A DNA stretch of 64,000 nt from Methylophilaceae bacterium (GTDB taxonomy: Bacteria > Pseudomonadota > Gammaproteobacteria > Burkholderiales > Methylophilaceae): contig JAFMCB010000003.1 of assembly GCA_017858095.1 (NCBI GenBank), positions 1 through 64,000 on the forward strand, written 5' to 3'. Positions within the stretch are counted from its first letter, which is position 1. Every line of letters starts with the position of its first letter. Made by a program: the position numbers and the translations under genes. This document shows, in pieces, positions 1 to 64,000 of the stretch. The notes under the pieces were generated by a model that made no database searches, was not told where the DNA came from, and saw only the letters and a list, made by a program, of their open reading frames with translations.

Positions 1-82
1 TTTTATCTTTGTCATAAAATTCAATTTTTTTTATATGACTTGCATCCTCTAATGTTTCGAGTATGTCTTTAAATTTTTGCAT
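1..82 (-). CDS. Partial CDS, N-terminus of an unrecognised protein
   Basis: An open frame starts at an ATG at 82 on the minus strand and runs off the left edge, giving 27 residues beginning MQKFKDILETLEDASHIKKI. It lies only 2 nt downstream of the coq7 stop, so it is probably the third gene of a ctpA-coq7 transcript. The piece is charged, without signal peptide or membrane segment. It is too short to assign to a family, and I do not recognise it. Confidence 0.5.
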   Translation of the reverse strand, partial: MQKFKDILETLEDASHIKKIEFYDKDK

Positions 83-84
83 GA

Positions 85-708
85 TTAAATGTGGTAGGTT
101 GATATTGTCATTAATTTAGCAGCTTTTTTCATCATTGTTTGAATTATTTTTGGTAATTTTTTAGCCCCTAAATTAATTGCTGAAATTTGATGCGCCTCTT
201 CCTCATCTTTCATTTTTTTTAGAATTTTGAGTGTTTTTTTGTCCTCGGGATTTATTTGCGCTAAATGACTTTCCAAATGAGAAGAGACTTGTTTTTCAGT
301 TTCCGATAGAAAACCTAAATTGTACTTTTCATCAACGATGCTTGCGAGACCACCCAAGGCAAATGACCCGAAATAGAGGATTGGATTTAATAAACTTTTT
401 CTACCACCTAATTCATCAATCCGCTTTTCACACCAAACTAAATGATCAATTTCCTCATGGGCTGCTTTTTCTAGCTCAGATTTAATTTGTGGATTCTTGT
501 TGAACAAAAGTTGCCCACGATATAAGCCTTGAGCACAGACCTCGCCGGCATGATTAACTCTCATAAATTTTGCGTGACGCAATTTTTCAGACGGAGCTAA
601 TTTTTTTGAGTCAGGAATCGCTTGATCGGGCCTAATTCTAAAGCCACTTTGTGGTGTTGATAATAATTTAAGGCTTTTGTCGATCTCCGTAATTAATTTA
701 TCGATCAT
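85..708 (-). CDS. coq7: 2-polyprenyl-3-methyl-6-methoxy-1,4-benzoquinol hydroxylase Coq7
   Basis: Coq7 is a diiron monooxygenase that hydroxylates the penultimate intermediate of ubiquinone synthesis at the membrane. The sequence shows the ferritin-like iron ligands: Glu in HAGEVCAQGLYRGQ near residue 55, the ExxH pair in HEEIDH, and a second ExxH in DEEEAHQ near residue 170. Its length of about 207 residues is normal. An in-frame TTG at 717 touches the ctpA stop, but the ATG at 708 with GAG just upstream looks the better start. It sits directly downstream of ctpA and is probably cotranscribed. It fits with ispB elsewhere in the window and the aerobic respiratory chain. Confidence 0.93.
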   Translation of the reverse strand: MIDKLITEIDKSLKLLSTPQSGFRIRPDQAIPDSKKLAPSEKLRHAKFMRVNHAGEVCAQGLYRGQLLFNKNPQIKSELEKAAHEEIDHLVWCEKRIDELGGRKSLLNPILYFGSFALGGLASIVDEKYNLGFLSETEKQVSSHLESHLAQINPEDKKTLKILKKMKDEEEAHQISAINLGAKKLPKIIQTMMKKAAKLMTISTYHI

Positions 709-717
709 CTCAAGCAA

Positions 718-2100
718 TTAATTTTTTTGGTGGATATCAATAGCTTTAAGTATATTAAGGGCCTGTTGAAATTGTTTATCATCTTTACCCCCTAACTCAA
801 TAGGTTTAAAACTTCGAAGCGCCTCACCGCCATCGGCTGGAGGAGTGAGACTTTTATCAGATTTTTTATCGATACCTTCTTCACCTTGTGGATTGACTAT
901 ATGATTTGTTACATCTTCCTCTCTGACTGCAAATTGTTCAAATCCATCATCAACAAAAATATCCGGTTCAATACCTTTTGACTGAATTGATCGCCCATTT
1001 GGAGTGAAATACAAGGCAGTTGTGAGCTTAATAGCTGTTCCATTGTTCATCGGTAAAATACTTTGTACTGATCCCTTTCCAAAGCTTCGGGTTCCTATAA
1101 TAGTAGCTCTTTTATGGTCTTGTAATGCGCCGGCAACAATTTCGGCTGCAGAAGCTGAGCCATTATTGACGAGAACAACCAGAGGCACATCTTTAATATC
1201 TTGAGGTACTTTATCAAAAAAGTTTTTATTTCGAGGGTAATCTCGAATAAAATTTTCAGGTATCGCGGTTAGATGCATTTTCGAATCAAGCGCACGACCT
1301 TCGGTATATACTACCAAATCACCATCCTTTAAGAAAGCAGACGAAACACCAACGGCAGAATTTAAGAGTCCGCCCGGGTTATTACGAAGATCAAGTATCA
1401 TTCCATTTAATGCGTGCTTATTATCTTTTCTAAGTTTTGATAATGCTTGTGCTAGATCTTGACTTGTTCTTTCTTGAAATTGCGTCACCCTTACGTAACC
1501 ATAATTTGGCTCGACAATTTTTGCTTTTACACTTTTTGTTTTAATCTGTGACCTAACAATGGTGACCTCGAGCGGCGAGTCTAAACCTTTTCTTAATATT
1601 TGAAGCTTAATCGGCGTGCCGGGTTTACCGCGCATAATTTTAACTGCTTCATTTAAAGTTAGTCCTTTGACCTGTGTTTCATCTAAACGCATAATTAAAT
1701 CACCTGTTTTCAGGCCTGCATTGTAGGCGGGGGTATCTTCAATGGGAGAAATAACTTTAACAAATCCATCTTCCATACCAACTTCGATTCCTAAACCTCC
1801 AAATTCTCCTGAGGTTCCTTGTTGCATCTCTTTAAAACTATCAAGATCGAGGAAAGTTGAATGCGGATCAAGACCAGCGAGCATTCCAGAAAGTGCCTCA
1901 CTAATTAATTTCTTATCTTCAATTTCATCAACATAATCTGTTTTAATTTTTCCAAATACCTCAGCGAAAGTTCTTAAGTCTTCAATTGGTAAGTTGTTGG
2001 ATTGGGTTTTGTCAGCAAAAAGTGGTATGTTGAAACTAAAAAATATACCCAAGACTATTCCAGAGAGAACCCAGCTGATTTTTTGCATTTTATTTTTCAT
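718..2100 (-). CDS. ctpA: Carboxy-terminal processing protease CtpA (S41 family)
   Basis: This is a periplasmic serine protease of family S41A that trims or degrades envelope proteins from the C-terminus. It has an N-terminal signal or anchor segment (about residues 8-29), a PDZ domain (about 85-170) and the S41 catalytic domain. The catalytic Ser is in NNGSASAAEIV (about residue 314) and the Lys in GTRSFGKGS (about 339), the Ser/Lys dyad of the family. In many betaproteobacteria ctpA follows gpmI-envC; here those two genes lie 50 kb away, so the block has been split. A divergent SelW-like gene starts 85 bp upstream. The length of 460 residues is typical. Confidence 0.93.
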   Translation of the reverse strand: MKNKMQKISWVLSGIVLGIFFSFNIPLFADKTQSNNLPIEDLRTFAEVFGKIKTDYVDEIEDKKLISEALSGMLAGLDPHSTFLDLDSFKEMQQGTSGEFGGLGIEVGMEDGFVKVISPIEDTPAYNAGLKTGDLIMRLDETQVKGLTLNEAVKIMRGKPGTPIKLQILRKGLDSPLEVTIVRSQIKTKSVKAKIVEPNYGYVRVTQFQERTSQDLAQALSKLRKDNKHALNGMILDLRNNPGGLLNSAVGVSSAFLKDGDLVVYTEGRALDSKMHLTAIPENFIRDYPRNKNFFDKVPQDIKDVPLVVLVNNGSASAAEIVAGALQDHKRATIIGTRSFGKGSVQSILPMNNGTAIKLTTALYFTPNGRSIQSKGIEPDIFVDDGFEQFAVREEDVTNHIVNPQGEEGIDKKSDKSLTPPADGGEALRSFKPIELGGKDDKQFQQALNILKAIDIHQKN

Positions 2101-2185
2101 TTTTTACTTTCATCACCTTAAACTTTAAGTTATAAAGAATATACCTTAATTCTTATGTTAATTAAATTACAATTCTAATAAAAGT

Positions 2186-2461
2186 ATGCCCAAAAATACC
2201 GTAAAAATTTTGTTCTGTACACAATGCAACTGGCTGCCAAGAGCGACTTGGATGGCACAAGAAATCTTACATACTTTTACTAATGACCTAAGCGAGCTAT
2301 GTTTGGTTCCTGCTGATGGAGGGAGATTTGAGGTATGGCTTAATGATAAGTTGATTTTTTCTCGTCATGATGAAGCAGGCTTTATTGATATTAAATTTAT
2401 AAAACAGAGACTCAGAGACGACATAGAACCCGAACGTTCTCTTGGCCACAGCGATAAATAA
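2186..2461 (+). CDS. SelT/SelW/SelH (Rdx) family thioredoxin-fold protein
   Basis: This is a 91-residue protein of the Rdx family, whose members are thioredoxin-fold proteins with a CxxC or CxxU redox motif of unclear substrate. The motif here is FCTQCNW (about residues 10-16), so it is the cysteine form, not a selenoprotein; there is no in-frame TGA at that place. The later GGRFEV and a C-terminal IKQRLRDDI are also typical. It is cytosolic, with no signal. The next gene (helicase) begins just after its stop, so the two may be cotranscribed. The family assignment is good; the cellular role is unknown. Confidence 0.8.
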   Translation: MPKNTVKILFCTQCNWLPRATWMAQEILHTFTNDLSELCLVPADGGRFEVWLNDKLIFSRHDEAGFIDIKFIKQRLRDDIEPERSLGHSDK

Positions 2462-2465
2462 ATCA

Positions 2466-4400
2466 ATGACCAAAAATAATTTTCTCCAAAATTTTTTTGG
2501 TTCAACGGGACCTTTATCAGAAGTTTTAGACCAATATCAAATTAGAGACGACCAAGTTAATATGGCTCTTGCCGTAAATGAAGCCATACAAACAAACTCT
2601 TCATTAATTGTCGAGGCGGGAACTGGCATTGGAAAAACTTTTGCATACCTTGTACCTGCACTTTCCAATGGAAAAAAAGTTGTTATATCTACCGCAACAA
2701 AAAATCTCCAAGATCAACTTTTTTTAAAGGATTTACCTATCATAAGGAATGCACTAAAAATTCCAGTTGAAGTTTCAGTTTTAAAAGGTCGGGCAAATTA
2801 TATTTGTCAATTGAGATTAGAAAATGCATTACAAGAGGGCCAGTTTTTAAATAGGGAAGATGCAAAGTCTGTCCAAACAATTAAAATTTTTGCCGACCAT
2901 TCAAAATCTGGCGAAGTATCTGAGGTTCAGGATGTTGCAGAGAATAGTTTGCTTTGGCCTATGGTTACATCAACTAATGAAAATTGCCTCGGTACAAGCT
3001 GCGATTATGCAAAAAACTGTTTTTTTTTGAAAGCGAGAAAAAAAGCCTTAACAGCAGAAGTAATTATTGTTAACCACCATTTATTTTTTGCAGATTTTAT
3101 TTTAAAAGATGAGGAAATATCTGAAATATTGCCCACAGCAAATACAGTTATATTTGATGAAGCACACCAAGTTCCAGATATTGCATCTTTCTTTTTAGGT
3201 AACAGTTTTTCCACAAATCAAGTTTTACAATTACTGCAAGACTTGCAGCAGATGTCAATAAAGTTATCGATTGATTCTGGTTTTTTGATTCAGATCAATA
3301 AGGAAATAATAGAAAAAATAGAAACCTTGCAGTCTATCTTTCCAAAAAATAACGAACGATTACTATTCAATAAAATCGAGCAAAAAGACAATACCCTTGA
3401 GATTTTGACCGCTCTGCTAGAGCATCTTAATCAATTGTATATTTTCTTTGAGGCCATTGATGAAACAGGAGCGGAGTTTAAAAAAAATTTAGAGCGATTA
3501 AAAAACCTTCATTATGAAATCTCAATGTGGTTGAGTAAAAGGGGGGAGGAGAATATTTTTTGGCTAGAAATCTTTTCGCGATCAATGCAATTCAATATCA
3601 CACCTTTAAGTATTGCAGAAAAATTTAAAGAGTTTCGTGATGCTAATGATATGTCATGGATTTTTACATCAGCCACATTGACGGTCGATGAAAAATTTGA
3701 TCACTTTCAGACTACTATGGGGCTCGAGGACGCCACACTTGAGAAATTTAATAGTCCTTTTGATTATAAAAAAAATAGTCTTCTTTATGTTCCTGAAGGC
3801 ATGCCTGAACCCAATGAAACTAGCTTTAATTTATCGCTTGTAAAAAAAGTATTACCGTTGATAAAAACATTAAAAGGCAGAACGTTTATATTATCTACCA
3901 GCTTAAAGGGGGTAGCAGAAATAAGTTCTTTTTTAAAAGATGAGCTAGAAAAAGATTCTTTGCATATTCCTGTATTGACGCAAGGAGATGAGTCTAGACA
4001 AACACTAATTCAACGGTTTGTTGCAGATGGTTTTTCTATCCTTATTGGCTCATTAAGTTTTTGGGAAGGAGTTGATGTAAGAGGGTCTAGCTTATCAATG
4101 GTAATAATAGATAAACTACCATTTCATTCTCCCGGTGATCCCATATTTGAATCAAAAATTAACTACTATAAAAATCAAGGCCTTAATGCCTTTATTAAAT
4201 ACCAAGTGCCTCAAGCAGTGATTCAATTAAAACAGGGGTCAGGAAGATTGATACGAGATGAAAATGATCTTGGCGTGCTTGTCATTACTGACCCAAGATT
4301 AATTACTCGGTCTTATGGAAAAAAGTTTTGGCAAAGTTTACCTCCATACAAACGAACCAGAGATGAAAATGAAGTGATCGAATTTTTAAAAAGATTATAA
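2466..4400 (+). CDS. dinG: ATP-dependent DNA helicase, DinG/YoaA type
   Basis: This is an XPD-like superfamily 2 helicase with an iron-sulfur cluster, acting in DNA repair and R-loop or stalled-fork processing. Walker A is EAGTGIGKT (about residues 50-58) and the DEAH box is FDEAHQ (about 231). Four cysteines that would hold the 4Fe-4S cluster lie between them, in NYICQ, ENCLG, TSCDY and KNCFF. The C-terminal motif GSGRLIRDE is also present. The ATG at 2466 is preferred over a TTG at 2442, which lies inside the preceding gene. The protein is 644 residues, normal for YoaA-like proteins; YoaA versus DinG cannot be decided from the sequence alone. Confidence 0.88.
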   Translation: MTKNNFLQNFFGSTGPLSEVLDQYQIRDDQVNMALAVNEAIQTNSSLIVEAGTGIGKTFAYLVPALSNGKKVVISTATKNLQDQLFLKDLPIIRNALKIPVEVSVLKGRANYICQLRLENALQEGQFLNREDAKSVQTIKIFADHSKSGEVSEVQDVAENSLLWPMVTSTNENCLGTSCDYAKNCFFLKARKKALTAEVIIVNHHLFFADFILKDEEISEILPTANTVIFDEAHQVPDIASFFLGNSFSTNQVLQLLQDLQQMSIKLSIDSGFLIQINKEIIEKIETLQSIFPKNNERLLFNKIEQKDNTLEILTALLEHLNQLYIFFEAIDETGAEFKKNLERLKNLHYEISMWLSKRGEENIFWLEIFSRSMQFNITPLSIAEKFKEFRDANDMSWIFTSATLTVDEKFDHFQTTMGLEDATLEKFNSPFDYKKNSLLYVPEGMPEPNETSFNLSLVKKVLPLIKTLKGRTFILSTSLKGVAEISSFLKDELEKDSLHIPVLTQGDESRQTLIQRFVADGFSILIGSLSFWEGVDVRGSSLSMVIIDKLPFHSPGDPIFESKINYYKNQGLNAFIKYQVPQAVIQLKQGSGRLIRDENDLGVLVITDPRLITRSYGKKFWQSLPPYKRTRDENEVIEFLKRL

Positions 4401-4407
4401 TACTGCC

Positions 4408-5094
4408 ATGAAAATTTTATCGATTGACAGCTCTGGACCTATTCTTTCGCTTGCATTAGTAAACGGCAATAAGGTTAACGAAATATCATTTCCGTCCTCA
4501 AAAGAAAATTCAGAAAAATTATTGTTTGAAATTAAGGGTTTTATGAATGAATCTGACGTACGTTTTAATGATCTTAATGGTATTGCTTTTGGTGCTGGAC
4601 CAGGTTCATTTACTGGGTTGAGAGTGGCATGTGGCATTGCTTATGGTATTGCTTATCCGCATAATATTCCTATAGTTGGTATCAGCTCTTTAGAGGCAAT
4701 TGCGGCAAAGTTTTCAAGGGCTCATACGATTAGTTGTATTGATGCAAGAATGAATCAAATCTATGTAGGGGCATTTAAAAAGGCAGCAAAAGAATTTTTA
4801 CTGGTCGATGAGATTAAAGTATGCGACCCTGATACTTTACCAAACTATGATTTGCATGAGCCCCTAATTATTGGCTCTGCGGTGACCCCTTTTAAAAAAT
4901 TTCTTGTCAAAAAATACCAATCATTAAATCCAGACTTTGATGAAATGAATTATCCGTTAGCAGCGATTATTGCATTACAAGCAAAGAATCGATTTGCTAA
5001 GCGATTTGATACGACGCAAGCACTGCCAATTTACATAAGAAACAAAGTGGCACAAACAATACAAGAGCGAAAGGCTAATGAACCCTCGAAGTAA
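4408..5094 (+). CDS. tsaB: tRNA threonylcarbamoyladenosine synthesis protein TsaB
   Basis: TsaB is the non-catalytic ASKHA-fold partner of TsaD and TsaE in making t6A37 on ANN-decoding tRNAs. The N-terminus MKILSIDSSGPILSLAL and the GPGSFTGLRVACGIAYGIA segment (about residues 65-85) are diagnostic. At 228 residues it is a usual length. It starts 7 nt after the helicase stop and its 3' end overlaps rimI by 17 bp, so translation is probably coupled. The tsaB-rimI pairing is common in proteobacteria. Confidence 0.93.
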   Translation: MKILSIDSSGPILSLALVNGNKVNEISFPSSKENSEKLLFEIKGFMNESDVRFNDLNGIAFGAGPGSFTGLRVACGIAYGIAYPHNIPIVGISSLEAIAAKFSRAHTISCIDARMNQIYVGAFKKAAKEFLLVDEIKVCDPDTLPNYDLHEPLIIGSAVTPFKKFLVKKYQSLNPDFDEMNYPLAAIIALQAKNRFAKRFDTTQALPIYIRNKVAQTIQERKANEPSK

Positions 5095-5539
5095 ATTAGT
5101 TTTACAACAGAAAAATGCCAATCTTGATTGTGTTGAAGAGCTCGCTGCAATAGAAAAAGAAGCGCATTTTAGTCCATGGGCAAAAATTTCTTTTATTGAG
5201 GCGCTGCAAGCAAACGATACCGTCAAAAAATTTATTTTAGACAATGAAGTTGTAGGTTATTTTGTTGCCAAAATAGTGCTGGATCAATGTGAGCTGTTAA
5301 ACTTGACCGTTAAAAAGAGTATGCAGTCAAAAGGAATTGGAACACTTATTTTGCTTCAACTAAAAGAACTATGCATGGCGCTCAATATTAAATATATTTT
5401 TCTTGAGGTTAGACGCTCAAATGCGACTGCAATTAAATTATATGAACAAAATGGCTTTAATGAAACTGGCATCAGAAAAAATTATTACAAGACAGTAACT
5501 GGGATGGAAGATGCCATCTTAATGGGGTTAAGTTTATGA
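5078..5539 (+). CDS. rimI: Ribosomal protein S18-alanine N-acetyltransferase RimI
   Basis: This is a GNAT-fold acetyltransferase expected to acetylate the N-terminal alanine of ribosomal protein S18. The acetyl-CoA binding motif reads QSKGIGTLIL (about residue 87), followed by FLEVRRSNATAIKLYEQNGF (about 108-127), the usual RimI signature, and FNETGIRKNYY. The 153-residue length is normal. The start overlaps tsaB, and the stop codon overlaps the next start (ATGA at 5536), giving a tightly coupled tsaB-rimI-holD candidate-proS operon. Confidence 0.9.
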   Translation: MNPRSKLVLQQKNANLDCVEELAAIEKEAHFSPWAKISFIEALQANDTVKKFILDNEVVGYFVAKIVLDQCELLNLTVKKSMQSKGIGTLILLQLKELCMALNIKYIFLEVRRSNATAIKLYEQNGFNETGIRKNYYKTVTGMEDAILMGLSL

Positions 5540-5991
5540 TTGAGAAATTGGACGATGATTTCATTCTTGCTGAGTTAGGCATTACCCCGGTCTGGCTCCA
5601 GAAAAATGCTATAGAAAAAAATGAGAAAGCTTTTCTTCTTCTTAAGCTAAACTTTTTAAAAGCAAAGATTATTATCTTTGCAGAGTACAATGAGGACAAC
5701 GCACAAGAAAAAAAATTATTTAGAAATATTGCGGAGTACCTTAATTCATTAATTGATGATGCAGGTAAGTGTGAATCATTTTCGCTGGAACAGATTAAAA
5801 ATTTTATTCAGCAAGAAACTCCACAATATATATTTAGTTTTGGCGGCAGATTTGAGCTTGGTGAAATGGCAAATGTAGGCAGCCACAATTCGGCAATTAG
5901 TTTAAATGATATGATTAAAGATGGTGAAACAAAGAAAATTTTTTGGCATGATGTTCGCTCATTTCTTATGCAAATAAAAGAAAACAATTAA
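5536..5991 (+). CDS. Probable DNA polymerase III psi subunit (HolD-like)
   Basis: This is a 151-residue cytosolic protein that I do not recognise by overall identity. Its N-terminus ELGITPVWL resembles the psi-subunit start (LGIT followed by a polar residue and W), and the C-terminus [17 protein letters not shown] resembles the psi C-terminal helix ending in a tryptophan-containing LWQ-type motif. It lies directly after rimI with a 4-bp ATGA overlap; in Escherichia coli holD and rimI are also adjacent, in the opposite order. Psi bridges the clamp loader to chi and SSB. The call rests on weak motif similarity plus synteny and needs a profile search. Otherwise it is a hypothetical protein. Confidence 0.5.
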
Positions 5992-5996
5992 ATTTT

Positions 5997-7229
5997 ATGA
6001 AAGCTAGTCAATTTTATATTTCAACATTGAAAGAGGCGCCACAAGAGGCGGAACTTGTCAGTCATCAGTTGATGATCCGAGCAGGTTTGATTAGAAGACT
6101 TGGATCGGGATTGTATTCTTGGATGCCTATTGGCCTCCGTATTCTTAAAAAAATTGAGAACATCATTCGTGACGAGATGAATAGAGCCGGCGCACTTGAA
6201 TTATTGATGCCTGCTATTCAACCAAAAGAGCTTTGGGACGAGACAAATCGATGGGAGGTTTTTGGCCCACAAATGTTAAAAATATCGGATAGGCATGAAA
6301 GGCTCTTTTGTTTTGGCCCTACTCATGAAGAAGTGATCACAGATATCGTAAGAAAAGAAATTAAGAGCTATAAACAATTACCAATAAATTTTTACCAAAT
6401 CCAAACTAAGTTTAGAGATGAAATTCGACCCCGTTTTGGTGTTATGAGGGCACGCGAATTTATGATGAAAGACTCTTATTCTTTTCATAGCAGTTTGGAT
6501 TCATTAAAAGAAACGTATCAAGTAATGTATGAGACCTACAAAAAAATTTTTGATCGCATTGGTTTAAATTATCGTGCAGTTCAAGCCGATAATGGTGCCA
6601 TTGGCGGTGATGGATCGCATGAATTTCATGTCCTGGCAGATTCCGGTGAAGATGAAATTGTTTATGATGAATCGAGTGATTTTGCAGCCAATATTGAAGT
6701 TGCAAAAAATCATCCAGACAAAGATAAATTTAAAACTTGTCGCGGCATTGAAGTTGGCCATATTTTCCAATTAGGAACCAAATATTCCGAAGCCATGCAA
6801 GCAGAATTCATTGATCAAGATGGTGAGTCGAAACCAATGATAATGGGTTGTTATGGCATTGGTGTGTCAAGGATCATTGCTGCGGCGATTGAGCAAAATT
6901 ATGATGCTGATGGCATGATATTACCTAAATCAATTGCACCTTTTGAGGTAATTATCACACCCATTGGGCTAGAAAAAAATGATGAGGTGCTCAAGGTTTC
7001 TCTGGATCTTTATGAGGATTTAATTGATAAGGGTGTGGACGTGATACTAGATGATCGGGGTTTACGCCCAGGTGTTATGTTTAGCGAGGCAGAACTGTTG
7101 GGAATTCCTTTTCGTATCACAATTAGTGAAAAATTATTAAAAGATGGTAAATTCGAATTTAAAGCTAGAGCGAGTAGCGCCAATCAATTACTAGACAAAG
7201 ATGCATTACTTAAAATTATTCTCAGTTAA
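5997..7229 (+). CDS. proS: Prolyl-tRNA synthetase lacking the INS editing domain
   Basis: This class II synthetase charges tRNA-Pro. Motif 1 and 2 regions are clear ([16 protein letters not shown], about residues 140-155), as are the TxE loop in FGPTHEEV and the C-terminal anticodon-binding domain ([11 protein letters not shown]). Bacterial-type ProRS is normally about 570 residues because an INS editing domain of about 180 residues sits between motifs 2 and 3. Here FAANIEVA is joined by only about a dozen residues ([12 protein letters not shown]) to [12 protein letters not shown], giving 410 residues. The frame is continuous on both sides, so this is a clean domain loss, not a frameshift. 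The rest is of the beta/gamma type. The 3' end overlaps the convergent gene by 8 bp. Confidence 0.95.
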
Positions 7230-8088
7230 TCACTTTGTATGCATGATAAGTTCCAAATTCACCTTCTGAATCTAAGTAGACAAAGTAATAACCATTAATT
7301 GTGTAACCCAGTCCGTTAAAATGGTTCTTTGATCTTAATTTTAAATCTTTGGGTAATGCGCTTGCACCTACATATTTCCCATCGAGGTTATAAACAAGAA
7401 ATCGTTTGTGATCGATATCCAAAAGGATAAACTCCTCACCTTTTATATCGGTGAAAGCAATAAAACTTGCGGCAACGTCATGATGTTCAACTCCAGGAGT
7501 AGCAAAATCTAATTCTATTTCTTTTTTTAATTGCCTATCATCCAAGCTCACGACAAAAACCTTATTGGTTTTCTCTTGCTTGGCATAGTAAACATTTTTT
7601 TTTGCATCATAAACTGGCATGGTTGAAGCACTACCAAAGGCGGGAACAAAGTTTGCTATATCGTCTGATTTTCCCGTTGGCAAACCTTTGTCATCAAGTT
7701 GTAATGAAAAAATCCCAGTCATTGGTCCAAATCCAGCCTCACTTGATATGTTGTAAGTAATAGTTTCTAATTTTGCTGTATTAGAATTAAAGTAAATTGA
7801 TCTATTATCAAAACCCGCGCGGGTAGATTTGAGATAATTTCCCTTTTCATCGTAGGTATGAATTAATGATTTTGATATCGGTGCCTCGTAGGCTGAACCC
7901 ATTGGTGCTAAGCCACCATCGGCAATGTAATACTTTTTCTCTACCGGAATATAAGCAACTGTTTGTGGACGTGAAGTAGGTTCTTTTTTTAATTCAATTT
8001 TAAAAACAAGTTCAGCGTTAGTTAATACTTCAGTAAAGCCAGCTAAAGGTTGCAATAAGATTAGAAGTAAAAATATTTTTTTTATCAT
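7222..8088 (-). CDS. Secreted protein of unknown function, probable beta-propeller
   Basis: This 288-residue protein begins [20 protein letters not shown], a clear signal peptide, so it is exported to the periplasm or beyond. I do not recognise the family. The remainder is rich in short beta-strand-like repeats with aromatic and glycine turns (for instance [36 protein letters not shown]), as in NHL or WD-type propellers. The ATG at 8088 is chosen over a TTG at 8100 because the signal peptide begins there. It is convergent with proS (8-bp overlap) and follows queA on the same strand after a 24-bp gap. Confidence 0.6.
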
Positions 8089-8112
8089 GAGTGGGTCCAA
8101 TAGATAATTTAA

Positions 8113-9153
8113 TTATAGGTCAATAATTTTAGCTTTTTGTTCAATAAACATGGCATCGCCATAGCTAAAAAAACGATATTTGTTTTGTATTGCATAACTA
8201 TAAGATTTTTTTATGAAATCTATACCTGCGATGGCAGATACTAGCATTAATAACGTACTCTTTGGAAGATGGAAATTAGTAAATAATGCATCTACAATTT
8301 TAAATTTATATCCTGGCTTAATGAATATATCGGTTTCATGGGCATCTGTTGAAATGTCTTTGTGTTGATAAGCACTTTCAAGTGCACGCAATACTGTTGT
8401 TCCGATTGCTATAATTCTGCCACCATTTGCCTTTGTTGATTTTATTTGATCAATTGCATCTTGTGAAAGATGATAAATTTCTTTGTGCATTTTGTGATTA
8501 TTTATATCATTCGATTTTACAGGTTGAAAGGTGCCTGAGCCTACATGAAGGGTAATAAAAGAAAAACTAATTTTTTTTTGCCGTAAGATGTCAAAGTCAC
8601 TTTTAGAAAAATGTAATCCTGCTGTCGGCGCAGCTACAGCACCACTTTCTCTTGCAAAAATAGTTTGATAGCGCTCTTCATCAATTTTCTTATCTTGCCT
8701 TTTGATATAAGGTGGCAATGGAACATGACCTTCCTCTTCAAGCAAAGCATAAAAACTTTCTCCTTCAATTTCTATAGAAAACAGACCACCATCTCTTCCA
8801 ATAACTTTAATAATTTTTCCTCGTGCACTTTTAATTAATAAACCAACTGCAATCTTTTTAGATGTCTTAATGAGAGCAAGTGCATTTTTATCATTAATGA
8901 TGCGCTCAATTAAAATTTCAACTTTTCCTCCAGTGATTTTTTCACCATACAATCTCGCTTTAATTACCTTAGTATTATTAAAAATTAATAAATCTTTTTC
9001 ATTAATCAAATTAAAAAAATCTCTAAAAAACAAATCTTTTATTGAATTAGTTGAAGGATTAATAGACAAAAGCTTACTCGCACCTCTCTTTTTGAGAGGA
9101 ATTTGAGCAATTAAATTTTCAGGTAACGTATAATTAAAGTCTTCAATATCCAT
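8113..9153 (-). CDS. queA: S-adenosylmethionine:tRNA ribosyltransferase-isomerase QueA
   Basis: QueA transfers and isomerises the ribosyl group of S-adenosylmethionine onto preQ1-modified tRNA to make epoxyqueuosine. The protein shows the family start DFNYTLPENLIAQIPL, the VAAPTAGLHFS motif (about residue 173) and the TNFHLPKSTLLMLVSA block (about residue 290). At 346 residues it is normal length. tgt does not follow it; instead the downstream gene is a secreted unknown. A tRNA-Leu lies divergently 39 bp upstream. Confidence 0.95.
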   Translation of the reverse strand: MDIEDFNYTLPENLIAQIPLKKRGASKLLSINPSTNSIKDLFFRDFFNLINEKDLLIFNNTKVIKARLYGEKITGGKVEILIERIINDKNALALIKTSKKIAVGLLIKSARGKIIKVIGRDGGLFSIEIEGESFYALLEEEGHVPLPPYIKRQDKKIDEERYQTIFARESGAVAAPTAGLHFSKSDFDILRQKKISFSFITLHVGSGTFQPVKSNDINNHKMHKEIYHLSQDAIDQIKSTKANGGRIIAIGTTVLRALESAYQHKDISTDAHETDIFIKPGYKFKIVDALFTNFHLPKSTLLMLVSAIAGIDFIKKSYSYAIQNKYRFFSYGDAMFIEQKAKIIDL

Positions 9154-9192
9154 TGATTTTATTAACTGATAAAATTAGCCACCATTGATTAT

Positions 9193-9279
9193 GCCGGGAT
9201 GGCGGAATTGGTAGACGCACGGGATTCAAAATCCCGCGCTGGTAACAGCGTGAGAGTTCGATTCTCTCTCTCGGCACCA
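9193..9279 (+). tRNA. tRNA-Leu (anticodon CAA)
   Basis: The 87-nt gene folds as a class II tRNA. The acceptor stem is GCCGGGA paired with TCTCGGC (one G-U), with discriminator A and an encoded CCA end. The anticodon stem is CGGGA/TCCCG with loop TTCAAAA, giving anticodon CAA (reads UUG). A long variable arm (GCTGGTAACAGC) and the T-arm GAGAG-TTCGATT-CTCTC are present, as expected for tRNA-Leu. Confidence 0.96.
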
Positions 9280-9289
9280 ACTATTATAA

Positions 9290-9766
9290 ATGATTGAACA
9301 AAAACAACTTAATAAAAATTTGCATCGAATTATTATTCGACCTAATCCTGCAATGCCATGGCATCAACTAAAAAAAATTTTTTATTTTTTTGCAACATTT
9401 ATTTTTCTTATTGCCATTATATTAACTTATATTAATTTGTATTTAGCCATTCCTTTTTATGGAATCGAACTTTTTGTCTTAGGTTATGCTCTATACATTA
9501 CTGCTTTAAAAAGTTCTTATTACGAAGAATTAATTATTTCTGATCATGAAATTGTTTTTTCAGAGGTAAAGAGAAAAAAAATAAAGCAAAAAAAATTTAT
9601 TCGGGAATGGACTTATTTTGGCTATAAAAAACAAACCCGAACACAACCATCAGAATTGTCAATTCATGATAGGGGAAAAAAAATTATTTTAGGTCAATGG
9701 GTTAATGAGATGGATCGAAAAAAATTGTTGCATGTGTTAAAAAGTTTACAAATAAGGGTTGTTTGA
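9290..9766 (+). CDS. DUF2244 membrane protein of the cytochrome oxidase cluster
   Basis: This is a 158-residue integral membrane protein with two transmembrane helices (about residues 28-48 and 50-70) followed by a soluble C-terminal part rich in lysine. The PNPAMPWHQLKKIF start matches the DUF2244 family, which is often found just before coxB in alpha- and betaproteobacteria. Its biochemical role is unknown; the location suggests a part in oxidase biogenesis. Its stop codon overlaps the left end of the palindrome in front of coxB. Translation starts only 10 nt after the tRNA-Leu 3' end. Confidence 0.8.
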   Translation: MIEQKQLNKNLHRIIIRPNPAMPWHQLKKIFYFFATFIFLIAIILTYINLYLAIPFYGIELFVLGYALYITALKSSYYEELIISDHEIVFSEVKRKKIKQKKFIREWTYFGYKKQTRTQPSELSIHDRGKKIILGQWVNEMDRKKLLHVLKSLQIRVV

Positions 9767-9787
9767 ATGTAACAAAATTGTTACATT
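9766..9787. promoter_or_regulatory. Perfect 22-nt palindrome upstream of coxB, candidate operator
   Basis: Two 10-bp arms, AATGTAACAA and TTGTTACATT, form an exact inverted repeat around a 2-bp centre (AA). It starts at the DUF2244 stop and lies about 95 bp before the chosen coxB start. No T-run follows, so it does not look like a terminator. An exact dyad of this size suggests a binding site for a dimeric regulator controlling the cox operon; the regulator is unknown. Confidence 0.5.
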
Positions 9788-9881
9788 ATGATTTTGATAA
9801 TTATTGAATTTTTCGACAACTCTTGATACCATCACGCAAGCCTCTGGTCACACGAGTAAAATTACGAAAGGTAACAAAAAA

Positions 9882-11015
9882 TTGAAAACTCTTTTTTCTA
9901 AGTTAATAGCTGCGTTTATTCTTTTCCCGCTAACAGTATTTGCAGAGTGGGGACTTAATATGACTCAGGGTGTCACACAAATTAGCCAAAGGGTCTATGA
10001 CTTGCATATGGTTACACTTTGGGTCGTAACTGTAATTGGTGTTGTTGTATTCGGTATCATGTTTTGGTCAATTATCCACCATAGAAAATCCAAGGGTGTT
10101 AAGGCGGCAAAATTTTCTCACAGCACAACAGTTGAAATTATTTGGACAGCTATTCCATTGGCGATCATTATTGCTCTTGCGGTACCGGCGACAAAATTAT
10201 TAATTGATATGGAGGACACCTCAGGATCTCAAATCACTGTGAAGGCAACCGGATATCAGTGGAAGTGGAAGTATGATTACCTTGATGAGGACCTTACTAT
10301 TTACAGTGTGCTTGATTCTAAAAGTACTGAGGTATCACAATTAAAATCTGGTTTGAATCCCATGGAAAGTGAAAACTATCTTTTGGATGTAGACGAGCCG
10401 ATTGTGCTTCCAACCAACACAAAAATTCGAATTTTAACTACAGCGCAAGATGTGATCCATGCATGGTGGGTTCCTGACTTAGGCTGGAAACGTGATGCTA
10501 TCCCTGGTTTTATTAATGACAATTGGGCTGTCATTGACAAACCCGGAACATACCGTGGCCAATGTGCAGAAATTTGTGGTAAAGGTCATGGTTACATGCC
10601 TATTGTTGTTAAGGCTGTTCCTATGGATGAATATAAAATGTGGGTAGCTGAAAAGAAACAAGCCGCTGAGGATATGAAAAATACTGCAGACATGGTTTTG
10701 ACCATGGAAGAGTTAATGACCAAGGGCGAAGCAGTTTATAAAGCACAATGCTTGGCATGCCATCAAGCCAACGGTCAAGGTGTTCCAGGTGTATTTCCTG
10801 CCCTTGCCGGCAGTGCTATTGCAATCGAACCGGCTAATAGACTTGGGCACATACATAGAATTATTTATGGTAAGAATTTAATGCCTGCGTTTGGTGAACA
10901 GTTATCTGATGTAGATATTGCTGCTGTTACAACATATGAGAGAAATGCCTGGGGGAATGACACTGGCGATATTGTTCAAGCCAAAGAAGTCTCTGAAGCT
11001 AGAGATAAGAAATAA
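9882..11015 (+). CDS. coxB: Cytochrome c oxidase subunit II with fused cytochrome c domain
   Basis: This is the CuA-bearing subunit of a caa3-type terminal oxidase. After a signal peptide (LFSKLIAAFILFPLTVFAEW), two transmembrane helices are followed by the cupredoxin domain with the CuA ligands in CAEICGKGHGYMP and a His in VIHAWWVP. A cytochrome c domain with CLACH follows (codons near 10,750), with a later Met in NLMPAFG as probable sixth ligand. No ATG precedes the signal peptide. The TTG at 9882, with GAAAGG about 10 nt upstream, puts the signal peptide at the N-terminus; a TTG at 9804 would add 26 unlikely residues. Confidence 0.93.
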   Translation: MKTLFSKLIAAFILFPLTVFAEWGLNMTQGVTQISQRVYDLHMVTLWVVTVIGVVVFGIMFWSIIHHRKSKGVKAAKFSHSTTVEIIWTAIPLAIIIALAVPATKLLIDMEDTSGSQITVKATGYQWKWKYDYLDEDLTIYSVLDSKSTEVSQLKSGLNPMESENYLLDVDEPIVLPTNTKIRILTTAQDVIHAWWVPDLGWKRDAIPGFINDNWAVIDKPGTYRGQCAEICGKGHGYMPIVVKAVPMDEYKMWVAEKKQAAEDMKNTADMVLTMEELMTKGEAVYKAQCLACHQANGQGVPGVFPALAGSAIAIEPANRLGHIHRIIYGKNLMPAFGEQLSDVDIAAVTTYERNAWGNDTGDIVQAKEVSEARDKK

Positions 11016-11046
11016 ATAACTTTAATTAAAATTTGGGATTTAATTT

Positions 11047-12630
11047 ATGAGTACACTCGCACACGATCATGATCACGCTCCATCAGGAATAAAGCGATGG
11101 ATCTTTTCAACCAATCATAAAGATATTGGTACACTTTATTTAATTTTTGCGCTTACAATGTTTTTTGTAGGTGGCGCGATGGCTATGATTATCCGTGCTG
11201 AGTTATTTCAGCCAGGCCTACAATTTGTTGATCCGCAATTTTATAATTCTATGGTGACTGTGCATGCACTAATTATGATATTTGGTGCTGTCATGCCAGC
11301 AGGTGTAGGTCTTGCTAACTGGATGATTCCCCTAATGATTGGTGCGCCCGATATGGCGTTACCAAGAATGAACAACATGAGTTTTTGGATTTTACCTTTT
11401 GGCTTTGCGCTATTAATTAGTACACTCTTCATGGAAGGTGGCGGCCCTGCGGGGGGTTGGACAATGTATCCTCCACTTGTTCTGCAAACCGGGCAAGCTT
11501 TTCCATTCTTAATTTTTGCAATTCACTTCTTAGGTATTTCGTCGATTATGGGCGCTATTAATATCATTGCTACCGTATTTAATATGCGTGCACCGGGTAT
11601 GTCATTGATGCAAATGCCATTGTTTGTTTGGACATGGGTTATTACTTCATTCTTATTAATAGCTTCATTGCCTGTTCTAGCAGGTGCAGTAACAATGCTT
11701 TTAACTGATAAGTATTTTGGAACAAGTTTCTTTGATGCTGCCGGTGGCGGTGACCCTGTTATGTTCCAGCATATTTTCTGGTTCTTTGGGCATCCTGAGG
11801 TTTATATCTTAGCGCTACCAGCGTTTGGTATTATTTCGCAAGTTATTCCTGCATTTGCAAGAAAACCTCTCTTTGGTTATGCTTCGATGGTTTATGCAAC
11901 TGCCTCAATTGCGATCTTATCTTTCGTAGTTTGGGCGCATCATATGTTTACAGTCGGTATGCCTTTAAAGGGTGAGCTGTTCTTCATGTATGCAACGATG
12001 CTTATTGCAGTTCCGACGGGGGTCAAGGTGTTTAATTGGATGGCTACCATGTGGCGCGGTTCGATGACTTTTGAAACGCCAATGCTCTTTGCCATTGCCT
12101 TTGTGATTCTTTTCACCATTGGTGGTTTTTCAGGATTGATGTTAGGGATGACCCCAGTAGATTTCCAATATCATGATACCTATTTTGTTGTCGCACATTT
12201 CCATTACGTATTATTAACGGGCGCGATTTTTGCCCTAATGTCAGCTGCTTATTATTGGTTACCAAAATGGACTGGTTATATGTATGATGAAAAATTAGGC
12301 AAGATTCATTTCTGGTTATCGACAATTTCAGCCAATGTGCTTTTCTTCCCGCAACATTTCCTTGGTTTAGCAGGAATGCCAAGAAGAATTCCTGATTACA
12401 ACATTCAATTTGCTGATTTCAATATGGTGTCAAGTATTGGCGGTTTTGCCTACGGCTTAAGCCAATTGCTCTTTGTCTATATTGTGATCAAGTGTGCTCT
12501 TGGTGGTAAAAAAGCAAAAGACAGAGTTTGGGAAGGTGCGAAAGGCTTGGAATGGTATGTACCATCACCAGCACCTCATCATACGTTTGAAACTCCGCCG
12601 AAACTTACGAAAGAGATGCTTGAGCATTAA
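11047..12630 (+). CDS. coxA: Cytochrome c oxidase subunit I
   Basis: This is the catalytic subunit of the aa3-type heme-copper oxidase, with twelve transmembrane helices in 527 residues. It carries the NHKDIGTLY start block and the HPEVYILALPAFGIISQV segment with CuB His, the cross-linked Tyr and the Glu of type A1 oxidases. WAHHMFTVGM supplies two more CuB histidines, and VAHFHYVL the heme ligands. It reduces oxygen and pumps protons. It starts 31 nt after coxB and is followed by a tiny assembly gene and cox11. Confidence 0.97.
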   Translation: MSTLAHDHDHAPSGIKRWIFSTNHKDIGTLYLIFALTMFFVGGAMAMIIRAELFQPGLQFVDPQFYNSMVTVHALIMIFGAVMPAGVGLANWMIPLMIGAPDMALPRMNNMSFWILPFGFALLISTLFMEGGGPAGGWTMYPPLVLQTGQAFPFLIFAIHFLGISSIMGAINIIATVFNMRAPGMSLMQMPLFVWTWVITSFLLIASLPVLAGAVTMLLTDKYFGTSFFDAAGGGDPVMFQHIFWFFGHPEVYILALPAFGIISQVIPAFARKPLFGYASMVYATASIAILSFVVWAHHMFTVGMPLKGELFFMYATMLIAVPTGVKVFNWMATMWRGSMTFETPMLFAIAFVILFTIGGFSGLMLGMTPVDFQYHDTYFVVAHFHYVLLTGAIFALMSAAYYWLPKWTGYMYDEKLGKIHFWLSTISANVLFFPQHFLGLAGMPRRIPDYNIQFADFNMVSSIGGFAYGLSQLLFVYIVIKCALGGKKAKDRVWEGAKGLEWYVPSPAPHHTFETPPKLTKEMLEH

Positions 12631-12634
12631 TTTG

Positions 12635-12748
12635 GTGGCGAAAGATACGAAGAATAACCTTGGCAGAAAGAACAAGCGCCTGGCTGTTGTTTTAGGAGTT
12701 GTTGCTTGCTCGTTTTACCTCGGGTTTGTTCTGATGCATAGTTTTTAA
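12635..12748 (+). CDS. Small single-span cytochrome oxidase assembly protein
   Basis: A 37-residue frame starts at GTG 12635, 4 nt after the coxA stop, and ends by overlapping the cox11 start (TAATG). The product has a basic N-terminus (AKDTKNNLGRKNKRL) and one hydrophobic helix (about residues 16-34), so it is a single-pass inner-membrane protein. Betaproteobacterial cox clusters often have a small oxidase assembly protein of this size and topology between coxA and cox11. GTG at 12635 and TTG at 12632 are both possible starts. A longer frame beginning inside coxA is an artefact. Confidence 0.7.
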   Translation: MAKDTKNNLGRKNKRLAVVLGVVACSFYLGFVLMHSF

Positions 12749-13281
12749 TGGGTGATAAAACAAAAATTAAAAAAACAACAATTATGTTGTTTTTTATAAC
12801 GTTGTTGATGTTTGGCTTTGGCTATGCCATGGTTCCACTTTATGATGTATTTTGTCAGATAACTGGATTAAATGGTAAAACAGTCAATGTAGTTACTGAA
12901 ACTAATGAGAAAAGAATTGTTTCAGATAGAATCGTTAGGGTGCAATTTGACTCAAATGTAAATGGCGATTTACCATGGCGCATGAAGGCAAAACAAGTCA
13001 TTATGAATGTGCAACCGGGTAAATTTTATGAGGCCACTTACACGGTTGAAAACATGTATAACGGTGATGTGGTTGGCCAAGCAATACCGAGTGTGATGCC
13101 TGGCGAAGCTTCATTGTATTTTAAAAAATCAGAGTGCTTTTGTTTTGTTAATCAGTTATTAGCTGCCGGTGAAACAAAAGAGATGGTGGTTCGATTTGAG
13201 GTAGACAAAGATCTACCGGAAGATGTTGATTTACTAACGTTGTCCTATACTTTTTTTAGGGCAAAACCAGATAACTCATAG
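12748..13281 (+). CDS. ctaG: Cytochrome c oxidase assembly protein Cox11/CtaG
   Basis: Cox11 is a membrane-anchored periplasmic copper chaperone that delivers copper to the CuB site of subunit I. A single N-terminal helix (about residues 10-30) is followed by the beta-rich domain with the copper-binding CFCF motif in SECFCFVNQ (about residue 130). At 177 residues it is typical. The conserved YDVFCQITGLNGKT block near residue 33 is present. Its ATG overlaps the stop of the small assembly gene, implying coupled translation. Confidence 0.95.
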   Translation: MGDKTKIKKTTIMLFFITLLMFGFGYAMVPLYDVFCQITGLNGKTVNVVTETNEKRIVSDRIVRVQFDSNVNGDLPWRMKAKQVIMNVQPGKFYEATYTVENMYNGDVVGQAIPSVMPGEASLYFKKSECFCFVNQLLAAGETKEMVVRFEVDKDLPEDVDLLTLSYTFFRAKPDNS

Positions 13282-13304
13282 TTAAATTTTAAAAGGGAGA
13301 AATT

Positions 13305-14183
13305 ATGGCTGGTAAAGATATTTACTATGTCCCTCATGGCAGTAAGTGGCCACTTGTTGGATCATTAGCTTTATTTACAACATTTATTGGTGGGGCGATG
13401 TTACTCAATGATAATCCCAATGCTAATTATGTTTTATTGATTGGGGCCGCTGCTGTTGTCTACATGTTTGCAGGTTGGTTTGCAGAGGTGATACAGGAAT
13501 CTATTGCAGGAAAATATAGCAAACAAGTTGATACAAGTTTTAGAATGGGTATGGGCTGGTTCATTTTCTCCGAAGTGATGTTTTTTGCTGCATTTTTTGG
13601 TGCCTTGTTTTATGCCAGAATGTTTTCAATTCCCTGGTTGGGAGGCGAGGGCCATGGCGGCCATAACGGCACACATCAATTTTTATGGGAATCTTTTCAA
13701 GCATCATGGCCGATGAGCGTTATGCCTGACCCATCTAAATTTACACAATATAAAGACGTTGTCCCTGCTTGGGGCGTACCAGCACTTAATACAGCCATAT
13801 TGCTCGCGAGTGGCGTTACGGTAACTCTTGCACATTGGGCGCTTAAAGCTGCTAATAGACAAAAATTGGCTTTATGGTTATTTTTAACTGTAGCACTTGG
13901 CTTTATTTTTGTTTATTTCCAAGTCGAAGAATATGCTCATGCAATGAATGATTTAGATTTAACTCTTAACTCAGGTATCTATGGATCAACTTTTTATATG
14001 CTGACTGGTTTCCATGGCTTCCATGTAACCATGGGTGCGGTTATGCTTCTGATCATTCTTTTACGTTGCCTCAAAGGGCATTTTTCTAAGAAGGATCACT
14101 TTGCATTCGAAGCTGTAGCCTGGTATTGGCATTTTGTCGATGTTGTCTGGCTCGGATTGTTTATATTTGTTTATTGGGTATAA
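13305..14183 (+). CDS. coxC: Cytochrome c oxidase subunit III
   Basis: Subunit III stabilises the oxidase and its proton uptake path. The seven-helix, 292-residue protein contains SEVMFFAAFFGALFYARM and the C-terminal GFHGFHVTMGA and WYWHFVDVVWLGLFI blocks typical of the family. A GGGAG-type ribosome site (AAAGGGAGAAATT) precedes its ATG. A strong intrinsic terminator starts exactly at its stop codon, ending the structural part of the operon. Confidence 0.96.
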   Translation: MAGKDIYYVPHGSKWPLVGSLALFTTFIGGAMLLNDNPNANYVLLIGAAAVVYMFAGWFAEVIQESIAGKYSKQVDTSFRMGMGWFIFSEVMFFAAFFGALFYARMFSIPWLGGEGHGGHNGTHQFLWESFQASWPMSVMPDPSKFTQYKDVVPAWGVPALNTAILLASGVTVTLAHWALKAANRQKLALWLFLTVALGFIFVYFQVEEYAHAMNDLDLTLNSGIYGSTFYMLTGFHGFHVTMGAVMLLIILLRCLKGHFSKKDHFAFEAVAWYWHFVDVVWLGLFIFVYWV

Positions 14184-14211
14184 AAAAAGCCACCGATAGG
14201 TGGCTTTTTTA
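14183..14211 (+). terminator. Intrinsic terminator after coxC, probably bidirectional
   Basis: The hairpin AAGCCACC-GATA-GGTGGCTT is flanked by an A-run on the left and a T-run on the right, so it can work on both strands. It separates coxC from the convergent DUF2909 gene, whose stop codon lies in its right flank. Confidence 0.9.
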
Positions 14212-14409
14212 CATATGATTCGGTGCGATCCAACCCATCCAGTAGCCAAACAAAATTAATAAGAATAGAAAGATAGAGAGAACAATTCTTATTGTTAGCG
14301 ATCGAACCATTTTTCTTGATTGATCATCATCCTTCATTAAGAAATGCAGACCTTTAGTTAATGATAATAAAATAACAATAAGAATAATAATAATGATTGT
14401 TTTAAACAT
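14209..14409 (-). CDS. DUF2909 twin-transmembrane protein
   Basis: This is a 66-residue protein with two hydrophobic helices (about residues 3-20 and 40-60) separated by a charged loop (MKDDDQSRKMVRSLTIR). This matches the DUF2909 or twin-transmembrane protein found, also in opposite orientation, inside betaproteobacterial cox clusters between coxC and surf1. The function is unknown; the conserved location suggests a role in oxidase assembly. It shares the terminator with coxC and its promoter must lie in the 22-bp gap before surf1 or inside it. Confidence 0.75.
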   Translation of the reverse strand: MFKTIIIIILIVILLSLTKGLHFLMKDDDQSRKMVRSLTIRIVLSIFLFLLILFGYWMGWIAPNHM

Positions 14410-14431
14410 TTAAATCCAATAAAAATTAACT

Positions 14432-15163
14432 ATGAAATATTTTAATAACATTCAGTTTAAGTTTAAATTAGTACCAACGCTAGTTTTTTTAACTTTCTTT
14501 GTTCTATTTATTCGTTTGGGTTTCTGGCAATTGGATCGCGCTGAACAAAAAAGAATTATTAATGATCAATATAAATCTCGTCAAGAAACAACCATCGTTG
14601 ATCTTAACCAAGAAGTTAATAAAAATAACGATTACCTTCTATGGAGAAAAGCCGAAATCAATGGTTCATTTTATATAGAAAAAAATATTTTATTGGACAA
14701 TCAAATATACAACCAAACTGCTGGTTTTAATATTATCACTCCCTTTCGATTAGCAGGGACCCCATGGTCAATTCTTGTTAACCGTGGTTGGCAACCAAAC
14801 TTGGTGACAAGAAATATATATCCAGTAATTTCGCAGGTGAATGATGAACAATTATTAAGAGGACACCTAGTTAAGTTTCCTGTCTCTGGTATTAAATTAG
14901 GCGAAGATAATATTGAGGTGATTAATTCATCTATTATTCGTTTACAAAGAATTGACCTTGATGAAATCAATACATTTTACTCAGCACAGTTTCTTCCATA
15001 CATGATTTTTTTAGACCCTATGATTGATAAAGATCTTGTGAGTAACTTTTCATTACCAGTCCCAGAGTCAGAGAAGAATTATGGCTACGCATTCCAGTGG
15101 TTTGCTTTTGCTGTAACTTTATTAGTTATTTTTTTAAAATTAGGTATTAAAAGGAAAGCATGA
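14432..15163 (+). CDS. SURF1 family cytochrome oxidase assembly protein
   Basis: This is a 243-residue membrane protein with an N-terminal helix (about residues 12-30) and a C-terminal helix (about 218-238) enclosing a periplasmic domain, the SURF1 topology. Family landmarks include FIRLGFWQLDRAEQK after the first helix, ILVNRGWQP near residue 115 and GYAFQWFAFA before the last helix. SURF1 helps heme a insertion into subunit I. The stop overlaps the next start by 4 bp (ATGA), so the downstream SCO-like gene is coupled to it. Confidence 0.92.
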   Translation: MKYFNNIQFKFKLVPTLVFLTFFVLFIRLGFWQLDRAEQKRIINDQYKSRQETTIVDLNQEVNKNNDYLLWRKAEINGSFYIEKNILLDNQIYNQTAGFNIITPFRLAGTPWSILVNRGWQPNLVTRNIYPVISQVNDEQLLRGHLVKFPVSGIKLGEDNIEVINSSIIRLQRIDLDEINTFYSAQFLPYMIFLDPMIDKDLVSNFSLPVPESEKNYGYAFQWFAFAVTLLVIFLKLGIKRKA

Positions 15164-15738
15164 ATCAATTAACAAAAAGCCGCATGACTCTTGTGGGATT
15201 AATATTAATTTTCTTCTTACCTATTTTCGCCTCCTGGTATCTTGTTTTCTTTTCTGATTATAAAAATGAAATAAATAGTATTGAGAATGGTGATTTAATT
15301 GAGCCAGTTATTAGTTTAGGCGCTATTGAGGCGAGGCCTTTAGAAAATAATCAACCTTTTATTGTTGCAGAGCGATGGACCCTTGTCTTTTTTGTGAACG
15401 ATGAGTGCGACGCTGTTTGCCAAAAAAAACTTTACCAAGTTAGGCAGATACGTTTGGCACTCGGCAAAAACGTTGACAAGATTGATCGTTTATTAATCGC
15501 AAAAAACCCCATTGACTGGGCAGAGTTTGCAGAGCGTTATTCTGGTCAAAAAGTATTAGATTCTACGATGAATGATTTTACTCGTATTTATGATAGTTTT
15601 AGTAGCATACAAGGATTTAACGAAAACTCTTTTTATCTCATTGATCCATATGGTTTTATTATGATGCGTTACTCAGATAGCGTTGAACCCAAAGGGGTCA
15701 TAAAGGACATTGAGCGTCTTATAAAGAATGCTGGTTAG
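15160..15738 (+). CDS. SCO1/SenC-like membrane-anchored protein of the cox cluster
   Basis: A 192-residue protein with one N-terminal helix (about residues 10-30) and a thioredoxin-like periplasmic domain. The segment LVFFVNDECDAVCQKKL carries a CxxxC motif (about residues 83-87) at the place where SCO copper chaperones have theirs, and NSFYLIDPYGFIMMRY matches the strand after the SCO histidine. That histidine, normally just before the YLIDP motif, appears replaced (ENSFYLID). It probably acts in CuA maturation as a thiol reductase or partial copper site. The family is inferred from motif placement and the position between surf1 and ctaA. Confidence 0.65.
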   Translation: MNQLTKSRMTLVGLILIFFLPIFASWYLVFFSDYKNEINSIENGDLIEPVISLGAIEARPLENNQPFIVAERWTLVFFVNDECDAVCQKKLYQVRQIRLALGKNVDKIDRLLIAKNPIDWAEFAERYSGQKVLDSTMNDFTRIYDSFSSIQGFNENSFYLIDPYGFIMMRYSDSVEPKGVIKDIERLIKNAG

Positions 15739-16225
15739 CTTTTTTTAACAATGCTTCAACCGTTTGATTGAATTCTTTAAACTCAATCTCTCCTATGATG
15801 GTATTAACAATTTTACCCTCATGATTAACCAAAATAGATGTAGGTGTTAATTTCACTTTTTTAAAATGTTTAATAATATCTTTTTTGATATCCATAATTA
15901 CTGGAAAAGGAAGGGAATTTTTTTGTGCATAGGACATTACTCGACTGGGTGGATCGTAGTGCATAGATATCGCTAAAATTTCGAAATTATTGTCTTTGTA
16001 TTTATTATAAGTTTTTATTAGGTCGGGCATTTCTTTGATGCATCCGGGACAATCTGTTGCCCAAAAGTTAATGAGATAAACTTTACCTAGCAGATTATTC
16101 GTTGAAATATTGTTACCCTCAATCGTGGTCATTTGAATTTCAGCGACTTTTTCTTTTTGAACGCTTAATAGAAAAAACACACTAATAAGAATAATAACTG
16201 TGGCAAAAAAAACTTTAATCTTCAT
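15719..16225 (-). CDS. TlpA/ResA-like periplasmic thioredoxin
   Basis: A 168-residue protein with an N-terminal membrane anchor (about residues 4-22) and a thioredoxin fold of the TlpA type. The active site is FWATDCPGCIKEMP (about residues 53-66), with the cis-Pro loop KLTPTSILV. Such proteins reduce cytochrome c apoproteins or copper chaperones in the periplasm. It is encoded against the cox genes, overlaps the SCO-like gene at its 3' end by 20 bp, and is divergent from ctaA. Its likely job is keeping the CxxxC of Cox maturation proteins reduced; the exact partner is unknown. Confidence 0.82.
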   Translation of the reverse strand: MKIKVFFATVIILISVFFLLSVQKEKVAEIQMTTIEGNNISTNNLLGKVYLINFWATDCPGCIKEMPDLIKTYNKYKDNNFEILAISMHYDPPSRVMSYAQKNSLPFPVIMDIKKDIIKHFKKVKLTPTSILVNHEGKIVNTIIGEIEFKEFNQTVEALLKKANQHSL

Positions 16226-16291
16226 ATTTTTTTTTTAAAGAAGGTATAATTTCACCCATTTTATAGTAACCCTGTATAGAAAGACAAAATA

Positions 16292-17278
16292 ATGATTTGG
16301 TTCCAAAGAATATTAGTAATCACAACTATTTTAACCTTATGTGTTGTCGTTTTTGGCTCATATGTCCGCTTGACCGATGCAGGTTTAGGCTGCCCAGACT
16401 GGCCTGGATGTTATGGCACACTGACAGTTCCTCAAAGTGAGGAAGCTATAAGTCAAGCCTTACAACATTTTCCTGACAGTATGGTGGAGACTGATAAGGC
16501 CTGGATAGAGATGATACATCGTTATATAGCAGGAATATTAGGACTCCTTATATTATTTATAGCAGTAAAATCTTATAAATTAAGAGATGAAATTAAAATA
16601 ACCCTGAAGCTTCCTTTTTTTATATTAGCCTTAGTCTGTTTCCAAGCTATTTTGGGAATGTGGACCGTTACAAAATTATTACAGCCAGCAATTGTCACTA
16701 CGCATCTGATTGGAGGTATGACCATTTTAGGTTTGATGACCTTCATGACGCATCGCCAACTCGGTACACAAATCAATAATGACAGTATCAATAGACACAC
16801 AATGACCATTGCACGGCTGTCATTATTTGTTCTCTTTATTCAAATTTTATTAGGAGGCTGGACAAGCACAAATTATGCAGCACTTGCCTGCACTGATTAC
16901 CCTACTTGTCATGGTTCTTTAATACCTGATATGAATTTTAAAGATGGATTTTCCATTTTTAGAGAGTTAGGTATGACATCGAGTGGAGAGGAACTATCCT
17001 TACAGGCGCTTCATGCGATTCAATGGGTTCACCGTATGGGGGCGATTGTTTTAACAGCATTAGTTTTATATTTATTTTATCTATTACGAAATTTTCCTGG
17101 CTTAGGCTTTTATCGAAACCTTCTTTTGATTTTAATTTCTGTTCAGTTTGTTGTTGGCATTGCAAATTTATTGTTGCATTTACCTATTGCATTAGCAACA
17201 ATTCATAACCTAGGCGCTGCACTTTTGGTTATAATACTGGTTGTCATTAATTCAAGATTAACTCCACAATATGATTAA
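16292..17278 (+). CDS. ctaA: Heme A synthase CtaA/Cox15
   Basis: CtaA oxidises the C8 methyl of heme O to formyl, making heme A for CoxA. The 328-residue protein has eight predicted helices, the start [20 protein letters not shown] with a Cys pair, a second Cys pair in [10 protein letters not shown], and conserved histidines in [22 protein letters not shown] and IHNLGA. The 3' end overlaps ctaB by 8 bp, so heme O and heme A synthesis are cotranslated. Confidence 0.95.
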
Positions 17279-18179
17279 GACTGCGTTAAACGATTACAGT
17301 AGTTTTTTCAAAAATTTAAAAAATTTTTACGCACTGTGTAAACCACGCGTCACTTACCTTATCGTTTTTACGGCAATTATAGGTATGTTTTTGGCAACAC
17401 CAGTGATGGTACCAATTGAAATATTATTTTTCACAAGCCTTGGTATTGCTTTTGTCTGTGGTGCTGCAGCAGCTTTTAATTGTTTAATCGAAGAAAAGAT
17501 CGATGCTGTTATGGCAAGGACAAGAGGCCGACCCCTACCTACGGGACAGTTAACACACAAGGAAACGCTCATTTTTTCTTCTGCTTTGGGAGGTACGGGT
17601 CTAGTTATTCTGCACCAACTAGTTAATCCACTGACCATGTGGCTAACACTCGCGACTTTTTTTGCTTATGCAGTTATTTATACTGTTTTTCTAAAACCAG
17701 CAACGCCGATGAATATAGTTATTGGTGGTGCATCTGGAGCTATGCCACCAGTGCTGGGTTGGGCCGCAGTGAATAATTCAGTGGCACCTGAAGCATTAAT
17801 TTTATTTTTGATTATTTTTTGTTGGACCCCACCTCATTTTTGGGCGTTAGCTTTGTATCGGAGAGAAGAATACGCTAAGGTTGGAATGCCGATGTTGCCT
17901 GTAACCCACGGTGAAAAATTTACCTTATTACAGATAGTTTTATATACAATCATTCTTGCCATCGTCACCATGATGCCATTTAGTATAGGCATGACAGGCC
18001 TGATATACCTAGTCATCGCGACGATTTTAAATGTTTTTTTTCTTTATTACGTAGTAATGCTCTATCGTAAATATTCTGATAAACTATCAATGAAAATCTT
18101 TAGATATTCAATTTGGTACCTTGGGTTAATATTCTTGGCCCTGCTAATCGATCATTATTTTAAATATAAATTTATATAG
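17271..18179 (+). CDS. ctaB: Protoheme IX farnesyltransferase (heme O synthase)
   Basis: This UbiA-family prenyltransferase attaches farnesyl to heme B. The prenyl-diphosphate binding region reads [20 protein letters not shown] (about residues 66-85), and the second motif region is [19 protein letters not shown]. It has about nine helices and 302 residues, the usual size. It overlaps ctaA by 8 bp. In many betaproteobacteria a SCO gene follows ctaB; here a cytochrome c gene does. Confidence 0.95.
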
Positions 18180-18196
18180 TAACGTAAGGAAATTTT

Positions 18197-18670
18197 ATGA
18201 GTAAGCAAAGCAATTTAAGGGGTGTAATTGAAGCAACAGCAATTGTTATTGGTTCATTTGTAGGTGCTGTAGTTATTATTACTTTATTGGTATCTGGAAA
18301 GTCAGAAAGCCCAACTACACCTGTTGCACCGAAGGTGGTTGAAAACTCTGCAGCAGAAGAAAACACACAGCCTGTAGCAGCGGTCGAAGTTGCTGATGCA
18401 AGCCCAGCGGGATCAAATGCTATCGCAGCAGATAAAATTGTGCAGGCAAATTGTGCCATGTGCCATGCTTCTGGCCTTATGAATGCCCCTAAAATTGGTG
18501 ATGCTGGGCAGTGGGCGCCGAGGATTGCACAAGGCAAAGATACACTAATTCATAATGCCATTAATGGTATACGTACAATGCCTGCGAAAGGTGGCAACGC
18601 TGCATTATCTGATGAAGAAGTTGCTGCAGCAGTAATTCATATGGTAAATAGCGCTGGCGGTAGTTTCTAA
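18197..18670 (+). CDS. Cytochrome c5-type monoheme cytochrome, membrane-tethered
   Basis: The 157-residue protein has an N-terminal helix (about residues 15-35), an Ala/Pro/Glu-rich linker and a C-terminal class I cytochrome domain. The heme site is CAMCH (about residue 92), and TMPAKGGN supplies the probable Met ligand. The signature MCHASGLMNAPKIGD is that of the cytochrome c5 family. It probably passes electrons to the caa3 oxidase encoded upstream, or from bc1. An AAGGAAATTTT site precedes the ATG. Confidence 0.88.
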   Translation: MSKQSNLRGVIEATAIVIGSFVGAVVIITLLVSGKSESPTTPVAPKVVENSAAEENTQPVAAVEVADASPAGSNAIAADKIVQANCAMCHASGLMNAPKIGDAGQWAPRIAQGKDTLIHNAINGIRTMPAKGGNAALSDEEVAAAVIHMVNSAGGSF

Positions 18671-18678
18671 CCAAATCA

Positions 18679-19494
18679 ATGGCTGTATTTGTCCTCGGAG
18701 ATATCCAAGGCTGTTTTTATTCCTTTCAAAGCTTACTCGATAAGGTCTCTTTTAATCCAAAGAGAGATCAACTTTGGTTAGTTGGCGATTTAATTAATCG
18801 TGGCCGAGAATCGCTTGCGGTTTTGGATTGGTGCTATCAAAATCAAAGCAGTATTCGCCCTGTCTTGGGCAATCATGAGCTTCATTTTCTCGCGGTTGCA
18901 CTTAATCAAGCAAAATTAAAGTCATCAGATACCTTTAACGATATTTTAGGCTCAAACAAAAATAAAGATTTAATTAATTGGGTTTTAAATTGGCCGCTGG
19001 TGTATTTTGAAAAAAATTACTTGGTGGTTCATGCGGGAGTCATTAGCGATTGGACAATTGAGGAAATACAATCTTTGTCTAAACAGGTTTGCAATTCCTT
19101 GACGAGTCATCCCGAAAAATTTTTTCAAACTATGTATGGCAATTATCCTAATCAGTGGAGCCAAGAATTTTCCGTGGAGGAGAAGAACCGTTTTGTTATT
19201 AATGCGATGACAAGAATGCGCTGCCTCAACAAAAACAATGGATCACTAAATTATGAATATAAAGGTAATTTACAAAACATACCAAAAGAACTGGTACCTT
19301 GGTTTGAAATGCCTTTACCCAAATTAGATACGAATGGAATATTTACAGGACATTGGTCAGCGATTGATATCCAAGAGCACCCACATGGGGTCTCACTCGA
19401 TAGTGGATGTGTATGGGGGCGGCGATTAACAGCATATAATTTATCAGAGTCAAGGTTAATTTCCGTTAATGCAGATCAGCGCGATTTACCCTAA
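18679..19494 (+). CDS. apaH: Symmetrical bis(5'-nucleosyl)-tetraphosphatase ApaH
   Basis: ApaH hydrolyses Ap4A to two ADP and decaps Np4-RNA. The metallophosphatase motifs are GDIQGC, GDLINRG and GNHELHFLAV in the first 85 residues, with a late histidine in VHAGV. The C-terminal GHWSAIDIQ and LDSGCVWG blocks fit the family, and the length of 271 is typical. It is 8 nt downstream of the cytochrome gene and converges with the PfkB gene with a 9-bp overlap. Confidence 0.94.
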   Translation: MAVFVLGDIQGCFYSFQSLLDKVSFNPKRDQLWLVGDLINRGRESLAVLDWCYQNQSSIRPVLGNHELHFLAVALNQAKLKSSDTFNDILGSNKNKDLINWVLNWPLVYFEKNYLVVHAGVISDWTIEEIQSLSKQVCNSLTSHPEKFFQTMYGNYPNQWSQEFSVEEKNRFVINAMTRMRCLNKNNGSLNYEYKGNLQNIPKELVPWFEMPLPKLDTNGIFTGHWSAIDIQEHPHGVSLDSGCVWGRRLTAYNLSESRLISVNADQRDLP

Positions 19495-20415
19495 AACCTG
19501 ACCAAACAGCGCTTCTATTTCATGAATTGTCGGTTGATGGTTTTGACCGCCCTCGAAACCTATTTTTATAGCACCCATAACTGAAGCTAATTTGCCTGTT
19601 TTATGCCAATCCCAACCTGCAGAAATTCCATAAATGAGACCAGAGCGGAATGCATCTCCACAACCTGTCGGATCAACAAGGTTCGAAGCTTTAATAGCGT
19701 CTATCTTAATCATCTCATCGTCGGTATAAATTTCAGACCCATGTGCGCCCTTGGTAACAATAAACGCTTTTACTTTTGAGGTAATTTTCTCAACAGTTAA
19801 ACCTGTTTTATCTTGTAAAAGTTTAGCTTCATAATCATTTACTGCAATATATGATGCTTGTTCAATGAATGTAATTAATTCTTCTGCTGTAAACATTGGT
19901 AATCCCTGACCTGGATCAAAAATAAATGGAATGTTTGCTTTATAACATTGTTGCGCATGTTGAATCATGGCATCTCGACCATCTGGAGCAATAATTGCCA
20001 AATCAATGGAATCTTCAACATTGGCAATTGAATTTGTATGTGCCTGTATCATTGCCCCAGGATGAAATGCGGTGATCTGATTATCATCTTGGTCGGTTGT
20101 AATAAATGCCTGCGCAGTAAACATACCAGTAATTTTTTTCATGTATTTTTTTGATATACCTAAACTATCCAGCCAATTACTATATAGCTCGAAGTCATCA
20201 CCATGGGTAGCCATGATTAATGGATTGGATCTTAATAATTTAAGGTTATAGGCAATATTTCCTGCGGTACCACCAAAATTTTTTTTCATCTCAGGGACAT
20301 AAAAACATATATTTAGATTATGAATTTGATCGGGCAGAATATGATTTTTAAACTGGTCTTGAAATACCATGATTGAGTCATAGGCAATCGAACCACATAT
20401 AAGAATATTTTTCAT
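19486..20415 (-). CDS. PfkB-family carbohydrate/nucleoside kinase
   Basis: This is a 309-residue ribokinase-fold kinase. The N-terminal ICGSIAYDSIM and GGTAGNIAYNLKLL motif 1 region, and the C-terminal DPTGCGDAFRSGLIYG motif with the catalytic Asp, are clear. The substrate is not evident: betaproteobacterial relatives are annotated as sugar or adenosine kinases. The stop overlaps apaH (convergent), and the start overlaps the hemJ stop by 4 bp, so the two genes are coupled. Confidence 0.85.
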   Translation of the reverse strand: MKNILICGSIAYDSIMVFQDQFKNHILPDQIHNLNICFYVPEMKKNFGGTAGNIAYNLKLLRSNPLIMATHGDDFELYSNWLDSLGISKKYMKKITGMFTAQAFITTDQDDNQITAFHPGAMIQAHTNSIANVEDSIDLAIIAPDGRDAMIQHAQQCYKANIPFIFDPGQGLPMFTAEELITFIEQASYIAVNDYEAKLLQDKTGLTVEKITSKVKAFIVTKGAHGSEIYTDDEMIKIDAIKASNLVDPTGCGDAFRSGLIYGISAGWDWHKTGKLASVMGAIKIGFEGGQNHQPTIHEIEALFGQVLG

Positions 20416-20825
20416 AGAGGCTTAAGAACCACTAAAAAAATAATTAAAATTAACATGACAACAGGGAATTCGTTAAACCAACGATAGAAGACATGCGAGT
20501 GTTTATTTTGTTTTTGTTTAAAGGCATTAAGATATTTTAGACATAGTGCATGGTAGATAATTAAAGTAATAACCAGTGCAATTTTAATATTCATCCACAA
20601 CCCGTTAAAACCATATTCAAGCCAAAGCCATAGCCCAAAAAAGAGGGTTAACAAAGCTCCAGGTGTCATGATGCCATAAAAGAGTTTTCTCTCCATGACA
20701 AGAAAACGTTCATGACTGATCTTATCGTTCGACATAGCATGGTAAACAAAAAGACGAGGAAGGTAAAAAAGTCCAGCAAACCATGTGACCATAAAAATGA
20801 TATGAAGTGATTTAATCCAAAGCAT
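20412..20825 (-). CDS. hemJ: Protoporphyrinogen IX oxidase HemJ
   Basis: A 137-residue integral membrane protein with four helices. The start SLHIIFMVTWFAGLFYLPRL carries the conserved heme-ligand His; the end YRWFNEFPVVMLILII is typical of the HemJ/UPF0093 family. HemJ oxidises protoporphyrinogen IX, feeding heme to the oxidase cluster nearby. It is the first gene of a two-gene unit with the PfkB kinase and diverges from the large FAD oxidoreductase gene across 132 bp. Confidence 0.92.
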   Translation of the reverse strand: MLWIKSLHIIFMVTWFAGLFYLPRLFVYHAMSNDKISHERFLVMERKLFYGIMTPGALLTLFFGLWLWLEYGFNGLWMNIKIALVITLIIYHALCLKYLNAFKQKQNKHSHVFYRWFNEFPVVMLILIIFLVVLKPL

Positions 20826-20906
20826 GAACTATCTTTCAAAAATTTGATCCATTATTATACATTGTCTAGCAAAGTATAATCCGCTTGGATGGCTTTATAA
20901 TATTGT

Positions 20907-20945
20907 AAGGAGGTATGCAGCATGCTATCCTTTTACATAACCTAA
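20907..20945 (+). promoter_or_regulatory. Perfect Shine-Dalgarno with 7-codon leader frame ahead of the FAD/Fe-S oxidoreductase
   Basis: AAGGAGGT (20907-20914) is a full-length anti-16S match, rare in this AT-rich window. Eight bases after its GGAGG core, an ATG at 20922 opens a seven-codon frame (MLSFYIT) ending at 20945. The real gene starts 12 nt further, at 20958, too far from this site to use it. The AAGGA can pair with TCCTT at 20928-20932, so the site may be masked in a hairpin. A translated leader peptide is a reasonable but untested reading. Confidence 0.35.
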
Positions 20946-20957
20946 TTTACAGACCTA

Positions 20958-23900
20958 ATGAACGCTCCATTATCAACTGAACTTCTCAAAGCATCATCTT
21001 TTAACGCTACTCGTTTAAGAGAAATACCATATAACTACACCTCTTTTTCTGATAAAGAAATTGTCATCCGATTTCTTGGAGAAGAGCTCTGGCAAATCAT
21101 ATCAGAATTACGTGGCGAGAGAAAAACAGGGCGCTCAGCGCGAATGTTATTTGAAGTTCTTGGTGATCTTTGGGTGGTATCTAGAAATCCATATTTGCAA
21201 GATGATCTTTTAGAAAATCCTAAACGTTTGAAATTATTAATTGAAGCGATGCATCATCGTGTGCAATCGATTGAGGATAGAAGTTTTGGCAATATGAAGG
21301 TTGCGCAATTAAGTAAAGCAGCAATTGCAGCAATCGAAAAGTTTGAACTTGACTTTAAAACTACTAAAAAATTACGTAAGAAAGTATTTGCAAAGCTAAA
21401 AAAATATACACATAAACACAATATTCAATTTGATGGATTAGCACGAGTATCGCATGTGACTGATGCAACGGATTGGAGAGTTGAATATCCTTTCGTTGTG
21501 ATTCATCCTGACAAAGAAAAAGAAATAGCTCACCTTGTGAAGGCATGTATTGAGTTAGAGCTAACAATTATTCCGCGAGGAGGTGGCACCGGCTATACAG
21601 GAGGTGTTATTCCATTAACTCCTTTTTCAGCAGTTATCAATACAGAAAAATTAGACGTCATAGGAGTTGTGGAATATAAAAATTTACCCGGGGTAGTAGG
21701 GGCGGTCCCAACAATTTATTGTGAGGCTGGTGTTGTAACTCGACGTGCTATGGATTTAGCTTCAGATGCTGGGTTAGAATTCGCTACCGACCCAACCTCG
21801 GCAGATGCTTCATGTATTGGTGGCAATGTTGCTATGAATGCAGGAGGGAAGAAAGCGGTGTTATGGGGAACGGCACTTGATAATTTAGCCGCATGGAAAA
21901 TGGTTGACCCAAATGGTAATTGGATTGAAATTGAACGCTTGGATCATAATCTTGGCAAAATTCATGATGTTGATTTAGCACGATTTCGTATTACAAAATT
22001 TAAAGAAGATGGCCTTACCCCGCTTGCAGATGCAGAAATTTTGGAAATACCAGGAAATAATTTTAGAAAAATTGGCTTGGGTAAAGATGTCACCGATAAA
22101 TTTTTAAGTGGATTACCGGGTATTCAAAAGGAAGGATGCGATGGCTTAATTACTTCGGCAACGTTTATTTTGCATAAGATGCCTCAGCACATGCGTACTA
22201 TTTGCCTCGAATTTTATGGCAATGTTTCCCATGCCGTACCAGCCATCGTAGAAATTAAAAATTATTTAGATCAATCAAGTGATGTTTTATTGGCAGGACT
22301 TGAACATTTAGATGAGCGTTACATAAAAGCCGTGGGATACAGCACGAAGGCGGCCCGTACTGAGCGACCGAAAATGATTTTGATTGCAGATATTGCCAGT
22401 GATATTGAGTCTCATGTGGGTGAGGCTGCGTCAAAGGTTGTACAGCTTGCAAATAAACGTAATGGTGAAGGATTTATTGCAGTATCAGCTGAAGCCAGAA
22501 AGCGTTTTTGGTTAGATAGGGCGCGAACGGCAGCAATAGCGAAACATACCAATGCGTTTAAGATTAATGAAGATGTGGTAATTCCATTAGATAAGTTGGG
22601 CGAGTATTCCAACGGTATTGATAGAATAAATATTGAATTATCAATTCAGAATAAATTAAAACTCATTGAAGAATTACTTCAATATTTTAATACGGAACTT
22701 GATTACCCCAAGAATGAGACTGTAGATCAAGAGTTAGTAAACTCAAAAAAACAACAAGCAATTTCATTATTGAAAATAACACAAGAGAGATGGCTAAATT
22801 ATTTAAGAAATCTTGACGAGCCTTTAGAGAATTTTGATCAGCTGAGTCAACATGGTTCTCAGTATAGAAATCTTTTTGAATTAATTCAGTCGTATGATCT
22901 ACGAATTTCATGGAAACAAGAGCTTAAAGAGCCATTAAAAGAAATTTTCTCAGGGCGAGAATTTCAAGTAGTTTTACAAAAGATAGATAATGTTCACAAG
23001 CAAATTCTAAAATCGAGAGTATTTATTGCGCTCCATATGCATGCAGGAGACGGTAATGTGCACACCAATATTCCCGTTAACTCTGATGATTATGAAATGT
23101 TGCAAGATGCTCACAGGGCGGTTGTGCGCGTTATGGCTCTGGCAAAACAATTAAATGGCGTCATTTCTGGCGAACATGGCATTGGCATTACTAAAATGGA
23201 ATTCTTAGATGAATACACGATTAATACTTTTGCCGAATACAAAGCAAAAGTTGATCCAGAAGGAAGATTTAATAAGGGAAAATTATTGCCTGGATCGGGT
23301 CTTGAAAATGCTTATACACCGAGTTTTGGTTTGTTAGATCAAGAATCGATCATTATGGAAGAATCTGCCATGAAGGGCATTGCTGATTCCATTAGTGATT
23401 GTATGCGATGTGGAAAATGTAAGCCCGTATGTACAACCCATGTTCCTCGTGCAAATTTACTTTATAGTCCACGAAATAAAATTTTAGCTACATCATTATT
23501 AATTGAAGCCTTTTTGTATGAAGAGCAAACTCGACGAGGCATATCAATTAAACATTTTGACGAATTTAATGATGTTGCGGATCATTGTACCGTTTGTCAC
23601 AAATGTTTGAATCCCTGTCCGGTCAATATTGACTATGGTGAAGTATCAATTGCGATGCGGAATTTTCTGCGAGAGCAAGGAAAAAAACATTTTAGTTTTG
23701 GTACCTCATTGGCAATTAATTATTTAAACCTCAAAGATCCTTTAACTATAAAAATAATGAAAAAAATTATGATTGATTTTGGTTATCGTATTCAAAGGGC
23801 AGGGCATAATTTTTTAAAGAAAATAAAATTAGGAGATGTATACAAAAAAAATCCACCCTCATCGGTTGGCAAAGGATCAGTAATAACTCAGGTAATTCAC

Positions 23901-24806
23901 TTTATGAATCGCCCAATGCCAAAGAGTATGCCAACAAAAACATCAAGAGGGCTTTTAGGTATTGAGGATGATCGCATTGTCCCGGTGATTCGTGACCCAC
24001 TAAAAATCAATGATGATTCAGATGCTGTATTCTATTTTCCTGGTTGTGGGTCTGAGAGATTATTTTCTCAAGTTGGTTTGGCTACACAAGCCATGCTTTA
24101 TGAAGTTGGTGCAATTACTGTGTTACCTCCTGGATACTTGTGTTGTGGTTACCCCCAAACATCCTCAGGTGATGAAGAAAAAGGCCAGCAAATTAGCTCA
24201 GATAATCGTGTTCAATTCCACCGTGTGGCAAATACATTAAATTATTTAGACATAAAAACGGTTATTGTATCGTGTGGTACATGCATGGATCAATTAATGA
24301 AGTATGAGTTTGATAAAATTTTCCCAGGCTGCAGATTACTTGATATCCATGAATACTTGATGGAAAAAAATATTAAGATGCAAGGTGTCGAAGGACAAAC
24401 CTACATGTACCATGACCCTTGCCATTCTCCAATGAAGACTTATGACCCAATGAAGGTGACGAATAGCTTGCTTGGTCAAGAAGCATTATTATCTGATCGC
24501 TGCTGTGGAGAATCAGGTACATTCGCGGCTGGCAGACCGGATATTGCCTCTCAAGTTAAAATGCGGAAACAAGAAGAGATTGAGAAAAATTTACAAACTC
24601 TAGATTCTGCCAATCATAAACTTCCAACAAAAATCTTGACGTCCTGCCCTTCCTGTTTGCAAGGTCTTGCTAGGTATGGTGATGATACCAATACTGAAGC
24701 TGATTATATTGTTGTTGAGATTGCAAAGCACACATTGGGTGAACAATGGTTAGAACAATATGTTGAGAAAGCAAAAAATGGCGGTATTGAGAAAATACTT
24801 CTCTAA
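20958..24806 (+). CDS. Fused FAD-linked oxidase / Fe-S (GlcD-GlcF-like) oxidoreductase, DUF3683 type
   Basis: This 1282-residue protein joins several modules. An N-terminal DUF3683 region (about 1-150) is followed by a PCMH FAD-binding domain with [18 protein letters not shown] near residue 207. Next come a C-terminal FAD-oxidase domain ([24 protein letters not shown]), two 4Fe-4S sites ([11 protein letters not shown] near 815 and [12 protein letters not shown] near 877), and two CCG domains (CCGYPQ and CCGESGTF). It resembles D-lactate, glycolate or 2-hydroxyacid dehydrogenases with all subunits in one chain. The substrate is unknown. It is soluble or peripheral and probably feeds electrons to quinone. 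It converges directly with the lipoprotein gene. Confidence 0.85.
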
Positions 24807-25520
24807 TTAAATGAACGGTATTAAAACTGTCCCTACTGCACCTTGAATAAATCGTGTGATCACCCGCTCTGTCTTTTCTGAGAGTGTGTAGGCAAAGTAA
24901 TCAGTTCTACCAATCATTTTTCCAAACTCGCGCTCGAAAGACAAATTCGACAAATCACCATTCATCTCATTTGTAACTAAGAATAATTTTCCTGCGCTAT
25001 TCTTTTTGCTAGAGAGCATCCACACAACAATTTCAATATTTCGGGCCAGGTTATAGAGGTTTTGTGGCTCAATTGAATCAATAATATAAAATTCAGTTTT
25101 ACCGCCATGAGCTTTAATAATCATTGTGTAAAGCCCTGCTATCAATGACAAAACACGATCCCCTTCAAAGTTTTCATCAAAGGCTTGGTAAACAGCATCA
25201 AAGTCTTGTTTAAAATTAATTCCCTCAATGTTCCACTTATGCTTCGGGTTACTAAAAAAATAGTTTGCCGTTTGTTCCGCATTATCAGAAGAGGTTTTTC
25301 TTAGTTCGCTTGGGTTTCTTTTGTAAAGTTTAATCATTAGCGTTTTTAAACTTTCAAAATTTTCTCGAATTTCATAGTCTGCCATTCGATCAAAATCTAA
25401 TTTACCCAATTGATTGAAAGAGCCCTTATCATATTGAGTCGCATCTTTCCTGTCTAATGTATTACCTGCGCAGCCAGAGATTATTACGATTAATAAAAAA
25501 ACAAAAATTGTACGAATCAC
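24807..25520 (-). CDS. Lipoprotein of unknown function coupled to phoR
   Basis: A 237-residue product with a lipoprotein signal: hydrophobic start MIRTIFVFLLIVIISGCAG with the lipobox Cys at residue 17. I do not recognise the mature domain, which is mixed alpha/beta with FEREFGKMIGRTDYFAYTLSEKTERVI near the end. It starts at GTG in a 4-bp GTGA overlap with the phoR stop, so it is translated with phoBR. It may be an envelope protein under phosphate control; that is inference from context only. Its stop abuts the stop of the convergent oxidoreductase gene. Confidence 0.65.
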   Translation of the reverse strand: MIRTIFVFLLIVIISGCAGNTLDRKDATQYDKGSFNQLGKLDFDRMADYEIRENFESLKTLMIKLYKRNPSELRKTSSDNAEQTANYFFSNPKHKWNIEGINFKQDFDAVYQAFDENFEGDRVLSLIAGLYTMIIKAHGGKTEFYIIDSIEPQNLYNLARNIEIVVWMLSSKKNSAGKLFLVTNEMNGDLSNLSFEREFGKMIGRTDYFAYTLSEKTERVITRFIQGAVGTVLIPFI

Positions 25521-26794
25521 AAAATTCTTTCTTTTGGAAAAATGAGTTTAAAAGTACTGCCTTTATCTAGGTCACTCTTTATCTCTAATTTACCCTGATG
25601 TTGAGTAATTACATTTTTTACAATTGACAAGCCAAGCCCAGTACCACCGGTGTTGCGGCTTCTATCCGCATCAACACGATAAAAACGCTCCGTAATTCTT
25701 GATATATGTTTTTTTGAAACACCTATACCATTATCTATCACTGTAAATGTGGGCTGTTTTGATTCAATATTCCAACTAACCAAGATTTTTTTATTGGCAC
25801 CACTGTAACGTATGGCATTTGTAATGATGTTCAAAAATGCACTTTCAATTTCTTTACTGGATCCTTTTAAATTAATGCCTTTATTTATCTTATATTCTAT
25901 TAGATGCTCTTTTTGATCTATCAAAGCTATTTCTTTATTAATTTTTAAAAAAAGTTTTTCCATATTAATTTTTTCAGAACGGTTTTGCAGCTGATTACTT
26001 TCAACGTTTGACAATAATAAAAGATCATCAATTAGTTTCTTCATTCTTATTGCTTGATCAGTCATCATGCCAAATATCTGCATCGTTTCTTTATCAATCT
26101 TACTTTTACTATTTTCCAGTGTCTCCAAAAAACCAACAATTACTGTTAATGGTGTTTTTAGCTCATGGGAAAAGTTTGAAACAAATTCCTTTCTAATATT
26201 CTCATTGGAGATTATTTGGGTTATGTCGCGGCATGTAATAAGCCGCATATTTGAGCGAAAGGGTGTAATTTTGATCTCGATTGTTTGTTGATTTTCTTGA
26301 TTTAAAATTTTAATTGTTTCTTCATATATTTCTTTATCTAAATAATTACTAAAATCTGTATTTCTAAAAACATAGTTGATGGGTTGTTTGTAATTTTTCT
26401 TGAGATTTATCTTTAACATTGTTTGTGCTGGTTTATTGCACCATAAAATTTCATTATTTTGATTAATAGCAATGACACCATCTAACATTGCCTCAGCAGC
26501 AGCAATAAATTGTTCTAAAGTTAAATTAAGTTCTTTTTTTGATCTTTCATCAGCACGGTAAGATTTGTATAATTTGGAAAAAATTTCAGACCACACCCCA
26601 TTGCCTTCAGGTATCTGGGCTATATTTTTTTTATCTAACCAATCATTTAGAGTATTTGCCCAGTACTTATAAAAAAAATAAGCACTCAATGCGGCAATAC
26701 AGATGAGGTTGACGGCGTTAGTAAACCCAACAATTTCATAGATTATTACAAATGAAATGAACCATAAAAAAATAGATTTAATGATCTTTTTCAA
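25517..26794 (-). CDS. phoR: Phosphate regulon sensor histidine kinase PhoR
   Basis: This is a 425-residue membrane sensor kinase. Two N-terminal helices (about residues 5-45) are followed by a PAS domain (about 95-205). The HisKA box FSHELKTPLT has the phosphorylated His (about 214), and the HATPase domain has N (NIITNAIRY), G1 (DNGIGV) and G2 (GGTGLGLSIVKN) boxes. The family controls PhoB in response to phosphate through the Pst system. The two-helix, no-large-periplasmic-loop topology with a PAS domain is that of PhoR. It is 26 bp downstream of phoB. Confidence 0.9.
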   Translation of the reverse strand: MKKIIKSIFLWFISFVIIYEIVGFTNAVNLICIAALSAYFFYKYWANTLNDWLDKKNIAQIPEGNGVWSEIFSKLYKSYRADERSKKELNLTLEQFIAAAEAMLDGVIAINQNNEILWCNKPAQTMLKINLKKNYKQPINYVFRNTDFSNYLDKEIYEETIKILNQENQQTIEIKITPFRSNMRLITCRDITQIISNENIRKEFVSNFSHELKTPLTVIVGFLETLENSKSKIDKETMQIFGMMTDQAIRMKKLIDDLLLLSNVESNQLQNRSEKINMEKLFLKINKEIALIDQKEHLIEYKINKGINLKGSSKEIESAFLNIITNAIRYSGANKKILVSWNIESKQPTFTVIDNGIGVSKKHISRITERFYRVDADRSRNTGGTGLGLSIVKNVITQHQGKLEIKSDLDKGSTFKLIFPKERIL

Positions 26795-26820
26795 TACAAA
26801 TTCCTGCCAACTTAAAAAAA

Positions 26821-27507
26821 TTAATCTTCATTAAATCGATAACCTAGACCACGAACAGTTTGGATTTTCTTGTCATCTCCAGTAGCTTTTAAACAATCTC
26901 GTAGGCGCTTAATGTGAACGTCAACAGTGCGATCATCAATTATAGATTGATTGCCCCAAACTTTATCTAAAATCTGGTTACGATTAAAGATAATATCTGG
27001 ATTTCTCATAAAGAAATAAAGCAGCTTAAATTCGGTTGGTCCTATTTTAACTTTTTGATTATGGCTTTTAAGGATCAATTTATTTGGATCAAGAAAAAGA
27101 TTATGTTGTGTAATTGATTCTTGAGTCTGCTCAGGCGCTTTGCGTCGAAGAACCGCTTTAACTCGAGCTATGAGTTCTTTTGGACTAAATGGTTTTGTCA
27201 TGTAATCATCTGCACCCACATTCAGACCTAATAATTTATTATCCTCTTCGCTTTTTGCGGTTAGCATGATAATAGGAATTATTTTAGTCTCTGAATTAGT
27301 TTTAAGGCGTTTGGCAAATTCGATACCGTTCATACCTGGTAGCATCCAATCTAAAATAATTAAATCGGGTAATGCCTCATTAACAATTTTTTCAGCAAAT
27401 TCGGCACTAATGGCGCGTATAGGATTAAAACCGGATTGCTTGAGATTGATTGCGATTAATTCAAGAATAGATTCTTCATCTTCAACAATTAGTATATTGG
27501 TTGGCAT
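26821..27507 (-). CDS. phoB: Phosphate regulon response regulator PhoB
   Basis: This OmpR-family response regulator has a receiver domain (about residues 1-120) with the acidic pair EDEE, the phosphorylated Asp in LDWMLPGMNG (about 53), and Lys in YMTKPFSPKE. A C-terminal winged-helix DNA-binding domain contains RTVDVHIKRLRDCL. At 228 residues it is normal. Three Pho-box-like repeats lie 32 bp in front of its ATG on the same strand, which supports the PhoB identity and autoregulation. Confidence 0.93.
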   Translation of the reverse strand: MPTNILIVEDEESILELIAINLKQSGFNPIRAISAEFAEKIVNEALPDLIILDWMLPGMNGIEFAKRLKTNSETKIIPIIMLTAKSEEDNKLLGLNVGADDYMTKPFSPKELIARVKAVLRRKAPEQTQESITQHNLFLDPNKLILKSHNQKVKIGPTEFKLLYFFMRNPDIIFNRNQILDKVWGNQSIIDDRTVDVHIKRLRDCLKATGDDKKIQTVRGLGYRFNED

Positions 27508-27538
27508 ATTTTTATTATCTCAAATATAAAAAATATTA

Positions 27539-27571
27539 TGACATTAATGTGACATAAATATGACATAAATT
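27539..27571 (-). promoter_or_regulatory. Triple Pho-box-like direct repeat upstream of phoB
   Basis: On the plus strand TGACATT, TGACATA and TGACATA recur at 27539, 27550 and 27561, an exact 11-bp period with AT-rich 4-bp spacers. On the minus strand this reads TGTCATA-TTTA-TGTCACA-TTAA-TGTCATA, matching the PhoB box pattern of 7-bp half-sites every 11 bp. The orientation points to phoB, 32 bp away. The divergent OFA transporter begins 79 bp on the other side and could also be affected. Confidence 0.8.
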
Positions 27572-27649
27572 TTCCCATAACAATGAGTTGATTAACCTCT
27601 CAGAATCAATTATGGTAATTAAAAGTTAATTAATTGAGAGAGATTTTTT

Positions 27650-29218
27650 ATGAGTATTTTGGACAGAGAAAATATTGTTGCTGACGCATCCTACAATCGA
27701 TGGTTAGTTCCACCTGCGGCACTTCTTATTCATTTATCTATTGGTATGATTTATGGATTTAGTGTTTTTTGGCCAGCTAAGGGAAATGGTTTATTAAATT
27801 TAATTGGTTCGCAGTGTGATGCATTACAAACTTCACTTGTTGATCGACTTTTTATTACCTCTTGTGATTGGTTACTCAGTGATGTTGTCTGGACATTCTC
27901 AATAGCTATTGTTTGTTTAGGCCTCTCTGCGGCAGTATTTGGTCATTGGTTAGAACGTGCTGGCCCAAGAAAAGCTGGTTTTGCAGCCGCTGTTTTGTGG
28001 GGCGGCGGGCTCATAATTTCATCTTTCGGCGTAGCTTCGCACCAATTATGGTTAATTTGGCTCGGTGCGGGGGTAGTCGGAGGAATAGGGCTTGGTTTAG
28101 GTTATATTTCACCGGTATCAACGCTAATTAAATGGTTCCCAGACAGAAGGGGTTTGGCAACCGGTATGGCAATTATGGGTTTTGGTGGTGGCGCAATGAT
28201 AGGCACACCAGTTGCAGCTTATTTGATTGATGCCTTTGGGGTAGGGAATGCGCTTTTATATATGGGTTGCTTTTACTTTATTGCCATGACCATTGGTGCT
28301 TTTGGTTACCGTGTCCCACCAGCTGATTTTAAGGTTGAAGGTAAAAAGATAGTGAAAAAAGATACAGCCATGATCGCAAAAGGCCATGTTCACGTAAGTC
28401 ATGCCCATAAAACTTATCAGTTTTGGTTATTGTGGGGGGTATTGTGCCTTAATGTTTCTGCCGGGATTGGTGTTTTGGCAGTCGCGAAGCCAATGTTTCA
28501 AGAGATTGCTGCGCAAAATTTTTCTGCAGGTGAGATAGGGGCAATAGCTGGTGGTTTTGTGGCCTTATTGTCGCTTGCTAACATTATTGGGCGAATTATT
28601 TGGGCATCCTCTTCGGATTACCTGGGACGAAGATTAACTTATGCTGTATTTTTTAGTTTAGGCACTATTCTGTATTTTTCAGCACCATGGGCAGGATTGA
28701 ATCAATATATTGCTTTATTTGTATTAATTAACTTAGTAATCATGACTATGTATGGCGGTGGCTTTGCAACAATTCCGGCTTATTTGGCCGATATTTTTGG
28801 CACACAGCACGTAGGTGCTATACACGGAAGGTTGCTTACTGCATGGGCTACAGCGGGGATATTAGGGCCGGCAATCATGTCATATGTTCGAGAGTATCAG
28901 CTTCAAGCAGGAGTCCCTCAAGCAGAAGCGTACAACTCAAGTTTCACCATGCTCGCTTTGTTATTAGTATTGGGTTTCATTTTAAATTATTTTGTTAAAC
29001 CCCTTGATAGCAAACATTTCATGTCTGAGGCAGAATTGGCAAATGAGAAAGCAGTTGCCGCAAAAAAAGATGCTGACAATAAATTAATAAGTGCCACTGG
29101 TAATTCAAACCAAGCATTACAAAAAACAATATTACCAATTGCTTGGATTGTTGTTGGTGTGCCTCTAGCATACGGTATTTCAAATGCTCTGCAAAAAGGT
29201 ATAATCATTTTCCAGTAA
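27650..29218 (+). CDS. OFA-family MFS transporter (oxalate/formate antiporter-like)
   Basis: A 522-residue major facilitator protein with about 12-13 transmembrane helices. The N-terminal LLIHLSIGMIYGFSVFW, the GLGLGYISPVSTLIKWFPDRRGLATG segment read in parts, and NIIGRIIWASSSDYLGRR are typical of the OFA family, whose known members exchange oxalate for formate or carry other monocarboxylates. A charged loop around residue 245 and a C-terminal tail with a final helix (about 500-518) are extra. The substrate is unproven. It diverges from phoB across the Pho-box region; a GAGAGAG site precedes its ATG. Confidence 0.85.
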   Translation: MSILDRENIVADASYNRWLVPPAALLIHLSIGMIYGFSVFWPAKGNGLLNLIGSQCDALQTSLVDRLFITSCDWLLSDVVWTFSIAIVCLGLSAAVFGHWLERAGPRKAGFAAAVLWGGGLIISSFGVASHQLWLIWLGAGVVGGIGLGLGYISPVSTLIKWFPDRRGLATGMAIMGFGGGAMIGTPVAAYLIDAFGVGNALLYMGCFYFIAMTIGAFGYRVPPADFKVEGKKIVKKDTAMIAKGHVHVSHAHKTYQFWLLWGVLCLNVSAGIGVLAVAKPMFQEIAAQNFSAGEIGAIAGGFVALLSLANIIGRIIWASSSDYLGRRLTYAVFFSLGTILYFSAPWAGLNQYIALFVLINLVIMTMYGGGFATIPAYLADIFGTQHVGAIHGRLLTAWATAGILGPAIMSYVREYQLQAGVPQAEAYNSSFTMLALLLVLGFILNYFVKPLDSKHFMSEAELANEKAVAAKKDADNKLISATGNSNQALQKTILPIAWIVVGVPLAYGISNALQKGIIIFQ

Positions 29219-29233
29219 AAACGAAAATCTTTT

Positions 29234-29662
29234 ATGAGCATTAAAGTAGGAATTATCTCTTCTCGGTTTAATCAACCTGTGGTTGATGAGCTTTTGCAAG
29301 CATGTTTGGATAAATTAAAAGAACATGGCCTCGAATCTGATCAAATATTTCATCAGACTGTTCCAGGTGCATTAGAAATACCACTAGCTTTAGATTTATT
29401 AGCTCTCTCTAAAAAATACGATGTCTTGATTGCGATTGGAGCAGTTATTCGAGGAGAAACCTATCATTTTGAGGTTGTGTCAGATCAATCAGCCTTTGGA
29501 TTGATACAGGTGCAACTAAATCATCATATTCCTATTATTAATGGCATTATCACAACAAATAATGATGAGCAGGCCTATGCGCGTACTAAAGTAAAAGGGG
29601 AGGAAGCAGCTTTAGTCGCTATTGAAATGGCAACCCTAGCTAAAAATTTAAAAAATGGATAA
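29234..29662 (+). CDS. ribH: 6,7-dimethyl-8-ribityllumazine synthase RibH
   Basis: RibH condenses the ribityl-aminouracil with dihydroxybutanone phosphate in riboflavin synthesis. Family motifs are visible: SRFNQPV at the start, VPGALEIPLAL (about 45-55), AIGAVIRGETYHFEVV (about 75-90) with the catalytic His, and IPIINGIITTNNDEQA. At 142 residues it is slightly short but complete. Its stop overlaps nusB by 8 bp, the common ribH-nusB pair. It lies 15 bp after the transporter. Confidence 0.96.
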   Translation: MSIKVGIISSRFNQPVVDELLQACLDKLKEHGLESDQIFHQTVPGALEIPLALDLLALSKKYDVLIAIGAVIRGETYHFEVVSDQSAFGLIQVQLNHHIPIINGIITTNNDEQAYARTKVKGEEAALVAIEMATLAKNLKNG

Positions 29663-30104
29663 TGGTACAAAAAAGAAAATAAATAATCGTCGCAAGGCAC
29701 GTGAATTAATCATGAAGAGTATTTACCGTGGACTGGTAAATCAATTTGATGTGTTACAAATTCAAAAAGATATTAAGGAAGACCCAGATTTTATTCGCGC
29801 CGATGAGATCTTTTATAACGAGACTTTCAGTGGGGTTGTTGAAAATTTTACGTCTTTAAAGGATGAAATCTGCACTTACCTTGACCGAGATTATAATGAA
29901 TTAAGCCCTATTGAGTTAGCCATTATTTTTTCTGCATTGTATGAATTGAAATTTCATCCAGATATTCCATATAGGGTTGTAATTAATGAAGCAATCGAGG
30001 TGGCAAAATCTTTTGGAGGAAGTGATGGGTTTAAATTTATTAACGGCGTTTTAAATAAAGCGGCAAAACAAAATCGCATAGAGGAATTTACTAGATCAGC
30101 TTAA
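29655..30104 (+). CDS. nusB: Transcription antitermination/ribosome assembly factor NusB
   Basis: NusB pairs with S10 on boxA RNA for rRNA antitermination. The all-helical 149-residue protein shows RRKARELIMKSIYRGL at the start and the C-terminal YRVVINEAIEVAKSFGGSDG and FINGVLNKAAK blocks. It overlaps ribH by 8 bp upstream, and its 3' end overlaps the convergent lpxH by 9 bp. Confidence 0.94.
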   Translation: MDNGTKKKINNRRKARELIMKSIYRGLVNQFDVLQIQKDIKEDPDFIRADEIFYNETFSGVVENFTSLKDEICTYLDRDYNELSPIELAIIFSALYELKFHPDIPYRVVINEAIEVAKSFGGSDGFKFINGVLNKAAKQNRIEEFTRSA

Positions 30105-30827
30105 AAATATATTTTTAAGTTCAATTTTATCCCACAATAAATAATTTCCAGAGCCATACCAATCACCAAGCACCCAGCGTTCACAAAATTTTCCATCATA
30201 ATTGTATTTGTGCGTCTTTAAACGATGTGTGTGACCATGAATGAGTAAAGCAGGATAATTATTTTTTTTAAATACCTTCTCAACAGCTTTTTCACTCACA
30301 TCAATTATGGAATTATCATTTTGAATATGAGACTGCGCACTTCTCTCTCTCAATTTTTCACAGAAATTTATACGGTATTCAAGTGACTTACTTAGAAAAT
30401 AATTAATACAGATTTTTTTTCTAACAAAAAAACGAAATATTTGATAGCGGTAATCGGTGGTACATAAAGTGTCACCATGCATTAATAAAGTTTGATTTTT
30501 ACCGAGCAAAATTTCAGTTGGGTCTTCAAGCAAGGTTATGTTGTTATGATGTAGAAAATTTTCACCAATTAAGAAATCACGATTTCCTGGCATAAAAAAA
30601 ATTTTAGTTTGCTTTGCTAAATTTCTGAGAATTTCTTGAGTTTCAGGAAAATGATTTGCATCATCACCTACCCAATATTCAAAGAGATCCCCTAAGATAA
30701 ATAGATATGGGTGTGGTGCACAATTCTTTTGTAAAAAATCATTAAAGCTTCGAATAGTTTTAGGATCAGTCTCGGATAGATGAATATCTGAGACAAATAT
30801 TGCTGATTCAGAGTGAATTGCAATCAG
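30096..30827 (-). CDS. lpxH: UDP-2,3-diacylglucosamine diphosphatase LpxH, apparent CTG start
   Basis: LpxH hydrolyses UDP-2,3-diacylglucosamine to lipid X in lipid A synthesis. Reading upstream of the first ATG (30593) in frame gives the whole N-terminal domain: FVSDIHLSE, then [12 protein letters not shown], then [10 protein letters not shown], followed by LMHGDTLC and [10 protein letters not shown], the complete metallophosphatase set. Between the in-frame stop upstream and the DIHL motif there is no ATG, GTG or TTG. The likeliest start is CTG at 30827, in a CTGA overlap with the ppiB stop and with AGGA about 9 nt upstream, giving 243 residues, the normal size. ATT codons at 30824 and 30818 are alternatives. 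Confidence 0.85.
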
Positions 30828-31309
30828 ACGCTTACTTCCTCAATAATTATTGCTTCAATAGGAACATCTTGATGCCCATTTGGGTGGTTTCCGGTTGCCA
30901 TATTTTTAATTTTATCTATCGTATCCATGCCTTCAGTAACCTTGCCAAATACACAATAACCAAAACCATCTTGAGCAGGATAATTTAAAAAATCATTATT
31001 TGCCACATTAATAAAAAATTGCGAGGTTGCTGAATCGGGTACGGACGTTCTTGCCATGGCTACTGTGTAGGCATCATTTTTTAATCCATTGTTTGACTCA
31101 TTTGCAATAGGGGGTTTTGTATCTTTTTGCTTCATATCGGGAGTAAAGCCACCGCCTTGGATCATAAAGCCATTAATTACACGATGAAAAATTGTGCCAT
31201 TAAAAAAACCAGAATTTACATAATCAAGAAAGTTTCTTGTTGTAATTGGAGCATTTTTTTCATCCAATTCAATTTTGAATGAACCCAAATTTGTTTTAAA
31301 TAACGGCAT
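30824..31309 (-). CDS. ppiB: Cytoplasmic peptidyl-prolyl cis-trans isomerase (cyclophilin B type)
   Basis: A 161-residue cyclophilin without signal peptide. The catalytic region [15 protein letters not shown] (about residues 40-55), the [19 protein letters not shown] block and [13 protein letters not shown] are conserved. It speeds proline isomerisation during folding in the cytoplasm. It is 8 nt downstream of a second, exported cyclophilin gene and overlaps lpxH by 4 bp, so the three form an operon. Confidence 0.94.
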
Positions 31310-31317
31310 TTTTTCTC

Positions 31318-31863
31318 CTAATTGATTATTTTAATTGCTTTAATTGTAACGCGCTTAATTGGAACATCACCCATGCCCTCTTTGACATGTGTTGGTAAGG
31401 AGCCAATCTTTTGCACTACACGATGTCCGGATGTTACTTTTCCAAAGACACAATAACCGTCACCATCATCAAGAAAATAATTATCCTTTAGATTAATAAA
31501 GAACTGTGATGTTGCTGAGTGTGGATCATTTGTTCGAGCCATGGCAATAGTATAGGTCTCATTAAATAAACCATTTTTTGATTCATTTTGAATAGGCTCA
31601 CGCGTTTCTTTTTGATTAAGATTTTTGTCAAAACCACCACCTTGGATCATGAAGTCTCGAATCACACGATGGAAAATTGTTCCCGCATAAAATCCTTCAT
31701 TCACATAGGTTAGAAAATTTTTTACTGTATTTGGAGCTTTTTCAGGATTTAATTCAACTACAATATCCCCTTGAGTTGTTTCTATAACAACACTTTGACC
31801 GAAGGTGACGTGGGTAAAAAATAGAAGAAAAATTAATAGGTATTTTTTTAAGTTTTTATTCAT
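31318..31863 (-). CDS. ppiA: Periplasmic peptidyl-prolyl cis-trans isomerase (cyclophilin A type)
   Basis: A 181-residue cyclophilin with a signal peptide ([16 protein letters not shown], cleavage likely before QSVVIE). The core carries [15 protein letters not shown] and [18 protein letters not shown], so it should be active. It lies immediately before the cytoplasmic paralogue, a tandem arrangement of two compartment-specific copies. It is divergent from cysS over 114 bp. Confidence 0.93.
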
Positions 31864-31903
31864 CTTTATCTTAGTGTAGGTTTAAATAATGGAACATGCT
31901 ACA

Positions 31904-31912
31904 TGATATAAT
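31904..31912 (+). promoter_or_regulatory. Candidate extended -10 promoter of cysS
   Basis: TATAAT at 31907-31912 is preceded by TGA, forming an extended -10 element (TGATATAAT). No good -35 is visible 16-18 bp upstream, which fits an extended -10 promoter. It lies about 65 bp before the cysS start in the divergent ppiA-cysS spacer. Confidence 0.4.
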
Positions 31913-31977
31913 CTAGACTTGAATTTATCACAAATGATTTTTGATTACCACCTAACATATTAAGTTAATCAAACTCT

Positions 31978-33345
31978 ATGATTAAGATATACAACACCCT
32001 CTCAAAACAAAAAGAAGAATTTAAGCCTCTTAAACAAGGTGAAGTTAAGATGTATGTTTGTGGAATGACGGTTTATGACCTATGCCATTTGGGGCATGCC
32101 AGGGTACTTGTTATTTTTGATCTTATCCATCGCTGGTTTAAAGAAAACAATTATGCCGTCACTTATGTAAGAAACATTACAGACATAGATGACAAAATAA
32201 TTAACAAGTCAGTTGAGCAAAAAATTACGTTTAATGAATTAACTGAGCATTACATTGATGAGATGAATATAGATATTCAGGCTTTAAATGTACTTAGCCC
32301 CAGCCATGAGCCCAAAGCAACGGAGCATATAAGCAGTATGATCACTATGATTCAGACGCTTGTTGATAAAGGTTTTGCTTATCAGGCTGAGAACAAAGAT
32401 GTTTATTATGCCGTTGATAAATTTGCAGGTTATGGCAAATTATCCGGAAAATCACTGAAAGATTTGCAAGCAGGAAACCGAGTTGATATTGATAAAAATA
32501 AAAGAAATGTTTTTGATTTTGTACTGTGGAAATCTGCTAAAAAAAATGAACCTGCATGGCAATCACCGTGGGGCAAGGGTAGGCCAGGATGGCATATTGA
32601 ATGTTCAGCCATGAGCAATAAAATTCTTGGACATCATTTCGATATTCATGGCGGTGGGCAGGATTTACAATTCCCTCATCATGAGAATGAAATTGCACAA
32701 TCTGAGGCGACCAATGATTGTCAGATGGCAAATTATTGGATCCATAATGGTTTTGTCAAAGTCGACAATGAAAAAATGTCAAAGTCACTAGGTAATTTTT
32801 TTACTATTCGTTCTATTTTAGAGCTTTATGATGGTGAAGTGGTTCGATTTTTTATTCTAAAAGCACATTACCGCAGCCCTTTAAATTACTCTGATCAACA
32901 TCTAGATGACGCGCGACAAGGTTTAACGCGTCTGTATTTAACTATCAGAGATATTACTAAATCTGCTAATAGCGTTATTGATTGGAATAATAGCTATGCA
33001 AAAAAATTTAAAGCTGCATTAGATGATGACTTTAATTCTGCAGAGGCTTTGTCAGTTTTATTTGATTTATCTAATGAAATTAATAAAAAAAATTCAGATA
33101 CTTTAAAAGTATTACTTATCAATTTAGCAAATATTCTTGGTCTACTCTATCAAAATCCTGAAAATTTTTTACAGGGTAAAGATGGGCTAATTAGTGACTC
33201 TGATATTAATACAATGATAAAAAAAAGAAATGTTGCAAAGCAGAATAGAAACTATAATGAAGCAGACGCTATAAGAGAGCAACTGTTAAGCCAAGGAATT
33301 ATTCTTGAGGATACTGAAAAAGGTACCATTTGGAGAAAAAAATAA
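31978..33345 (+). CDS. cysS: Cysteinyl-tRNA synthetase
   Basis: This class I synthetase charges tRNA-Cys. The HIGH-type motif reads HLGHARV (about residues 37-43) and the KMSKS motif EKMSKSLGNF (about 266). Zinc-site residues are CGMTVYD (about 28), HIECSAM (about 209) and HHENEIAQSE (about 235). The 455-residue length and the C-terminal helical domain are normal. argJ starts right at its stop, and the run cysS-argJ-Nudix/ThiE appears cotranscribed. Confidence 0.97.
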   Translation: MIKIYNTLSKQKEEFKPLKQGEVKMYVCGMTVYDLCHLGHARVLVIFDLIHRWFKENNYAVTYVRNITDIDDKIINKSVEQKITFNELTEHYIDEMNIDIQALNVLSPSHEPKATEHISSMITMIQTLVDKGFAYQAENKDVYYAVDKFAGYGKLSGKSLKDLQAGNRVDIDKNKRNVFDFVLWKSAKKNEPAWQSPWGKGRPGWHIECSAMSNKILGHHFDIHGGGQDLQFPHHENEIAQSEATNDCQMANYWIHNGFVKVDNEKMSKSLGNFFTIRSILELYDGEVVRFFILKAHYRSPLNYSDQHLDDARQGLTRLYLTIRDITKSANSVIDWNNSYAKKFKAALDDDFNSAEALSVLFDLSNEINKKNSDTLKVLLINLANILGLLYQNPENFLQGKDGLISDSDINTMIKKRNVAKQNRNYNEADAIREQLLSQGIILEDTEKGTIWRKK

Positions 33346-34572
33346 ATGGCGATTAATCTTAAAAAACCAAATTTAAATGATATTTTTTCAGTTCCCGGAA
33401 TTCAGCTTGCTGTGACTGAAGCAGGAATTAAGTATAAAGATAAAAAAGACCTAGCTCTTATTCTCGCCGATGAAGGTTCCCATGCGGCTGCTGTTTTTAC
33501 AAAAAATAAATTTATTGCAGCGCCAGTAATTATAGCTAAGAAAAATTTAAAGAAAAGTTCAAGAATAAGAGCATGCATCATTAACACTGGATCTGCAAAT
33601 GCAGGCACCGGTAAAAATGGATTAATCAATGCACAAAATACTTGTGATAGGTTGGCATCACAGTTTCATATTAAATCAGATGAAGTGCTTCCCTTTTCAA
33701 CGGGGGTAATTATGAAACATCTGCCGATGGAAAAAATCAACCAAGGTATTTCAGCATTAGCATTGAAGTTGAATAAAGCTACCTGGATTGAAGTCGCTGA
33801 AGCAATTATGACAACAGATACTGTTCCTAAGGTTTGCTCAAAAAAAATAATGCTTGATGATGAAGAGGTGGTCATAACTGGAATAGCAAAGGGTTCTGGC
33901 ATGATACATCCGAATATGGCAACCATGCTTGCCTTCATTACAACCAATGTATCTATTGAACATAATTTACTTACTCAAATAGTTTCTGAAGTTACTGAAG
34001 AGACATTTAATCTCATTAGCGTGGATGGCGATACTTCAACCAATGATTCTTTTGTGGTGATCTCCACGAATAAAACAAAGAAAATAATTGTTGACGAACA
34101 AGATGCTGATTTTAAAAAATTACACAACATTATTTTGGAAGTTGCAAGATATTTAGCGCATGCCATCGTTAGAGATGGTGAAGGGGCGACGAAGTTTATT
34201 AAAATTCAGGTTTGTAATGGACAATCAAAATTGGACTGTAAAGAAATAGCAAAAAAAATAGCTCATTCTCCGTTAATAAAAACTGCATTTTTTGCTTCTG
34301 ATCCAAATTTAGGTCGAATAATGGCTGCCATTGGTAATGCTGAAGTAAGTAATATAGATATTTCTAAGATTAATATTTATCTTAATGATTATCTTTTTGC
34401 TGAAAATGGCGCACTAGCAACAAGTTATGATGAAGCTATTGCTAATAAGGAGATGAAAAAAGAGGAAATCTCGCTCAAAATTGACCTGCAAAATGGAAAC
34501 GCGTCGCAAAATTTTTATACAACAGATTTATCTTATGATTATGTAAAAATTAATGCAGAATATCGAACTTAA
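33346..34572 (+). CDS. argJ: Bifunctional glutamate N-acetyltransferase/ornithine acetyltransferase ArgJ
   Basis: ArgJ recycles the acetyl group from N-acetylornithine to glutamate in arginine synthesis. The precursor cleaves itself before a Thr in GSGMIHPNMATMLAFI (about residue 187); that segment is intact. VDGDTSTNDS near residue 227 and the C-terminal NAEYRT are typical. At 408 residues it is full-length. It directly abuts cysS and is followed after 2 nt by the Nudix/ThiE fusion. Confidence 0.95.
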   Translation: MAINLKKPNLNDIFSVPGIQLAVTEAGIKYKDKKDLALILADEGSHAAAVFTKNKFIAAPVIIAKKNLKKSSRIRACIINTGSANAGTGKNGLINAQNTCDRLASQFHIKSDEVLPFSTGVIMKHLPMEKINQGISALALKLNKATWIEVAEAIMTTDTVPKVCSKKIMLDDEEVVITGIAKGSGMIHPNMATMLAFITTNVSIEHNLLTQIVSEVTEETFNLISVDGDTSTNDSFVVISTNKTKKIIVDEQDADFKKLHNIILEVARYLAHAIVRDGEGATKFIKIQVCNGQSKLDCKEIAKKIAHSPLIKTAFFASDPNLGRIMAAIGNAEVSNIDISKINIYLNDYLFAENGALATSYDEAIANKEMKKEEISLKIDLQNGNASQNFYTTDLSYDYVKINAEYRT

Positions 34573-34574
34573 TT

Positions 34575-35501
34575 GTGAATTTTATTGACGTTTCTGTAGG
34601 TATTTTACTTAATGATACAAAAGTATTGTTAGGGAAAAGGCCTAAGACAAAACCTTGGGCAGGTTGGTGGGAATTTCCTGGGGGCAAAATAAATTCCGGT
34701 GAAACAGCGAATGACGCCTTAATTAGAGAATTGAAAGAGGAGCTTGGTATTACTGTGACCTCCTCTGAGCCATGGATGATAAGAACACATCATTTTAATA
34801 ATCAACCCATTCGATTACATTTTTTTAAAATTAATTCATGGCAAAAAAGCCCGATTGCTCTTGAGCATGACGAATTAAAATGGGTGGAAATAGAATCCCC
34901 CAAGGTGGAACCTCTGTTGCCAGCTAATCAAATGATATTTCAATCTCTTCAATTGCCCTCAATCTATGCCATTACTAATATGACAGAATTTCATGGTAAT
35001 TTTTTTTCTCTTCTTGAAAGAAAAATTAAATCAGAAATCAATTTAATTCAAATTCGTGAAAGATTATTAGATCAAAATGAATTAGAGATATTTTCAAAAA
35101 AAGTTTTACATCTCGCTAGGCAACATAAAATCAAAGTATTGATCAACGCCAATCTAGAATTGGCAAAGAAAATCAAAGCTGACGGCGTGCATTTAAATTC
35201 AAAGCAGATATACGAGAACATAACCATTCCAGAAGAAATGATAATTGGCGCCTCATGCCACTCTATTGAAGATTTAAAACAGGCAGAAGCAAGAAAATAT
35301 AATTTTGCACTTTTGTCCCCTGTTAAAAAAACATTAACACATCCCAGCATAGATCCAATGGGTTGGAAATCTTTTCAGGAAATTATTAATCAGGTTCAGA
35401 TACCAGTTTACGCTTTAGGCGGAATGGCTTGTAGTGACATTCCAAATGCTTTTGAGTCTGGTGCGGTGGGCATTGCAGCACAAAGGGCTATTTGGACTTA
35501 A
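34575..35501 (+). CDS. Nudix hydrolase (MutT) fused to thiamine-phosphate-synthase-like domain
   Basis: A 308-residue two-domain protein starting at GTG. The N-terminal MutT domain has the Nudix box GGKINSGETANDALIRELKE followed by ELGI (about residues 35-58) and should hydrolyse oxidised nucleotides such as 8-oxo-dGTP. The C-terminal half (about 130-308) has the ThiE/TenI barrel pattern: IRERLLDQNE, KVLINANLELAKKIKADGVH, GASCHSIEDLKQAE and PVYALGGM. This fusion is known in beta- and gammaproteobacteria. Whether the second domain is catalytic is uncertain. The 3' end overlaps the convergent copper chaperone gene by 4 bp. Confidence 0.88.
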   Translation: MNFIDVSVGILLNDTKVLLGKRPKTKPWAGWWEFPGGKINSGETANDALIRELKEELGITVTSSEPWMIRTHHFNNQPIRLHFFKINSWQKSPIALEHDELKWVEIESPKVEPLLPANQMIFQSLQLPSIYAITNMTEFHGNFFSLLERKIKSEINLIQIRERLLDQNELEIFSKKVLHLARQHKIKVLINANLELAKKIKADGVHLNSKQIYENITIPEEMIIGASCHSIEDLKQAEARKYNFALLSPVKKTLTHPSIDPMGWKSFQEIINQVQIPVYALGGMACSDIPNAFESGAVGIAAQRAIWT

Positions 35502-35935
35502 TAAACATTAAAGGGAATATCTTTTGTGTATTCTTTTTTATTGGTATCAATTAAAGTAAATTTAAGCAATACCGTATCACCAATTTTTAATTCTTTTTTT
35601 ACTTCAAAAATCATTAAGTGATCTGCGCCAGGCATAAGGATAAACTCTTTATTGGCTTCAATAATTGGATCATCAATTTTTCGCATTTTCATGATGGAGT
35701 CACCGTAAGGCCCTTTTTCCATTTTCATGGTATGCACTTCAATTTTTTCCGCCACTGGTGTTGAGATATTTTTAATATTTAGGGTGGTCGGTGATTTTAT
35801 TTTCATAAACCCTGCAGTTACTGTTTGCCCAGGCTTAGTTGCTTTGATTAGCGCAGAATCTATGGTTAATTCAATTGCTGAGGCATAAAATGAAACACTC
35901 AGTAGCGTTATTAACATAAAAATTTTATTTCTCAT
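35498..35935 (-). CDS. PCu(A)C-family periplasmic copper chaperone
   Basis: PCu(A)C proteins carry Cu(I) in the periplasm and help load the CuA site of cytochrome oxidase. The mature part shows the H(M)x10Mx21HxM-type pattern: VEKIEVHTMKME with His and Met, and LMPGADHLMIFE with the second His-Met. A signal peptide (NKIFMLITLLSVSFYASA) fits export. The start is the ATG at 35935 with AAGGAG 6 nt upstream; longer upstream frames run into yacG. It overlaps yacG by 11 bp. It is distant from the cox cluster but its job belongs there. Confidence 0.88.
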   Translation of the reverse strand: MRNKIFMLITLLSVSFYASAIELTIDSALIKATKPGQTVTAGFMKIKSPTTLNIKNISTPVAEKIEVHTMKMEKGPYGDSIMKMRKIDDPIIEANKEFILMPGADHLMIFEVKKELKIGDTVLLKFTLIDTNKKEYTKDIPFNVY

Positions 35936-36092
35936 CATCTTCTCCTTGTATATCTGATCCTGGTATTGAAAACTCTTCTGCTGCCCAGGCACCTAAGTCT
36001 ATGAGCTTACATTTATTCGAACAAAAGGGGCGAAATTCATTATTAAATTCATACTCGATTCTTTTTTTGCATGTAGGGCATGTTACTTTCAT
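35925..36092 (-). CDS. yacG: DNA gyrase inhibitor / zinc-ribbon protein YacG
   Basis: A 55-residue frame starts at ATG 36092 and has the YacG zinc ribbon: CPTC near residue 5 and CSNKC near residue 24, followed by LIDLGAWAAEEFSIPG, the family signature. YacG binds GyrB and inhibits gyrase. The gene follows zapD after 4 nt, completing the usual coaE-zapD-yacG order, and its end overlaps the copper chaperone start. A plus-strand frame over the same bases is a shadow. Confidence 0.93.
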   Translation of the reverse strand: MKVTCPTCKKRIEYEFNNEFRPFCSNKCKLIDLGAWAAEEFSIPGSDIQGEDDEK

Positions 36093-36096
36093 AGAT

Positions 36097-36831
36097 TTAA
36101 AAAGCTGTTATACCAAATTTAAATTTAATTTCTTTGTCTATTTTTTTGTTTTTTGTATCTGCGAATTGAATATTGATTGCATATTTATTAGAGGATACAT
36201 CAGGAATAATTTTTGAGCCAAAAGAGAGCGATACGGTAACCAGATCACTTTTTGTTAGGGGGTTTAATTTAATTTGAAAAAAACCTTTATTAGTTTTAAC
36301 TGACTGCAAAACCAAATCTTTCCTAAGCAGCATGAGTATCATATTGATAGCATCTTTTACAACCAAAAAAGGCTCCAGTCGTTTTTTAAAATAGTTTTGA
36401 CGAAATAATTTTTTTTCATTTTCAAGCCAGTATTTGAAAGCAGGAAAATCGGTTGATAAAATTCCAAAAGGACTATCGCTGCGGGATTTAATTTCTTGTA
36501 TTAAACGATCGTCACCAAAAAAATAACCTGGCTGTAACTGATTTTTTTCGAGCGCGACTTTTATTTTTTTTATTTCATTAATAATTTTTTTATTAGCCTC
36601 AGTATTTCTTTTTTTTGAGATTTTTATAGATTGTTTTTCAAGCTCCTGGATAAGTTCAACCTTTAAATCTGATCTTGACGCTGTAGCCATTAAATTAAAG
36701 ATAATTTCAAACATTGTATAGTCATGAAATTTATGATTTGTTTTTATCTGCATATCCATTTTTTGAAATAATTCCTCTATGCGAAGGAATTTTCTAATTT
36801 TTTCGTTTAATGGAAATTCGTAATTAATCAT
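36097..36831 (-). CDS. zapD: Cell division protein ZapD
   Basis: ZapD crosslinks FtsZ filaments at the division ring. The 244-residue cytosolic protein begins INYEFPLNEKIRKFLRIEEL, the hallmark start of the family (formerly DUF1342), and is mostly helical in its first two thirds with a beta-rich end. It overlaps the coaE stop by 8 bp, and yacG follows. Confidence 0.92.
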   Translation of the reverse strand: MINYEFPLNEKIRKFLRIEELFQKMDMQIKTNHKFHDYTMFEIIFNLMATASRSDLKVELIQELEKQSIKISKKRNTEANKKIINEIKKIKVALEKNQLQPGYFFGDDRLIQEIKSRSDSPFGILSTDFPAFKYWLENEKKLFRQNYFKKRLEPFLVVKDAINMILMLLRKDLVLQSVKTNKGFFQIKLNPLTKSDLVTVSLSFGSKIIPDVSSNKYAINIQFADTKNKKIDKEIKFKFGITAF

Positions 36832-37429
36832 TTTGGAGTCTTTTAATTATATTGTCATGAAAGATCTTAATTTTTTGCTTTAGTTCATCTACCGATCCAT
36901 CATTAGTAATAATATTATCAGCTTTTTCTTGCCTTTCTGATCTTTCTAATTGTGAGGCAATAATTTTATCAATAAGCTTACTATCTAATTTATCTCGAGA
37001 GCACACCCTTTCTTTTTGAGTACTTATTTTGCAATCAATTAAAAGACTTTCTTGAATTAACCCCAGGTAGGTTTTGGTTTCAAACAACAAAGGTACGATC
37101 AAAATAAGATAAGTTTGAGTGTGAAAGTTATCAATTTGATTAAGACAAGCAGTATAAATCAATGGGTGTATTAATTGCTCAAATTCTTTTTTTAGTTTTG
37201 GGTCATTAAATATCTCTGCCTTAATTAAGTAACGGTTGATCTCTTTTTTATCGTTAAGATAGCGAACACCGAATTTTTTTACTATTTCGTTATAGCCTTC
37301 ATTATTCTTAGTCGTAATTTCCTTGGCAATGTCATCTAGATCAATCACAGGCACATTAAGCTCTTTGAAAAACAAAGCAGCCATGCTCTTGCCTGATCCA
37401 ATTCCACCTGTTAATCCAACTATATGCAT
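36824..37429 (-). CDS. coaE: Dephospho-CoA kinase
   Basis: CoaE performs the last step of coenzyme A synthesis. The P-loop is GLTGGIGSGKSMAA (about residues 4-17), followed by PVIDLDDIAKE, and the lid/CoA regions VPLLFET and IASQLERSERQEKAD are typical. At 201 residues it is normal. It is first in the coaE-zapD-yacG-PCuAC gene run; pilD, often upstream, is absent here and a divergent orphan gene is found instead. Confidence 0.95.
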   Translation of the reverse strand: MHIVGLTGGIGSGKSMAALFFKELNVPVIDLDDIAKEITTKNNEGYNEIVKKFGVRYLNDKKEINRYLIKAEIFNDPKLKKEFEQLIHPLIYTACLNQIDNFHTQTYLILIVPLLFETKTYLGLIQESLLIDCKISTQKERVCSRDKLDSKLIDKIIASQLERSERQEKADNIITNDGSVDELKQKIKIFHDNIIKRLQND

Positions 37430-37500
37430 CTTAATCTTGAAATAGTGATTAATGTCACCATATTAATAATTGAAATAATATGATAACTTAGAGTTTAGAT

Positions 37501-37848
37501 ATGACAGAAAAAAAACAAAAACAATCTTTAAACCTTGATGCAGAATTTTTAAATCTCATTGACCCCGTTGTATGCAAGGTAGAAGTTGATTTGGCAAACT
37601 GGTTATTTGATTTATCCGGGGGAAAACGTTGGGTTATTGAATCTGAACATGAAAGTGAGTCCTACGTGTCTTTTTTCTTGAAACATGCAGATCAAGAAGC
37701 TGAAGTCACCCTTTATAATAGCGGTTATGCCTCAATTGATATTGATGGTGAATCAGTATTTCATGGAGATATTCTAGAAAAAAAAGGCGAAAAAGCTAAA
37801 CTTCACTACTACCGCTTGGATAATGGAGAGCGAATATTGGTCAACTAA
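37501..37848 (+). CDS. Unrecognised 115-residue soluble protein
   Basis: I do not recognise this protein. It has no signal peptide or membrane span. The first part (residues 15-50) includes VVCKVEVDLANWLFDLSGG, and the second half looks beta-rich and acidic (VTLYNSGYASIDIDGES). It stands alone, divergent from coaE by 71 bp and convergent with ispB with a 4-bp overlap. The codon usage looks like its neighbours and the frame is clean, so it is probably a real gene. Confidence 0.6.
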   Translation: MTEKKQKQSLNLDAEFLNLIDPVVCKVEVDLANWLFDLSGGKRWVIESEHESESYVSFFLKHADQEAEVTLYNSGYASIDIDGESVFHGDILEKKGEKAKLHYYRLDNGERILVN

Positions 37849-38813
37849 CTTTTACGGTTGATGGCGAACTCTGCAATCTGCAAAAGCATTTTTTTATAGA
37901 TAGTTGGCTTCTCTTCTGAAATTGTCTCTTCAATGGTGAGTAAATAATCTTTAGCGCGTGCCCTGACAAGCTCAATAGCTTTGGTTTCTTCAAGAATGGC
38001 AATAATATTTGGTAGCTCATTGATTTTATTCATTTTTATCGAATTTTTAATAAGATTAGATTGAGTTTTTGAACCCTTCTTGATGGCATAAATTAATGGC
38101 AAGGTTATTTTACCTTCGGCTAGATCATCGCCAATATTTTTGCCAATTTCGGTTTCATTCCCTGAGTAATCTAAAATATCATCAGTAATTTGAAAAATCA
38201 TACCAAAGCATTCACCAAGCTTTGATAAATTTCTTAATCTCGCACCTTTTTCGTTGTTAATAACTCCTGACAATAAACTACTCGCTTCAAATAACTTCGC
38301 TGTTTTTTGTTTAATTACTCGAAAATAATTTTTTTCATCCATGTCGGCATTGTTTATATTCAATAGCTGCATAATCTCACCCTCAGAAATTGCGTTGGTT
38401 GTATCAGCAAGAATATTCATGATTTTCATATTGTTGATTTGCACCATCATTTGAAATGAGCGTGAATAGATGAAGTCTCCTACTAGGACACTTGCTGAAT
38501 TCCCAAATACTGTATTTGCAGTCTTAATGTTCCTTCTTTTTGTTGATTGATCAACAACGTCATCATGCAGCAGTGTTGCGGTGTGGATAAACTCAATAAT
38601 AGCTGCAAGATGGTGATTTTTTTCGTTAATTTCTCCTATCATTCCAGCACTAAGAAGGTGTAAAATTGGCCGCATTCGTTTGCCGCCACTATTAATGATA
38701 TGCGAGGAAATTTGATTGATTAAAGCAACATCGGAATGTAACGATTGCCGAATAACTTGATTAACGCATTCTATGTCCTCAGTGAGAGGTTTGAGTATTT
38801 TTTCGAGTGACAA
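37845..38813 (-). CDS. ispB: Octaprenyl diphosphate synthase IspB
   Basis: This trans-prenyltransferase makes the ubiquinone side chain. The two aspartate-rich motifs are LLHDDVVDQS (about residues 76-85) and QITDDILDYSG (about 207-217), with GGKRMRPIL near residue 43. The 322-residue length is typical. The start appears to be TTG at 38813; no ATG lies upstream in frame. As in many proteobacteria it is divergent from rplU-rpmA. Confidence 0.94.
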   Translation of the reverse strand: MSLEKILKPLTEDIECVNQVIRQSLHSDVALINQISSHIINSGGKRMRPILHLLSAGMIGEINEKNHHLAAIIEFIHTATLLHDDVVDQSTKRRNIKTANTVFGNSASVLVGDFIYSRSFQMMVQINNMKIMNILADTTNAISEGEIMQLLNINNADMDEKNYFRVIKQKTAKLFEASSLLSGVINNEKGARLRNLSKLGECFGMIFQITDDILDYSGNETEIGKNIGDDLAEGKITLPLIYAIKKGSKTQSNLIKNSIKMNKINELPNIIAILEETKAIELVRARAKDYLLTIEETISEEKPTIYKKMLLQIAEFAINRKS

Positions 38814-38907
38814 AGTAAAAGGATTATATGGATTAATTAAGACCGAGATTTTAGCATAAACTCTGTTTGTATGACTGCTAAACTGGCAATATCACATATG
38901 TAATTTA

Positions 38908-38936
38908 TTGATCATTTAGGAAAATTTCAGTATAAT
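38908..38936 (+). promoter_or_regulatory. Sigma-70 promoter of rplU-rpmA
   Basis: TTGATC (38908-38913) and TATAAT (38931-38936) are separated by 17 bp, close to the sigma-70 consensus. The -10 box lies about 33 bp before the rplU start, leaving a short leader with AAGGG before the ATG. This is the clearest promoter in the window. Confidence 0.75.
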
Positions 38937-38969
38937 CCACCACTTTCTAAGAATACTTAAGGGCACATG

Positions 38970-39284
38970 ATGTACGCAGTTATTAAAACAGGTGGTAAAC
39001 AATATAAGGTTGCTGAGGGAGACACTTTAAAAGTTGAAAAGTTAACTTCAGAAATTGGCAAATCAGTAAACATTGACTCTGTGTTATCTGTGATTGATGG
39101 CGACAAGGTTACAATTGGTACCCCTATTGTTAAAGGTGCAAGTGTCGATGCAACAGTGGTCTCTCATGGCCGTGGAGATAAGGTTATTATCTTTAAAATG
39201 AATAGAAGAAAGCACTACCGTAAAACCCAAGGGCACCGTCAAAGTTTTACAGAACTTAAAATTAATAAAATTGCAGTTAAATAA
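38970..39284 (+). CDS. rplU: 50S ribosomal protein L21
   Basis: L21 binds 23S rRNA near L20. The start [14 protein letters not shown] and the C-terminal [13 protein letters not shown] region are the family signature. There are two adjacent ATGs; the second (38970) gives the canonical start and has AAGGG at a better distance (6 nt). The 104-residue product is normal. rpmA follows after 16 bp, and both are read from the promoter at 38908. Confidence 0.97.
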
Positions 39285-39300
39285 ATATTAGGATCTAATC

Positions 39301-39558
39301 ATGGCACATAAAAAAGCGGGCGGAAGCTCAAGAAACGGAAGAGACTCTCACTCCAAAAGGTTGGGGGTTAAAGTATTTGGTGATCAGTTCGTAAGAGCTG
39401 GAGGGATTATTTTACGACAGCGCGGTACCAAAATGCATCCGGGTGAGAATGTTGGCATGGGGAAAGATCATACTTTATTTGCAAAATCTGATGGCAAAGT
39501 AAGTTTTTCAGTAAAGGGTGCATTAAAAAGAAAAATCGTTAGCGTAATATCTGCTTGA
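39301..39558 (+). CDS. rpmA: 50S ribosomal protein L27
   Basis: L27 lines the peptidyl transferase centre with its N-terminus. The protein starts [20 protein letters not shown] and contains [11 protein letters not shown], both diagnostic. At 85 residues it is the usual size; no cleavable N-terminal extension of the Firmicute type is present. A strong terminator follows 19 bp after the stop and separates it from obgE. Confidence 0.98.
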
Positions 39559-39568
39559 TTTTTATTAA

Positions 39569-41762
<2,194 letters not shown>

Positions 41763-42260
41763 ATGAGTGAACAAAAGCCACAAGTTGCAATTATCATGGG
41801 TTCCAATAGTGACTGGCCAATTATGCAAAATGCTGCATCTACTCTCGAAGATTTTAATATTTCTTTTGAGGCGAAAGTTATTTCTGCACACAGAACGCCA
41901 GATATGATGTTTGAGTTCGCAGAAAATGCGCAAAAAAATGGTTTTAAGGTAATTATTGCGGGGGCGGGTGGGTCAGCGCATCTCCCCGGGATGGTTGCCT
42001 CTAAGACTATCTTGCCTGTCTTAGGCGTGCCTATTCCAACAAAACACCTTGCTGGGCAAGACTCACTTCTTTCAATAGTCCAAATGCCTAAGGGGATTCC
42101 TGTAGCTACTTTTGCAATTGGTGAGGCAGGAGCAGTTAATGCTGCGCTTTTTGCGGCGTCATTGCTGGCGAAAGATGATGAAAGTATTAAAATTAAATTG
42201 AAAGAGTTCAGGAAGAGTCAAGAAGCAAGTGTTATGAAGATGACGTTAGATCAAAAATAA
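41763..42260 (+). CDS. purE: N5-carboxyaminoimidazole ribonucleotide mutase PurE
   Basis: PurE interconverts N5-CAIR and CAIR in purine synthesis. The signature [28 protein letters not shown] and [16 protein letters not shown] are all visible in a 165-residue protein. It abuts the proB stop, and purK follows after 5 bp, so PurE works with the PurK-made substrate. Confidence 0.97.
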
Positions 42261-42265
42261 AAATT

Positions 42266-43402
42266 ATGACTGCAATAGTAAAGCCTTCAATGCTTGCGAT
42301 GCTAGGTGGTGGTCAACTTGGCCGTTTTTTTGTTGTGTCTGCGCAAAAACTTGGCTATCAAGTTACCGTGCTCGACCCAGACCCTAATAGTCCAGCAGGT
42401 AAATTAGCGGATGTACACTTATGTCAAAAGTACGATGATCAAGATGCGCTAGATATCATCATTAAAACTTGTAAGGCTGCATCTACCGAATTTGAAAATA
42501 TCCCAGCTAAGACCTTAGAATGCCTCCAGAAAGCAATAATTGTTAGACCGAGCGCTTATGCTGTATCGATTGCTCAGAATCGTATATTGGAGAAAAGTTT
42601 TTTAAAGAAAAATAATTTTCCTGTTGGTGATTTTAAAGTTATTGAAACCGTGAATGATATCAAATCTGTTGACTCTTCTCTTTTCCCAGCAATCTTAAAA
42701 ATTGCTCAATTTGGATATGATGGTAAAGGTCAAATTCACGTTAATAACATGGAAGAGTTAAATAGAGCTTTCACACAATTTAAATTGCAACCTTGTGTTT
42801 TGGAAAAAAAATTAAATCTTCATACCGAAGTATCCGTCGTGATGGCACGTTCTAATGATGACAAAAAAGTTTTTTATCCTTTAATAGAGAATAAACACGT
42901 CAACGGTATTCTCGATAATTCAACCATCCCAGCCAATATAGATAAAAAATTATCAGAGTGTGCTAGAGATATCGCAGATAGATTATCCACTGCCCTAGAA
43001 TATGTTGGTGTAATGGCAGTAGAATTTTTTATAGCAAATGGCTCAATTTTCGTTAATGAAATCGCACCAAGGCCACACAACTCAGGTCACTTTTCTCTTG
43101 ATGCTTGTCTGAATAATCAATTCGATCAACAAGTAAGAGCGCTGGTAGGTCTGCCACTGGTAGACACCTCAATTCATTCGAAAGCTATCATGGTTAATTT
43201 ACTTGGGGATGTTTGGTTTCAGGGAGACCAATTAATTAGCCCCCCATTTGAAGAAATTAAGGCAGAAAATATTGCAATTCACCTTTATGGAAAAAAGGAC
43301 CCCCGAAGAGGAAGAAAAATGGGGCATTTTACTGTGACAGGGGATGATACAAAAGAAATACTCAGTGCCGTCAAACTAATAAGGGCAAAGCTCTCTATGT
43401 GA
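42266..43402 (+). CDS. purK: N5-carboxyaminoimidazole ribonucleotide synthase PurK
   Basis: PurK is an ATP-grasp enzyme that carboxylates AIR with bicarbonate. The start MLGGGQLGRFFVVSAQKLGY, the ATP-grasp residues in KIAQFGYDGKGQ (about 145), and VNEIAPRPHNSGHF (about 265) are typical. The 378-residue length is normal. It is the last gene of the obgE-proB-purE-purK run and converges with rpsT. Confidence 0.96.
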   Translation: MTAIVKPSMLAMLGGGQLGRFFVVSAQKLGYQVTVLDPDPNSPAGKLADVHLCQKYDDQDALDIIIKTCKAASTEFENIPAKTLECLQKAIIVRPSAYAVSIAQNRILEKSFLKKNNFPVGDFKVIETVNDIKSVDSSLFPAILKIAQFGYDGKGQIHVNNMEELNRAFTQFKLQPCVLEKKLNLHTEVSVVMARSNDDKKVFYPLIENKHVNGILDNSTIPANIDKKLSECARDIADRLSTALEYVGVMAVEFFIANGSIFVNEIAPRPHNSGHFSLDACLNNQFDQQVRALVGLPLVDTSIHSKAIMVNLLGDVWFQGDQLISPPFEEIKAENIAIHLYGKKDPRRGRKMGHFTVTGDDTKEILSAVKLIRAKLSM

Positions 43403-43416
43403 TAACTACAGAGGCT

Positions 43417-43677
43417 TTACAGGGATTTAATTGCTGAATTGAGTCTTGATTTATGTCTAGCAGCCTTGTTCTTATGAACAATTTTTTTATCCGCAATACG
43501 GTCAATAATTGAAATATTTTGATCAAACGCTTCTTTTGCTAATTTTTTATCACCACCTTGAATAGCTTTAACAATTTTTTTGATAGCAGTTCTAAAGGCT
43601 GACTTCAAGCTGGCATTGTGAGCTCGTTGTGAATCATTTTGTCTAGCACGTTTTCTTGCTTGTGCAGTATTAGCCAT
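43417..43677 (-). CDS. rpsT: 30S ribosomal protein S20
   Basis: S20 binds the 5' domain of 16S rRNA. The 86-residue, lysine-rich helical protein begins [20 protein letters not shown] and ends [11 protein letters not shown], as the family does. It stands alone, with its own promoter presumably in the 143 bp shared with the divergent murJ, the usual rpsT/murJ arrangement. Confidence 0.97.
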
Positions 43678-43820
43678 AGAGTAAAATCCTTGTGTACATG
43701 AATTAAATAACCCCGTATTCTATCTAGTTCCTTACTTTTATACAAGTCATTTAGTCTAATTATGAAGAGATTAATAACTTCAAACTATCACTAAACCCAC
43801 ATGGTAAAATTCTCCCTGCT

Positions 43821-45356
43821 ATGAATTTATTTAAAACTTTATTTGGCGTTGGAAGTATGACGTTTTTATCAAGAATTTTAGGATTTTTGAGGGACAGTAT
43901 TATTGCACGCGTTTTTGGTGCCGGATTAGCAACCGACGCTTTTTTTGTTGCTTTTAAAATACCCAATTTATTAAGACGTATTTCAGCAGAAGGAGCTTTT
44001 ACGCAAGCATTTGTTCCTATTTTAGGTGAATATAAAACAAAAAAATCAACTGCAGATGTCGCCATACTCGTCAATAAAGTTACAACACTTTTGGCTATTT
44101 TCTTAGTTTTAATAACATTGCTGGGGGTTTTTGGTGCCCCTTGGTTAATCTACATGAGTGCACCAGGATTTGCCCAAAATCCAACAAAATTTAACTTAAC
44201 CATTGATTTGCTGCAGATTACTTTCCCATATATTTTTTTTATTTCGCTGGTTTCTCTCGCTGGGGGGATTTTAAATACTTATGGTAAGTTTCTTGTTCCA
44301 GCATTTACCCCAGTGTGGCTTAATCTTTCCTTCATTATTGGCGCCCTTTTTTTCTCTCAATATTTTGAAAAGCCAGTTTATGTTTTAGCATGGGCGGTTT
44401 TTTTTGGTGGATTATTGCAGCTTTTCTTTCAGATTCCATTCTTAAAACAAATTGGACTTATCCCAAAACCTGATCTTGATTTACGTGATGCTGGTGTGTG
44501 GCGTATTTTAAAGTTAATGGGACCAGCCGTTATTGGTGTCTCAATAACTCAGATATCTTTACTAATTAATACTATTTTTGCATCTTTTCTTGCCATAGGC
44601 AGCGTTTCTTGGCTTTATTATGCTGATCGACTGATGGAATTCCCAGTTGGTATTTTAGGTGTCGCGCTTAGTACGATTTTGTTACCGAATCTCTCGAAGA
44701 GTTTTGCGAGTAAAAATAATAAATCGTATTCAAAGCTCTTAAATTGGGGGCTAAAATTAGGCCTTGTTTTTGCTGCTCCTGCAGCAGTGGCATTATTTAT
44801 CTTATCTACCCCATTGATTACAACATTATTCTATTACGGCGCCTTTACAGCACATGACGTACAAATGACGCATTATGCCGTGATGGCTTACAGTATTGGT
44901 TTAGTAGGATTGATTATTGTAAAAATTCTTGCCCCTGCATTTTATGCGCAACAAAATATTAAAACCCCTGTAAAAATTGCACTTTTTACGTTGCTATGCA
45001 CACAATTTATGAATTTGTTATTTATTGGTTTTTTTCAGCATGCAGGTCTGGCTTTAGCAATTGGTTTGGGCGCATGCGTTAACGCTTCTTTACTTCTTTA
45101 CTTTTTAAGAAAGACTAGTTTTTTTACTCTTGATCAAGATTGGCCAGTATTTTTGTTCAAATTACTTATTAGTTTGGTGATTTTGGCTGTTGTACTTCTC
45201 TTTTTAAGAGGAAGTAATGACGCTTGGGTTTACTATTCCTTTTTTGAGAAACTTAAATTTTTATCGATAGCGATAATTTTTGGTGGTTTTGTTTATTTTT
45301 TGAGTTTGTGGCTCTTGGGAATAAAGTTAAAACAATTTATCAAGCAAACTAATTAA
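43821..45356 (+). CDS. murJ: Lipid II flippase MurJ
   Basis: MurJ moves lipid II across the inner membrane for peptidoglycan synthesis. The 511-residue protein has about 14 helices and begins with the family block SRILGFLRDSIIARVFG (about residues 15-31), then DAFFVAFKIPNLLRRISAEG, TQAFVPIL and later YYADRLMEFPVGILG. It lies divergent from rpsT, and ribF starts 2 nt after its stop. Confidence 0.96.
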   Translation: MNLFKTLFGVGSMTFLSRILGFLRDSIIARVFGAGLATDAFFVAFKIPNLLRRISAEGAFTQAFVPILGEYKTKKSTADVAILVNKVTTLLAIFLVLITLLGVFGAPWLIYMSAPGFAQNPTKFNLTIDLLQITFPYIFFISLVSLAGGILNTYGKFLVPAFTPVWLNLSFIIGALFFSQYFEKPVYVLAWAVFFGGLLQLFFQIPFLKQIGLIPKPDLDLRDAGVWRILKLMGPAVIGVSITQISLLINTIFASFLAIGSVSWLYYADRLMEFPVGILGVALSTILLPNLSKSFASKNNKSYSKLLNWGLKLGLVFAAPAAVALFILSTPLITTLFYYGAFTAHDVQMTHYAVMAYSIGLVGLIIVKILAPAFYAQQNIKTPVKIALFTLLCTQFMNLLFIGFFQHAGLALAIGLGACVNASLLLYFLRKTSFFTLDQDWPVFLFKLLISLVILAVVLLFLRGSNDAWVYYSFFEKLKFLSIAIIFGGFVYFLSLWLLGIKLKQFIKQTN

Positions 45357-45358
45357 AC

Positions 45359-46255
45359 ATGGATATCTTTCGGCATTTTGATAAGCAATCCCAAGCATGT
45401 GTTATGACAGTAGGTAACTATGATGGTATTCACTTGGGACATCAATGCCTATTAAATCAGGTTATCAAGCTTGCAAAAAAGGATGATCGACAATCTGCGG
45501 TAATGACTTTTGAACCTCACCCAAAAGAGTTCTTTAATTCAAATACTGCTCCAGCCCGTATAATTAGCCTGAGAGAAAAACTAGAGTTGTTTGAGGCCGT
45601 TGGAGTTGAGCGTGTGCATGTAATTCGTTTTGATAGTGAATTTGCAAAATTTACTGCTACAAATTTTATTCAAATTCTAAAAAATAATTTATATGTTAAA
45701 ACACTGGTTTTAGGAAAAGACTTTCGATTTGGCCAAAGGAGGGCAGGCGATATCAATACGCTGAAGGCGGCAGGACTTGAGATTGATATTGTCGATGAAT
45801 TTCTAGTGAATAATGAACGGGTATCAAGTTCTCTTGTTAGAGAGGCTTTGGCACAAGGTAATTTTAAAAAAGTCTCCATCCTACTAGGGCGATCTTATGC
45901 AATTTCGGGCAAGGTAATTCATGGTGATAAACGTGGCAGGGAAATTGGTTTTCCTACGGCAAATATTCATATGCTGCACGAACGTCCCCCATTAAGAGGC
46001 GTCTTTGCTGTAAAATTAGATCATAATCTCGGTGTGGCTAATTTAGGAATTCGACCTACTGTTGGTGGTTCATCTCAGCTTAATTTAGAAGTACATCTTT
46101 TTAATTTTTCAGAGGATTTGTATGGCAAACATGTGCATGTTACTTTTTTAAAAAAAATAAGGGACGAAAAAAAATTTAGTAGCATTAAGGAATTAAAAAA
46201 ACAAATAGAAATTGATATCAAGGATGCAAAAACTTATCTAAAAAATTATGAATGA
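45359..46255 (+). CDS. ribF: Bifunctional riboflavin kinase/FAD synthetase RibF
   Basis: RibF makes FMN and FAD. The N-terminal adenylyltransferase domain has [12 protein letters not shown] (about residues 20-31) and the ISSxxIR-like [10 protein letters not shown] (about 157). The C-terminal flavokinase domain has [14 protein letters not shown] (about 195-208). It is 298 residues. The murJ-ribF-ileS-lspA order is a common proteobacterial operon. Its stop overlaps ileS by 8 bp. Confidence 0.95.
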
Positions 46256-49013
46256 GAAAAAATATAAATTAAATCTTCCAGAAACTGATTTTCCTATGCG
46301 GGGGGATTTGGCAAAACGTGAGCCTACTTGGTTAAAAAAATGGCAGGAAAACAAACTCTATCAGTCAATTGCAAAATCAAGAGAGGGTAAACCAAAGTTT
46401 ATCTTGCATGATGGCCCACCCTATGCCAACGGCGATATTCACATAGGCCATGCAGTTAATAAAATTTTAAAAGACTTTATCATAAAATCAAAAACTCTCT
46501 CAGGATTTGATGCGCCTTATGTCCCTGGTTGGGATTGCCATGGCTTACCAATTGAACTAGTTGTTGAAAAAAAATATGGTAAAAATATTGAGCCAGAAAA
46601 ATTTAGATCCCTTTGTCATGCTTATGCATTAGAGCAGGTGGATAAACAAAAGAAAGATTTTCAACGATTAGGTGTGTTGGGTGACTGGGATAACCCCTAT
46701 CTAACTTTAGATAATCAAACAGAGGCAGATATCGTTAGATCTTTAGGAAAAATATTTGATAACGGCTTTCTCTATCAAGGCAGTAAACCAGTTCATTGGT
46801 GCACAGATTGTGGCTCTGCCCTAGCTGAAGCTGAAGTTGAATATGAAGACAAAACGTCACCAGCTGTTGATGTTGCTTTTAAATCAATAAATGAAGAAAT
46901 CAATAAAAAATTTTCCATTAATGAAGAAAAAGAGATATTTGCTGTTATTTGGACGACGACTCCATGGACTTTACCAGCAAATGAGGCAATTGCGGTTCAT
47001 CCAAAATTAGAATATGGATTTTATGATTTTGATAGTAAGGTTTTATTGATTGCGAAATCATTGGCGAAGGAAAGATTAAATAAATATGGAAAGAATTTAA
47101 AATTATTAGGCTCTTGTCATGGTGCGGATCTAGAAGGAATGAATTTCCAACATCCTTTTCTCATGAAAAAAGTTCCAATTGTATGTGGTGATCATGTCAC
47201 TACCGAATCAGGTACTGGTCTTGTTCATACAGCACCAGCGCATGGCTTAGATGATTATATTGTGGGATCAAAATATGAGTTACCCATAGAAAATCCAGTA
47301 AATGAGCATGGATGCTTCAAAAAAAATGTTCCTTTTTTTGCTGGACAAACTGTTTGGGAATCTAATCCAAATGTAATTAAGTTATTAAAAGAAAATGATT
47401 GTTTAATACATGCAGAGTCCTATGCACATAGCTACCCCCATTGCTGGCGTCATAAGACCCCGATAATTTTTAGAGCTACGCCCCAATGGTTTATTGGCAT
47501 GAACAATGCAAACAGTAAAAAACAAACCCTTCGTGAGCTTTCAAATAAAGCGGTGGAGGCTACAAAATTTTATCCAAGTTGGGGCAGAAGTCGTCTTGAA
47601 TCCATGATAAAAAATCGACCTGATTGGTGCGTTTCACGCCAAAGAAATTGGGGGGTACCTATACCGATTTTCCTTCACAAAGAAACCTCCGAACCACATC
47701 CAAAGACAGCACATTTTTTTGAAGCAATTGCAAAAAAAATAGAAATAGAGGGGATGGGCGCTTGGTTTAATTTAAAAATTGAAGAATTTTTGGGTAAAGA
47801 GGCAAAAGAATATATAAAAATTTCTGATACATTGGATGTCTGGTTTGATTCTGGCACAACGCATGAATCTGTTTTATCAAAAAATAAAAATTTACATTGC
47901 CCCGCAGACTTATATCTTGAGGGATCTGATCAGCACCGAGGCTGGTTTCAATCAAGTTTACTTACAAGCTGTGCAATCAACGGAAAGGCACCATACAAGG
48001 CACTTTTAACCCATGGTTTTGTTGTCGATGGACAGGGTTACAAAATGAGTAAATCTAAAGGAAATGTTATTTCGCCTCAAAAGATTATGGATCAATATGG
48101 CGCTGATATATTAAGGCTTTGGGTGGCGACTACAGACTATTCTGGCGAACTCAATATATCCGATGAGATTATTAAGCGTGTTGCTGATAGCTATCGACGC
48201 ATTCGCAATACATTACGCTTTTTATCCTCCAATTTAGAGGATTATAATCATCAGAAAATGGCGGTAGCACCTGAGAATATGCTAACAATTGATCGCTATG
48301 CAATTTATATCCTGAATAAACTACAACAGCAAATAATTTCAGATTATGATAACTATGAATTTTATTTAGCTATTCAAAAATTAGTAAGTTTTTGCTCAGA
48401 GGACTTAGGTGGGTTTTATCTTGATATCCTAAAAGATCGGCTTTACACTTCTGGTGAAAATAGCCTTGCCCGTCGTTCTGCGCAATCAGCGCTTCACCAT
48501 ATTACACATGCATTGATGCGCTTAATGGCACCAATTTTAAGCTTTACTGCACATGAGTTGTGGGAAATCATTCACAAAGAAAAGAATTCAATATCGGTTT
48601 TTGAGGATTATTGGTATGCAATACCAGAGCATCAGCTTAGCGATGACCAATTAGAGGCTTGGAACTTGATCCGTCAAATCAGAGACAAAGCAAATAAACA
48701 TATAGAAACACTTAGGGAAGCAGGCGAAGTTGGTTCATCATTACAGGCAAATATCTCTCTAGAGTTAACTGATAAAGAGTTTGAAAAAATAAAATTATTT
48801 GAGTCTGATTTAAAATTTATTTTTATTACCTCTGCGGTTGAAATTATGAAAGCAAAAACTTTCAGTATTGAGGTTATACCATCCCCAAATAGTAAATGTG
48901 ATCGTTGCTGGCATTATGCCAAATCTGTTGGCCAAGATAGTGAGCATCCAAGTATATGCCAGCGCTGCATATCAAATTTGTTTGGGAAAGGTGAAGTAAG
49001 AGTTCATGCATAA
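46248..49013 (+). CDS. ileS: Isoleucyl-tRNA synthetase
   Basis: This 921-residue class I synthetase charges tRNA-Ile. The HIGH motif lies in [16 protein letters not shown] (about residues 57-73) and KMSKS in [10 protein letters not shown] (about 600). The CP1 editing domain is present between them ([24 protein letters not shown] with the editing Asp following). The C-terminal zinc site CDRCWHYA and CQRC is intact. It overlaps both ribF and lspA by 8 bp. Confidence 0.97.
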
Positions 49014-49467
49014 AATTTTTTTTGTAATCTCAAGCATAGTTATTGCTGATCAAATAACTAAATTTTGGATTCACAAGAATTTAGCTTTTATGACTTACTT
49101 AGATATTTTTCCTTTTTTTAAGATTGTGCATTTTCAAAATAAAGGGGCAGCATTCAGTTTTTTGCATGATGCTGCTGGTTGGCAACGCTACTTTTTGATA
49201 ACTGTCTCGATGATAGCAATTGTGGTTATTCCTTTTTTCATAAAAAAAAATAAAAAAGAACCATTGGCACTATGGTCTTTTACTTTTATTTTGGCAGGTG
49301 CGATTGGAAATTTAATTGACCGTATTTATTATGGTTACGTGATTGATTTTTTATATCTACATGTAAATGATTTTTATTGGCCAGCTTTTAATATTGCGGA
49401 TTCTTTTATTACTATTGGAGCATTCTTATTAATTTTTGATATGGTGAAGAAATCACGTGAAAAATAA
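49006..49467 (+). CDS. lspA: Lipoprotein signal peptidase LspA
   Basis: LspA cleaves prolipoprotein signal peptides in the inner membrane. It has four helices in 153 residues. The catalytic aspartates lie in [14 protein letters not shown] (about residues 104-117) and [11 protein letters not shown] (about 127-137). Its 5' end overlaps ileS, and its 3' end overlaps the next gene by 11 bp. Lipoproteins encoded in the window, such as the one beside phoR, would be its substrates. Confidence 0.95.
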
Positions 49468-50092
49468 AACGGTTGAAGAAAAAATTCGACAAGCCAAAAA
49501 AGAGCACAGTAAGTCGAAGCAAGAGAATACAAAAAGACTGCCACCTGGCCAAACTTTGACGGACAAATTTCCTGTTTTAGATCTTGGTATTACCCCTGAA
49601 ATTTCTTTTGATAATTGGTACCTGACTATTTATGGATTAGTTAATCGTGAATTAAAATTATCAATTGAGGATCTAAAAAAATGCAAACAAGTGATTCATA
49701 TTTCAGATTTTCATTGTGTAACACATTGGAGTAAATTTGATGTGGCATGGGGAGGTGTTTCATTAAAAGACCTTCTCGACTATGCAGATCTTAAACCTGA
49801 AGGTCAATTTGCAACCCTTTATAGCTATGATGATTACACCACTAACTTGCCTGTGACGGCATTACAAGACAATGACGTAATACTTGCCTATGAACTTGAA
49901 GGAGAATTATTGAAAAAAGAGCATGGGGGTCCTGTTAGAGTTGTTGTACCGAAGCGGTATGCATGGAAGAGTGCAAAGTGGATTAAGGCAATTGAAATCC
50001 ATGCAGAGGATAGACCGGGCTTTTGGGAGGTAAGAGGTTATCATAATGACGCAGATCCATGGCAAGAAGAAAGGTATTCTGGGGAAGATTAG
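49457..50092 (+). CDS. Molybdopterin-dependent sulfite-oxidase-like oxidoreductase
   Basis: A 211-residue protein starting at GTG 49457 inside the lspA end. It contains the sulfite oxidase fold: WYLTIYGLVNRELKLSIEDL, DFHCVTHWSKFDVAWGGV with the Mo-coordinating Cys (about residue 92), and HGGPVRVVVPKRYAWKSAKW. No Tat or Sec signal and no C-terminal dimerisation domain are present, so it looks cytosolic, like the small YuiH/SuoX-like proteins. The substrate is unknown. It needs molybdopterin, whose synthesis genes are not in the window. Confidence 0.82.
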   Translation: MKNKTVEEKIRQAKKEHSKSKQENTKRLPPGQTLTDKFPVLDLGITPEISFDNWYLTIYGLVNRELKLSIEDLKKCKQVIHISDFHCVTHWSKFDVAWGGVSLKDLLDYADLKPEGQFATLYSYDDYTTNLPVTALQDNDVILAYELEGELLKKEHGGPVRVVVPKRYAWKSAKWIKAIEIHAEDRPGFWEVRGYHNDADPWQEERYSGED

Positions 50093-50512
50093 ATGAATCA
50101 AATCTATGATGTGATTTCACAAAATACCTCTGGGCGTGGTCTTTATGATATTACCCCGCAGCTTAAAAAGTGGCTAAATGACCAGGTACTGACAAATGGA
50201 CTGTTAACTCTTAACATACAACATACATCAGCTAGCCTATTAATTAACGAAAATTATGATTCGGATGTCTTAATCGATTTAGAAAATTTTTTTGCTAGAT
50301 TGGTAAAAGATGGGGACGAAAATTTTATACATACAACGGAGGGTGATGATGATATGCCTGCCCATATTCGTACCGCATTAACGCAAACAAATTTATCTAT
50401 ACCTATTAAAAATAAGGTAATGATGTTGGGTACCTGGCAAGGTATATTTATATACGAACATCGCTACCATGACTTTAATAGAAAAGTTACTGTACATTTT
50501 ATCGGTGAGTGA
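50093..50512 (+). CDS. YjbQ/UPF0047 family protein
   Basis: A 139-residue protein of the YjbQ family, some of whose members have weak thiamine-phosphate synthase activity. The signature NIQHTSASLLINEN and the later GDENFIHTTEGDDDMPAH and LGTWQGIFIYEHR are conserved, including likely metal-binding histidines. The ATG directly abuts the preceding TAG (TAGATG), so the pair is cotranslated. The physiological role is unclear. It converges with envC with no gap. Confidence 0.88.
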   Translation: MNQIYDVISQNTSGRGLYDITPQLKKWLNDQVLTNGLLTLNIQHTSASLLINENYDSDVLIDLENFFARLVKDGDENFIHTTEGDDDMPAHIRTALTQTNLSIPIKNKVMMLGTWQGIFIYEHRYHDFNRKVTVHFIGE

Positions 50513-51730
50513 CTACTTAAGTGTTGTCCAGCTAAGAGGATTAAATGGCTTACTGTTTTTTCGTAATTCATAATAAAGACCGTTACTCTCGTTTCCACCG
50601 CTGTTTCCTACAATCGCAACAGCTTGCCCACCCTTGACAATTACTCCCTGCTGAATTAATAGCGACTCATTATTACCATATAAACTCATATAACCTTCAC
50701 CATGATCAAGGATAATAATATTTCCAAAGCCTCTTAACCAATCTGAGAAAACTACTTTGCCTTTTGCTATCGCATAAACTTCATCACCCTCATTTGCTTT
50801 GATGAATAAACCTTTCCAAGTCACCCCAGTGTCAGGTCTTTTTTTTCCATACTTATGAATAATTTTTCCTTTTACTGGAAGCTTTAATTTCTTTTTTAAT
50901 TTTTTGAAATTTACATCATCCAACGAGGAATCTGGAAGTGTCTCATTGTCTGCAACAATACTTTGTTTTTGTGATCTTTTTTTTGCTTCTACTTTTGATT
51001 TTTTGATTAACGTCTCAATGATACGCGTCAATTTTTTTTCATCATCGATAAGCTTTTGTTTTGTTTTTTTTTGGTTGTTAATAGCTGAAGCTATTTTATT
51101 TAAAACCTTAGCTTTTTCTTTTTTTTGTTTTTCAAGTGACTTCGTTGCACTTTCTTTTTTCTTTTTGAGGGAATTAATTTTTTTTAGGGTTTTACTTGTT
51201 TCATCTTTATTTTTATCTATTGCTTCATACTGATTTTTAATAAAGCGAATATTATCATTTTGTTCTTTTGCTACATAAGATAAATAATTCATATCCCTTG
51301 ATATTTTGTTGGGACTTGAACCCTCAATTAGCATTTGAAGATAGCTTGGCTTACCCTGAGTGTAGATATGATAGTAATGACTTAATAGTTGCTCTTTTTT
51401 CTCTTCAATCTGATCATTAAGTTTTACCAAATCTGCATTAAGCTGCGTTAATTTTTTTTTGTTTGCCCTCTCTTTTTTTCTAATTTGATACAACTCTTTT
51501 TTTGATTTACTTATTTTTTTTTCTTCATTTTTTAGCTCAGTGGTTAAGCCTTTTTTAGTTTCTGTATTTTTTTTGATTTCAGCATCAAGTTGATCTATTT
51601 TTTTTTGTAGTTCTTCAAGATTAGTTTGTGAATCTTCGATTGCTGTCCCAGCTATAGTAATCTGATGAAAGAGTATTAGAAGAAAAAATAAAAAAAGAGG
51701 TTTAATATTTTTATTAATTACATTAATCAT
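50513..51730 (-). CDS. envC: EnvC-like murein hydrolase activator with degenerate LytM domain
   Basis: A 405-residue exported protein with a signal peptide (about residues 8-27), a long lysine/glutamate-rich coiled coil (about 30-265) and a C-terminal LytM (M23) domain (about 290-400). The zinc ligands of active M23 peptidases are lost: the first motif reads TGVTWKGLFIKA and the last LYYELRKN in place of HxH. Such degenerate LytM factors do not cut but activate amidases at division. It overlaps gpmI by 8 bp, a conserved pair. Confidence 0.88.
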   Translation of the reverse strand: MINVINKNIKPLFLFFLLILFHQITIAGTAIEDSQTNLEELQKKIDQLDAEIKKNTETKKGLTTELKNEEKKISKSKKELYQIRKKERANKKKLTQLNADLVKLNDQIEEKKEQLLSHYYHIYTQGKPSYLQMLIEGSSPNKISRDMNYLSYVAKEQNDNIRFIKNQYEAIDKNKDETSKTLKKINSLKKKKESATKSLEKQKKEKAKVLNKIASAINNQKKTKQKLIDDEKKLTRIIETLIKKSKVEAKKRSQKQSIVADNETLPDSSLDDVNFKKLKKKLKLPVKGKIIHKYGKKRPDTGVTWKGLFIKANEGDEVYAIAKGKVVFSDWLRGFGNIIILDHGEGYMSLYGNNESLLIQQGVIVKGGQAVAIVGNSGGNESNGLYYELRKNSKPFNPLSWTTLK

Positions 51731-53267
51731 TCAGCTTGATCAAATTCCTTCCGGTCATTTCACTAGGAATGGGTTCATGCATTATTGTAAGGATTGAAGG
51801 CGCAATGTCTGCAAGGGTCCCCCCTGAGGAAATAGAAATTTTATGTTTATGATGCATAATTAAAAAGGGAACTAGGTTTGTTGTATGCTGGGTATGAGGT
51901 TGATTATTGGTTTCGTCCATCATTAATTCAGCATTGCCGTGATCTGCAGTAATTAATAAAAATCCGTTTGCATCATTGACCGCTTTAGCCACATTCCCTA
52001 AACAGTCATCTAAAGCTTCAATTGCTTTAATTGCTGCACCCATATTGCCAGTATGGCCAACCATGTCACCATTGGCATAGTTACAAATAGTCAGATCATA
52101 TTTCTTTGACTCAATTGCTTGAATTAATTGTTTTGTTAATTCAAATGCGCTCATTTCGGGTTTTAAATCATAAGTTTTTACATCGGGAGAAGGAATTAAT
52201 ATTCTGTCTTCACCAACAAATTTTTTCTCCTCCCCTCCGTTAAAAAAAAAGGTGACATGGGGATATTTTTCTGTTTCAGCGATTCGTAATTGTGTTTTAC
52301 CAGCTCTTGAGATAATTTCACCTAAGCTATTCTTGATTGCAATTGGCTTAAAAATTGGCGTAGCTTTTTTTTGAGTCTCATCATAATTTGTTAATGTGTA
52401 ATATTTAATATGATTTACTTTTTTTGCTCTTGGGAAGAAATTAAAATTATCATCAAGGATTGCATTTGTAAGTTGTCTTGCCCGATCAGATCTGAAATTA
52501 AGAAAAATAACAGCATCATCATCATGAAGAGCCATATCCTCATTGGATTCGATTAGGGTAGGGGAAACAAACTCATCATTTTCGTCTCTTGCATAGGCAG
52601 CACTTAGTGCTTCTTTAGCCGTTTTAGCAGTAAAGTTTGCCTTTCTTTCTATGATCATTTTGTAGGCAAGTTCCGTTCTGTCCCAACGCTTATCTCTATC
52701 CATTGCATAAAAACGACCACATAGTGATGCGATTTTTCCACAATTCAGTTCTGTTGTTATTTTTTCAATATGTGTGATAAAGCTCAATGCACTGCGTGGT
52801 GGAGTATCACGCCCATCTAAGAAAGGATGAATGTAAACTTTTTTTAAATTTACTTTCTTAGCTAATTTCAGCAGAGCAGTAAAATGGTTAATATGGCTAT
52901 GCACTCCACCGTCTGATAAAAGACCAAAAATATGCAGGCTTTTACCTTCGTTTGCTAAATGACTCATCTCTTCATTTAACTTATTATTTGCAAAAAACTG
53001 ACCATCGTTAATACTCTGATTAATCCTTTCTAAATCTTGATATATAACCCTTCCGGCGCCAATACTTAGGTGCCCGACTTCAGAATTCCCCATTTGACCT
53101 TTTGGTAGACCTACAAAGTTTTCGGATGCGTTTAGTAGCGAATGAGGAAAATTCTTTTTAAGGCTATCCCAGTTCGGCGTGTTAGCTTGAGCGATAGCGT
53201 TATATTTTTTATTTTCACTATGGCCAAATCCATCAAGAATTAGTAAAACAACAGGATTTTTATTCAT
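51723..53267 (-). CDS. gpmI: 2,3-bisphosphoglycerate-independent phosphoglycerate mutase
   Basis: This manganese enzyme interconverts 3- and 2-phosphoglycerate. The start VVLLILDGFGHSENKKYNAI, the phosphoserine site GNSEVGHLSIGAGRV (Ser near residue 62), HPFLDGRDTPP, and the metal site NYANGDMVGHTGN and TADHGNAE are all present. At 514 residues it is full-length. It precedes envC in a two-gene unit and is divergent from the rhodanese gene. Confidence 0.97.
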   Translation of the reverse strand: MNKNPVVLLILDGFGHSENKKYNAIAQANTPNWDSLKKNFPHSLLNASENFVGLPKGQMGNSEVGHLSIGAGRVIYQDLERINQSINDGQFFANNKLNEEMSHLANEGKSLHIFGLLSDGGVHSHINHFTALLKLAKKVNLKKVYIHPFLDGRDTPPRSALSFITHIEKITTELNCGKIASLCGRFYAMDRDKRWDRTELAYKMIIERKANFTAKTAKEALSAAYARDENDEFVSPTLIESNEDMALHDDDAVIFLNFRSDRARQLTNAILDDNFNFFPRAKKVNHIKYYTLTNYDETQKKATPIFKPIAIKNSLGEIISRAGKTQLRIAETEKYPHVTFFFNGGEEKKFVGEDRILIPSPDVKTYDLKPEMSAFELTKQLIQAIESKKYDLTICNYANGDMVGHTGNMGAAIKAIEALDDCLGNVAKAVNDANGFLLITADHGNAELMMDETNNQPHTQHTTNLVPFLIMHHKHKISISSGGTLADIAPSILTIMHEPIPSEMTGRNLIKLND

Positions 53268-53359
53268 ATGGTAAAGATTTTTTTAAATTAGCTTTAGCTT
53301 CAATTATAATGCCTCTTTCCGATTTAGCTATGTTTAATCAATATGTATGGAGATAAATT

Positions 53360-53773
53360 TTGGATTTTTTGTTTGAGAATATTTTTTTAGTAGGACTTAT
53401 CATTATTTCAGGTGTTTTGTTATTTTTTCCAAAAGTTTTATCCAGGGACAATAAGGTATTAGGCTCGAAAGAAGTAACCTTACTTATTAACAGAGAACCT
53501 GCAATGCTAGTTGATGTTCGATCCGAGGCAGATTTCAGGGCAGGGCATATTACTAACGCCATTAATATTCCATTGGACCAAATAGAAGTCCAGATAAATA
53601 AAATCACGAGTAATTCCAAGAAAAATATCATCGTCTACTGTCAAAAAGGAGTGAGGTCGGCACAGGCATTTCGTTTGCTCAATAAATTAGGCTTACCAAA
53701 GCTTTACACCATTGAGGGAGGCCTAGATGCTTGGTTAAAAAATAACCTACCAATTATCGAGGAAAATAAATAA
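53360..53773 (+). CDS. Membrane-anchored rhodanese-like sulfurtransferase
   Basis: A 137-residue protein with an N-terminal helix (about residues 6-24) and a rhodanese domain with active-site loop YCQKGVRSAQ (about 93-102) and VDVRSEADFRAGHI. It resembles YibN. The start is TTG at 53360, with GGAG 7 nt upstream; no ATG precedes the helix. It abuts grxC, and the rhodanese-grxC-secB-gpsA order is common in proteobacteria. It may deliver sulfur or act in thiol redox. Confidence 0.88.
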   Translation: MDFLFENIFLVGLIIISGVLLFFPKVLSRDNKVLGSKEVTLLINREPAMLVDVRSEADFRAGHITNAINIPLDQIEVQINKITSNSKKNIIVYCQKGVRSAQAFRLLNKLGLPKLYTIEGGLDAWLKNNLPIIEENK

Positions 53774-54028
53774 ATGAATATTTCGATGTATACAAGTGAA
53801 TATTGCCCATACTGTCGCAATGCAGAGCAGCTTCTAAAAAATAAAGGGTTTGATATCTCAGAGAAATATTTTGTGGATCAGGATCCAGATCTTTTAAAAA
53901 AGATGATGGAGTTAACGGGAAAAAGAACGGTGCCACAAATTTTCATCAATGAAACCTATGTCGGAGGATTTGATGAACTGCGAAAAGCTGATTTATCTGG
54001 TGAATTAGATAATCTCTTGAATTTATGA
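53774..54028 (+). CDS. grxC: Glutaredoxin 3
   Basis: A small dithiol glutaredoxin of 84 residues with active site YCPYC (about residues 11-15), the cis-Pro loop RTVPQIFIN and VGGFDEL for glutathione binding. It reduces protein and glutathione disulfides in the cytosol. It starts right at the rhodanese stop and is followed by secB after 77 bp. Confidence 0.96.
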   Translation: MNISMYTSEYCPYCRNAEQLLKNKGFDISEKYFVDQDPDLLKKMMELTGKRTVPQIFINETYVGGFDELRKADLSGELDNLLNL

Positions 54029-54105
54029 TTTTTAAGGATTAAAGGTTCATACTTATCTTAGAAAAAGATAGAATAACGTTTTTATAAATTTAAATTGGAA
54101 AATTA

Positions 54106-54621
54106 ATGGCTGAAGATAAAAAAAAGAAAGCAACAAAAAAAACCGTTGCAAAAAAAGCTACTGATAATGAGCAAGCACAGCAACAAGGCCCTGGTTTTGG
54201 CATAGAGAAATTATACTTAAAAGATGTTTCGGTTGAGGTGCCTAATTCACCTGAAATTTTTACGAGCCGTGAAACTCCGAAGATAAGTGTTGAATTGAAC
54301 AACAATGCGAAGCCTTTACCCGAGGGGTTTTTTGAGGTGGCATTGCAAATTACCGTAACATCTAAAATTGCCGATAAAACAGCTTTTTTGATTGATGTGA
54401 CGCAAGCAGGTATTTTTGCAGTTAAAAATTTACCTGAAGAAAGCTTAGAACCTATCTTGGCAATTACTTGCCCAAATATTTTATTTCCATATGCTCGGGA
54501 AGCAATCTCTGATTTAATTACTAAAGCTGGTTTTACTACCGTTTTATTAAATCCAATTAACTTTGAAACGCTTTACATGCAACAAAAGCAACAGCAAGCT
54601 GCTGCTTCAAAGAATGCATAA
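54106..54621 (+). CDS. secB: Protein-export chaperone SecB
   Basis: SecB keeps precursors unfolded and hands them to SecA. The core is clear (FGIEKLYLKDVSVEVPNSPE, LDIxx-like NIL FPYAREAISDLI region, then a Q-rich end). The length of 171 residues includes an N-terminal lysine-rich extension of about 25 residues (AEDKKKKATKKTVAKKATD) not found in E. coli SecB. A small hairpin sits in the leader. The 3' end overlaps the SH3 gene by 8 bp. Confidence 0.94.
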   Translation: MAEDKKKKATKKTVAKKATDNEQAQQQGPGFGIEKLYLKDVSVEVPNSPEIFTSRETPKISVELNNNAKPLPEGFFEVALQITVTSKIADKTAFLIDVTQAGIFAVKNLPEESLEPILAITCPNILFPYAREAISDLITKAGFTTVLLNPINFETLYMQQKQQQAAASKNA

Positions 54622-55072
54622 AAAAAAGTTATCTCTTTTATGGCTGTTAATTAGCCTTTCTTTTTTCATTCAGCCGGTTTACTCGGCTGATTTTGTATCA
54701 ATTAAGATAAATAAAGCGATTTTATATGAAGGGCCATCCGACGCAACGGATAAGGAGTTTATTATCACAGAGGGTTACCCTTTAATGGTAATGGTTCGCC
54801 TGAAAGATTGGTTAAAGGTAAAAGACCACGAGGGTAAAATTAGTTGGATTAATGCGAATGATACTGATAAACAACGCACAGTTATGACCTTAAAAAAAAA
54901 TGTGAATCTCTTTTATAAGCCAACAACAAATAGCGTGCACCTAGCCACTATTGACGAATTTGTGACATTGAAACTCCTTTCGACTTACGATACCAATGGT
55001 TGGGTTGAGGTAAAGACAATCACTGGATATATTGAAGGTTATATTCGCAAAGAAGATGTTTGGGGATTTTAA
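54614..55072 (+). CDS. Secreted bacterial SH3-domain protein
   Basis: A 152-residue protein with signal peptide (LSLLWLLISLSFFIQPVYSA) and a bacterial SH3-type region: ILYEGPSDATDKEFIITEGYP, then VRLKDWLKVKDHEGKISWI and a second repeat ending GWVEVKTITGYIEGYI. Such proteins bind peptidoglycan or act in the periplasm; the precise role is unknown. The ATG at 54614 inside the secB end is chosen because it places the signal peptide at the N-terminus. It sits between secB and gpsA, as in other betaproteobacteria. Confidence 0.8.
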   Translation: MHKKKLSLLWLLISLSFFIQPVYSADFVSIKINKAILYEGPSDATDKEFIITEGYPLMVMVRLKDWLKVKDHEGKISWINANDTDKQRTVMTLKKNVNLFYKPTTNSVHLATIDEFVTLKLLSTYDTNGWVEVKTITGYIEGYIRKEDVWGF

Positions 55073-55075
55073 ATT

Positions 55076-56065
55076 TTGAAGTTAACGGTACTAGGTGCTG
55101 GTGCATGGGGGACGGCTTTAGCAATACATTTGGCTCATCAGCATAAAGTTACGCTTTGGGCGAGAGATGCTGGCCATGTTTCAGGTATGAAAAAAGCCCG
55201 ATCTAATCCTTTGTATCTTGGTGACTTTCTTTTTCCAAATCGACTTTCAATTGAAGATAACCTTCAAGCGGCACTTTCAAATACAGATTTAATTCTATCT
55301 GTTGTGCCAACCTCAGGTTTTAGAGAGATTTTACAACATGTTAGTAAATTTTCCTCTGCACCAATTATTTGGGCGAATAAAGGTTTAGAAAATGTCACAT
55401 CAAAACTTCCGCATGAAATTTCTCAAGATGTCCTAGGTAAAACGAAGGCATCTAAGAATGTGGGGGTATTATCTGGACCCAGTTTTGCTGCAGAACTTGT
55501 GAGGGAGCTTCCCACCGCTGTAACCTGTGCCTCAGAGAATATTGAATTAGCAAAATTTGTTGCAGAAACTTTTCACCATGGAAATATGCGGGTCTATATG
55601 AGTACGGATGTAGTTGGGGTATCTGTAGGAGGTGCATTAAAAAATGTAATTGCCATTGCTTCGGGGATATCCGACGGTATGGGCTTTGGTAATAATGCTC
55701 GAGCAGCATTGATTACAAGGGGTTTAGCTGAAATATCTCGTTTTGGCATGGCGTTGGGCGCCTCTGGTGACACCTTCAGTGGACTTGCTGGCGCAGGAGA
55801 CCTAGTGCTGACTTGTACGGGGGAATATTCACGTAACCGTGAAGTGGGAATAAGGCTTGCTAAAGGAAAAAAATTAGAGGAAGTTTTGGCTGGACTGGGC
55901 CATGTAGCTGAGGGGGTAAATACAGCAATTGAAGTTAACAAGCGAAGCAAAGTATTATCTGTTGATATGCCAATCACCAGTGAAGTATGCCATGTGTTAC
56001 ATGATGCTAAATCTCCCAAAGAGGCGGTGCTAGATTTACTAGGAAGATCTTTAAAGAAGGAGTAG
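55076..56065 (+). CDS. gpsA: NAD(P)-dependent glycerol-3-phosphate dehydrogenase
   Basis: GpsA makes sn-glycerol 3-phosphate for phospholipids. The Rossmann motif is VLGAGAWGTALAIHLA (about residues 4-19); the catalytic Lys lies in GGALKNVIAIASGI (about 187) and SRNREVG near the end of the binding site. At 329 residues it is typical. The start is TTG at 55076, just 3 nt after the SH3 gene stop; the Rossmann strand begins right there, so no other start fits. Confidence 0.95.
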   Translation: MKLTVLGAGAWGTALAIHLAHQHKVTLWARDAGHVSGMKKARSNPLYLGDFLFPNRLSIEDNLQAALSNTDLILSVVPTSGFREILQHVSKFSSAPIIWANKGLENVTSKLPHEISQDVLGKTKASKNVGVLSGPSFAAELVRELPTAVTCASENIELAKFVAETFHHGNMRVYMSTDVVGVSVGGALKNVIAIASGISDGMGFGNNARAALITRGLAEISRFGMALGASGDTFSGLAGAGDLVLTCTGEYSRNREVGIRLAKGKKLEEVLAGLGHVAEGVNTAIEVNKRSKVLSVDMPITSEVCHVLHDAKSPKEAVLDLLGRSLKKE

Positions 56066-56079
56066 CAACTCTTATTTTC
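56058..56079. terminator. Weak hairpin between convergent gpsA and trmL
   Basis: AGGAGT and ACTCTT pair (with one G-T) around the loop AGCA, followed by TTATTTT on the plus strand. It overlaps the gpsA stop and lies at the trmL stop. It could serve as a modest terminator for gpsA; the stem is short, so the call is tentative. Confidence 0.3.
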
Positions 56080-56536
56080 CACTCACAAAATCAAGTTGGC
56101 GCCATGCTTCATAGAGCACAATTGCAACGCTATTTGAAAGGTTTAAAGAGCGACTATTTTCAATCATTGGAACGCGAATTTGCGCATAAGTCTGATCATG
56201 TTGCCTTATCCAAGCAGGTAAACCTCGAGTTTCTGGCCCAAATAAAAAATAGTCATCATCATTATAGTGAATATCATGGTAAAGCGCCTTTGCTTTTGTT
56301 GTAACAGCAAAGATTCTCTTCTTGGATTCTTCTGTCAAAAATGCCTCATAATTATCGTAGATATTGATTTTGGCTAGATCGTGATAATCTAATCCTGAAC
56401 GACGAACTTGTTTCTCATTTAGCTCGAAACCGAGCGGTCTAATTAAGTGCAATTTTGCGCCAGAGTTAGCACACAGCCGAATGATGTTGCCAGTATTCGG
56501 GGGAATTTCAGGTTCATACAAGACAATATTAAACAT
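56072..56536 (-). CDS. trmL: tRNA (cytidine/uridine-34-2'-O)-methyltransferase TrmL
   Basis: This SPOUT methyltransferase modifies the wobble ribose of tRNA-Leu (CAA and UAA). Motifs are YEPEIPPNTGNIIRLCANSG (residues 7-26), FGPETRGLP (about 100) and VPMIENSRSLNLSNSVAIV near the knot. At 154 residues it is the usual size. One of its expected substrates, tRNA-Leu(CAA), is encoded at 9.2 kb in this window. It converges with gpsA. Confidence 0.94.
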   Translation of the reverse strand: MFNIVLYEPEIPPNTGNIIRLCANSGAKLHLIRPLGFELNEKQVRRSGLDYHDLAKINIYDNYEAFLTEESKKRIFAVTTKAKALYHDIHYNDDDYFLFGPETRGLPAWIRQHDQTYAQIRVPMIENSRSLNLSNSVAIVLYEAWRQLDFVSGK

Positions 56537-56556
56537 TTGATTAAAATTTATACAAT

Positions 56557-56587
56557 TGTTAATTAAATAATGTAAAATTACTTAACA
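56557..56587. promoter_or_regulatory. Imperfect BirA-like dyad upstream of bioB
   Basis: TGTTAA (56557-56562) and TTAACA (56582-56587) are exact inverted half-sites 19 bp apart, about 40 bp before bioB. Proteobacterial BirA boxes are similar half-sites with a spacing about one or two bp shorter, so this is a candidate biotin operator only. The surrounding DNA is very AT-rich and a chance match is possible. Confidence 0.3.
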
Positions 56588-56627
56588 TTTATTAATTTTA
56601 ATGTAAATCAATAGGTTAGGGTAAAAA

Positions 56628-57638
56628 ATGAATAAAGCAAACAATCAATTTATACAAAAAAAGGTTGAATTCATCAATAAAACATCTAATTCCCAGTCTA
56701 CACTAAACGAGAAGTGGGCAAAAGAATCGATTACAGAACTTTTTGATTTACCTTTTAATGATTTAATTTTTAAAGCCCATGCTGTGCATATTGAAAATTT
56801 TGAACCTAATACAGTTCAGTTAAGTACGTTATTGTCGATCAAAACTGGAGGGTGTTCTGAGGATTGTGGCTACTGCCCTCAATCAGCCCGTTTTTCCACT
56901 AGTGTTGATAATGAACCCTTAATGCAGCTGGAAGAGGTTATCTCTGCAGCTCAAGCAGCAAAAGCTGCAGGCGCAACCCGTTTTTGTATGGGAGCAGCTT
57001 GGCGCAGCCCTAAAGAAAAAGATTTAAAACATGTGACAGAGATGATTTCTGCAGTTAAATCACTTGGCCTAGAGTCCTGCGCTACGTTGGGTATGTTAAA
57101 AGAAGGCCAAGCCGAGCAATTAAAAGCTGCTGGATTGGACTACTATAATCATAACCTTGATACGGCACCTGAAATCTATGGTGACATAATTTCAACAAGA
57201 ACTTATCAAGACCGACTGGATACACTTGCGCGGGTAAGAGATGCGGAGATTCATGTTTGTTGCGGAGGAATAGTCGGCCTAGGAGAAACGAGAGAGGGTC
57301 GTGTGGGATTAATTCATCAGCTTGCAAATATGGATAAACCTCCGGAAAGTGTTCCTATAAATTTACTTACTCAGGTGGAAGGCACGCCGTTAATGGGTAC
57401 AGAAGGTCTAGATCACTTTGAATTTGTTAGGACTATTGCTGTTGCTAGAATTACCATGCCCAATAGTTACGTACGTTTATCAGCAGGCCGTGAAATGATG
57501 GATGACGGGATACAAGCGCTGGCTTTTTTTTCAGGTGCAAATTCTATTTTTTATGGCGAGGAGCTATTAACTACTGAAAACCCAAGCACGATAAAAGATC
57601 AAGAGTTATTCAGACGATTAGACTTAAAGACAAATTAA
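56628..57638 (+). CDS. bioB: Biotin synthase BioB
   Basis: BioB is a radical-SAM enzyme that inserts sulfur into dethiobiotin. The radical cluster motif is [16 protein letters not shown] (about residues 73-88, CxxxCxxC). Other cysteines for the 2Fe-2S cluster lie in [17 protein letters not shown] and HVCCGGIVG, and Arg in RLSAGREMM is conserved. At 336 residues it is normal. It leads the bioB-F-H-C-D operon, with 6 bp to bioF. Confidence 0.97.
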
Positions 57639-57644
57639 GAGCAT

Positions 57645-58814
57645 ATGTATGAATCACTTAATATTGAATTAGAACAATTAAAAGAAAATAATCTATATAG
57701 AGAATTAAAAAAAATTGACCGAAGAGATGGGGCAAGAATAAAAGTAAATAATCAATGGTTAATTGATTTTTCTTCAAATGATTACCTAGGATTGACACAA
57801 AATAAATTAATTAGCCACTCCATTGCCCAAGGGTTAGATCAATATGGCAATGGTGCAGGAGCCTCACATTTAATTTCTGGTCATTATTCCGTACATGATG
57901 AGTTAGAAAATTTATCCGCAAAAAATACAAAGATGGAAAAGAGTTTATTTTTTGCATCAGGTTATATAGCAAATTTATCATTCATGACTTCTGTCATAAA
58001 GAAAGAGCATTATGTCTTTATGGACAGATTGAATCATGCTTCTTTAAATCAAGGTGTTTTTTTTAGCCAGGCAAAATTTTCACGTTTTAATCACTTGGAT
58101 TATGATCATTTGGAACTTTTATTAAGTAAGAAAAAGCAATTAACAAAATGGATTATAACGGATGGTGTATTTAGCATGGACGGGGATATAGCTAATATTC
58201 CTAAATTAGTTCAACTTTGTCAAAAATATAATGCCTATCTTTATATTGATGATGCGCATGGCTATGGTGTTTTAGGAAAAACGGGGCAAGGAATATTAGA
58301 GTTTTTTTCTGATAAAAAAATGATAAATACAAAAGACTTAAAAAGAATTATTTATTTAAATACGTTAGGAAAATCAGCAGGGGTTTCAGGGGCGTTAATG
58401 AATGCAAAAAAAGAAATTATTGATTATATGACCCAAAAAGCAAAACCATATATATATTCCACAGCAACCAGCCCAGCTCTAGCACAAGGAATCATTACCT
58501 CAATGCAATTAGTAAAAGAAAGCCATCAATTACGTCAGAATCTAGCATTATTAATTCATTTATTTCGTACAACACTAAAAATTAAAGACCAATTATTGGA
58601 ATCAATAACTCCAATACAACCTATTGTGTTGAATTCAGAAAAAAAGGCATTATTTGCATCATTAGAGTTGAAAAAAGCCGGTTTCTTTGTTCCGGCAATA
58701 AGGCCACCAACAGTTGAAAAAAATTCATCGCGACTCAGGGTTTCGATATCAGCTAATCATACGCAAGATAATATCAAGGCATTGGTAACCATATTGAATC
58801 AAGTTTTAGCATAA
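57645..58814 (+). CDS. bioF: 8-amino-7-oxononanoate synthase BioF
   Basis: BioF condenses pimeloyl-ACP with alanine using PLP. Visible landmarks are IDFSSNDYLGLTQN, GAGASHLISGHYSVHDELE, DDAHGYGVLGKTGQG and the PLP-lysine in LNTLGKSAGVSG (about residue 246). At 389 residues it is typical. It ends directly at the bioH start. Confidence 0.95.
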   Translation: MYESLNIELEQLKENNLYRELKKIDRRDGARIKVNNQWLIDFSSNDYLGLTQNKLISHSIAQGLDQYGNGAGASHLISGHYSVHDELENLSAKNTKMEKSLFFASGYIANLSFMTSVIKKEHYVFMDRLNHASLNQGVFFSQAKFSRFNHLDYDHLELLLSKKKQLTKWIITDGVFSMDGDIANIPKLVQLCQKYNAYLYIDDAHGYGVLGKTGQGILEFFSDKKMINTKDLKRIIYLNTLGKSAGVSGALMNAKKEIIDYMTQKAKPYIYSTATSPALAQGIITSMQLVKESHQLRQNLALLIHLFRTTLKIKDQLLESITPIQPIVLNSEKKALFASLELKKAGFFVPAIRPPTVEKNSSRLRVSISANHTQDNIKALVTILNQVLA

Positions 58815-59582
58815 ATGAAAACTGAAGTCTTTGGAAAAGGAAAGCCGCTTGTATTGATTCATGGTTGGGGTATGTCATCGAGAGTATGGATGGATATAGC
58901 TGAAAGATTATCTGGAAAAAATAAAATATATTTAATCGATTTGCCAGGTATGGGGTGCAGTAAGATGATTTACCCGTATTCAATTGCAAAAATCCTAGAA
59001 GAAATTAACGCAATAGCAGAAGAGCAAATTTCAATTATGGGGTGGTCGTTGGGTGGACAGCTTGCTATTGAGTATCAAAATAAATATAGAAAAAAAGTTA
59101 AGCAGCTAATTTTAGTTTCAACAACCCCATGTTTTGTTAATAATAATAATTGGAATTATGGTGTGGAGAGGAAAGTTTTTGATAATTTTTCATCAAGTGT
59201 TTTATATGATTGGCATAGCGCTATGAGAAAATTTTTTAACTTACAACTCATCGGGGCAAAGGATAGAAAAAATATTTTGGCAAAATTAGAAAATTATTTT
59301 TTAAATAAAAAAAGCCCTTCAATTGAAGCATTAGGAAAAGGGTTAAGGTTTCTCATTGATAATGATTATAGAGATAAATTAAAGAGAATTAAAATACCAG
59401 TATTAATTCTTTCAGGAAATAAAGATAAATTAATCCCTCTAAAAGCTTCAGAATTTCTTAATGAGAATATACTTAATTCACGTTTAAAAATAATAGATGG
59501 CGCTACACATATTCCATTCATGAGTCATCAAGAAATATTTATTCAACATGTCTCTGAGTTTATGAAAATTAATGATAAATAA
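58815..59582 (+). CDS. bioH: Pimeloyl-ACP methyl ester esterase BioH
   Basis: BioH removes the methyl cap from pimeloyl-ACP. The alpha/beta hydrolase shows the oxyanion segment LIHGWGMSSRVW (about residues 13-24), the nucleophile Ser in MGWSLGGQLA (about 78), Asp in LSGNKDKLIP and His in GATHIPFMS. At 255 residues it is normal. It overlaps bioC by 11 bp, in the same pathway step order. Confidence 0.93.
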   Translation: MKTEVFGKGKPLVLIHGWGMSSRVWMDIAERLSGKNKIYLIDLPGMGCSKMIYPYSIAKILEEINAIAEEQISIMGWSLGGQLAIEYQNKYRKKVKQLILVSTTPCFVNNNNWNYGVERKVFDNFSSSVLYDWHSAMRKFFNLQLIGAKDRKNILAKLENYFLNKKSPSIEALGKGLRFLIDNDYRDKLKRIKIPVLILSGNKDKLIPLKASEFLNENILNSRLKIIDGATHIPFMSHQEIFIQHVSEFMKINDK

Positions 59583-60414
59583 AAATTTAAAGAGAAAAAT
59601 TTTTGATCGTGCAGCAAGTACCTATGATGCTCATGCTGTATTACAAAACCAAATTATTGATAATTTATTTGAGCGATTAGATTTAATAAAAATAAAGCCA
59701 TCGTTTGCTTTAGAACTTGGCTGTGGCACAGGACGAACAACCCCACTATTGCAGAAAAAATTTAATAATTTAAATTTGTTTAATTATGATATTTCGGAAG
59801 GAATGCTAGAGTTTGCAAAAAGTAAAAATTCATTGGGCCTATTTTCGCTGATAAGTAGTAAGAAAAATTATTATATATGCGGAGACATTGATTATCTTCC
59901 ATTCAAAGAGGAGGTATTTGATTTAATCTGGAGCAGCAGTACATTGCAATGGAGTAATAATTTTGATAAATCTTTAAGTCAAGTTTTGAATCTTTTGAAA
60001 CCGGGGGGGTTATTTATTTTTAGTACTTACGGCCCTAATACATTAATGGAATTAGGATCTATTACAGAGGAAATATTTCAGCGATCAACGTTAAATTATT
60101 TTTATGATGTACACGACATTGGGGATTTATTAATAAATTTAGGCTTTAAAGATCCAGTATTGGATGTAGAAAATTTTACCTTAACGTATGAAGATCCTAA
60201 AAATCTATTGATCGATTTAAAAAAAATTGGTGCGACCTCAGGCCCAGAAATAAAAGATTCGATTTTTTTGGGAAAATCATTTATACAACAATACAAAGAG
60301 GGCTATGAAAAATTTAAAGAAAATAATCTTTACCCCGCAACTTACGAGGTAATTTATGGGCATGCATGGAAAAGTATTATGACTGAGGGGCAGCACCCAA
60401 TTAAATTTAAATAA
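59572..60414 (+). CDS. bioC: Malonyl-ACP O-methyltransferase BioC
   Basis: BioC methylates malonyl-ACP to start pimelate assembly on the fatty acid pathway. The start KRKIFDRAASTYDAHAVLQ and the SAM motif ALELGCGTGRTTPLL (about residues 46-60) are typical, as is SSSTLQWSNNFDKSLSQV. At 280 residues it is slightly long. It overlaps bioH and is followed after 8 bp by bioD. Confidence 0.93.
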   Translation: MINKNLKRKIFDRAASTYDAHAVLQNQIIDNLFERLDLIKIKPSFALELGCGTGRTTPLLQKKFNNLNLFNYDISEGMLEFAKSKNSLGLFSLISSKKNYYICGDIDYLPFKEEVFDLIWSSSTLQWSNNFDKSLSQVLNLLKPGGLFIFSTYGPNTLMELGSITEEIFQRSTLNYFYDVHDIGDLLINLGFKDPVLDVENFTLTYEDPKNLLIDLKKIGATSGPEIKDSIFLGKSFIQQYKEGYEKFKENNLYPATYEVIYGHAWKSIMTEGQHPIKFK

Positions 60415-60422
60415 TAAATATT

Positions 60423-61100
60423 ATGAGCTTTCAATTTTTCATTACAGGTACTGATACAAACATTGGTAAAACTTATGTGTGCTGTGCTTTATTAGATTAC
60501 TTTTCCAATTTAAACTATAAAATAATTGGCGCTAAACCAATCTCAGCAGGCAATGATCTCTTAGATCATATTTATGTAAATCAAGATGTTTATCAAATTA
60601 AAAAATCATCAAATGTGGAAGTTAATTACAGCGAAATTAATTATTACGCTTTTGATCAACCTATTGCGCCGCATATTGCTGCAAAAAAAAATAATATAAC
60701 GATTGATTTTGAAAATATAAAAAATAATTTATCAAAGCTGGAAAAAAAAGCAGACATTATTCTAATTGAAGGAGCAGGGGGCTACCATGTTCCTCTTGAT
60801 AATAAGCGAACCATAGCTGACTTAATTACTTATCTGAATATTCCTATTATTTTTGTCGCAGGGATTAAATTAGGATGTTTAAACCATACAATATTAAGCA
60901 TTGAAGCAATTAAAAGAAGAAAGCAAAAAATATTTGGTTGGGTAGCCAATATTGTTGAGCATGACATGGCACACGTTAATGAGAATATTGAGTATTTGAA
61001 TAAGATATTTGATGCTCCATGCTTAGCAATCCTTCCATACGCTGAAAATAGCAATAATGATAAAATAAAAAATTACTTTTCTTGCCCCTCTCTTAAGTAA
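60423..61100 (+). CDS. bioD: Dethiobiotin synthetase BioD
   Basis: BioD closes the ureido ring of dethiobiotin using ATP and CO2. The P-loop reads FITGTDTNIGKTYVCCAL (about residues 5-22), with AKPISAGN and EGAGGYHVPL (about 119). At 225 residues it is normal. It ends the operon and overlaps the convergent nadD by 28 bp. bioA, needed between BioF and BioD, is not in the window. Confidence 0.95.
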   Translation: MSFQFFITGTDTNIGKTYVCCALLDYFSNLNYKIIGAKPISAGNDLLDHIYVNQDVYQIKKSSNVEVNYSEINYYAFDQPIAPHIAAKKNNITIDFENIKNNLSKLEKKADIILIEGAGGYHVPLDNKRTIADLITYLNIPIIFVAGIKLGCLNHTILSIEAIKRRKQKIFGWVANIVEHDMAHVNENIEYLNKIFDAPCLAILPYAENSNNDKIKNYFSCPSLK

Positions 61101-61738
61101 AGTTTGTGATTTTTTATATAATTAATGACTTTGCTAGTTGTCAATTCTTTGATATTTTTACCTTCACCAATTTCTTTTCTAATCTCTTGCGAAGAAATAT
61201 TTATGGGCTTCAAATTAAGGAAAAAAATATAACCATTAAGTTTTGATTCTAATTGCTCTGTATTTTTTACAATATATTGATCAATAAATATCTTCAATTT
61301 GTTGCTCATTTTTTTTTGATATACACCATTTTTATTTCGATTAATAATTATAAGGTGACAGTACTTCATTATTTCTTCATAGTTATGCCAATATTCAAAC
61401 TCATTAAATGCATCTTCACCAAGAATTAGAAATAAACGATTATTATTTTTTGACTTAAGATACTTTAAAGTATCAATGCTATAAGAAAGCTTATTTTTTT
61501 CTGCAGACTCAATTTCAAAATCATTAATTTCAAATTTTTTTGATGGGAAAGCTTTTTTTAGCATCTCGAGCCGATGTTTTGAGGCAGTAAGATTTTTATT
61601 AAATACCGACTTCCCCGTAGGCATAATGATTACTTTTTTAAGGTTAAATTTTTCAAGGCATTCATTTGCTATCTGGATGTGCCCATAGTGGACTGGATCA
61701 AAAGCACCACCAAAAAGACCAATATTAATTATCGCCAT
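61073..61738 (-). CDS. nadD: Nicotinate-nucleotide adenylyltransferase NadD
   Basis: NadD makes nicotinic acid adenine dinucleotide on the way to NAD. The nucleotidyltransferase motif GLFGGAFDPVHYGHIQIA (about residues 7-24) and the C-terminal ISSQEIRKEIGEG (about 182-194, ISSTxIR-like) are present. At 221 residues it is normal. It lies 3 nt after proA in a holA-proA-nadD run that is common in Methylophilaceae-like genomes (from memory; not checked). Confidence 0.95.
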   Translation of the reverse strand: MAIINIGLFGGAFDPVHYGHIQIANECLEKFNLKKVIIMPTGKSVFNKNLTASKHRLEMLKKAFPSKKFEINDFEIESAEKNKLSYSIDTLKYLKSKNNNRLFLILGEDAFNEFEYWHNYEEIMKYCHLIIINRNKNGVYQKKMSNKLKIFIDQYIVKNTEQLESKLNGYIFFLNLKPINISSQEIRKEIGEGKNIKELTTSKVINYIKNHKLYLREGQEK

Positions 61739-61741
61739 GGG

Positions 61742-62998
61742 TTATTTTCGAATTTGGCCATTACCTATAACAATATATTTCTCAGATGTAAGCCCTTCTA
61801 AGCCTACTGGACCGCGGGCATGAAATTTATCCGTTGATATACCGATTTCAGCACCCAAGCCATACTCAAAACCATCAGCAAAACGCGTTGAAGCATTAAC
61901 CATGACACTTGAGGAATCAATTTCACGTAGAAATCGCATGGAATTTTCATAATTATTAGTAATAATGGCTTCGGTATGAGCTGAGGAATAATAATTAATA
62001 TGATTGATAGCTTCATCGAGAGAAGTTACCACTTTACAAGAAAGAATAGGACCAAGGTACTCTTCATAAAAATCATCTTCTGAGGCTATTGTTGCATCCT
62101 TTACAATTTTTAATGTTTCCTGACAGCCTCTTAGTTCAACTTTTTTCTTTTTAAGAACGTCATGTAATTTTTTAAGGAAATTATCCGCAATAGTGTTATG
62201 TACCACGAGAGATTCTAGTGTATTACAAGTTCCGAAGCGCTGTGTCTTTGCGTTATCAACAATCTCTATTGCTTTATTTAGATCGGCTTCTGCATCAACA
62301 TATATATGACAGTTTCCATCAAGATGTTTGATCACTGGGATTGTGGCTTCATCTGAAATCCTTTTTATTAATTCTTTACCCCCTCTTGGAATAATGACAT
62401 CTACATAATCGCGCATTGTAATTAATTCACCAACAGCAGCACGGTCAGTGTTGTCTATAATTTGAACTGCATGTTCAGACAAATCGACTGTGATTAAGGC
62501 TTGTTTAATCAATGTTGCTAAAAAATTATTGGAATTGATTGATTCAGATCCACCTCGTAATATAATTGCATTTCCAGATTTGATTGCGAGACCTGCAGCG
62601 TCAATAGTCACATTGGGTCTTGACTCATAAATCATTCCGATTACTCCAAGTGGTACTCGCATTTTTCCGACCTGAATGCCGGAAGGCCTAGGCTTAAGGC
62701 TTGAAATGCTCCCAATAGGATCTTCAAGGTTTGCAATTTGTATTAAGCCCTCTGTCATTGCTAAAATATTTTTTTTATTGAGTGTGAGTCGATCTATAAA
62801 TGCATTATCTAGACTATTTTTTTTTGCCTCATTAAGGTCTAAAAGATTGGCTTTGACAATATCTTCAGTATGTTTCACAAGCAATTCTGACAGACGATAT
62901 AGGAACCTATTTTTTTTATCCGTTGAAGCTGCAGTTAATTGATTACTGGCTTTTTTAGCGTTCTTGCCCAAATCATTCATATAGCTTTTAATATTCAT
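61742..62998 (-). CDS. proA: Glutamate-5-semialdehyde dehydrogenase (gamma-glutamyl phosphate reductase)
   Basis: ProA reduces glutamyl 5-phosphate in proline synthesis, following ProB encoded at 40.6 kb. The aldehyde dehydrogenase fold shows [20 protein letters not shown] (about 119-138), [10 protein letters not shown] and the catalytic Cys in [11 protein letters not shown] (about 260). The end [13 protein letters not shown] is conserved. The start overlaps holA by 11 bp, so it is coupled. Confidence 0.96.
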
Positions 62999-64000
62999 AT
63001 TTTCCAGCCTTTTTTCGGTATATGATTCGACACAATCCTAAGATAAATTTTTCTAACTCATTCCATGCGTCACCAAATTTGATACCTTTTGATATTAGAT
63101 CAATTTCAGTAATTCTTAACAAACACGCTTCGATTTGCTTAACAGATAAATATTTATATAAATTTTTAGAATTCTCTTGGGATTGCCCATAAACTCGATA
63201 ATCCTCTAATTTTTTTGCGGAAATATCAACTGCATCCAGTTTCATTTTGATAATTGGTTTAAAAAACCATGATAATAATCCATTTAACATAATTGGATCA
63301 TAGTTATCTTCTCTTAACGAACCGAGTATTTTTTTTGTTTCCTTTATTTTTCCCGCAATACATTGATCTAACAGAACAAACCCATCATATTTTGCATTGC
63401 CTGATATCATTTCAGCAATCTCTTTTAAACCAATTTTTTCCCCCCCATAAATTAAGTTTAATCTTTTTAGTTCATTTTCTGCAAAAGTAAAGTTGCCATC
63501 AATTAGGGTGATAAACAAATCAAGTGCCTTGCTGTCAAAACTAATGTTATGCAATTTGGCTCTTGCTTGAATGGCATTTTTAAATTGATAGGGCGCTGGT
63601 TGTAATGCAAAGACGTCATATGACAAATCTCTTATTTCATTGTAAAACTTAGAATTTTTGAAGGCTTTTATATCATCTTTATCATAATGAAACAGAATGA
63701 TGTCGTCATTTGTATTTTTTGTTAATTCGATAATTAGATCTTTTGCTTCCCTTGCGTAATTTAGGTTTGATGTAGAAAAGATATAAATTGATTTATGAGA
63801 AAATAGTGAAGTATTTTGTGTGTCAGATTTAATGTGAGTATAGTCTGTATTTTTTTCTAATTTAAATTTTTTAATTTCGACTTCTTGCAATTTTCTTTGT
63901 AAATGAATTTGATTATAAATATCGTTCACAATTACTGCCTCTTGGCCCACGAGGGTTAGGAGCTTTTTATTTTTATTGTTTAGCTCTTCAATGATATTCA
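62988..64000 (-). CDS. holA: DNA polymerase III delta subunit HolA, 5' end cut by window
   Basis: Delta opens the beta clamp within the clamp loader. The frame stays open upstream of a GTG at 63950 to the window edge, reading [20 protein letters not shown], then [15 protein letters not shown]. This matches the family start in which a Leu-rich strand and G-x-E precede the first helix, so the true start lies beyond 64000. Later [11 protein letters not shown] and [25 protein letters not shown] segments fit delta, read in parts. About 337 residues are visible. Confidence 0.92.

Follow-up and report, generated by a model that had tools for sequence, protein, structure and literature searches.

A conserved CTG as the probable start codon of lpxH in a genus of Methylophilaceae

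The ppiB-lpxH junction

The window analysed here, i.e., the whole 64,000-nucleotide stretch of DNA at the start of contig JAFMCB010000003.1 of a Methylophilaceae bacterium, belongs to a draft assembly (44 contigs, 88.93% complete) and carries two tandem cyclophilin genes on its minus strand (30824-31863). The upstream gene (31318-31863) encodes an N-terminus that by eye resembles a signal peptide, and the downstream one, ppiB (30824-31309), is followed by the reading frame of lpxH. The 3' end of ppiB reads GAG GAA GTA AGC GTC TGA and ends at 30824, with its stop codon (30826-30824) overlapping a CTG (30827-30825) as CTGA. This CTG is the putative start codon of lpxH which, read from there, comprises 243 codons and a stop (30096-30827, minus strand). 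An AGGA (30837-30840), the candidate Shine-Dalgarno site, lies inside ppiB 9 nt before the CTG and shares an A with the TGA (30842-30840) that closes the lpxH frame upstream. Between this stop and the CTG the frame holds the codons GGA AGT AAG CGT, and from the CTG it continues as CTG ATT GCA ATT CAC TCT GAA TCA GCA ATA TTT, while the first canonical start, an ATG at 30593-30591, would remove 78 residues. An earlier note on this DNA had claimed that the frame has no ATG, GTG or TTG ahead of the ATG at 30593, that a stop closes it just upstream of the CTG, that an AGGA lies about 9 nt ahead, and that the reading from the CTG gives 243 residues; the sequence of the minus strand bears this out, and the product matches LpxH.

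Among the 71 non-overlapping ORFs of the window, only lpxH runs for a long stretch before its first canonical start (82 codons; the next largest value is 26). CTG is a rare codon in the 64-kb window, with a share of 0.55% among all codons and 5.4% among those for leucine. Folding of the RNA around the ppiB-lpxH junction gave no structure beyond that of shuffled sequences (z 1.09 and 0.88).

The 243-aa reading scored 256.7 bits against NF003743 (cut-off 134) and 209.3 bits against TIGR01854 (cut-off 190.35), and solved LpxH structures align with it from residue 8-9 onward. The genus, which we take to be streamlined and OM43-like, was sampled with 31 genomes, one per species and many of them drafts; lpxH was present in 27, and G009, G010, G014 and G022 gave no lpxH match. 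The motifs SDxH, GDxFxxW, GNRD, HGD and HGHTH, presumably the metal motifs of LpxH, are kept in all 27 lpxH genes, and in the window the metal-site motifs of the calcineurin-like fold are complete only when the frame is read from the CTG.

Conservation of the CTG among relatives

The junction was read in all 27 lpxH loci, which were divided into group A (18 species, including the source of the window) and group B (nine species). The comparison with relatives that the earlier note had suggested as a check favours the CTG, which occurs at the equivalent place in 18/18 species of group A and, counting the whole genus, in 22 of 27 lpxH loci. An AGGA precedes it by 8-9 nt in all 18 members of group A, 14 of which have zero canonical starts between the closing stop and the CTG. 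The remaining four (G020, G004, G002, G029) have an in-frame TTG 15 nt upstream of the CTG, overlapping the AGGA as TTGAGGA; in these species a gene caller could pick the TTG, and it could also be usable as a start, which counts against the CTG. Downstream of the CTG, a canonical codon first appears after 78 codons in the source genome and after 30-130 codons in the 17 others.

In each of the 17 group A members in which the ppiB stop could be placed, it starts 1-11 nt past the C of the CTG, and the lpxH start lies within or touches the end of ppiB in all of them (G027, with its ppiB stop unplaced where the contig ends, was left out of the overlap counts). The particular CTGA overlap proposed in the earlier note is present in this genome, but it did not stand as a conserved feature, occurring in 8 of the 17 placed members.

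In a tree built from LpxH and PpiB, group A falls on one side of a branch with support of 80/78, which is not firm, and group B is supported at 100/100. Across the 18 group A species, the C, the T and the G of the CTG each show 0 changes on this tree, and the eight columns ahead of them show 4-7 changes each. The second lpxH codon shows 1, 0 and 3 changes over its three positions and the third codon 4, 2 and 9. The CTG is thus not the sole unchanged spot, since the middle base of the second codon and one G column of the Shine-Dalgarno site also show 0 changes.

Constraint on PpiB does not explain the conservation of the CTG, because two different ppiB frames overlap it: among the 21 CTG loci whose ppiB stop could be placed, nine read xxC TGx and 12 read xCT GAx. 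The first of these puts the C at a third codon position of ppiB, and there a C to T change would turn the CTG into TTG without altering the PpiB residue, yet none of the nine loci has TTG. In the second frame the chance of a CTG is 0.23-0.34 per locus, adding little. Under the ppiB constraint, the rough chance of finding CTG in all 10 group A sub-clades is 10^-10.4, and 10^-11.4 when two group B sub-clades are added, for an estimate that takes PpiB residues, codon use (from the 64-kb window only) and stop use as given, uses the largest probability per sub-clade and treats the sub-clades as independent. As far as the aligned sequences tell, the CTG is conserved beyond expectation, and comparison between species shows the CTG itself and its conservation, along with the AGGA and the ppiB overlap.

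In group B the AGGA is lost, and eight of the nine species have, 12 nt before the place of the CTG, an ATG open to lpxH, which the gene appears to use in these eight. Over the same columns, group A reads ATTGAGGA or ATAGAGGA and group B ATTGATGAAG, ATTAATGAAG, ATTAATGAAT or ATAGATGAAG; the exchange of AGG for ATG in group B destroys the Shine-Dalgarno core and, at the same time, creates an ATG in the lpxH frame. The change would have run from the group A state to the ATG of group B. The CTG is present in G007, G008, G011 and G021 and missing from G001, G003, G006, G012 and G016. In the four that have it, the chance of a CTG from ppiB alone is about 0.31 each, and they provide weak evidence because CTG is not very unlikely in the second ppiB frame. 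In G016 (L023), a single-contig genome of one strain, the ATG that its sister species appear to use continues as ATG AAG GCT and then TAA, with no ATG, GTG, TTG or CTG ahead of the LpxH core, and the likeliest start for lpxH there, judging from the codons present, would be an ATT 8 nt after an AAGG.

Outside the genus, the comparison took in 44 lpxH loci, one (L027) from the same order and the other 43 from the same family. A canonical codon (ATG, GTG or TTG) precedes the conserved LpxH core in every one of them, and reliance on CTG is therefore seen only in this genus. A scan of genome contigs returned one distant locus with 22% identity. In the sister genus g14 (L037-L049), a TTG lies six codons ahead of the LpxH core in 13/13 loci; the first codons of lpxH in g14 lie near or overlap the ppiB stop.

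Initiation machinery, other odd starts and alternative explanations

The source assembly contains 28 tRNAs, with the leucine anticodons taa, caa, tag and gag and no cag. A pattern match recovered the initiator tRNA with the anticodon arm GGGCTCATAACCC in 19 of the 31 genus genomes, and the other 12, including the source assembly, gave no exact match to the pattern. The 16S tail is the usual CACCTCCTTTC, with CCTCC, in the six relatives examined (6/6), and the source assembly gave no 16S match. A changed initiator tRNA or anti-Shine-Dalgarno sequence was rejected as the cause of the CTG, both being ordinary where found. Nothing found points to altered decoding.

Matches to IF3 were obtained in 28 of the 31 genomes, two of them fragments. 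With the two fragments left out, infC has ATA at the expected start in 26/26 loci examined (L105-L130), from which it follows that non-canonical starts are used in the genus. A total of 400 kb of G019, a member of group A, contains 409 ORFs, 28 of which have at least 18 codons ahead of the first canonical codon, in a scan that misses genes whose next canonical codon comes early. Pfam was run on 18 of these 28, ten being omitted (two cross the border of the stretch and eight are shorter than 150 codons). In three of the 18, the homology sets in well ahead of the first canonical codon, namely infC (residue 17 vs 69), lpxH (18 vs 74) and a NUDIX-thiE fusion (15 vs 28). The remaining ORFs include one without a Pfam match and a tRNA methyltransferase (19 codons) in which only a side match starts a few residues early.

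The NUDIX-thiE fusion follows argJ and has a GTG start in the window (34575-35501, plus strand). Among the loci compared (L167-L171, L184, L185), the usual GTG position holds GTA in G025 and GTC in G015, while G019, G023, G017, G022 and G024 lack a canonical start at this N-terminus, apart from codons far upstream or, in G023 and G017 alone, a GTG inside the core. The case is ambiguous, as a CTG in five species is explicable by the end of argJ (INSEYRT). The NUDIX-thiE match of G007 (L186) holds one in-frame TAA. Odd starts thus look few in the genus, and lpxH may not be alone.

The most serious rival to a selected weak start takes the CTG for a neutral relic: start codons would be loosely kept in this genus, and a CTG would be good enough. 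We regard this as unlikely, yet as a reading to be taken seriously: it agrees with NUDIX-thiE having GTA or GTC in two species vs GTG in others and having no canonical start where the protein normally begins in five, but it fits poorly with the absence of TTG, GTG and ATG from the place of the CTG in all 18 species and with the few comparable genes in 400 kb of G019. Considerably less probable is initiation at the ATT at 30824 or at 30818, with the CTG as a bystander. ATT starts have been reported for infC (PMC5472188), the G016 gene of group B is seemingly left with ATT only, and the codon after the CTG is ATT in 13 of the 18 group A species; it is, however, ATA in four and TTA in one, and the position of the ATT at 30818 varies as well (codon 4), whereas the CTG is constant.

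A PpiB-LpxH fusion produced by ribosomal frameshifting at the overlap would profit from frames that overlap or abut in 17/17 placed members, but it is a very improbable reading, as the ppiB frame relative to lpxH varies (9 vs 12 of 21) and the direction of the frameshift would therefore have to change between species; besides, a shared slippery run was not seen by eye in the alignment. That the ATG at 30593, although the first canonical start, begins a remnant of lpxH or a shorter protein hardly deserves credence: as the earlier note had argued, such a start drops metal-site motifs, which are kept in 27/27, leaving 165 of the 243 residues, and this 165-aa reading matched no Pfam family at E 0.001, with the next canonical codon scattered 30-130 codons past the CTG in relatives. 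A sequencing or assembly error in the draft source genome is refuted, as all 18 species carry this codon, including G019 with its single-contig genome.

A probable weak start on lpxH and its relation to known systems

We consider the CTG at 30827 to be the start codon of lpxH with a probability of about 0.85, judging from the comparisons above. In the mechanism we propose, the ordinary initiator fMet-tRNA would start translation of lpxH at this CTG, and LpxH should therefore begin with Met. The AGGA in the last codons of ppiB would serve as a Shine-Dalgarno site that places the ribosome, and ribosomes ending ppiB a few bases away would probably help initiation, so that we infer a translational coupling of lpxH to ppiB. 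Selection would keep the weak CTG, since one transition would give TTG, and its likeliest use would be to fix LpxH at a low level.

LpxI gave no match in any of the 31 genus genomes (control: 1 of 14, Caulobacter), and one LpxH match was found in the source genome. Given the absence of LpxI from 31/31 genomes and the single LpxH match in the source genome, lpxH is probably essential in this genus. Growth was impeded and cells lysed when lpxH was strongly expressed in P. aeruginosa (PMC11202943), and depletion of LpxH in Acinetobacter led to toxic intermediates (PMC12444477). Excess and shortage of LpxH can thus both hurt, and a low fixed rate is something that selection could reasonably favour.

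If lpxH behaves like infC and sigR, its initiation should also be sensitive to the initiation factor IF3. It is conceivable, though at present doubtful, that infC (ATA) and lpxH (CTG) form a weak-start set in which the level or state of IF3 governs both initiation fidelity and the flow of lipid A precursors, a control that the sister group would have removed by its change of AGGA to ATGA. If true, outer-membrane synthesis would be tied to initiation capacity through one codon.

A CTG that many species retain on a probably essential metabolic gene offers a natural experiment on why selection would favour a poor start, and the sister group shows how a single base can separate a Shine-Dalgarno site from an ATG. 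Annotations of the group are predicted to lose the metal-binding N-terminus of LpxH or to start it elsewhere, and the lpxH case supplies a sequence test for other such genes.

The literature describes CTG as a rare and poor start. Wild-type initiator tRNA favours GUG and UUG over CUG (PMC11497404), which counts against a CTG start. In a reporter, expression from CTG was about tenfold below that from TTG, and CTG starts are cited for 20 of nearly 85,000 annotated genes (PMC11983097); switches from AUG to CUG numbered 2 in 61,358 over 36 genome triples (PMC5622118). No report of a CTG start of lpxH was found among open-licence PMC papers.

Conserved non-canonical starts on chromosomal genes are exemplified by infC, which starts with ATT in E. 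coli and ATC in Streptomyces (PMC5472188). Like lpxH, infC combines such a start with conservation, but it is self-regulating whereas lpxH makes lipid A, and its ATA in this genus is a third-base mismatch whereas the CTG of lpxH is a first-base mismatch. The sigR gene of Streptomyces has a GTC start that is repressed by IF3 (PMC5472188). It resembles lpxH in a non-canonical start kept across the genus (32/34 species in the case of sigR), a good Shine-Dalgarno site, an overlapping or coupled neighbour and nearby canonical codons that mislead annotation. On the other hand, sigR encodes a stress sigma factor rather than a probably essential biosynthetic enzyme, is the upstream gene of its pair and is backed by experiments.

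For the codon itself, the closest parallel is the rep gene of the FIB replicon, whose CTG start is argued to give just enough product (PMC11983097). Like lpxH, it pairs a CTG with a Shine-Dalgarno site of the AGGA/GGAG type, and it is usually misannotated downstream. It differs from lpxH in being a plasmid gene with a start proven by mutation and N-terminal analysis and in apparently lying outside any overlap with an upstream gene. The overlap has its counterpart in re-initiation within E. coli operons, which extra IF3 lowers, though less so with a Shine-Dalgarno site (PMC2268962). In that work, as in lpxH, the start codon is at the upstream stop and a Shine-Dalgarno site is present, but the reporter used AUG, unlike the CTG of lpxH. 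Taken together with these systems, lpxH would join infC, sigR and FIB rep among the known genes with a conserved non-canonical start.
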